Shown here piece by piece: positions 1-34,159 of a stretch of DNA of 34,159 nt (positions are counted from its first letter, which is position 1; the number at the start of each line of letters is the position of its first letter). Under the pieces are notes generated by a model. It ran no database searches, was not told where the DNA came from, and saw only the letters and a list, made by a program, of their open reading frames with translations. Both the position numbers and the translations under genes were made by a program. The DNA is from Clostridia bacterium (GTDB taxonomy: Bacteria; Bacillota; Clostridia; Peptostreptococcales; JAAYPU01): positions 1-34,159 of the forward strand of contig JADQBM010000087.1 in assembly GCA_016278615.1 (NCBI GenBank), given 5' to 3'.

Positions 1-20
1 GCTTGGTGGTGTGAGAGGTC

Positions 21-43
21 GGTCATTCAATTAATGAATGACC
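21..43. repeat. Perfect 9-bp inverted repeat ahead of the Tad-like operon
   Basis: Two perfectly complementary 9-base arms (21-29, ggtcattca; 35-43, tgaatgacc) enclose a 5-base AT loop. No T-run follows, so it is not a classic rho-independent terminator. It lies about 20 bases upstream of the ribosome binding site (64-71) of the first operon gene and could be an operator, an RNA-processing hairpin or a translational control element. One frame upstream is open from the window edge and stops at 32-34, so the arm may overlap the end of a preceding gene that I cannot identify. Confidence 0.55.
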
Positions 44-81
44 TCCTACTCGATCTAAAAATCAAAGGAGGAACAACAAAA

Positions 82-963
82 ATGAAAAATCTATTAAGAA
101 ACCGCACCGTCATTGGGGTAGCATGTATCGTGCTATCCCTTATTATTTGCTTTGGATTGACGCCACTATACAATGGTGCGCTTAATGCCAAAACAGAAAT
201 CATTAGAGTCACAAAAGACATCGGTAAAGGGGAATTGATCACCGCTGCCATGGTTCAGAAAGTGGAAGTTGGTAAATTCAATTTGCCGGATTCAGTACTG
301 AAGGATCAGGTAAATGTTGTTGGAAATTATGCCAAGGCAGACTTTTCAAAAGGGGATTATTTCTTGTCATCAAAGGTGTCAGACACACCACTTGTCAATT
401 ATGAGTACCTGTACGATTTTGATGGCAAAGAGAGAGCAATTTCAGTCAGCATTAAAAGCTTAGCAGCAGGACTTTCAGGGAAGCTGGAGCAAGGGGACAT
501 TGTGTCGCTGTACGTTTCTGACTATGGTGAAGCAAAAGAAACGATTAACCCACCAGAGCTTCAATATGTTCAAGTCCTTGCGGTGACAGCGGCAACTGGA
601 CTTGACACATCGGAGTATCAAGAAAATCAAGGTAATGCCATTGAAGATGAAAAGGAATTGCCTTCAACCATTACGTTAAAGGTATCACCTGAGCAAGCGA
701 AACTTCTTGCTGAACTTGAAGTGAAGGGTAAAATTCATGTCGTGTTTGTCTACCGAGGGAGCCAAGAAAATGCACAAAAATTCCTGGATGAGCAAGCCAA
801 AGTACTTGATTCAACCGATGTAAAGGCTACTGAAGAATCCGTTGATGCTATGAATTTCCAAGTCGAAATGAATGAATCATCAAATATTTCAGAAGAAAAT
901 CCGAGCTTACCACAGATTGAAAATGATGAGCAAAACGAAGAGGGGGTGGAATACCATGAATAA
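82..963 (+). CDS. SAF-domain membrane protein, CpaB/RcpC-like
   Basis: Likely a Tad-system assembly protein of the CpaB/RcpC type, anchored in the cytoplasmic membrane and acting outside it. The start is placed at the ATG at 82 because a strong aaaggagg site lies at 64-71; an in-frame ATG at 34 has no good site and would put 16 polar residues before the membrane helix. The 293-residue product has one N-terminal transmembrane helix (about residues 9-28), then a SAF-like module (about 38-100), a conserved middle region and an acidic, Glu/Asn-rich C-terminal tail. In Gram-negative Tad systems this protein cooperates with the secretin; no secretin exists here, as expected for a Gram-positive cell, so its role is probably periplasm-like or wall-facing assembly. 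It overlaps the next gene by 8 bases, which suggests translational coupling. Confidence 0.8.
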   Translation: MKNLLRNRTVIGVACIVLSLIICFGLTPLYNGALNAKTEIIRVTKDIGKGELITAAMVQKVEVGKFNLPDSVLKDQVNVVGNYAKADFSKGDYFLSSKVSDTPLVNYEYLYDFDGKERAISVSIKSLAAGLSGKLEQGDIVSLYVSDYGEAKETINPPELQYVQVLAVTAATGLDTSEYQENQGNAIEDEKELPSTITLKVSPEQAKLLAELEVKGKIHVVFVYRGSQENAQKFLDEQAKVLDSTDVKATEESVDAMNFQVEMNESSNISEENPSLPQIENDEQNEEGVEYHE

Positions 964-1771
964 GATCATTGCGATTTGGGGAAATCCCAACAGTGGCAAG
1001 ACGGCTTTAAGCATAAAACTAGCGATTGAGTTATCTAGGCAGAAAAAGAATGTGATCTTAATTCATTCTGATTATATAACTCCGGCAATTAGTACAGTTC
1101 TTCCTTTAAAGGATACTAAGGACCAGTCACTAGGCAATTTGTTGTCATCCGTTCAAATTACTCAAGATGAGATTTTGAAGAAGTGCATGACGCTGGATAA
1201 GAATGATTACTTGAGTATAATGGGCTATCTTCATGGCGAGAATGAAAGAACCTATGCCAAGTATGGTAAAGAGAATATTGTTGATTTTTTTATACTGCTT
1301 AAGCATTTAGCAGATCATATCATCATTGATTGCTGCAGTATGGTGACACAGGATATTTTATCAAGAACAGCATTGGAACTTTCAGATCAAGTCATTCGGT
1401 TAATTACGCCAGATCTTAAAGCCATCAGCTATTTTGATTCAATATTACCTTTAGTTGCCGAGCGTAAGTTTAATCTTCAAAATCATGTCAAAGTACTTTC
1501 CAATGTAAAACCTGATATGCCAAAAGATGTGGTCAGCAATAAGTTCGGTGGTATTTCAAAAGAATTGGTCTACACTGAAGAACTTGAAAGGCAGTTTTAT
1601 GAGGGAAGGCTGTTTGAACACTTAATGGAGAAGAAAAGTGCTGCTTATCTTAACATGATTGAAGAACTAATTGCTGGCATTATTGGTGAAGATGAATCAA
1701 TGCAGCAGAAGACAACTAAGGGAAGTCTATTGAAAGGACTATGGAAAAGAGGTGGTAAAGATCATGAATAA
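956..1771 (+). CDS. P-loop ATPase, CpaE/MinD-like
   Basis: A 271-residue cytoplasmic ATPase. The start is the ATG at 956, behind a GA-rich site (gaagaggggg) within the end of the preceding gene; an earlier in-frame ATG would add 28 non-conserved residues. The N-terminus is a beta strand running directly into a Walker A loop, GNPNSGKT (about residues 9-16), followed by a MinD/CpaE-like pattern: a central HIIIDCCS strand and a DLKAISYFDSILPLV segment. The C-terminal 40 residues are charged. In Tad systems CpaE/TadZ proteins localise the machine to the pole. This one sits between the SAF protein and the CpaF ATPase and overlaps the latter by 8 bases, so it is probably a structural or positioning partner of the secretion ATPase. 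Family-level assignment is sound; the precise role is inferred. Confidence 0.75.
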   Translation: MNKIIAIWGNPNSGKTALSIKLAIELSRQKKNVILIHSDYITPAISTVLPLKDTKDQSLGNLLSSVQITQDEILKKCMTLDKNDYLSIMGYLHGENERTYAKYGKENIVDFFILLKHLADHIIIDCCSMVTQDILSRTALELSDQVIRLITPDLKAISYFDSILPLVAERKFNLQNHVKVLSNVKPDMPKDVVSNKFGGISKELVYTEELERQFYEGRLFEHLMEKKSAAYLNMIEELIAGIIGEDESMQQKTTKGSLLKGLWKRGGKDHE

Positions 1772-3110
1772 TATCCTATTTGAATCAGCGCAAAACATTC
1801 GAGACTTCTCTGATATTCTCCATGAAGTACAGGAATACATTTCAGGCAAGTATGCCATGTTGATTACCGATGATGGTGAACGTCAAAAGGAACAGGTCAT
1901 GGCTTATATCACGAAATACCTAATGGATTATTCCCTTGCTGTTGAGGACTTAAGCCTAGATGAATTGGTAAAGAAGCTCTACACAGAGATGGCAGAGTAT
2001 TCGTTCTTAACGAAATATCTGTATCGAAATGACATTGAGGAAATCAACATCAATTCATGGCAGGACATCAAGGTCACTTACTCAAATGGCGAGATTCTGC
2101 CAACAAATGAACACTTTAGTTCTCCAACTCATGCTATTGACGTGATTAGGCGACTCTTGCACGAAAGTGGCATGATCTTGGACAGCTCCCAACCCATTGT
2201 GGTGGGGCATTTATCCGAAAGAATCAGAATTACCGTTTTAGGGCAAGGCGTTATTGATAATCATGTTGGTGTTGCCGTGTCCGTTCGTATCGTCAATCCA
2301 AAGAAATTAGTAAAAGAAGACTTTATCAAGCATCAAACTGCCAACAGCGAGATGCTTGATTTTTTAAGTTTAGCTCATCGTTATGGAGAGAGTATGTGTC
2401 TTACCGGTGCCACATCCAGTGGAAAAACCACTTTAATGAGCTGGATCTTGTCTACTTTGCCAGACAATAAGCGTATCTATACCATTGAAAACGGCACAAG
2501 GGAATTCAATCTCGTTAAGAAGAACGAAAAAGGCGAAGTTATGAACAACATTATCCACACTGTTACAAGGCTCAGTGATGATCCTAAGCAGAATATCAGC
2601 ATGGTTAAGCTTTTGGAAACCGGACTTACTGTGAATCCAGACTATATCTGTGTAGCAGAGATGAAATCAGAAGAAGCCTTCTTTGCTCAAGAAGCTGCCC
2701 GAACAGGTCATGGCGTGACAACTACCATTCATGCCAGCTCCTGTATTGCCACGTACTATCGAATGGTGACGTTATGTAAGCAGCGTTATGATATGGATGA
2801 AAGGACTCTGTACAATTTGGTTACAGAAGCGTTCCCTATCGTAGCCTTTTGCAAAAGACTTGAAGATAATTCAAGACACATCATGGAAATCACAGAATGT
2901 GTTATTGAACCCGATGGCAGTCGGAATATACGGACGCTTTATAAGTTCAATGTCACTGATAACAAAGTGATTGATGGCAAAATTAAAATCATGGGTGATT
3001 ATGAAAAGGTCAGTACAATATCGGATACCATGCAAAAGCGCTTGCTTGAAAATGGGATGCCTAAGCATTTGCTGGACCAAATGACTGGAGGTGATGCTGT
3101 ATGCGTATAA
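1764..3110 (+). CDS. Secretion ATPase, CpaF/TadA (VirB11/GspE superfamily)
   Basis: A hexameric secretion/traffic ATPase that should power assembly through the TadB/TadC platform. I use the ATG at 1764, about 8 bases after an aggtgg site; a GTG at 1752 is possible. In the 448-residue protein the N-terminal domain (about 1-190) precedes Walker A GATSSGKT (215-222), a Walker B region ending in ICVAEM (about 295-300), and a His box HGVTTTIHA (316-324). The usual Asp-box motif IEDxxEL appears as IENGTREF (241-248), with Asn in place of Asp and one extra residue, suggesting a divergent subfamily. It overlaps the previous gene by 8 bases and the next by 10 bases, so translation of this operon is tightly coupled. 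Assignment to CpaF/TadA rather than VirB11 rests on the adjacent tadB and tadC. Confidence 0.92.
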   Translation: MNNILFESAQNIRDFSDILHEVQEYISGKYAMLITDDGERQKEQVMAYITKYLMDYSLAVEDLSLDELVKKLYTEMAEYSFLTKYLYRNDIEEININSWQDIKVTYSNGEILPTNEHFSSPTHAIDVIRRLLHESGMILDSSQPIVVGHLSERIRITVLGQGVIDNHVGVAVSVRIVNPKKLVKEDFIKHQTANSEMLDFLSLAHRYGESMCLTGATSSGKTTLMSWILSTLPDNKRIYTIENGTREFNLVKKNEKGEVMNNIIHTVTRLSDDPKQNISMVKLLETGLTVNPDYICVAEMKSEEAFFAQEAARTGHGVTTTIHASSCIATYYRMVTLCKQRYDMDERTLYNLVTEAFPIVAFCKRLEDNSRHIMEITECVIEPDGSRNIRTLYKFNVTDNKVIDGKIKIMGDYEKVSTISDTMQKRLLENGMPKHLLDQMTGGDAVCV

Positions 3111-4030
3111 TGCAAATTATTGCCTTCTTTGGATTTGTAGCGGGAGCGTTTCAAATATTCGAGATACACCCCAAAGAGCTGATAGAAAGTTTAAAAGGCA
3201 ATAAGGCAATCAAGAAAGAACCTCTTAAAAAACAGATCAAACGAATCACTTCAACGAAAAAACAAAAAGGCATTAAGAAACTGATCAGTGAATCCAAAGA
3301 GATTCTCATAGCAACAAATAGGGAAAATGGCTTTTCAACCTTAAGCCTATTATCCTTTGCGTTGATGGTTGGTGGGGCTTTTGTAGCCATCGCCATGAAT
3401 AATGTGCTTCTCATTCCTGTTTTGGCAATCGGATTTTCCTTAATGCCATTTTGGTATGTGAAATTGACGGCGACAAAATGGAAGAAGGAACTTAACAACG
3501 AACTGGAAACAGCATTATCAGTCATCACGACATCATATATGCGAAGCGAGAGCATCATCACAGCCATTGAAGAGAATATCAATTATATCAATCCGCCAGT
3601 TTATAATGTATTCAAGGCTTTTTTATTGCAGACAAAACTGATTAACGCAAACATCAAAATGGCGCTTGAAAACCTTAAACCAAGGATAGAAAGCGCAGTG
3701 TTTCATGACTGGGTAGATGCGGTGATTGACTGCCAAGAAGACAAGAACTTGAAGAGTACACTTACACCAATAGTTACTAAGTTGTCCGATATGCGAATTG
3801 TCTCAGCGGAACTAGACTATCAGCTTTATGAGCCGCTAAAAGAATTCATTACCATGGCATTACTGTTAATTGGGAATATTCCACTCATGTATTTCTTGAA
3901 TAGGGACTGGTTCAATACGCTGATGTTTACGGGGATTGGGAAAGCGGTTTTGGCGGTGTGTGGTGTAGTTCTGTTTATTTCAATGGCAGCCGTGGTCAAT
4001 TTGTCAAAACCGGTGGAATACAAGCGATAG
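3101..4030 (+). CDS. TadB-like inner-membrane platform protein (type II secretion F family)
   Basis: A 309-residue polytopic membrane protein. It has a short N-terminal hydrophobic segment, a basic cytoplasmic stretch (30-66), two hydrophobic segments at about 83-98 and 101-120, a cytoplasmic helical T2SSF-type domain at about 125-245, and two closing helices at about 250-265 and 279-299. That layout is typical of TadB, half of the platform on which CpaF acts. Start ATG 3101 has a ggaggtg site about 8 bases upstream and overlaps the end of the ATPase gene. The T2SSF core is weakly conserved to my eye, so the call leans partly on position between the ATPase and the clearer TadC. Confidence 0.8.
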   Translation: MRIMQIIAFFGFVAGAFQIFEIHPKELIESLKGNKAIKKEPLKKQIKRITSTKKQKGIKKLISESKEILIATNRENGFSTLSLLSFALMVGGAFVAIAMNNVLLIPVLAIGFSLMPFWYVKLTATKWKKELNNELETALSVITTSYMRSESIITAIEENINYINPPVYNVFKAFLLQTKLINANIKMALENLKPRIESAVFHDWVDAVIDCQEDKNLKSTLTPIVTKLSDMRIVSAELDYQLYEPLKEFITMALLLIGNIPLMYFLNRDWFNTLMFTGIGKAVLAVCGVVLFISMAAVVNLSKPVEYKR

Positions 4031-4046
4031 AAGGGAGGTTTTACAG

Positions 4047-4919
4047 ATGTATCAAATTTTAATACTATTTGCATTACTGTTTTCAATGGGAAGTTATTTC
4101 ATAGTCGCTGATCTGCTGAAACTTCCCACAAACAGATCAACCAAAGTTATCATGGTCGTTGACCGAAGAGAGAAGAAGAAAACAAGGAACTTTGAAGTAA
4201 GCATCAATGAACTTGCCATGAAAGCGTCCAAGTGGATCAAGCTTACGGACTATCAGAGGCGTAGACTTCAAGCATCCTTAAAATCAGCGGACGTTAAACT
4301 TTCACCAGAAACCTATATTGCAAGAGCATGGATTAAAGCTGGACTCGCCTTGGCGTTTATTGTTCCGGCTTTATTTATTTTCCCCATACTTACACCGGTC
4401 ATTCTGTTTCTTTCAGTAGCCATTTATTTCAAAGAAGTCAAAAGTGCCGAGGATGCAGTTAAGAAGCGAAAAGAAGACATTGAGTTCGAACTTCCAAGAT
4501 TCGTCTCAACACTAACACAGGAACTAAAGGCTAGCCGAAATGTTCTAAATATCCTTGAAACATATAAACAAAATGCCGGAGACAGTTTTAAGAAAGAGCT
4601 TGAAATTACAGTAGCAGATATGAGGTCTGGAAGTTATGAATCGGCATTAACACGATTTGAAATACGTATTGGAAGTCCAAAGTTATCGGATGTCATTAGA
4701 GGACTTATCGGCGTTCTTCGTGGTGATGATGGTGTGGTTTATTTTCAGATGCTGGCTCATGACTTAAAGCAATTGGAACTGCAAAGACTTAAAACCATTG
4801 CCATGAAGAGACCAGGTAAAATCCGAAAGTATTCCTTTGCCATGCTCTTTTGCTTTCTGCTCATGTATTTGTCCGTTATGTTCGTTGAGATTGTAAAGGC
4901 ATTAGGAAATATGTTCTAA
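4047..4919 (+). CDS. TadC-like inner-membrane platform protein (type II secretion F family)
   Basis: A 290-residue membrane protein that probably pairs with TadB to form the platform. An N-terminal helix (about 1-22) precedes a basic loop; a helical pair spans about 95-127; the cytoplasmic T2SSF domain spans about 135-255, including the segment EFELPRFVSTLTQELKA-like residues near 146-162; a final helix lies at about 262-283. The ELPxFxxxLxxxL pattern is characteristic of T2SSF cytoplasmic domains. The ATG at 4047 follows a gggagg site by 7 bases, and the gap to TadB is only 16 bases. Having separate TadB and TadC genes, rather than one GspF, argues for Tad ancestry. Confidence 0.82.
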   Translation: MYQILILFALLFSMGSYFIVADLLKLPTNRSTKVIMVVDRREKKKTRNFEVSINELAMKASKWIKLTDYQRRRLQASLKSADVKLSPETYIARAWIKAGLALAFIVPALFIFPILTPVILFLSVAIYFKEVKSAEDAVKKRKEDIEFELPRFVSTLTQELKASRNVLNILETYKQNAGDSFKKELEITVADMRSGSYESALTRFEIRIGSPKLSDVIRGLIGVLRGDDGVVYFQMLAHDLKQLELQRLKTIAMKRPGKIRKYSFAMLFCFLLMYLSVMFVEIVKALGNMF

Positions 4920-4931
4920 GGGGGTGATAGA

Positions 4932-5327
4932 TTGAAACGCATATTAAAGTGCAATAAGGGTGAAAGTTATATCGATACGGTAGTCATCGTGTTGGTAGTT
5001 ATGCTAGTCATTGCCTTAGTGATGAAAGTTTTTCCAGTGTTTATTGTGAAGAATGATCTCAATATATTTGCCTATGAACTGGTGAGGGTTGCCGAAATTG
5101 AAGGGCGAATAGGCAGTGAAACCACTGTTAAGACCAATGAATTGAAAGCAACTTTAGGAATTGACCCAACCATAACATGGTCAAGAACAGGCAGAATTCA
5201 ACTTAATGAAGAGTTCACTTTGACTGTAACACAAGTCGTAGATATTGGATTCTTTGAATTCGGTTCATTCCCAATTACACTGACAGCCAAGGCAAGTGGC
5301 AGATCGGAGGTGTATCACAAAAAATGA
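4932..5327 (+). CDS. Small pilin/TadE-like membrane protein (DUF4320-like)
   Basis: A 131-residue protein with a short basic, Gly-Glu containing leader (KCNKGESY, residues 6-13), one long hydrophobic helix (about 15-38) and an extracytoplasmic beta-rich domain. That architecture is that of pseudopilins of the TadE/Flp class; I believe it corresponds to the DUF4320 family common in clostridial elements, from memory only. The start is a TTG at 4932 behind a ggggtg-containing site. No classical Flp major pilin and no prepilin peptidase appear in the window, so whether residue G10 is a processing site is open. It overlaps the next gene by 4 bases (ATGA). Confidence 0.65.
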   Translation: MKRILKCNKGESYIDTVVIVLVVMLVIALVMKVFPVFIVKNDLNIFAYELVRVAEIEGRIGSETTVKTNELKATLGIDPTITWSRTGRIQLNEEFTLTVTQVVDIGFFEFGSFPITLTAKASGRSEVYHKK

Positions 5328-5845
5328 GAAATCCACTGAAGAACAATGATGGGAATGCTGCGCTTTGGGCATGTATTGTGGTACTGTGTCTCATGCTCGT
5401 ATTTGCAGGCATCAGCGAATACTTAAGACTTTTAACCATTACGAGAGGTGTTCGAGACGCTGTTCAAGCATCTGTTATTGCTGTTGCTACACAAAATTAT
5501 GATGATGTCTATAATGGTTTAAGAGAAGGCTATTCCGGAGGATACAGACTTAGTGAATCCGGGAATTGGACAGCTCAAGTCGATGAAGGGGCAGTGTTTT
5601 TTCAACTGAGTGAGCTCCTAGGATTGACTAATGGTGAGAAAATAAAAAACTCAGTGGCTGAATATGCCATTAGGGGTTTAGACATTAACTTACTCAATAC
5701 ACCTTTTGCTCCGAGTAACAATCAAAAGAAATTCGAAGCAGAAGTACTGCTAAACCTTGAAGTTCCTGTTTCGTTTGGATGGCGTCATCTATCACCACTT
5801 GAACTACAAATGAAAGTAAAAGCTGGATACACACCAAAATTTTGA
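5324..5845 (+). CDS. TadE/TadG-like pseudopilin membrane protein
   Basis: A 173-residue protein with a short charged N-terminus, the motif NDGNAALWA (8-16) leading directly into one hydrophobic helix (about 13-34), then a globular extracytoplasmic domain. The GxA-helix-RxxxDAVxAS layout (residues 41-50) resembles TadE-like minor pilins, where the helix is followed by a DAA-type motif. It starts at an ATGA overlap with the previous gene and ends the first run of Tad-like genes. A new promoter begins right after its stop, so the upstream transcript may end or weaken here, although I see no terminator. Confidence 0.65.
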   Translation: MRNPLKNNDGNAALWACIVVLCLMLVFAGISEYLRLLTITRGVRDAVQASVIAVATQNYDDVYNGLREGYSGGYRLSESGNWTAQVDEGAVFFQLSELLGLTNGEKIKNSVAEYAIRGLDINLLNTPFAPSNNQKKFEAEVLLNLEVPVSFGWRHLSPLELQMKVKAGYTPKF

Positions 5846-5852
5846 TGAAGGC

Positions 5853-5881
5853 TGGACAATTTAAAAAGTTAGTGCGATAAT
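5853..5881 (+). promoter_or_regulatory. Sigma-A-type promoter of the PadR mini-operon
   Basis: TGGACA (5853-5858) and GATAAT (5876-5881) are separated by 17 bases; each matches the consensus -35 or -10 at five of six positions. The expected start point is near 5888, just before a dyad that is probably the operator. It lies in the 91-base gap between the TadE-like gene and padR. Confidence 0.7.
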
Positions 5882-5894
5882 ATGTATATAGACA

Positions 5895-5915
5895 ACATGT
5901 GTAAAATATACATGT
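5895..5915. promoter_or_regulatory. Probable PadR operator (ATGT/ACAT dyad)
   Basis: A near-perfect inverted repeat: ACATGTGTA (5895-5903) and TATACATGT (5907-5915) with a 3-base spacer and one mismatch between arms. PadR-family repressors often bind dyads with ATGT and ACAT half sites. This dyad falls immediately downstream of the predicted transcription start and 22 bases before the padR start codon, the usual position for autorepression. Binding by this PadR is inferred. Confidence 0.6.
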
Positions 5916-5936
5916 CATAAAACGGAGATGAACATA

Positions 5937-6260
5937 ATGAAGAAAAATCTTAATGAACCTTCACTTTATATACTATTATCACTTAACAGACAACCATTAA
6001 ATGGCTACGCCATCACAAGAGAAGTCATGAGAATCACTGATGGAAGGCTTGAGATCAAGACAGGAACGATGTATCCAACATTAAATTCACTGTCCAAACA
6101 AGGATACATGGAGCTCTTAGATATTGAAAATCCTGAGCGCAACAAAAAGACATATCAAATAACTGACAAAGGCAGAAAAGCAATTGAAGATGAAATGAAC
6201 ATTCTTGAAAGAATGTTATTAGAGATTAAAACTGAACTCAAGGGAGGTCCAGAGTTATGA
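5937..6260 (+). CDS. PadR-family transcriptional regulator
   Basis: A 107-residue winged-helix repressor. I chose the ATG at 5937 because the acggag site (5922-5927) is well spaced for it and overlaps the earlier ATG at 5928. Diagnostic features are the N-terminal helix SLYILLSLNRQPLNGYAI-type segment, the conserved TMYPTLNSLSKQGY recognition region (about 41-54) and a wing ending in KKTYQITDKGRKAI (about 69-82). It resembles the short PadR subfamily with a single C-terminal dimerisation helix. A promoter and a PadR-type dyad lie directly upstream, so it is likely autoregulated, and it probably controls the membrane protein gene it overlaps (ATGA). These regulators commonly respond to small hydrophobic compounds or envelope stress; the ligand here is unknown. 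Confidence 0.92.
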   Translation: MKKNLNEPSLYILLSLNRQPLNGYAITREVMRITDGRLEIKTGTMYPTLNSLSKQGYMELLDIENPERNKKTYQITDKGRKAIEDEMNILERMLLEIKTELKGGPEL

Positions 6261-6790
6261 AAAAGATAACTGTAAAAAAACAAAGAACATTAGTGATTGC
6301 AGCGTTATTGATTGTGACGTTTGTATTAGTTGGCGGCATCTATATGGTAAATAATCAACAAAATCCGACAAATGATTTACAGGCGAATGAAGCAAACGAT
6401 GACGTTCAGGTTGAAGCGATTGAAGTACCTGAATCTAATGCAAACAGTGATTCGAAAGTACAGGAAGAAACCATAGATGAACCTATGCCGGTTGAGCCAG
6501 AAAAACCAGTGAGTACATCACCAAGTCACACGCCTCAAACAACAGATAATATAGAAAACACAGATAAAGTACCAGAGTACAGTGAAGAAGAAACAAGCTA
6601 TACCTCAGAAGAGCTTGTTGAGGAAGAAAAGCCAGTGGCTACTGAAACAAATGAAGAAAGCAATCTGGTGCCTGACTCACAAAATCCATTTCTGCAACCC
6701 AATATCCCAAGTAACGGTGATGGTGGGGAAATGAAGGGTTCTGATTATTACCAAGATGGTGTTTCAGCTGGTGAGGGAGACAAATTTTAA
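6257..6790 (+). CDS. Single-pass membrane protein with acidic extracytoplasmic region, unknown function
   Basis: I do not recognise a family. The 177-residue product has a basic N-terminus (KKITVKKQR), one transmembrane helix (about 11-31), then some 145 residues of low-complexity sequence rich in Glu, Pro, Thr and Asn (for example EEETSYTSEELVEEEKP), and a short C-terminal part with Gly, Asp and Tyr. This looks like a disordered wall-spanning spacer. It starts within the stop codon of padR and is followed by a rho-independent terminator, so padR and this gene form a two-gene unit. PadR-linked membrane proteins often act in envelope homeostasis, but it could equally be a structural part of the transfer machine. 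Confidence 0.7.
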   Translation: MKKITVKKQRTLVIAALLIVTFVLVGGIYMVNNQQNPTNDLQANEANDDVQVEAIEVPESNANSDSKVQEETIDEPMPVEPEKPVSTSPSHTPQTTDNIENTDKVPEYSEEETSYTSEELVEEEKPVATETNEESNLVPDSQNPFLQPNIPSNGDGGEMKGSDYYQDGVSAGEGDKF

Positions 6791-6807
6791 AATATGAATA
6801 ATGCGAT

Positions 6808-6839
6808 AAGGCAGTTTTAATATGAAGCTGTCTTTTTTT
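6808..6839 (+). terminator. Rho-independent terminator after the PadR mini-operon
   Basis: A 10-bp stem (6808-6817 with 6825-6834, including two G-U pairs), a 7-base loop and a T-run (6833-6839). It separates the PadR unit from the large secreted protein gene, whose ribosome binding site begins only a few bases later. I see no promoter after it, so downstream genes would need read-through. Confidence 0.75.
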
Positions 6840-6863
6840 ATTACAAAGGAGCGTGGTTTACGA

Positions 6864-8873
6864 ATGTATAGAAGAATCATAACTTTAGTTTTGGCATTGA
6901 TTTTTGTCATCTCTTCGTTTTCTGTGTATGCTGATGACAACGCAGATACAGGCGAAGGAGATACAAACAATGCCTTGAAAGACAAAGGTTTTTACAGAGG
7001 CAGCGAATATATGTACAAAGTATCCGTATACGTGGGGCTCTCTGACACCGTTGATAAACACAGCAATATAAGTTCAGATTGGCGAATGATTGGGCGTGAT
7101 CCTATTTATGTTAAACCTTCATCAATTACGTTACCGAGTAATGTAATTGGAAGTACAGGTAATAAAATAGAGTACCAACAAGGTCAATCGCTATCCCCGA
7201 TTAAGATAACACAGTATATTACCGATAACCCTCCACCAATCCCAATTATAAACGGTGGAAGTATTACCTCAGTTAAATCATATTTCGGTGATACAGCTAC
7301 ACTGAATATGTTGCTTAACAATTATGCCAGTCAACAAGGTGTCGCAAGAGAAGCATTGGTCTCCAATACCACCTTCACAATTGATGATAAAACAAAAAAA
7401 TACCCGGCAAAAGACATTTTACCGGTGAAGGTGGATGGTGTTTATCAAAATAAGGTGCCATGGCTGATTATTTATGAGCCAGTCATCATTTCATACTTAA
7501 AAGACAGAACAACTATATTGGCATTTACAGCCACGGAATATGCCTTAGCTCAAAAGCTAGGGTATTTTAATTTCAAGTCAGGATCTGATGGGCAGTATAT
7601 AGCAGGGATGACTCACTCCAATTTGCCGAATTCTATTTTTTTAGAAGAAAGCTGGTTTGGATTCCCTGTAACTGGTGCATTGCCACAAAAAGTTTATTGG
7701 TCTGAAGACAGAATCATTGCAGGCGGAGGGTGGGGAATGCGCATACTCAAGGCCAATTCGGTAGAAGTAATCGAAAACAATACTCAGTACGATTATGAGT
7801 ATCGAGTGGATACAGATGTCATTACTTCCGTAAGAATTTATGCCAGCGCAGACATTACACCAGACGATCGTCATAAAAGTGAAGAAGCGTATAATAACCC
7901 TAAAAAGAACACAGCGACCATCACTATGGCAGCCAATGGATACAGTAAGAGTACAGAGGCAGTCATTCCAAGCGGAGGTTCCGAACTTGTCTGGTTCAAA
8001 TGGCATACACCATCATCACCAGGTATGGTTGAAATAAATGTATCTGTGTCAGGAAACAGTGCTGCTAAGATTGATGGCACAAGTCGATCGGCAAAGCTCA
8101 TTGGTAAAGTCGTAGACTTAAGCAAGAATCCACCGCCAAATCCAACCGCCAACGATCGGAATGACAATTTTACAATTCCAAGCCTTCCACAAAAATCAGA
8201 CAAAACTACTGCAAATTGGGGCGTATACAGCTGCAACTGGATACCGAACTGGGTTTGGCATCCGAAATGGGAATGGGAAAGCAATTGGGTTAAAAAGTAC
8301 TATACTTATCATCATAGTGGTGGTTGCAAAGAAGATGGCAGTTGCCCAGGACATAGAAGATCAAGATGGGTAGATCAAGGGAAATGGGTTGATAATGGTC
8401 ATTGGGTAGACGAAGGGCATTGGGAATACGATTATACCAGCTACTATACATCCCTTAGTGCCTCGATGAATTTGGATCCAGACAGCAAAGTACCAACTTC
8501 TATTGAGAATACCATGAAATCGGGTTATGGAGTCAGTATCGATGTCAATTCCAGTACAAACACGAATGCTCCGAGTAGTCATATCACCTACGCTCAAAAT
8601 GTTATTACCTACTTTCCTGAATTTAAGTATGACACCTATTGGCGTGTGTTAGATCGCATTGGCTATGGACATTTTAATTTTAAAGAAAACAAATACTCGA
8701 CTTATAACAGCAGGGTTCATTTTATTCCAATTTGGTATCCGGATGGCAATTATACTGTTTACGCAGAATTGATTGATCTTTGGACACCTGATGGCATGTT
8801 GAGGATTAACCTTAATGATGAGGTGAACATCCAAGGAAACCTCTATGATGACTGGCACATTGGCCCAAAGTAG
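6864..8873 (+). CDS. Large secreted Trp-rich protein, unknown function
   Basis: A 669-residue exported protein. The start is the ATG at 6864, 12 bases after an aaaggag site; an upstream in-frame ATG at 6822 lies inside the terminator hairpin and would spoil the signal peptide. Residues 1-23 form a classic signal peptide ending VYA, with cleavage before DDNAD. The first 440 residues look like beta-rich extracellular domains. At about 455-485 there is a Trp-rich segment (SCNWIPNWVWHPKWEWESNW), then a Cys/His cluster (HHSGGCKEDGSCPGH, about 486-500) that could bind metal, then three hexapeptides of form WVDxGx (502-519). The C-terminal 140 residues are again beta-like. It lies between the PadR unit and the wall hydrolase, so a surface adhesin or mating-pair role is possible; I recognise no family. 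Confidence 0.8.
   Translation: MYRRIITLVLALIFVISSFSVYADDNADTGEGDTNNALKDKGFYRGSEYMYKVSVYVGLSDTVDKHSNISSDWRMIGRDPIYVKPSSITLPSNVIGSTGNKIEYQQGQSLSPIKITQYITDNPPPIPIINGGSITSVKSYFGDTATLNMLLNNYASQQGVAREALVSNTTFTIDDKTKKYPAKDILPVKVDGVYQNKVPWLIIYEPVIISYLKDRTTILAFTATEYALAQKLGYFNFKSGSDGQYIAGMTHSNLPNSIFLEESWFGFPVTGALPQKVYWSEDRIIAGGGWGMRILKANSVEVIENNTQYDYEYRVDTDVITSVRIYASADITPDDRHKSEEAYNNPKKNTATITMAANGYSKSTEAVIPSGGSELVWFKWHTPSSPGMVEINVSVSGNSAAKIDGTSRSAKLIGKVVDLSKNPPPNPTANDRNDNFTIPSLPQKSDKTTANWGVYSCNWIPNWVWHPKWEWESNWVKKYYTYHHSGGCKEDGSCPGHRRSRWVDQGKWVDNGHWVDEGHWEYDYTSYYTSLSASMNLDPDSKVPTSIENTMKSGYGVSIDVNSSTNTNAPSSHITYAQNVITYFPEFKYDTYWRVLDRIGYGHFNFKENKYSTYNSRVHFIPIWYPDGNYTVYAELIDLWTPDGMLRINLNDEVNIQGNLYDDWHIGPK
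8367..8420 (+). repeat. Three in-frame 18-base repeats encoding WVDxGx
   Basis: Within the secreted protein gene, three 18-base units encode WVDQGK, WVDNGH and WVDEGH, followed by a degenerate fourth unit (WEYD). The third-codon positions differ between units, so the repeat is conserved at protein rather than DNA level. Confidence 0.8.
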
Positions 8874-8884
8874 GAGGGGTTTAA

Positions 8885-10105
8885 ATGGCATTAGATCCAG
8901 CAACACTAAAAATAATTGCAAAAGCAGCTGCAAGCGCAGCCACCGACGAAAGAGCAAGACGGGTTATTCTGATAGCCTGTCTTGTTCCTTTTATTGCACT
9001 ACTATTGGTATTGGCATCCCCCTTTGCTATCTTTTTTGCTTCGATAGGAGGTGGAACTGCTGATGCTACTGTATCGATTGGGGATACGATGAACTCGTTA
9101 AAAGTAGAATTTGCTCAAAAGCTTCAAAGTGAACAAGATGACTCGGCTGCTGATGAAATCAGGCTGATCGTAATGGGCAGTGAAGATAATTCGTTGATTG
9201 ATAACACATCGGATGTTCTAGCTGTCTTTTCAACTAAATACAATGCAAACGATGAAGATGCTCAGCAAATGGTAATCCTAGATGATAAGCAGGTCGAAAA
9301 CCTGAAAAAAGTTTATTGGGACATGAACAGACTTTACTCTGAATACGAAAGCAAATCAGAAACTATAACTTACACCACGGTCGATGATGAGGGTAATGCC
9401 ATTCCTGAAACAAAAACCATAACAAGAGTCATTAAAACCATCTATGTCGATTGCCTTTCGGCAGAAGAAATGGCGATGGGTTACGGTTTCAGTGAAAAGC
9501 AGAATATCATCCTTCAGGAAATGAAGAAGAGTGGTTTGGGGCTATTAGCGATAAGTAATGAAAAAATGTTTTTATCGCAAGAAGAGATAGAAACTATTAA
9601 ATCTTATATCCCAATAGGTGTTACGATCAAAGGAGATAGAATCGTTGAAATAGCTAAAAGTTTAGAAGGAAAAGTCCATTACTTTTGGGGTGGTAAAAGC
9701 GCAGCTGTTGGTTGGGATAGTCGTTGGGGGACAAATATGGAAGTTACATCGCTGGGAAGTCCAACGACAGGAACGTTTAGACCATTTGGACTTGATTGCT
9801 CAGGTTTCATAAGTTGGGTGTTCACTAATATGGGACTCCCTATAGAAACGATTGGTCATGGCACTACAGCTCAGTGGAATGCATCAACAAGCATACAAAT
9901 GAGCGAGGTAAAATCCGGAGATCTTGCGTTCTTAGCAGCCCCAGGAACGAGAAAAGTCAATCATATTGGTATTGTCGTGGGTAAATACGATGACGGACAG
10001 ATCTTGGTTATTCATTGCTCATCAGGTGCCAATAACGTGACTATATCAACAGCAGAAAGCATTGGATTTCTATATTACAGAAGACCAGCGGTTTTAATTA
10101 ACTAG
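8885..10105 (+). CDS. Membrane-anchored NlpC/P60 cell-wall hydrolase
   Basis: A 406-residue peptidoglycan hydrolase that would open the cell wall for the transfer machine, as VirB1-type or Tn916 Orf14-type proteins do. A strong taggagg site precedes ATG 8885. One transmembrane helix (about 27-54) follows a short cytoplasmic N-terminus; a 190-residue linker with helical segments leads to a C-terminal NlpC/P60 domain (about 250-400). The catalytic cysteine is C305 in DCSGF and the histidine is H360 in VNHIGIVVG; H377 is a candidate third residue. It cleaves amide bonds in stem peptides in characterised family members. No second hydrolase domain is visible. Its position between the secreted Trp-rich protein and the VirB4-like genes supports a role in cell-envelope passage. 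Confidence 0.9.
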   Translation: MALDPATLKIIAKAAASAATDERARRVILIACLVPFIALLLVLASPFAIFFASIGGGTADATVSIGDTMNSLKVEFAQKLQSEQDDSAADEIRLIVMGSEDNSLIDNTSDVLAVFSTKYNANDEDAQQMVILDDKQVENLKKVYWDMNRLYSEYESKSETITYTTVDDEGNAIPETKTITRVIKTIYVDCLSAEEMAMGYGFSEKQNIILQEMKKSGLGLLAISNEKMFLSQEEIETIKSYIPIGVTIKGDRIVEIAKSLEGKVHYFWGGKSAAVGWDSRWGTNMEVTSLGSPTTGTFRPFGLDCSGFISWVFTNMGLPIETIGHGTTAQWNASTSIQMSEVKSGDLAFLAAPGTRKVNHIGIVVGKYDDGQILVIHCSSGANNVTISTAESIGFLYYRRPAVLIN

Positions 10106-10122
10106 ACGATAGGAGGTTTAAC

Positions 10123-10761
10123 ATGAATCCAGTATTACCTAGTATCATGATTATTCTATGTGCTATTGCGGGAGCAATAGCCTTTTTCTTTTTAAAGAAA
10201 AACAATCACCCCCAAAATGAACAATTGAGTCAGCAACAAATAACAGCTAATGAATTTGTTAATGTAAAAGACATTTTTGACCGATTCTTATATACGAGGG
10301 ATGGTCAAATAATTGTATATATTAAAATCAATCCCATAAGTATTGATTTGTTTTCTGACAACGAAAAGGAGTTGATTTGCAAGGTGCTTACAGCAGAATT
10401 ATCGAGTATTCAAAAACCTTTTAAGTTCTTAGCTGTTTCTAGACCAGTTGACATTACGCCATTGGTGAATGAATATACCAGTATATTGTCAGAAACTACA
10501 GATCAAAAGCAAAAAGAATTACTGAGAAATGAAATCATGGAAATCAGTAATTTTGCTACAAGTGGAGAGGTCATTGAAAGAAACTTCTTTATTATGCTGT
10601 GGGATAAATATAGAGAAGGCATTGAACCGGAACTGATCAAGGAATGTAAAGAGATGATACTTAAATTTGAAAGTGCTAACATCAGATGTGATATAATCAA
10701 AGAGCAAGAGATTGTAAGATTATGTAATTTGGTGAATAATCCAGCGTATACATGCTTATAA
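10123..10761 (+). CDS. Membrane-anchored protein resembling a VirB4 N-terminal domain (tentative)
   Basis: A 212-residue protein with one N-terminal transmembrane helix (about 5-24) and a cytoplasmic domain. The segment VKDIFDRFLYTRDGQIIVYIKINPISIDLF-like (about 48-77), followed by a FKFLAVSRPVDI strand, resembles the N-terminal domain of VirB4/TraC-type conjugation ATPases by eye, but no ATPase motif is present. An excellent aggaggt site precedes ATG 10123 and the gene is 17 bases after the hydrolase gene. It ends abruptly (NNPAYTCL) at the boundary with the IetAS cargo, so the C-terminus may have been shortened by the insertion. It may work with the VirB4 ATPase now 3.9 kb downstream. Function is inferred and the family call is uncertain. 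Confidence 0.5.
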   Translation: MNPVLPSIMIILCAIAGAIAFFFLKKNNHPQNEQLSQQQITANEFVNVKDIFDRFLYTRDGQIIVYIKINPISIDLFSDNEKELICKVLTAELSSIQKPFKFLAVSRPVDITPLVNEYTSILSETTDQKQKELLRNEIMEISNFATSGEVIERNFFIMLWDKYREGIEPELIKECKEMILKFESANIRCDIIKEQEIVRLCNLVNNPAYTCL

Positions 10762-10816
10762 GTATAAGAGTTTATAACAGCCATACCTTTTAAGTATATC
10801 GAACTAATCTTAAGCA

Positions 10817-10844
10817 TTGAAAGAGCAGTGATTTGTGGTACAAT
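10817..10844 (+). promoter_or_regulatory. Promoter of the ietA-ietS pair
   Basis: TTGAAA (10817-10822) and TACAAT (10839-10844) are separated by 16 bases; each matches consensus at four or five positions, and a TG element lies near the -10. It sits in the 124-base gap between the VirB4-N-like gene and ietA and would start transcription near 10851. Confidence 0.6.
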
Positions 10845-10885
10845 GGTAATTGTAAGAATCTGTTTATAAGAAAGGAGAAAACATC

Positions 10886-11887
10886 GTGCCATCTGGAGAA
10901 ATGCTGATTAAACTATTTGAGAATTTCAAAAATCAAGATGAAGAAGGATTTGCAAAAATTGCATTTGAGATTATTGAAGAAGAACAGAAAAAGAATCACT
11001 TCTTACTTGCTGATAAATTAAGAAGAGCCATGTTTTCTTCTACAAATACTATAAATAAAACACCAAAGTATATAAATGCTTTAGGAAATTTGCCAAGAGA
11101 TAAAGACAATAACATGAATCTGGTTGATATCAAGTATTCTGATAAAGAGGAAACAGATATAATACTAAATGCTGATATACATGAAAAACTCAGTAGTGTA
11201 GTATTAGAAAACCAAAAAAGTGAAGTGTTAAGAAGTTATGGGCTTAGGCCTAAGAGGAAACTTTTGTTTTGTGGTCCTCCTGGATGCGGGAAGACACTAA
11301 GTGCAGAAGTCTTGTCTAATATGTTAAATTTACCAATACTCTATACACGTTTTGATAGCGTTGTATCAAGTTATTTAGGAGAGACCGCAACTAATTTATC
11401 TAAGATATTCAATTTTGCTGAGAACGGCAGCTGGGTACTCTTTTTTGATGAGTTTGATGCAATTGGTAAAAGTAGGGATAATCATGAGGAACATGGAGAA
11501 TTAAAACGAGTAGTAAATACATTTCTTCAACTTATGGATAACTTTGAGTCTGAATCAATAATTATTGCTGCTACTAATTATGAAAAAATAATTGACCATG
11601 CTTTGTGGCGCAGGTTTGATGAAGTTATTTATTTCGATAAGCCTTCAGAAAAAGAAATTATAAAAATGTTAGAGTTTAAATTTAGAACATTTAAGCATCA
11701 ACTGAAATTTGATGGATTAGTTAAAGACCTGGTTGGATTTTCTTTTGCGGACATTGAAAGAATATGTCAAGAAAGCATTAAAAAAGCTATTTTGAATAAC
11801 GTAAGAATAGTGGATGCAGATGTGTTTAAAGAAGTATTGAAAAAAGAAAAAGAGAGACAGAGTTTAATATCAAAATTTTCAGAATAG
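10886..11887 (+). CDS. ietA: AAA+ ATPase, IetA-like
   Basis: A 333-residue AAA+ protein paired with a subtilase. The GTG start at 10886 has an aaaggag site 8 bases upstream. A helical N-terminal region (1-90) precedes a single AAA module: Walker A GPPGCGKT (130-137), Walker B VLFFDEFDA (184-192), sensor 1 AATN (228-231) and two arginines WRRFD (242-243) at the arginine-finger position. These are typical of the FtsH/katanin class of AAA proteins. AAA+ ATPase plus S8 protease pairs are known as IetAS, first described as a stability and incompatibility locus of an Agrobacterium Ti plasmid and later reported as an anti-phage system. The ATPase probably feeds or restrains the protease. It is transcribed from its own promoter within the transfer operon. 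The symbol is by architecture and pairing, not by sequence search. Confidence 0.8.
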   Translation: MPSGEMLIKLFENFKNQDEEGFAKIAFEIIEEEQKKNHFLLADKLRRAMFSSTNTINKTPKYINALGNLPRDKDNNMNLVDIKYSDKEETDIILNADIHEKLSSVVLENQKSEVLRSYGLRPKRKLLFCGPPGCGKTLSAEVLSNMLNLPILYTRFDSVVSSYLGETATNLSKIFNFAENGSWVLFFDEFDAIGKSRDNHEEHGELKRVVNTFLQLMDNFESESIIIAATNYEKIIDHALWRRFDEVIYFDKPSEKEIIKMLEFKFRTFKHQLKFDGLVKDLVGFSFADIERICQESIKKAILNNVRIVDADVFKEVLKKEKERQSLISKFSE

Positions 11888-11908
11888 ATTTTAGGGGGGT
11901 GAGGGAAA

Positions 11909-14536
11909 GTGGAACATTTAAAATTTACAAAAATTGAAATAGATGAAATTCAGAGACGAAAAGGAAACTTTAATCCTCAGAACTTTAAAAAAGATCACGA
12001 GGAACATGGTAATGTTCTGAATTATTCTGTTACGAATATAATAGAACAAAGTAAACAGACTTCTGATAAATTCCATTTTTCACCCCATTTGATTTTAAAA
12101 GTAGAACTTGAAGAAAAAGCGATGCTATCAGAAGGAGTTAAAGACAAGTTATTAACTTTTGGCTTAAAAGTTATTGATGAAGAGTCAAAGGAACTAATGG
12201 TACTCTTTGCGGACAATATTGATATTCCTGAATTTTTATCAGGTTTAGAAAAATATAAAAATGGTGAGATCGCAACGAAACATGTAGTACATAGAGATTT
12301 ATTTAATATAATTAAATCTGTGTCACCTTGGAGTTCAGTTGATAGAACTCAAAACTTGCGTATTTCTGATTTAAAAGAGTACTATGATGTATATCTGTGG
12401 ATATTCGACACATATTCTGAGAATCTTGAGAAAACCAATGAATTCAAAGGTGAATTGCAATCACACAATATCAGAATTTGCGATTCTTATGTGAGTACTT
12501 CTGTTGTTGTCATTAGAATACACGCAACACTACCTGAATTAGACATCGTAAAGGAAAATTTTTTAGTTTACCAAATTCAAAATATTCCTGAGTATTCAAT
12601 AATTAGATGCAAAGCTATAGAAGAAAAGTCAATAAGTATTAGTGATATTGAATTCGATAATAGTGAATTAGATCCAGATACTTCACCGAGTATTTGTGTA
12701 ATTGATAGTGGAATTTTTAAAGGGCATCCGCTATTACAAGGGGTTATTGGTGATTCCAAAGTATTTATGGGGGCTAGTGGTTTCGATGATCATGATAATG
12801 ATGGGCATGGAACTATGGTTGCCTCAATTTGTGCTTATGGAGATGTTTCATCGGATAGATTGTATAAACCAGAAATATACATAATGAATGCGAAGGTTCA
12901 TGATGGAGAATATACTAGTGGATTTGATCTATGTATTTCAGAACTTAGAGAAAATGGAATAAATCTATCCTTTGAACAACAACTTCTAATTGGTGATATT
13001 TACGATAGAAAATATGATTTAGATGTAATTATGACCAATTCTGATTTTGATGGGGTTACGCACGAAAGAAGAAGATTTATTCAAGTTGTTATCTCTAGAT
13101 ATATGGGTATTTATGAAAAACTGATACCCAATCAAATGAAAGAAATTGTAGAGTATTTTTATAGTAATTATGGCTGTAGGGTATACAATCTATCACAAGG
13201 TGACAAAAATCAAATATTTAGTGGTGGGAAGCCTAATGCCTGGTCATGTGTGTTGGACGAACTACAGCATGAATATGATGTTTTATTTGTGATTTCTGCA
13301 GGAAATTACTTTCCGGAAGAGGACATGCAGCCAGAAGACATTCAATCGAACTATCCAGAGTATCTTTTGAAATCTAGTAAAGTCTACATTATTGAGCCGG
13401 CTAATTCTACATTATCATTAACTGTGGGGAGTTTGGCTATTAATGATCTCCCCGTTGTGTATAAGGATGAGAATATAACCCCATTCCCAATTACCAAGAA
13501 GAATGAATTATCGACCTTTTCTAGGATTGGATATGGTAGTAATAAATCAATTAAACCAGAATTATTGTATTATGGCGGTGACAGTCATATTGACAATACC
13601 TTTGAAATGAAATATTCACAATTTCCTAATCGAGGGTTAAGTATATTAGGTTTTAATAATAAAATAACCGGAAGTATCTTCAAATTTGATTTTGGAAGTA
13701 GTTTTGCAGCACCTTATATATCACATTTGGCTGCTAAAATCATGAATAAATATCCGACCTTGTCGATGAATGCGGTTAAAGCGTTGTTAGCATATTCAGC
13801 CAATGTACCTAAAGGGATTAATGATAGATTTTCTTCGTTGTTTGACACATTAGACCCTAAGAGTGTTTCTGATAGATTTCAAAGGAACCATCAAGGGGAA
13901 ATAATTTTTGACAAGAAGCGTGTCTTACGCTTTACTGCTGGATATGGTTTACCAAATGTTGATCGAATATTAGAATCTCATAATAATCGGGTCGTTTTAT
14001 ATTCAGATATAGTAAGTGATGAGGACAAATTATCTAGCGATACGTTTCATATTTATGAATTACCTGTATTTCCTGAATTTAGAGCTGCTAAGGGAACAAA
14101 AATTATAGAAATTGCTCTGGCGTATAATCCGGAAGTAAGAAAGACTAGAATGGATTATTTAGGAACAATTTTGAATTTTGAACTAATAAGAGGGAAATCA
14201 TTTGAAGAGGTTTATCAAGTTTATGCTACCCAAAATGGAAAATCTGAAGAAGACAAACTGGAATTGTTCGACAAGAAATTCCGATGTGATTGTAAAATAA
14301 TTGGAAAAGAAATAAGGAATAAAGGAACTTTGCAGAAAATGAGGTTTGAATTCTCTTCTAAAGCGAATGATTATGGTGATAATTATTATATTGTAGTGAA
14401 TTCGGTTAAGAAATGGTCTAATAAAAAGCAAGGTTATGCACTGGTTGTATCACTTGAGACAAATGAAGAAATCGAACTTTATCAGAGAGTTAAAACTAGA
14501 GTTGAACAGCCTGTAAGAAAAAGAATTAGAACGTAG
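11909..14536 (+). CDS. ietS: Subtilisin-like (S8) serine protease, IetS-like
   Basis: An 875-residue cytoplasmic subtilase with no signal peptide. The GTG at 11909 follows a ggggggtga site, 21 bases after ietA. The N-terminal 255 residues are a non-catalytic extension. The catalytic triad is visible: D266 (ICVIDSG), H300 (DNDGHGT) and S598 (GSSFAAP), with oxyanion Asn N466 (SAGN). A large insertion of about 150 residues lies between the His and Asn segments. The C-terminal 230 residues (about 645-875) are a separate beta-rich domain. The intact triad suggests an active protease. In IetAS the protease is thought to be the effector, though its substrate is not known to me. A strong terminator follows immediately, so the pair forms one closed transcription unit. 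Confidence 0.85.
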   Translation: MEHLKFTKIEIDEIQRRKGNFNPQNFKKDHEEHGNVLNYSVTNIIEQSKQTSDKFHFSPHLILKVELEEKAMLSEGVKDKLLTFGLKVIDEESKELMVLFADNIDIPEFLSGLEKYKNGEIATKHVVHRDLFNIIKSVSPWSSVDRTQNLRISDLKEYYDVYLWIFDTYSENLEKTNEFKGELQSHNIRICDSYVSTSVVVIRIHATLPELDIVKENFLVYQIQNIPEYSIIRCKAIEEKSISISDIEFDNSELDPDTSPSICVIDSGIFKGHPLLQGVIGDSKVFMGASGFDDHDNDGHGTMVASICAYGDVSSDRLYKPEIYIMNAKVHDGEYTSGFDLCISELRENGINLSFEQQLLIGDIYDRKYDLDVIMTNSDFDGVTHERRRFIQVVISRYMGIYEKLIPNQMKEIVEYFYSNYGCRVYNLSQGDKNQIFSGGKPNAWSCVLDELQHEYDVLFVISAGNYFPEEDMQPEDIQSNYPEYLLKSSKVYIIEPANSTLSLTVGSLAINDLPVVYKDENITPFPITKKNELSTFSRIGYGSNKSIKPELLYYGGDSHIDNTFEMKYSQFPNRGLSILGFNNKITGSIFKFDFGSSFAAPYISHLAAKIMNKYPTLSMNAVKALLAYSANVPKGINDRFSSLFDTLDPKSVSDRFQRNHQGEIIFDKKRVLRFTAGYGLPNVDRILESHNNRVVLYSDIVSDEDKLSSDTFHIYELPVFPEFRAAKGTKIIEIALAYNPEVRKTRMDYLGTILNFELIRGKSFEEVYQVYATQNGKSEEDKLELFDKKFRCDCKIIGKEIRNKGTLQKMRFEFSSKANDYGDNYYIVVNSVKKWSNKKQGYALVVSLETNEEIELYQRVKTRVEQPVRKRIRT

Positions 14537-14569
14537 TAAGGCGTATTATTTAAATGTGTTTAGTTTGAG

Positions 14570-14598
14570 TTCACACAAGTTTTGTGTGGATTTTTTTT
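14570..14598 (+). terminator. Strong rho-independent terminator ending ietAS
   Basis: A stem of about 9 bp (14570-14578 with 14582-14590, one G-T wobble) with a 3-base loop, followed directly by eight T residues (14591-14598). It lies 34 bases after the ietS stop and 62 bases before the virB4 start. Confidence 0.88.
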
Positions 14599-14660
14599 AC
14601 TTAAAAAGAGAAATTTATATGAATCAACTTATTAGAACAGTATTAGGGAGGATTAAGTTA

Positions 14661-16490
14661 ATGAATTACAGAAAAATGCAAAGTCAGCTAGTTAATAATG
14701 CACTGTTAAACATCATCACCCCAATAGGCCTCGAGCTCAAAAGAAACAGCCTAATCATAGGTGAAAATACCGGAAGAATCTATGGTATCGTCAAATACCC
14801 GCAAAAAGTCGATTATGGATGGCTTGCTAAGATAACCAATATCCCCGGAACAGTAGTTGGTATTACTTTTGTTCCAATAGATAACGGTGAATTTATCTCT
14901 GGCTTATCAAAAAGTGTTATCCAAAATCGAAGTGCAGCAGAAACAGCTAAAGATCCATTGGTTAGGCAGAGGGCAGAAAGAGCTGCTATGGATGGTGAAA
15001 AAATTATGCTGCAAATAGACCAGATGGGTGAAACTGTCGGAACGATGATTATATCCATTATGGCTATGGCAAGAGAAGAATCAACTTTTCAAAAGATCTG
15101 TAGGAAGTCTGAAAGTGTTATTGCTACCAGTAAATGCAAAACAAGAATCATGGCAAACCTACAAGAACAATCATTTAAAAGTGTATCACCATACTATACC
15201 CTCGATGAAGCGATCAGTGAAGTCCTGAAAAGGATTATTCCAATGAGTAGCTTTGTTGGGGGTTTTCCTTTTTCGTCATCGGGTTACAATGACGGGACAG
15301 GCTATTACTTTGGGCGAGATATTGCTGGCGGTCTTGTTGTCCTTGATCCATGGAAGCGTGGCAATGACAGAACCAATACCAACTTCACAATAATGGGTGT
15401 AGCTGGCGTAGGGAAAAGTACCGTGGTTAAGCACATTGCCCTTTCAGAATACATGAAAGGAACTAAAATCATATTTATTGACCCGGAATCGGAATATAAG
15501 GAACTGACAAAAGCATTAGATGGCGATTGGATCAATGCCGGAGGAGGAAGCAATGGTAAAATCAATCCATTGCAGATAAGACCTACACCAGTTGATGATG
15601 ACGACAAGTTTTACAAAGATGTAGGCAACGGCATGGGAGACATGGCAATCTACATAAAGAATCTTGAAATCTTCTATAGTCTGTACTTGCCATCCTTAAC
15701 AGATAAGCAAAAGGCAATACTCAAAAACGAAATCATTGAGCTTTATCATAACTTCGGAATCACATGGGATACTGATATTAATCAGTTAGGCAACGAAGAT
15801 TTTCCAGTCTTCGCTGACCTATATGAGTTGATAAAAAAGAAGGCTGATGAAGTAAACGAGAATGAACAAAATTCGAGTTTCAATGAATATGCAGACCTGG
15901 CGTTACTATTACAAGATATTGCTCTTGGTAGTGACGCTTTTTTATGGAATGGGAAAACCACCATCAAAACCAACACACGTTGCATTTGTTTGGATACCCA
16001 TGATCTTCAAAACACCAGTGACAACATAAAAAGAACGCAGTATTTCAATATTTTGACATGGTGCTGGCAAGAAATGAGCATGGATCGAACAGAACCGGTA
16101 CTACTGATCTGTGATGAAAGCTATTTGATGATTGATCCTAATGTGCCACAGTCTTTAGTGTTTCTCAGAAATGTTGAAAAGAGAGCAAGGAAATACGAAG
16201 CAGGGGTAGCCATCATATCCCATTCTGTTGTCGATTTCTTAGATCCAAAAATCAAACTTTATGGACAAGCCTTATTAGATATTCCTGCCTATAAGATATT
16301 AATGGGATGTGATGGTATGAACTTAATTGAAACAAAGAAACTCTATAATTTGACAGATGCAGAAGAACAGCTTTTAGCTCAGAAGAAAAGAGGAAATGCC
16401 CTTGTTATGATTGGTTCAAAAAGGCTGCATGTTAACTTTCAAATTCCAGACTATAAATTCCAGTTCATGGGCAAAGCCGGAGGAAGATAG
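14661..16490 (+). CDS. VirB4-type conjugation/secretion ATPase
   Basis: A 609-residue VirB4/TraC-class ATPase, hallmark of type IV secretion and conjugation. I start it at the ATG at 14661, 9 bases after an agggagg site; in-frame ATGs at 14556 and 14619 lack such a site and the former lies before the terminator. The N-terminal domain spans about 1-235. Walker A is GVAGVGKST (246-254), followed by HxxL-like helices; the FIDPESEYKEL segment downstream is characteristic of VirB4 proteins. Walker B is LLICDES with D485 and E486. The C-terminal EKRARKYEAG and AIISHSVVDF segments match VirB4 sensor regions. It is probably cytoplasmic and membrane-associated through partners. It is co-directional with the Tad-like genes, and no promoter is evident between it and the upstream terminator. 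Confidence 0.92.
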   Translation: MNYRKMQSQLVNNALLNIITPIGLELKRNSLIIGENTGRIYGIVKYPQKVDYGWLAKITNIPGTVVGITFVPIDNGEFISGLSKSVIQNRSAAETAKDPLVRQRAERAAMDGEKIMLQIDQMGETVGTMIISIMAMAREESTFQKICRKSESVIATSKCKTRIMANLQEQSFKSVSPYYTLDEAISEVLKRIIPMSSFVGGFPFSSSGYNDGTGYYFGRDIAGGLVVLDPWKRGNDRTNTNFTIMGVAGVGKSTVVKHIALSEYMKGTKIIFIDPESEYKELTKALDGDWINAGGGSNGKINPLQIRPTPVDDDDKFYKDVGNGMGDMAIYIKNLEIFYSLYLPSLTDKQKAILKNEIIELYHNFGITWDTDINQLGNEDFPVFADLYELIKKKADEVNENEQNSSFNEYADLALLLQDIALGSDAFLWNGKTTIKTNTRCICLDTHDLQNTSDNIKRTQYFNILTWCWQEMSMDRTEPVLLICDESYLMIDPNVPQSLVFLRNVEKRARKYEAGVAIISHSVVDFLDPKIKLYGQALLDIPAYKILMGCDGMNLIETKKLYNLTDAEEQLLAQKKRGNALVMIGSKRLHVNFQIPDYKFQFMGKAGGR

Positions 16491-16503
16491 GAGAGTGATT
16501 TCT

Positions 16504-16671
16504 TTGAAAAAGAAACTGGTTATTGAATTAATGATTTATATAGTGATTGTCGTAATAGGGATAATTATGTTGTTTGTTTATGAGCCTAAAGAAGTAAAAA
16601 TTATATTGCCGCAGGACTTTCAAATAGAGCAGGAATGGGGTGACAAGGATGCTGTTATACCTATCGAGTAA
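16504..16671 (+). CDS. Small single-pass membrane protein
   Basis: A 55-residue protein with a basic N-terminus (LKKK) and one transmembrane helix (about 7-25), followed by a short acidic tail. I start it at the TTG at 16504, 9 bases after the taggagag site overlapping the virB4 stop; the longer open frame inside virB4 is less likely. It overlaps the next gene by 23 bases. Its size and position suggest a small structural subunit of the transfer machine, but it has no recognised family. Confidence 0.6.
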   Translation: MKKKLVIELMIYIVIVVIGIIMLFVYEPKEVKIILPQDFQIEQEWGDKDAVIPIE

Positions 16672-17659
16672 TGAAAATGTCAACACTTTTGATTTTCTTT
16701 ATGATGAACATGGAATTATCATAAAAAAATTATCCGGAAGTTTTTCCTTCAAACAATTTGTCATCTACGACATACGAAGTTTAAATCATTACAATTACGT
16801 AGCCATAGATTTAAAAGCACTTAAAGACTTAGACATCGATATTATAGAGGCTATAAATGCTTTCAAAAAGATGTACTCATCTAGATTAATCTTTTATATT
16901 GAGGACATAAAACATCATGAAAAACTGATTGTTAAGCTTATTGATGAAGGTGTCTATAATATCGTTGCCTCAGATGAAGTGAATGAATTAAAAGCTGAAA
17001 TTCTGAAAGCAATCAGTGATTTAGGGATTAGTAAAAGAGAAATACAGTCAAAACTATCCCAGGAAAAAGATTTCGATGCAATTCAATACTCGACATGTAC
17101 ATTTGTAAAAAACAACATAAGAATCGCTGTCACAGGGACTCAGAATAGAGTTGGTACTACAACTATGGCGATTAATTTTGCTAATTATCTTGCAAATAAT
17201 GGAGCTAAAGTATGTTATATAGAAGCCAATAAGCAAAAGCATTTAAATGAATTACCGGAATTCTATCAAGGTATGACAGTAAAAGAAGACAGCATTATAT
17301 ATAACGGAGTAAAATATCTTTCTTTACATGCAGAGTGCCATGATGATTTCGATTTCATCATATACGATATGGGCATTGCAACTCATAAAGTCATTAGTGC
17401 CATTAGTAAAAATTGTGATGCAGTCGTCTTATGCACTACAGGAAAACCATATGAATTAAAGCAATTTGAACAAGTAAAAAAATTAATGAACATAGATACA
17501 ACAAAACATTTATTTTCCTTTATAGCAGAATCGGATAAAACAAAATTGGAGAAGCGATATGGTAAAGTATATTTTTCAAACTATACACCCGATTATTTTG
17601 ACGGTGATGTCAATGAAATGATTTGGGAAGATGTATTAAACCCCTTTATAAAAAGATAA
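16649..17659 (+). CDS. Second CpaE/TadZ-like ATPase
   Basis: A 336-residue protein starting at ATG 16649, preceded by a ggggtg site; a GTG at 16640 is possible. The first 150 residues look like a degenerate receiver-type alpha/beta domain, as in CpaE/TadZ. From about 158 a MinD/ParA-like fold begins with GTQNRVGTTT (163-172), a P-loop in which the usual lysine is replaced by threonine, a substitution common in CpaE proteins. A FDFIIYDMG strand (about 235-243) provides the Walker B-like segment. In Tad systems CpaE/TadZ proteins place the apparatus at the cell pole. This element carries two such proteins, at the two ends of the transfer gene set. It is followed 18 bases later by the HTH gene. 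Confidence 0.72.
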   Translation: MLLYLSSNENVNTFDFLYDEHGIIIKKLSGSFSFKQFVIYDIRSLNHYNYVAIDLKALKDLDIDIIEAINAFKKMYSSRLIFYIEDIKHHEKLIVKLIDEGVYNIVASDEVNELKAEILKAISDLGISKREIQSKLSQEKDFDAIQYSTCTFVKNNIRIAVTGTQNRVGTTTMAINFANYLANNGAKVCYIEANKQKHLNELPEFYQGMTVKEDSIIYNGVKYLSLHAECHDDFDFIIYDMGIATHKVISAISKNCDAVVLCTTGKPYELKQFEQVKKLMNIDTTKHLFSFIAESDKTKLEKRYGKVYFSNYTPDYFDGDVNEMIWEDVLNPFIKR

Positions 17660-17677
17660 GTTAGAGGAGGTCACAAG

Positions 17678-18193
17678 ATGACGAATAAAGGTAAATTAAT
17701 CGAAAAGGTATATGCAACAGATTTGAGCCAGCGAGCGACGCTGGTTATTTTTTATTTGATTTATCGTGCAGATCAGGAGAATACATGCTTTCCAAGTATT
17801 AAGAATATTGCAAAAGAATGTAATATCAGTACCAGAACTGTCCAAAGAGCACTAAATGATTTAGAAGAAGCTGGCTTTCTAATTCGTGAAAGCCGGTTTC
17901 ATAAACAAGGAGGACAACGATCCAATTTGTATCGAATAATAATAATTGATGATAATCAGGAACAGAATCTTGAATTGATTAAACTAGATAAGGATATAGA
18001 AAATCAAGATGAAGATAATATATCTGATTTTAATGAGAATAGTAATTCGGAATATGCAACCCATCCCACAGAAAAAGATAGGAAAACACATATGAGTTCA
18101 GATTTTGAGCAGGTGGACTTTACTTCATACTCTGTTATAGGAAATGTACAAAGACAACTGTCAGGGACCCTATGTCACGATGGCATCCCTTGA
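17678..18193 (+). CDS. Helix-turn-helix DNA-binding protein (HTH_36/replication-initiator-like N-terminus)
   Basis: A 171-residue protein with a strong gaggaggtc site. Residues about 14-90 form a winged-helix domain containing FPSIKNIAKECNISTRTVQ (about 43-61) with the RALNDLEEAGFL recognition region, a pattern typical of helix-turn-helix proteins in plasmids and integrative elements. A charged, Asn/Glu-rich linker follows and the protein ends after an unremarkable 40 residues (LCHDGIP). Related proteins are often longer, so the C-terminus may have been cut where the BREX island joins; I cannot prove this. It may regulate the element or initiate replication. It is 18 bases after the CpaE-like gene and appears to be the last gene of the transfer operon in this window. 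Confidence 0.7.
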   Translation: MTNKGKLIEKVYATDLSQRATLVIFYLIYRADQENTCFPSIKNIAKECNISTRTVQRALNDLEEAGFLIRESRFHKQGGQRSNLYRIIIIDDNQEQNLELIKLDKDIENQDEDNISDFNENSNSEYATHPTEKDRKTHMSSDFEQVDFTSYSVIGNVQRQLSGTLCHDGIP

Positions 18194-18454
18194 ATTATAC
18201 ACTCGAATATATAGGGATATTGATAAAAAAGTATGTTTTAAAATTATGTTATTACTGTCAATTATAAAAAGAAATAAAACATTATCATTATTGGCATGAT
18301 CTGCTAAAAGTGATATATATGGAAGCTTAACTCACATACTCTTGTGATTTGTTTTGAGATTATGACATAAACAGTTGAGTAATTGAGTGATAAAGAGTAT
18401 AATAACAAGTAGATTGATAAGCAAATTTAGATACGCTTAAAGTGAGGGATTGCA
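18194..18454. other. Non-coding junction between transfer operon and defence island
   Basis: A very AT-rich 261-base gap. It holds the BREX-side promoter (18375-18403) near its right end. I see no coding frame, terminator, tRNA remnant or convincing attachment repeat. It may mark the insertion boundary of the defence island. Confidence 0.5.
18375..18403 (+). promoter_or_regulatory. Promoter of the regulator-BREX operon
   Basis: TTGAGT (18375-18380) and a perfect TATAAT (18398-18403) are 17 bases apart, a good vegetative promoter. The start point would be near 18410, about 45 bases before the regulator start codon, and could drive the whole BREX-Qat run. Confidence 0.72.
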
Positions 18455-18667
18455 ATGAAAATAAGCTATAAAAAGCTCTGGTTTAAATTGGTTGAGCTAG
18501 ATATGAAAAAAAGTGAACTTAGAAAACTTACAGGACTATCAGCAGGGACAATAACAAGGCTCAATAAAAATGAGCCAGTTTCTATTACAGTCTTGCTTTC
18601 AATTTGTGAGGCACTGAATTGCGATATAGGAGATATTTGTTCTGCAATTCCAGAAGATGAATCCTGA
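18455..18667 (+). CDS. Small Cro/C1-type (XRE) regulator at the head of the BREX operon
   Basis: A 70-residue single-domain DNA-binding protein. It contains a five-helix Cro/C1 fold with KSELRKLTGLSAGTITRLNK (about 19-38) as the helix-turn-helix and a conserved C-terminal LLSICEALNCDIGDI segment (about 48-62). Start ATG 18455 has an agtgaggg site. It is 51 bases before brxA on the same strand, behind a good promoter, so it probably autoregulates and controls BREX expression. Many BREX loci carry a WYL-domain regulator (BrxR) at this place; this one is unrelated and much smaller. Confidence 0.88.
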   Translation: MKISYKKLWFKLVELDMKKSELRKLTGLSAGTITRLNKNEPVSITVLLSICEALNCDIGDICSAIPEDES

Positions 18668-18718
18668 TTATTGGACAGAAGATAAAATATAATAAAGATT
18701 ACGATAGGAGTGAACTGG

Positions 18719-19324
18719 ATGGATGTAACGTTCCCTTATAACGGAAGCTTAACTGCTGAACAGTTCCTTTTTTATGAAATAAGGATTGTGTCAAAACTGT
18801 TTTTAGAAAAATTAACAGTTGAAGAGATTATTGAAATAGTAAAAAAGGATAATTTGTTTCAATATCCAACAGAAAGACAAATTTCAAGGCTGACTAGAGC
18901 TTGCTATAAAAGATTGGTAGCTTTAGAAAATGAAAAGTTGGTGAGAGAATTGGCAAATGCACCTACAGATATTGCTAAGCAAATAAATTTGTATGCAATG
19001 ATGCGATATAATCGACTGGTTTGGGAATTTATGATTAATGTGATTGGTGAAAAATTTAGATTACAAGACTATTCTTTAACCAGAAAAGATGTCAACTTAT
19101 TTTTCATCAGATTACAAGAGCAAAACGACGATGTTGCATCATGGAGTGAAAAAACAATTGCTAAAATTAAACAAGTATTGATAAAAGTTCTTGTTGATAC
19201 AGAGTTTTTAGATCATATTAAATCAGAAGTTCTAAATCCTGTTTTTCTATTTGAAGAACTTGAGACAGAGATTAAAGAAAATAATGATTTTGAAGCATTT
19301 CAAGCTTTTAATTGCTTTAAATAG
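18719..19324 (+). CDS. brxA: BREX protein BrxA (DUF1819 family)
   Basis: A 201-residue protein. ATG 18719 is 8 bases after ataggag; the GTG at 18710 overlaps that site. BrxA family members are small all-helical DNA-binding proteins; features here are the N-terminal FPYNGSLTAEQFLFYEIR segment, a YPTERQISRLTRACYKRL helix, and RYNRLVWEFMINVIGEKF in the centre. It is the first gene of the canonical type 1 order and is followed 9 bases later by brxB. The identification depends on both family resemblance and the full downstream gene set. Confidence 0.88.
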   Translation: MDVTFPYNGSLTAEQFLFYEIRIVSKLFLEKLTVEEIIEIVKKDNLFQYPTERQISRLTRACYKRLVALENEKLVRELANAPTDIAKQINLYAMMRYNRLVWEFMINVIGEKFRLQDYSLTRKDVNLFFIRLQEQNDDVASWSEKTIAKIKQVLIKVLVDTEFLDHIKSEVLNPVFLFEELETEIKENNDFEAFQAFNCFK

Positions 19325-19333
19325 GAGATGGAT

Positions 19334-19891
19334 ATGGAAAACATAAAAAAAGAGTTAGATAAAATAAAAGATAGAATATCAGATTCCAATTTTCTTACGA
19401 ATAAAGGATTAAGCAATGAAGTGGGCATTCATGTTTTTTGTTATTCGCCTAAAAACGAATTAATTGTAAGAGAATATATTGAGATGTTAAAGAATGAAAA
19501 AAATACGCCTTATAAAATCATTGAGCAAGATCTTTATGAAATTTTTCTAGAATTACTTGAAGATAAAAGAGTGTTAAATACTGTAGAGTCACTTGAAGAA
19601 AAAAAAGGAAAAGATTATTTGCTTACACAATTGCAAAAAATAGCTACCCCAGAAGCATTGATAGAAAAAATGAAATATGAACCACATGAATATGGTGATG
19701 TTCTCTTTCTCACGGGAATAGGAAAAATATATCCCTTTATGAGATCTCATAAAATGTTAGATAGTATGCAGCATATATTTTCAGATATTCCAATAGTAAT
19801 GTTTTACCCTGGAGAATTTAATGGTCGTGGATTAGAACTTTTTAATAAATTTTTTGATGGCAATTATTATAGAGCATTCAGCTTGCTATAA
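19334..19891 (+). CDS. brxB: BREX protein BrxB (DUF1788 family)
   Basis: A 185-residue cytoplasmic protein. I prefer the ATG at 19334 because the taggag site is well spaced for it; one at 19328 abuts the site. Diagnostic BrxB features are the N-terminal helix, the central region KYEPHEYGDVLFLTGIGKIYPFMRSH (about 115-140, cited here only by its key GIGKIYPF motif) and a C-terminal IPIVMFYPGEF...YRAFSLL end. BrxB is an essential BREX component, proposed to act as an adaptor among BrxC, PglX and PglZ. Spacing to brxC is 15 bases. Confidence 0.88.
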   Translation: MENIKKELDKIKDRISDSNFLTNKGLSNEVGIHVFCYSPKNELIVREYIEMLKNEKNTPYKIIEQDLYEIFLELLEDKRVLNTVESLEEKKGKDYLLTQLQKIATPEALIEKMKYEPHEYGDVLFLTGIGKIYPFMRSHKMLDSMQHIFSDIPIVMFYPGEFNGRGLELFNKFFDGNYYRAFSLL

Positions 19892-19906
19892 CGGAGGGAT
19901 TTGTGG

Positions 19907-22900
19907 ATGAAGATTCAAAATATGTTTAAAAACGATATTAATCGTGATATTAATGGGGTTATTAAAGTAGCTCAAGATGACGAAAAAAGCCTACATCAGG
20001 AATTGAGTGAATATATTATTACAAAAGAACTTAGACGTCACTTTGCTACTTTTTTTGACAATTATACAAAAGCAATAGATCAACCGACGGACAAAATGGG
20101 AGTTTGGATTTCTGGCTTTTTTGGAAGTGGTAAGTCACACTTCTTAAAAATGCTATCATACTTACTTACAAATAAAAAAGTGAGTAATCAAAATGCTGTA
20201 GATTACTTTGAGAATAAATTCGATGACTCAATGATGTACGCTATGATCAAGAAATCAGTTTCTGTTCCCACTGAGTCAATACTGTTTAACATAGATATTG
20301 AGGGTCCTATAAATAAAGATAAAACAGCAGTACTTAGAGTCTTTACTAAGGTATTTTATAATCACTGTGGATATTATGGTGAAGATTTAAAAATAGCAAA
20401 ACTTGAACGCTTTATTGATAAACAGGGTAAAACTAATGAATTTAGGGAAGTTTTTGAGCAAATCAATGGTGGAAACTGGCTTGAAACCAGAGATTCCTAT
20501 GCATTTTTTGAAGATGATATTGTAGAGGTTCTTAAAGTTGTGCTCGGAATGAGTGAAACAGCTGCTCGTAATTGGTTTAATAGCGAAGAAAATGGCGATA
20601 TGAGCATTAAACAATTGGTTACAGAAATTAAAGAATATGTAGATAATAAAGGTAAGAATTTTAGATTATTGTTTATGGTCGATGAGGTAGGCCAATACAT
20701 TGGTGATGATGGCGATTTAATGATAAATCTACAATCTATTGTTGAAGAATTGGGCGCAAAATGTAGGGGAAAAGTTTGGGTTATGGTAACAAGTCAAGAA
20801 GCGATTGACTCCATAGTTAAGATTAGCGGAGATGATTTTTCAAAAATTCAAGGAAGGTTTAACACACGCCTTAGTCTTTCTTCATCTTCAGTTGACGAAG
20901 TTATTAAAAAGAGAGTGCTTGCAAAAACAGATGATGCAGAACAATTGCTAGATATGGTCTATGAAAAAGAATATGCGGTTTTGAAAAACTTATTTACATT
21001 CAATAATCCAATATTGGATATTAAGGGTTATTCAAATGGGAGTGAATTTACCTCCACATTTCCATTTGTACCGTATCAATTTATTGTTATTCAAAAAGTT
21101 TTGGCAGAAATAAGGAAGCATGGTAACTCTGGCAAGCACCTTTCTGGTGGAGAACGTTCTATGCTTTCAGGTTTTCAGGAAGCAGCACAAGAATTTCAAT
21201 ATAAAGATGAAAATGCACTGGTTCCTTTTTATAAATTTTATAATACGGTACATACATTCTTAGAAAGTCCTATTCGTAGGGTTATAGATCGTTGTCAAAC
21301 AGCAGCTGATAATAATGATGGAATAGAACAAGAAGATGTAAGCGTACTTAAATTACTTTATTTGGTTCGATATATAGATGATATTAAAGCAAATATTAAT
21401 AATATTGCAATTCTTATGGTAGATGATATTAGGACGGATAAAATAGCATTAAGAGAAAAGATAAAAAATTCATTAGAACGTCTTCTTGTACAAAACTATA
21501 TTGCTAGAAATGGGGATACTTACGCATTTCTTACAGACGAAGAGCAGGATATTGCTATTGATATAAAAAATACTGTAGTAGATAGTTCTACAATTGTTCA
21601 AAGTATTGGGCAAACAATATATAGTGATATTTTTCCAACAAAGAAATACAAGTATAAGAAATATGATTTTGCCTATGATCAATATGTCGATGAAACTTTA
21701 ATTGGCTCAGCAAGCGGTGGAATGAGATTGCGTATAATTACAGTAGCAAGTGATTATTACAATACTTCTGAGCAAAAATTAATCATGGATTCTCAAATAA
21801 ATAATGAAGCCATTGTAATCTTATCAAACGAAGCACCTTATTTTGAGGAATTAGAGCAAGCAATGAAAATTCGAAAATATGTGAAGCAAAGAAATATATC
21901 TCAGTTACCAGAAAGCATACAAGATATTATCAGAAAAAGACAACAGCAAGCACGTAACTTAGAAGATAGAGCTACAAACTATATAGAAAAGGCTATACTA
22001 ACAGCTAAATTTTACATTCATGGAGAAAAAATAGAGATTAAATCTGGAAGTGTAAGGGATATTTTAGATGCGGCTCTTAGGAATCTTGTAGAAAGTGTAT
22101 ACAATAAATTAAATATGGTAAATTCCTTTGTAGATAGTGATGCAGACATCCTACAAATATTAAATAGTAAGAGTCATGAGATTGGGATAATAGGAACTGG
22201 GACAAATAATGAGTATGCACTAAATGAAATTAGCCAGTGGTTAGAATTACAAAGTCAAAAAATGTTACCTACTTCAATGGGAGATGTTCAAAGAAGATAT
22301 GGCGCTATTCCTTATGGGTGGAGAGAAATAGATATTGCTGCAATGATTGCCAATTTAATTGCACAGCAAAAAATATCTATTCGTTATGGCGGAGTATTGA
22401 TATCTAAAGAAGAGCGTAGGTTAGTAGACTATTTACGTAAAAAATCAGAAATAGATAAGGCAAGTGTAACAAGACGTATTGCACCGTCAGAAGATTTGAT
22501 TAGGAAAAGCGTGGATTTTTTAAGAGAATATCTAGGTGCTATGGATATTCCGACTGATGAAGATGGACTGATTTATTATGTGACAGATACATTTACTAAA
22601 AGATTAACACATTACGAAACGCTTATTGAAAGTGAATATAGTCGAGAAAACTATCCTCAAAAAGAAATTGTAGATGAAGCATATAAATTAATGCAAGATA
22701 TTTTGTCGCAACGAAAAGATAATGTTGCACTTCTAAATCGTATGATACAAAAGCAAGATGCATTATTTGATTCTGCTGAAGTTATGGAAGAGATTGAAAC
22801 ATTTTTTAAAACGCAAAAAGTGATATTTGATTCTGCAAAGAAATTGTTAAAAGATATTCGAACTGAACGGGATTATTATGCAACAGAGATGGAAGCATCT

Positions 22901-23434
22901 AGTGCAATTAGAGAAATTGCATCAATACTTACTTCACCAAAACCATACCCTCGAATCAAAGAATTATCTGAATTAATGCAAAAATTTAAAATGGTTAGAA
23001 ATACACTCTTAGAGTTAAAAAGAGAGGAAGTTAATGGAATAATTATTCAATGCATGGGAGATATTCACACTCTAGCTGGTTGGAGCATGCGAGCAGAAGA
23101 ACATGTTCGAAAATCCGATGATTACTTTAAAAAGAAAAAACAGGAAGTTATAGAATCGGATTCACTTACAGTTTTAGATGCAATGATTACTCAAATGTTG
23201 AACTATAAAGATACAATATGCAAACATATAGAATTTACGGTAAATGATGTTCCTGCTATTGATAAAGGCACCAACGTAGATAGAAAGCCTCAAAAAGTTG
23301 TAACTGTAAGAAGATATGATATTTGTCCAGTAAAACGGATACAAAATAAAGAAGATATTGATAAATATGTGGAAACAATAAGAGAAAAATTATACGAGGC
23401 TTTAGAAGAAAATGATGGAATTCAAATAAACTAG
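19907..23434 (+). CDS. brxC: BREX P-loop ATPase BrxC
   Basis: A 1175-residue ATPase of normal length for BrxC. ATG 19907 has a cggaggg site 8 bases upstream; a TTG at 19901 is too close to the site. Walker A is GFFGSGKS (70-77), inside the characteristic VWISGFFGSGKSHFLK region, and Walker B is LLFMVDEVGQ with D259 and E260. A long helical C-terminal half, including charged segments near 770-1100, suits oligomerisation. BrxC is required for BREX defence and probably couples ATP hydrolysis to complex assembly or target recognition; its precise reaction is not settled. The reading frame is intact. Confidence 0.93.
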   Translation: MKIQNMFKNDINRDINGVIKVAQDDEKSLHQELSEYIITKELRRHFATFFDNYTKAIDQPTDKMGVWISGFFGSGKSHFLKMLSYLLTNKKVSNQNAVDYFENKFDDSMMYAMIKKSVSVPTESILFNIDIEGPINKDKTAVLRVFTKVFYNHCGYYGEDLKIAKLERFIDKQGKTNEFREVFEQINGGNWLETRDSYAFFEDDIVEVLKVVLGMSETAARNWFNSEENGDMSIKQLVTEIKEYVDNKGKNFRLLFMVDEVGQYIGDDGDLMINLQSIVEELGAKCRGKVWVMVTSQEAIDSIVKISGDDFSKIQGRFNTRLSLSSSSVDEVIKKRVLAKTDDAEQLLDMVYEKEYAVLKNLFTFNNPILDIKGYSNGSEFTSTFPFVPYQFIVIQKVLAEIRKHGNSGKHLSGGERSMLSGFQEAAQEFQYKDENALVPFYKFYNTVHTFLESPIRRVIDRCQTAADNNDGIEQEDVSVLKLLYLVRYIDDIKANINNIAILMVDDIRTDKIALREKIKNSLERLLVQNYIARNGDTYAFLTDEEQDIAIDIKNTVVDSSTIVQSIGQTIYSDIFPTKKYKYKKYDFAYDQYVDETLIGSASGGMRLRIITVASDYYNTSEQKLIMDSQINNEAIVILSNEAPYFEELEQAMKIRKYVKQRNISQLPESIQDIIRKRQQQARNLEDRATNYIEKAILTAKFYIHGEKIEIKSGSVRDILDAALRNLVESVYNKLNMVNSFVDSDADILQILNSKSHEIGIIGTGTNNEYALNEISQWLELQSQKMLPTSMGDVQRRYGAIPYGWREIDIAAMIANLIAQQKISIRYGGVLISKEERRLVDYLRKKSEIDKASVTRRIAPSEDLIRKSVDFLREYLGAMDIPTDEDGLIYYVTDTFTKRLTHYETLIESEYSRENYPQKEIVDEAYKLMQDILSQRKDNVALLNRMIQKQDALFDSAEVMEEIETFFKTQKVIFDSAKKLLKDIRTERDYYATEMEASSAIREIASILTSPKPYPRIKELSELMQKFKMVRNTLLELKREEVNGIIIQCMGDIHTLAGWSMRAEEHVRKSDDYFKKKKQEVIESDSLTVLDAMITQMLNYKDTICKHIEFTVNDVPAIDKGTNVDRKPQKVVTVRRYDICPVKRIQNKEDIDKYVETIREKLYEALEENDGIQIN

Positions 23435-23447
23435 GAGGGGTGAGTAA

Positions 23448-26400
23448 ATGAATAAAACAGTGATACAGAAATTTGCAGTTTGGGCAAGAACAGAATTAAT
23501 TGAACAAGTTGCTCAAAGGGCATATCAGTATGGAATAGATGAAGATGGTTACGGTGATAAAGATGTCATTGCGATTAATGGACGCATTTTAGCTTCAGAT
23601 GAATTAAAACAAAGAAAAGAATTGATTGATAAAATTGATAAAAAAGGATATAAGCAAGTTATGGAGGAGGTTGCTTATACTTGGTTTAATCGTTTTATAG
23701 CACTTCGATTTATGGAAGTAAATAACTACTTGCCTTCACATATTCGAATTTTTTCAGATTCAAATGGTGAATTTAAGCCTGAAATCTTAAAAGAAGCACT
23801 CAGAGTTGAATTAGGAGGAATAGATAAAGCGAAGGTAGAAACTTATATTGAAAATAATCAAACAGAAGATTTATATAGGCATTTACTGTTGACACAATGT
23901 AATGCTTTAAATAAAGTTTTGCCAGATACATTTGAAGAAATGGGTGGCTATACGGGACTTTTATTGCCAAATAATATTTTAAAAAGTGAAAGTGTTATAG
24001 GGCATTTGGTACAAGATATACCAGAAGAAGATTTTAATATTACGGTGGTAAATGAAGCTGGAAAGCCCAATGGACAAGTTGAAATATTAGGTTGGTTGTA
24101 TCAACATTATATTTCGGAGCCTAAGGATGTTTTGATAAATGCAAAAAAACAGTACAAAAAAGATGATATTCCTTTTGTTACTCAAATATTTACTTCGGAC
24201 TGGATTGTAAAATATATTGTTGACAACTCCCTTGGTCGATACTGGATTGAACGAAATCCAGAAAGTAAATTAAGAGAAAAACTTGAGTTTTTTGTTACCC
24301 CTAAAAATGGTGAATTTGAGTATATAAATGAAAAAATTAATCCAGAAAATATTACTTTTTTTGATCCTTGTATGGGTAGTGGGCATATTTTAATCTATGC
24401 TTTTGATGTTTTTATGGAAATATACAAAGAATGTGGCTATTCAGAAAGGGATGCAGCGCAATCTATAATACAAAACAACTTATTTGGTGTGGATATTGAT
24501 GAAAGAGCTTATCAATATGCATATTTTGCAGTTATGATGAAAGCAAGAAGCTATGACCGAAGATTTCTTACAAGGAATATTGCGCCCAAGTTATCAATCA
24601 TTGAAGAAAGCAATGAAATAAAAAGTCATACATTTGAAGGCATTACCTATGATAAGGACTTAGACAAAATCGGTGAATATCTTTGTGATGTTTTTAAAGA
24701 TGCAAAAGAAATTGGTTCTTTACAAACAGTTGAAAAAGGAGATTATCAAGCTTATTTAGACTATCTTAATAACTGTAAAATGGAAGGACAAATGACTTTT
24801 GACAGTGATGACTGGTGCAAAGATACGTTGCCAACTTTAAAAGCTTTAGCAGCACAGGCTGATATTTTAGCACAGAAGTATACAGTTATTTGTACCAATC
24901 CACCGTATATGCCAAATAGCAAGATGACAGTAGTGCTTAAGTCGTTTATAGAAGAAAAATACAGTTTATGCAAAAGCGATACTTTTTCAGCTTTTATTTA
25001 TAGATGTATGGAATATTGTATCAATATGGGATATGTTGGAATGTTGACACCTTTTGTTTGGATGTTTATTTCGAGTTATGAAGATTTAAGAAAAGAGCTT
25101 CTAAGTAAAGTTACTTTGATTTCTTTGGTACAATTAGAATATAACTCATTCGAAGCGGCGTGTGTACCTGTATGCACATTTGTTTTTGAAAACAATAAAT
25201 GCTTAAAACGTGGTGAATATATTAATTTATCTGAATTCAAAGGGATAGATATTCAAGCACCCAAGACAATTGAAGCTATATACAGTGATGATTGTTCGTA
25301 TAGATTCTCAACATTACAAGAAAAATTTTATAAAATTGAAGGATTTCCAATAGCCTATTGGATTAGTAATAATGTTTTGTCATGTTATGAAAAAGGGATT
25401 TCATTAGGGGAAATTTCTGCACCACGAAAGGGAAACTCTACATCGAATAATGAAAAATTTCTTCGGTTATGGTTTGAAGTAGATAAACTTAAAACAAACT
25501 ATAAGTGTAAAGAAATTATTAGGGAAAATACCCTTGTAAAAAGATGGTTTCCATACAATAAAGGCGGTGGTTATCGGAAATGGTATGGTAACAATGAGTA
25601 TTTGATTGATTGGTATGACGATGCAGTTGAGATTAGAAATATAAAAACGGCTGTAATTGCAAATTATCAGTATTTCATGAAACCTGGATTGACTTGGTCT
25701 ACCGTTTCTAGTTCTAATTTTAGTATACGGTATTTTGAAGAAGGTTTCATTTTTGATAATGGAGGATGTTGTATTTTTGATATTGGCGATAATAGAGAAT
25801 ATATTTTATCATTGCTTAATTCGAAAATTTTCAAGTATATTTTTGGGAGTATAAATCAGACCTTAAATTTCCAATCAGGTGAAGTTGCTAAATTTCCTGT
25901 GATTTTGGAAACTCAATGTATGATAGATGTTATTGCTAAAAAGAACATAATGATTTCAAGAGAAGATTGGGATAGTTTTGAAACTTCTTGGAATTTCTTA
26001 AAGCATCCATTAATAAAAGGTAGTAACATTAGAGAAACATTTGAAATCTGGAAAGAAGAATGTGAAAGCGATTTTAACGAGTTAAAATCCAATGAGGAAG
26101 AATTAAATCGAATCTTTATCGAAATTTATGGACTACAGGATGAATTAACTCCAGAGGTTGAAGATAAAGATATTACATTAAAAACAAATACGGCATATCG
26201 TTACAAACAAAAAAAGAAGAAAAATAGTGAAAATGAATTTGAACCTGAAGAGGAAATTGTTGAAGCTAAAGAAATTAGAGATCAAAGGTTTTTGCATGAC
26301 ACAGTAACGGAATTTATCTCATATGCTATAGGTTGCATGTTTGGAAGATATTCTCTTGATGTAGAAGGCTTAATCTATGCAGGTGGAGAATGGGACGAAA

Positions 26401-27017
26401 CTATGTACAATTCTATTATTCCAGACAAAGATAATATCATTCCGATTTGTGATGATGAGTATTTTGATGATGATATCACAGGTAGGTTTATTGAATTCGT
26501 AAAAACTGTTTATGGTGATAACTCCCTAGAAGAAAATTTAAATTTCATAGCAGATGCATTGGGTGGAAAAGGATCAAGTCGAGAAATTATTAGAAACTAT
26601 TTTATCAATGACTTTTTCAAAGATCACTGCAATATGTATACCTCAAGAGGTGCAGGTAAAAGACCTATTTATTGGTTGTTTGATAGTGGAAAGAAAAATG
26701 GCTTTAAAGCGATTATTTATATGCACCGTTATCAACCTGACTTACTTGCTCGTATGCGTACTGACTATGTCCATGAACAACAAGAACGTTACCGTACAAG
26801 ACTTACTCATATATTAGATGAACTGAATCATGCGCAAGGAGCAGAAAAAGTTAAATTGACAAAAATTCAAAAGAAAATTCAAGAACAAGTTCTAGAAATT
26901 CAAAAATATGAGGAAAAAATACATCATCTTGCAGATAGAAATATTCCTATTGATCTAGATGATGGAGTAAAACATAATTATGAATTATTTGGAGATGTAC
27001 TTGCCAAGATTAAATAA
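23448..27017 (+). CDS. pglX: BREX adenine-specific DNA methyltransferase PglX
   Basis: A 1189-residue N6-adenine DNA methyltransferase that marks host DNA at the BREX motif so that unmarked phage DNA is recognised. The SAM-binding motif I is FFDPCMGSGHIL (D306, G310-G312) and the catalytic motif IV is NPPY (484-487). A long C-terminal portion (about 600-1189), including charged linkers near 915-945 and a final coiled coil near 1120-1170, probably carries target recognition and complex contacts. Start ATG 23448 has an aggaggggtg site 14 bases after the brxC stop. Length and order match type 1 BREX. The recognised DNA motif cannot be read from sequence alone. Confidence 0.94.
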   Translation: MNKTVIQKFAVWARTELIEQVAQRAYQYGIDEDGYGDKDVIAINGRILASDELKQRKELIDKIDKKGYKQVMEEVAYTWFNRFIALRFMEVNNYLPSHIRIFSDSNGEFKPEILKEALRVELGGIDKAKVETYIENNQTEDLYRHLLLTQCNALNKVLPDTFEEMGGYTGLLLPNNILKSESVIGHLVQDIPEEDFNITVVNEAGKPNGQVEILGWLYQHYISEPKDVLINAKKQYKKDDIPFVTQIFTSDWIVKYIVDNSLGRYWIERNPESKLREKLEFFVTPKNGEFEYINEKINPENITFFDPCMGSGHILIYAFDVFMEIYKECGYSERDAAQSIIQNNLFGVDIDERAYQYAYFAVMMKARSYDRRFLTRNIAPKLSIIEESNEIKSHTFEGITYDKDLDKIGEYLCDVFKDAKEIGSLQTVEKGDYQAYLDYLNNCKMEGQMTFDSDDWCKDTLPTLKALAAQADILAQKYTVICTNPPYMPNSKMTVVLKSFIEEKYSLCKSDTFSAFIYRCMEYCINMGYVGMLTPFVWMFISSYEDLRKELLSKVTLISLVQLEYNSFEAACVPVCTFVFENNKCLKRGEYINLSEFKGIDIQAPKTIEAIYSDDCSYRFSTLQEKFYKIEGFPIAYWISNNVLSCYEKGISLGEISAPRKGNSTSNNEKFLRLWFEVDKLKTNYKCKEIIRENTLVKRWFPYNKGGGYRKWYGNNEYLIDWYDDAVEIRNIKTAVIANYQYFMKPGLTWSTVSSSNFSIRYFEEGFIFDNGGCCIFDIGDNREYILSLLNSKIFKYIFGSINQTLNFQSGEVAKFPVILETQCMIDVIAKKNIMISREDWDSFETSWNFLKHPLIKGSNIRETFEIWKEECESDFNELKSNEEELNRIFIEIYGLQDELTPEVEDKDITLKTNTAYRYKQKKKKNSENEFEPEEEIVEAKEIRDQRFLHDTVTEFISYAIGCMFGRYSLDVEGLIYAGGEWDETMYNSIIPDKDNIIPICDDEYFDDDITGRFIEFVKTVYGDNSLEENLNFIADALGGKGSSREIIRNYFINDFFKDHCNMYTSRGAGKRPIYWLFDSGKKNGFKAIIYMHRYQPDLLARMRTDYVHEQQERYRTRLTHILDELNHAQGAEKVKLTKIQKKIQEQVLEIQKYEEKIHHLADRNIPIDLDDGVKHNYELFGDVLAKIK

Positions 27018-27032
27018 AAAGGAGGTCAAAAC

Positions 27033-29621
27033 GTGTCAATTGAAAATATACAATATAGTCTTATAGAACGATTTGAAGCTCCTTTGCCTGAATTCTACAA
27101 GAGGAGAATAATATTTTGGCAAGATGAGGAGAGGGAATTTGAGTCATTAGTAGATGATTTGAAATTAGACAATGTTAGCATAAAAAAGATAACAGGCGTG
27201 AATAATTTTGCTATAAAAAAATTACTAACGGTTGATGATCTGTGTAACAATTATTTAATTTATAGTCCAGTTTCTCATAAAGATATTAGAGATAATTGGT
27301 TGTTAGATATTGAGTTGTACAGTGAAGAATTCCGAGCTGATTTTATCTCAATGCAAATGGAGGAGCTTAACATCCAGCCTACCTCAGCAATGAGAAAAAC
27401 CGTAAAAATGTATTCGAAATTTTTAGACAACAAAGAGCGTAGATTAAAACTTAGAAAAATAGGTAGAGAATATCAAACACCGTTACAATTGCATATTGAT
27501 ATAATGTCGGTACTTTGTGGACTTAATGGCGGATCTGCTCAAGATGTATTGATTGCAGTTTTATCAAATGGATTTGATAAAGAAGAAAATAGTGCGTTAA
27601 TAAACATAAGGAAATTCGGGAATATAGATGCATTTTGGCAATTGGTTCAAAAATATACAGGGTACATTGAAGAAGAGGGCAAGCCTTTAGAGGAGTTTGC
27701 TTCACATCTGTTACTCACTGCAATTTCACAAACTATGAAAAGTAATGTTTTTAAAGGTTTAGAACGATTTATTTCAGAGTCATGTAAAGCGTATTGTTAC
27801 AGTTTAGTTCATGATTGGCAAATGAGTGACAATAATCATGTACTGCTATCTATTTGTCATACAGTAGAAAATGAACTACAATTGATGAATAGGTTTGAAA
27901 AGCCTGAAATTGAGACGCTTTTAACTAGTGATGTTTTTCCTTGTATAAACGAAACTATTCTCAAGCGTTTTTTTGAAGAAATAAATGAGCGTGTTATTAA
28001 AACGGAGCTAATATTTAAGACTGTCGAGAACAGGCGTACATCTGCATGGTATAATTTGACATCAGATTATTTTGATTGTTTGTTTTATATAGCCAAAATG
28101 CAAGATTTTTATCAGCAATATACAAAAGGTTTTCATATTGTTGAACCTAAAAACATTTGGAAACTATATGTTGATAATTGTTATTTAATGGATAGTTATT
28201 ATAGACATTTTCATTATGCATTTGAAAATACATTGAAAGACTCAAATCCAGATTTGGAAGACTTGTTGAAACATAACCTTGAATATGTTGAAGGATTATA
28301 TCAAAATTGGTTCTTAAAGGAACTAACAAGTTCATGGACAAATGCAATCGTTGAGGATTACAATTCAATAGGTTATGTGTCTGAAATAAGTAAACAAAGA
28401 GAATTTTATAACAAATATGTTGAGCCTATTTCAAGTAAAAATGGAAGAATATACGTCATCATTTCGGATGCACTTAGATATGAAATTGCTACAGAACTAT
28501 CGGAAAATTTAAGTAGAACACTAAAGGGCAAGACTACGTTAGATGCAATGCAAGCAACATTTCCATCTATAACGAAATTTGGGATGGCATCATTACTTCC
28601 AAACAAAAACATTTCAGTTACTGAAGAAATGGCTGCTTTGGTAGATGGAAATCCAACTGATAGTACAATAAAAAGAAATAAGGTGTTAACAGACAGAAAT
28701 AAAGATAGTGTTGCAATTCAATATAAAGATTTATTGAAAATGAAGCAGTCAGAACGTCATGAAGCTACGAATGGTAAAGATATAGTGTATATATATCATA
28801 ATGCTATAGATGCTATTGGAGACAAAGCTCCTACGGAAAACAAAGTTTTTGAGGCTTGCGAAACAGCTATGCAAGAAATTTTTAATACTGTAAGAATCAT
28901 TGTAAAAGAGCTGAGCGGAACCAATATCATAGTAACCGCAGATCACGGATTCTTATACACCTACAATCCGCTTGAAGAAAGTCAAAAGATAAGCAAATCA
29001 AATTTTTTAGGAGAAATATATGAGGTTGGAAGGCGTTATGCATTGACAGATGTGAATACTTCAGCTGAATATTTAATGCCTATAGCACTTGAAAGAGAAA
29101 TTGATGGAATTTCTTTAAAAGGCTATGCTCCTCAAGATACTATAAGAATCAAAATGTCAGGTGGCGGTGAGAATTTTGTGCATGGTGGAATTTCGCTTCA
29201 AGAAATGGTGGTTCCAGTAATTATATATAAACATATGAGAAGTGCATCAAAAAAATATGTAAAGGTAAAGAATGTCGAATTATCCTTATTAAGTGAGAGT
29301 AGAAAAGTCTCAAATCTTATTTTTTCATTAGATTTTTATCAAAAAAACCCTATCAGTGAAAAAGTTCAACCATGCACTTATAATATATACATGACCGATG
29401 AAGAAGGAATTCCTGTAAGTGACAGACAAATTATTATTGCGGATCGGACGGGTAATAATGCTTCTGAACGTGTTTTTAGAACTAAATTCAACTTAAAGTC
29501 AGTTACTTTTGACAAAAATAAAATTTATAGGCTTGTCATTTCAAACGATATTGATGTACCAGAGGAAATAGAATTCCATATAGACATCGCATTCGCAGAT
29601 GACTTTGGCTTTGATTTATAG
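27033..29621 (+). CDS. pglZ: BREX alkaline-phosphatase-fold protein PglZ
   Basis: An 862-residue BREX core protein. It begins with GTG 27033 after a textbook aaaggaggt site, 15 bases from pglX. The N-terminal helical part (1-460) includes a WQDEEREFE segment (about 29-37) typical of PglZ. The PglZ domain follows: VIISDALRYEIA (metal-site D479), the FPSITKFGMASLLP segment (about 510-523) and the TADHGFLY motif with D637 and H638. These metal-binding residues of the alkaline phosphatase superfamily are retained, consistent with a nuclease or phosphodiesterase-like activity reported for family members. The C-terminal 140 residues are beta-rich. Confidence 0.94.
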   Translation: MSIENIQYSLIERFEAPLPEFYKRRIIFWQDEEREFESLVDDLKLDNVSIKKITGVNNFAIKKLLTVDDLCNNYLIYSPVSHKDIRDNWLLDIELYSEEFRADFISMQMEELNIQPTSAMRKTVKMYSKFLDNKERRLKLRKIGREYQTPLQLHIDIMSVLCGLNGGSAQDVLIAVLSNGFDKEENSALINIRKFGNIDAFWQLVQKYTGYIEEEGKPLEEFASHLLLTAISQTMKSNVFKGLERFISESCKAYCYSLVHDWQMSDNNHVLLSICHTVENELQLMNRFEKPEIETLLTSDVFPCINETILKRFFEEINERVIKTELIFKTVENRRTSAWYNLTSDYFDCLFYIAKMQDFYQQYTKGFHIVEPKNIWKLYVDNCYLMDSYYRHFHYAFENTLKDSNPDLEDLLKHNLEYVEGLYQNWFLKELTSSWTNAIVEDYNSIGYVSEISKQREFYNKYVEPISSKNGRIYVIISDALRYEIATELSENLSRTLKGKTTLDAMQATFPSITKFGMASLLPNKNISVTEEMAALVDGNPTDSTIKRNKVLTDRNKDSVAIQYKDLLKMKQSERHEATNGKDIVYIYHNAIDAIGDKAPTENKVFEACETAMQEIFNTVRIIVKELSGTNIIVTADHGFLYTYNPLEESQKISKSNFLGEIYEVGRRYALTDVNTSAEYLMPIALEREIDGISLKGYAPQDTIRIKMSGGGENFVHGGISLQEMVVPVIIYKHMRSASKKYVKVKNVELSLLSESRKVSNLIFSLDFYQKNPISEKVQPCTYNIYMTDEEGIPVSDRQIIIADRTGNNASERVFRTKFNLKSVTFDKNKIYRLVISNDIDVPEEIEFHIDIAFADDFGFDL

Positions 29622-29633
29622 GAGGTCAGACCA

Positions 29634-31703
29634 ATGGGTGAATATATGAATGACAACGAAATAATAAATTTAAATGAAGTATTGTACAAAAAACTTAGAG
29701 CAAATTTTGATGGAAAGATTGTTCGTAAAGATTTGACGAAATCTATCAAGGAAGGGGCAAATGTACCTGTATATGTATTAGAGTTTTTATTAGGTCAATA
29801 TTGTAGTTCAGATGACCCTGAAATTGTCGAAGAAGGCGTAAAAAATGTAAAAAAAATACTTGCAGATAATTTTGTCCGTCCTGATGAAGCTCAAAAAGTA
29901 TTGTCTATTCTACGTGAAAGAGGTAGCTATACTGTAATTGATCGTATTACGGCAAAGCTTAACATTAAACAAGATCGATATGAAGCTGAGTTTTCAAATT
30001 TGGGAGTAAAAGAAATACTTCTTGCTCCTGAGTACGTGTCTAAGTACGATAGATTACTTTGTGGGGGTATTTGGTGTATTGTTCAACTTGAATATGAGTT
30101 TTTGGAAGAAGATAGGAGAGCAAACCCGATTCGTGTAAGAAAACTGACTCCAATACAGATGCCGCATATTGAATTGGAAGAAATTAAAGAGGCAAGAAAG
30201 GAATTTACAAAAGATGAATGGCTTAATATTCTACTTCGTTCTACAGGAATGGAAGCAGATAAGTTTACAGAACGTGAAAAATGGCTTCTCCTTGCTCGTA
30301 TGATTCCGCTTGTTGAAAACAATTTTAATCTTTGCGAACTCGGTCCACGGAGTACAGGTAAATCGCATATTTACAAAGAGATATCGCCTAATAGCATACT
30401 TATATCTGGTGGCCAAACTACAGTAGCCAATTTGTTTTACAATATGGCAAGTAAAACAGTAGGTCTTGTTGGAATGTGGGATTGTGTAGCTTTTGATGAA
30501 GTCGCAGGTATTACCTTTAAAGACAAAGACGGGATTCAGATTATGAAAGATTACATGGCATCAGGTTCATTCGCTCGTGGAAAAGAAGAAAAGGCAGCAA
30601 GCGCTTCTATGGTTTTTGTAGGTAATGTCAACCAGAGCGTAGAGGTGCTTTTAAAAACGTCACACTTATTTGAACCATTTCCAGAAGCTATGGCTTACGA
30701 TACAGCTTTTCTTGATCGTATGCATTGTTATGTACCAGGGTGGGAAATTCCTAAATACAGACCAGATTTCTTTACAAACGAATATGGCTTTATTACAGAT
30801 TATCTTTCAGAATTTATGCGTGAAATGCGTAAAGAACAGTTTAGTGATATAAGTGATAAATATTTTATATTTGGTTCTAATTTGAATCAGCGTGATGTCA
30901 TTGCAGTCAGAAAAATGATATCAGGTTTTGTAAAGCTTCTATATCCTAATGGAGAATATAAAAAAGAAGAAATTGCTGAAATTATAACATTATCACTTGA
31001 GTTAAGACGGCGTGTGAAAGAACAACTTAAAAAAATTGGTGGTATGGAATTTTATGATGTGAATTTCTCCTACATAGATAATGAGACTTTCGAAGAACAT
31101 TATGTGTCAGTTCCGGAGCAAGGTGGAGGCAAGTTAATTCCAGAAGGCATTAGTAACCCAGGGCATGCGTATACCATATCAAGAGGAAAAACAGGCATGA
31201 TAGGTGTGTATCGATTGGAAACACAGGTCTTACCGGGTAATGGAAAATTTGAACGCACAGGACTCGGCTCGGATAGAGATGCAAAAGAGGCCACGAATAC
31301 AGCATTTAACTATTTGAAGGCTAATGGGCATTCGATTAGTAATTCAATTAGCACAACAACAAAAGATTATATTGTTAATTACCAAGATTTAAATGGAATT
31401 GGAATCACCAAATATTTAACATTACCAACATTGATTGCAATCACATCGGCAGCACTTAATAAGCCGACATTAAGCAGTCTTGTTGTCTTAGGTGATATCA
31501 GCATCAGTGGAACAATCTTAAAAGTAGATGAATTAGCTAGTGTTTTACAAGTGTGCTTAGATAGTGGAGCAAAGAAGGTATTAATACCTATTACATCTGC
31601 AACTGAAATAGGTACAGTTCCAGCAGACTTGATGGGAGCATTTAGTTTAATATTCTATTCAACGCCGCAGGAAGCGGTGTTTAAAGCGTTAGGAGTAGAG
31701 TAG
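29634..31703 (+). CDS. brxL: BREX AAA+ Lon-like protein BrxL
   Basis: A 689-residue protein completing type 1 BREX. ATG 29634 follows a taggaggtc site by 8 bases. The N-terminal helical and winged region (1-200) precedes an AAA+ core: Walker A GPRSTGKS (237-244) and Walker B AFDE with D288 and E289. The C-terminal 120 residues have the Lon-protease fold, seen in LVVLGDISISGTILKV and AKKVLIP. A canonical DGPSAG serine motif is not apparent, so proteolytic activity is doubtful. Published BrxL proteins form DNA-binding ring assemblies needed for phage defence. The gene ends 12 bases before qatA. Confidence 0.93.
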   Translation: MGEYMNDNEIINLNEVLYKKLRANFDGKIVRKDLTKSIKEGANVPVYVLEFLLGQYCSSDDPEIVEEGVKNVKKILADNFVRPDEAQKVLSILRERGSYTVIDRITAKLNIKQDRYEAEFSNLGVKEILLAPEYVSKYDRLLCGGIWCIVQLEYEFLEEDRRANPIRVRKLTPIQMPHIELEEIKEARKEFTKDEWLNILLRSTGMEADKFTEREKWLLLARMIPLVENNFNLCELGPRSTGKSHIYKEISPNSILISGGQTTVANLFYNMASKTVGLVGMWDCVAFDEVAGITFKDKDGIQIMKDYMASGSFARGKEEKAASASMVFVGNVNQSVEVLLKTSHLFEPFPEAMAYDTAFLDRMHCYVPGWEIPKYRPDFFTNEYGFITDYLSEFMREMRKEQFSDISDKYFIFGSNLNQRDVIAVRKMISGFVKLLYPNGEYKKEEIAEIITLSLELRRRVKEQLKKIGGMEFYDVNFSYIDNETFEEHYVSVPEQGGGKLIPEGISNPGHAYTISRGKTGMIGVYRLETQVLPGNGKFERTGLGSDRDAKEATNTAFNYLKANGHSISNSISTTTKDYIVNYQDLNGIGITKYLTLPTLIAITSAALNKPTLSSLVVLGDISISGTILKVDELASVLQVCLDSGAKKVLIPITSATEIGTVPADLMGAFSLIFYSTPQEAVFKALGVE

Positions 31704-31715
31704 AGGGGGACAACC

Positions 31716-33653
31716 ATGATTTTATCTGATAATGAAACGAAAGTTGATATGCTTAATAATTTAGCAATAGCGAAAACAGTGGTAGAACTCATTAATGAAA
31801 GCAAAGAAAGACCTATATCCATAGGAGTTCATGGTGATTGGGGTGCGGGAAAATCAAGTATTCTAGAAATGGTTGAAGACGAATTTTCATCGAACACAGA
31901 TATTGAGTGTATAAAATTTAATGGATGGAAACATCAAGGATTTGAAGATGCAAAAATTGCATTGATGAGTGCTATCGTATCAACATTAATAGAAAAGCGT
32001 AAGCTATCTGAAATATGTGCAGATAAGGTTAAAAAGGTATGGAAGAATATTAATTGGTTAAGTGTTGCAAAAACAGCTGGTAGTTTTGCTTTTTCTTCAA
32101 CCACAGGGATACCACCAATTGGGTTAATCACTAATGCTTTCGACACATTAAAGAGTAATATTTCAGATGCAGATAAAGTTGGAAATACTGTAGATTCAAT
32201 AGGTTCTTTTTTATCAGATTCTAAAGTGTTTGAAGACATTTCAATGTCTAAAGAATTTTCAGAGTTTCAAGAATCATTCAATGATCTTCTTGAAGCATCG
32301 GCTGTAAAAAAATTAGTTGTGCTTATTGATGATTTAGATAGATGTTTGCCAGAAGTAACAGTAGAAACTTTAGAAGCGGTTAGATTATTTGTGTTTTCAA
32401 ATTCAACAGCTTTTGTAATTGCAGCAGATGAAACTATGATCGAATACGCAGTTAAGAAGCATTTTCCCGACTTGACGGACTCAAACAATAAAAATCTGGG
32501 GGCAGAATTTTCAAAAAGATATCTAGAAAAATTGATACAAGTTCCATTTAGATTACCTGTTTTAGGAGAAGTAGAGGCAGAAATGTATATAAAATTACTC
32601 CTTATAGGGTCAAAACTAGAAGAAGACTCAAATGAATTTGATTCCCTCTTAAATATATCTATTGAAAAGATGAAAAAGCCATGGAAAAATCAAGGACTGA
32701 CGATTACCGAAATTCATGAAGCTCTTGGAGAAAAGTATAGTAGTATAACTAATGAAGTTACAATATCAACACAAATTAGTTCTATATTGGCACGCAACAC
32801 ACATGGTAATCCAAGGAAAATAAAAAGGTTTATCAATATGCTACTATTAAGAGAAAAAATTGCTAATGCTCGTGGTTATGGAGATGAAGTCTATCTCCCA
32901 ATTTTGGCAAAGTTAATGTTAGCAGAGTATTTTTTTGATGAATTTTATAAAGATATAGCTTCACAAACAGATGATTTAGGACATTGTCATAATATCAAGA
33001 TTTTAGAAAATTATGTTTTGAATGTTGAGAAGCACGAAATCAAAAGTGAAGTATCAGAAGATGATTCTGATACAAAAATGAAAAAAGACAAAAATGAAAT
33101 AACTCAAATTATACAGATAGCTAATTCCAAAATCATTGAATGGAATAAAGATGATAACATAAAAAAATGGGCAATGACTGAGCCGAGGCTTGGCGATATA
33201 GATTTAAGACCCTATTTCTTTGCCTGTAAGGAAAGAGAGGATTATTTCTTTAATCAAATTAAATCTGAAGTTTTACGTAACATAATAGATAAACTAATGA
33301 GTACATCAATGAATATCGCAAGTATAAGAAGTGAAGTAAAGAATCTATCCGACGAAGATGCAAGAATTGTTTTTGATAGTCTGTCTGCAAAAATTATGTC
33401 ACAAAGTAATATTGTTAATAAGCCATATGGCGTCGAAGGCATCACATGTTTAGTGTCACTTTATCCAAAATTAGAGCCTGACCTCATGAGCCTAATTGAA
33501 ATGTTTGACACAAAAACTGTAGGAGTCTGGATATGCAGTGGATGGAACGAATGTATTAAGACAGGGGAAGCTAAATCAAGACTTACGGGTTATTTTGAGA
33601 AATTAAAAGTAGATGGAACTGCAATTGTGAAAGCTACGATAAAGACAATATAA
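31716..33653 (+). CDS. qatA: KAP-family P-loop ATPase QatA
   Basis: A 645-residue ATPase, first gene of a Qat anti-phage system. ATG 31716 has an agaggggga site. Walker A is GDWGAGKSS (40-48) in the IGVHGDWGAGKS context typical of KAP NTPases, and Walker B is VVLIDDLDRC (D205-D208), another KAP signature. Hydrophobic stretches near 105-135 (AKTAGSFAFS to GIPPIGLIT) may be the membrane-insertion segment common in KAP proteins between the two motifs. A GNPRKIKRFINMLL motif (about 366-379) matches the KAP C-terminal lid. The assignment to QatA rather than a stand-alone KAP protein rests on the QatB-like start immediately downstream. The Qat mechanism is not established. Confidence 0.88.
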   Translation: MILSDNETKVDMLNNLAIAKTVVELINESKERPISIGVHGDWGAGKSSILEMVEDEFSSNTDIECIKFNGWKHQGFEDAKIALMSAIVSTLIEKRKLSEICADKVKKVWKNINWLSVAKTAGSFAFSSTTGIPPIGLITNAFDTLKSNISDADKVGNTVDSIGSFLSDSKVFEDISMSKEFSEFQESFNDLLEASAVKKLVVLIDDLDRCLPEVTVETLEAVRLFVFSNSTAFVIAADETMIEYAVKKHFPDLTDSNNKNLGAEFSKRYLEKLIQVPFRLPVLGEVEAEMYIKLLLIGSKLEEDSNEFDSLLNISIEKMKKPWKNQGLTITEIHEALGEKYSSITNEVTISTQISSILARNTHGNPRKIKRFINMLLLREKIANARGYGDEVYLPILAKLMLAEYFFDEFYKDIASQTDDLGHCHNIKILENYVLNVEKHEIKSEVSEDDSDTKMKKDKNEITQIIQIANSKIIEWNKDDNIKKWAMTEPRLGDIDLRPYFFACKEREDYFFNQIKSEVLRNIIDKLMSTSMNIASIRSEVKNLSDEDARIVFDSLSAKIMSQSNIVNKPYGVEGITCLVSLYPKLEPDLMSLIEMFDTKTVGVWICSGWNECIKTGEAKSRLTGYFEKLKVDGTAIVKATIKTI

Positions 33654-33667
33654 CGGAGGTACAGAGA

Positions 33668-34159
33668 ATGGGAACTTCAACCAGTAATGGAGGACAAAAC
33701 GGCAAAACTCCCTTAGTGCCGTCGTGGTTAGATGATGAAAATAATTCGTCAGATAATAATATACCTATACCACCTCAAGCCGATGGAGAAAGATTTAGAA
33801 TACCAAGAAGTAATTTTACACGATATGTAAATGAGGGTGGAAGAAGTACATATAATTTACATAAAGCAACATCACAATATGTTAGACAGTCTCTTGGCGG
33901 AGCAAAAAATGCAACTACCCGATTGGGTGCTGCAAGAAGCAGTACTGCAAGATTAGTTTCCATTTTCAATAGTATATCTAATAATGGTGTTGCCGAAACA
34001 AGCCGTAAATATGGACTTGGTGAATTGATAGGCAAAAGTGCTAGAGATGTATTCTTACATATTATGGATTTTGTATGTCCGGATGGTGGGTCGACAAATG
34101 AGGGTATTGCAAGAAATTCATATATTGAAACATTGATGATTTTGTCAGATTTAGAAAAT
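33668..34159 (+). CDS. qatB: QatB, 5' part only (runs off the window)
   Basis: The first 164 codons of an open frame that continues past the window edge. ATG 33668 follows an acggaggt site, 14 bases after qatA. The N-terminal motif MGTSTSNGGQNGKTPLVPSW (1-20) is the hallmark of QatB proteins, with a low-complexity Asn/Pro-rich linker (24-37) and a helical middle region containing YVRQSLGGAKNATTRLGAAR (71-90). QatB has no known catalytic motif. In characterised systems it is followed by qatC (QueC-like) and qatD (TatD-like DNase), expected just beyond this window. The part seen is intact. Confidence 0.9.
   Translation, partial: MGTSTSNGGQNGKTPLVPSWLDDENNSSDNNIPIPPQADGERFRIPRSNFTRYVNEGGRSTYNLHKATSQYVRQSLGGAKNATTRLGAARSSTARLVSIFNSISNNGVAETSRKYGLGELIGKSARDVFLHIMDFVCPDGGSTNEGIARNSYIETLMILSDLEN

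Follow-up and report, generated by a model that had tools for sequence, protein, structure and literature searches.

Six genes of a type I BREX system and the first gene of a Qat system follow one another at this locus on the same strand, which raises the question of whether the two systems form a single operon or are simply neighbours. We addressed this question in the window, i.e., the whole stretch of DNA analysed, which is the entire contig C97 (34,159 bases) of a draft genome of 3.5 Mb that comprises 128 contigs and is 98.97% complete.

The PADLOC and Pfam results revealed a complete type I BREX system of six genes at 18710-31703; the canonical gene set of this type is listed in the available passages of PMC8565348. 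The genes, all on the plus strand, are brxA (18710-19324; PADLOC BrxA 8.8e-66, Pfam BrxA 4.4e-56), brxB (19328-19891; PADLOC 5.5e-58, Pfam 5.8e-39), brxC (19901-23434; PADLOC E=0, three BREX_BrxC domains and a Walker A pattern at residue 72), pglX of the adenine methyltransferase family (23448-27017; PADLOC E=0, Pfam Eco57I 1.7e-21, NPPY at residue 484), pglZ (27033-29621; PADLOC 4.2e-297, Pfam PglZ 7e-53) and brxL (29634-31703; PADLOC E=0, BrxL_ATPase 8e-146, NCBIfam TIGR02653 1079.4 bits with a cut-off of 628, and a Walker A pattern). For the Walker, NPPY and HxH motifs and for promoters, the scans used commonly cited consensus patterns.

Behind brxL lies qatA, a KAP-family NTPase gene (31716-33653, plus strand; PADLOC 3e-225, Pfam KAP_NTPase 7.5e-48, NCBIfam NF041923 793.7 bits with a cut-off of 600) with both Walker A and Walker B patterns, followed by qatB (33668-34159, plus strand; PADLOC QatB 4.3e-52), whose N-terminal 164 amino acids in the window alone pass the NCBIfam NF041924 cut-off (104.2 versus 100 bits). 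As the earlier note had stated, the window stops inside qatB, where C97 ends. The remainder of qatB, and then qatC and qatD, were located in the same genome on the reverse strand of contig C99. Except at one position, the final 33 bases of C97 (34127-34159) are identical to the first 33 of reversed C99; none of the other overlap lengths between 15 and 119 gives comparable agreement, and C97 holds a match to the overlap nowhere else. The two parts of QatB cover complementary portions of the profile (C97, 53-187 plus 1-29; C99, about 180-292), and searching the whole genome for QatB gave matches at these two contig ends only. From the overlap of the ends we infer that C97 and C99 are adjacent. 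After the join, qatC (PADLOC 1.1e-153; NCBIfam 483.8 bits, cut-off 280) and qatD (PADLOC 2.8e-78; NCBIfam 264.3 bits, cut-off 230) lie on the same strand as BREX, and qatD ends at 36546 in the extended coordinates. The earlier note had made its reading depend on qatC and qatD downstream, and both are there; read across the joined contigs, the order qatA-qatB-qatC-qatD holds, with all four genes above the NCBIfam cut-offs. Because C99 supplies the rest of qatB as well as qatC and qatD, the Qat system is complete. The contig break in qatB coincides with the single-base difference between the overlapping ends, which suggests either strain mixture or an assembly error.

The predicted proteins indicate that the Qat module is apparently intact. 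QatB begins with MGTS, QatC carries the SGGMDS, TRT and CGYCVPC motifs, QatD contains HxH, and residues 25-442 of QatC align with the solved QatC 9vlk (4e-83). With the QatB and QatC motif definitions taken from passages of PMC13279940, we scanned 30 other Qat loci, i.e., all of the 32 available except L019 and L074; the QatC motifs were present in 30 of 30, in ORFs that had been chosen by two of the three QatC motifs, and QatB started with MGTS in 26 and with MGAS or MGSS in 2, with no start detected by the script in the remaining 2. According to the available passages of PMC13279940, the Pseudomonas aeruginosa system requires the QatB N-terminus and the QatC catalytic residues, QatB and QatC alone are enough against certain phages, and the range of phages depends in part on QatA and QatD. 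The gene set, the gene order, the QatB MGTS and the QatC motifs are the same here as in the qatABCD of P. aeruginosa and E. coli described in those passages, where the motif residues are given as either required or conserved, but in the present genome Qat is appended to BREX and, unlike the systems described there, probably has no promoter of its own.

The earlier note had placed qatA 12 bases past brxL with a good ribosome binding site (RBS), and this proved correct: the 12 intervening bases AGGGGGACAACC (31704-31715, plus strand) contain the RBS AGGGGG, which begins just past the brxL stop codon, and the qatA start codon is the ATG at 31716. This gap is the same as that between pglZ and brxL, and the nine junctions from brxA to qatD, all on the same strand, measure 3, 9, 13, 15, 12, 12 (brxL-qatA), 14, 3 and -4 bases, a span of -4 to 15. 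A purine-rich RBS is readable ahead of qatA, qatB, qatC and qatD. Third-position GC is 0.20-0.25 in the BREX genes and 0.20-0.24 in the Qat genes, and is higher from mcrB onward (0.27-0.33). Because the gaps, the RBSs and the third-position GC point the same way together, one unit of about 18 kb is the best prediction, and BREX and Qat are most likely a single transcription unit.

No terminator-like site was found at the brxL-qatA junction in our scan, but this result is uninformative because the same scan detects a site of this kind behind just 3 of 25 related brxL genes, and we dropped it as operon evidence. The final codons of brxL can form a weak hairpin (z -1.83), and 9 of 200 shuffled sequences fold equally well. 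An attenuator at this position was rejected, as the hairpin is not accompanied by a T run and the brxL end of the closest relative (L025) does not fold into the same hairpin.

At 18375-18403 on the plus strand, where the earlier note had located the promoter, TTGAGT-N17-TATAAT is present (10 of 12 matches), but such promoter-like matches are no commoner than in shuffled sequence (81 found versus a mean of 81.9, sd 10.8), and we dropped match counts as evidence. The earlier proposal of a joint BREX-Qat operon stood in its gene calls, its spacing and the completeness of Qat, with one operon as the most economical reading of the nine junctions, but co-expression from the site at 18375-18403 is putative, as promoter matches of this kind do not exceed shuffles. 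The site ends 51 bases ahead of a gene for a small helix-turn-helix regulator (18455-18667, plus strand, 70 aa), which in turn ends 42 bases ahead of brxA and sits between the two. The regulator is VanU-like (NCBIfam NF000090 VanU, 6e-26, 90.5 bits, below the cut-off of 150), 'XRE-type' being a label given in this analysis; it is absent from the earlier note. If the site at 18375-18403 is real, the regulator gene would be the first of the unit and a natural candidate for the controller of both BREX and Qat.

The earlier note had also raised the question of how often BREX and Qat are fused, and the pairing did not recur in our surveys. Using tblastn with the BREX proteins of the window, we found a BREX match beside Qat in none of the 18 other QatA-bearing loci. 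These loci (L013-L021 and L057-L065) are all those returned by the order, GTDB-contig, class and phylum surveys, where L015 stands for G136 and L057/L058 and L062/L063 look like near-duplicates; the sequence upstream of qatA amounts to at least 8 kb in 13 of them, 0.4-2.1 kb in L014, L019, L021 and L061, and none in L065. Likewise, a Qat match was found in the flank of none of 26 related brxL loci (65-81% identical by tblastn; 25 from the class survey and one from the family survey), the flank being at least 7.9 kb in 20 and 2 bases to 2.9 kb in six, with L049 counted together with its extension L050. The class survey returned 39 BrxL-matching places besides that of the window, 14 of which were weaker, shorter or second matches and were left out of the comparison, and the family survey (three genomes, BrxL only) returned two relatives, of which the one with 29% identity was left out. 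Annotated Qat regions gave the same picture, with a BREX gene in 0 of 14 over the stretch displayed (10 plasmid regions, whose gene table is incomplete, and 4 from E. coli); these regions were hand-picked, the former among the matches listed of 128 QatC-matching plasmid records and the latter from 19 E. coli genomes with a match.

Searches with the joined BrxL-QatA query were also negative: no place in the 802 matching plasmid records covers 80% of the query, a line that a strongly diverged QatA could miss, and none of the eight matching phage records covers both BrxL and QatA. No relative was found among viral contigs. QatA matched 4 of 393 genomes in the order and 5 of 398 in the phylum, and the joined query gave any match in 40 of 391 genomes in the class, the source genome included each time; the class survey scored only two candidates per genome and may miss QatA. 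The GTDB contigs yielded 8 Qat loci out of 31 pattern matches, and 473 plasmid records matched QatA. The surveys are partial, and BREX types unlike that of the window could be missed throughout. Because the pairing is not conserved, comparison lends the operon no support. In a separate observation, the QatA of L014, a Bacteroidales MAG (JAAYSY010000308.1), is 63% identical to that of the source genome, which belongs to the order of Fusibacter; this reflects either transfer or a mis-binned contig.

Other genes take up the corresponding positions elsewhere. In 25 brxL loci, the next ORF of at least 80 codons is on the same strand in 21, within 40 bases in 5 and within 15 bases in 3; the five within 40 bases comprise two with defence-like cargo and three with genes of unassigned identity. 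PADLOC gave a match for eight of ten proteins downstream of brxL: a CBASS cyclase and effector 62 bases after brxL in L028 (with a Cap15 domain in Pfam), AbiGi followed by a SEFIR gene after 33 bases in L049, from a genome of the same family, an OLD/GajA-like ATPase fragment after 20 bases in L046 (a weak match), Cas9 after 422 and 369 bases in L029 and L033, respectively, and the candidate system PDC-S11 after 96 bases in L035; the downstream proteins of L031 and L044 had no PADLOC match. The nearest genes after brxL in L026 and L027 had no Pfam match. Their products (134 and 239 aa) are alike, with SSKCPEPFNT in common, and the genes lie 14 and 8 bases after brxL. In four plasmid records of the Lactobacillus group, the joined-query match continues past brxL into the next gene, which is annotated as DUF262 in three. 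On the Qat side, the upstream neighbour overlaps qatA by 4 bases in Delftia, a DUF3883 gene precedes qatA by 24 bases in Sulfuricurvum, short ORFs precede it by 19-22 bases in L061 and L064, and in two E. coli strains qatA follows a SIR2 and ATP-binding protein pair after 124-125 bases. Because other genes, some of them for defence, closely trail brxL or precede qatA elsewhere, modular stacking is the likeliest history of the pairing.

Further defence genes surround the pair. On contig C99, a McrB-like gene (L009 9157-11619, minus strand; NCBIfam McrB match below the cut-off) begins 73 bases after qatD and is accompanied by an McrC gene (L009 7853-9142, minus strand; Pfam McrBC 3e-88). No terminator-like site was found by the scan between qatD and the McrB-like gene, and the transcription unit may extend into mcrBC. 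Between McrBC and Wadjet lie three overlapping genes (L009 4340-7629, minus strand) for a WYL regulator, an M78/IrrE-like protein (318 aa) and an ADP-ribosylglycohydrolase with DUF6508, a trio that is possibly an undescribed defence module. For Wadjet, JetD and JetA were identified by PADLOC, and jetB and jetC were named from position only. Towards the far end of C99 (L010 2947-14389) are a SMODS nucleotidyltransferase with an S-4TM effector (CBASS), a helicase, AbiEi/AbiEii and a 593-aa serine recombinase, and the window upstream of BREX encodes a T2SSE ATPase, a TraG-like ATPase and an NlpC/P60 protein. The BREX-Qat pair is part of a multi-system island, which is probably carried by a mobile element.

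We consider it likely that a type I BREX operon has been extended at its 3' end by a complete qatABCD, and that xre-brxA-brxB-brxC-pglX-pglZ-brxL-qatA-qatB-qatC-qatD (about 18 kb across the contig join) shares one transcript that starts ahead of the regulator gene. The shared transcript, the control by the regulator and the function are what we infer from gene content, order, strand, spacing, RBSs and motifs. From what is generally known of BREX, it would methylate a motif in the DNA of its host and act against phage DNA that lacks this methylation. Qat would function independently, with QatC, an ATP-using relative of QueC, acting on QatB, probably at the MGTS N-terminus, and with QatA and QatD affecting the phage range, as reported for the P. 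aeruginosa system. Co-transcription would then provide shared dosage and shared transfer rather than a new machine.

Separate expression of two mere neighbours, with a promoter for qatABCD inside brxL and the short gap as a by-product of insertion, appears rather unlikely. In seven close relatives, 41 to 596 bases separate qatA from the closest upstream ORF of either strand, from which it is evident that Qat can stand apart, and plus-strand promoter-like matches occur within brxL at 30204, 30370 and 30844; however, the junction repeats the spacing of pglZ-brxL exactly, and no such match lies between 30872 and 31715, though this type of scan performs no better than chance here. A misassembly that joined BREX to Qat is hardly credible, since the junction is 2.4 kb away from the contig end and falls precisely between two intact genes, with similar composition on either side, even though the draft is fragmented and breaks within qatB with a one-base difference between the ends.

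Two readings go further than joint transcription. In one, BREX and Qat would form a dedicated composite and cooperate, e.g., with Qat as a back-up when phages inhibit BREX, a role suggested for the PARIS-like modules of BREX loci. The single predicted unit, the one regulator and the motifs of both systems are compatible with this, as is the recruitment of back-up effectors, PARIS-like ones included, into BREX loci in the passages of PMC12839542; yet the pairing was found in none of the 18 other Qat and 26 other brxL loci, other genes occupy the same place, and the sufficiency of QatB and QatC against some phages in the available account of the published system (PMC13279940) also speaks against it, so we judge such cooperation very doubtful. 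It is improbable that the locus is a larger three-system defence operon, with the small helix-turn-helix regulator shared by BREX and Qat, with mcrBC on the same transcript and with Qat protecting as a back-up once BREX is blocked by a phage protein.

BREX loci with additional defence genes have been described before. In the passages available from Picton et al. (2021; PMC8565348), the type I BREX of pEFER carries a second defence gene, brxU, in line with the core genes and gives complementary protection. The present locus likewise has a second defence component in line with the BREX core genes, but brxU, the gene of a type IV enzyme, is flanked there by brxC and pglX, whereas here the complete four-gene Qat follows brxL. 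Rakesh and Krishnan (2026; PMC12839542) describe, in the passages available, how BREX operons recruit additional effectors, either within them or alongside, a general pattern that the Qat case shares; their effectors are nucleases and OLD-ATPase modules, whereas here it is Qat, and words starting with Qat, QueC, KAP or McrBC are absent from the main text of that paper. Vibrio europaeus strains with both BREX and Qat in the genome are mentioned in passages of PMC13249269. No BREX-Qat operon is described in the passages of that paper or of PMC10121019, PMC12421847, PMC12824646 and PMC10952713, and no description of the pairing was found in the portions of the literature searched.

The pairing is new but of a kind already known, and nothing so far points beyond stacking; it resembles the usual accumulation of defence genes in a defence island. 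The comparisons hint that additional genes, including some for defence, gather on the 3' side of brxL. An operon with two whole defence systems lends itself naturally to testing whether co-expressed defences are additive or cooperative.
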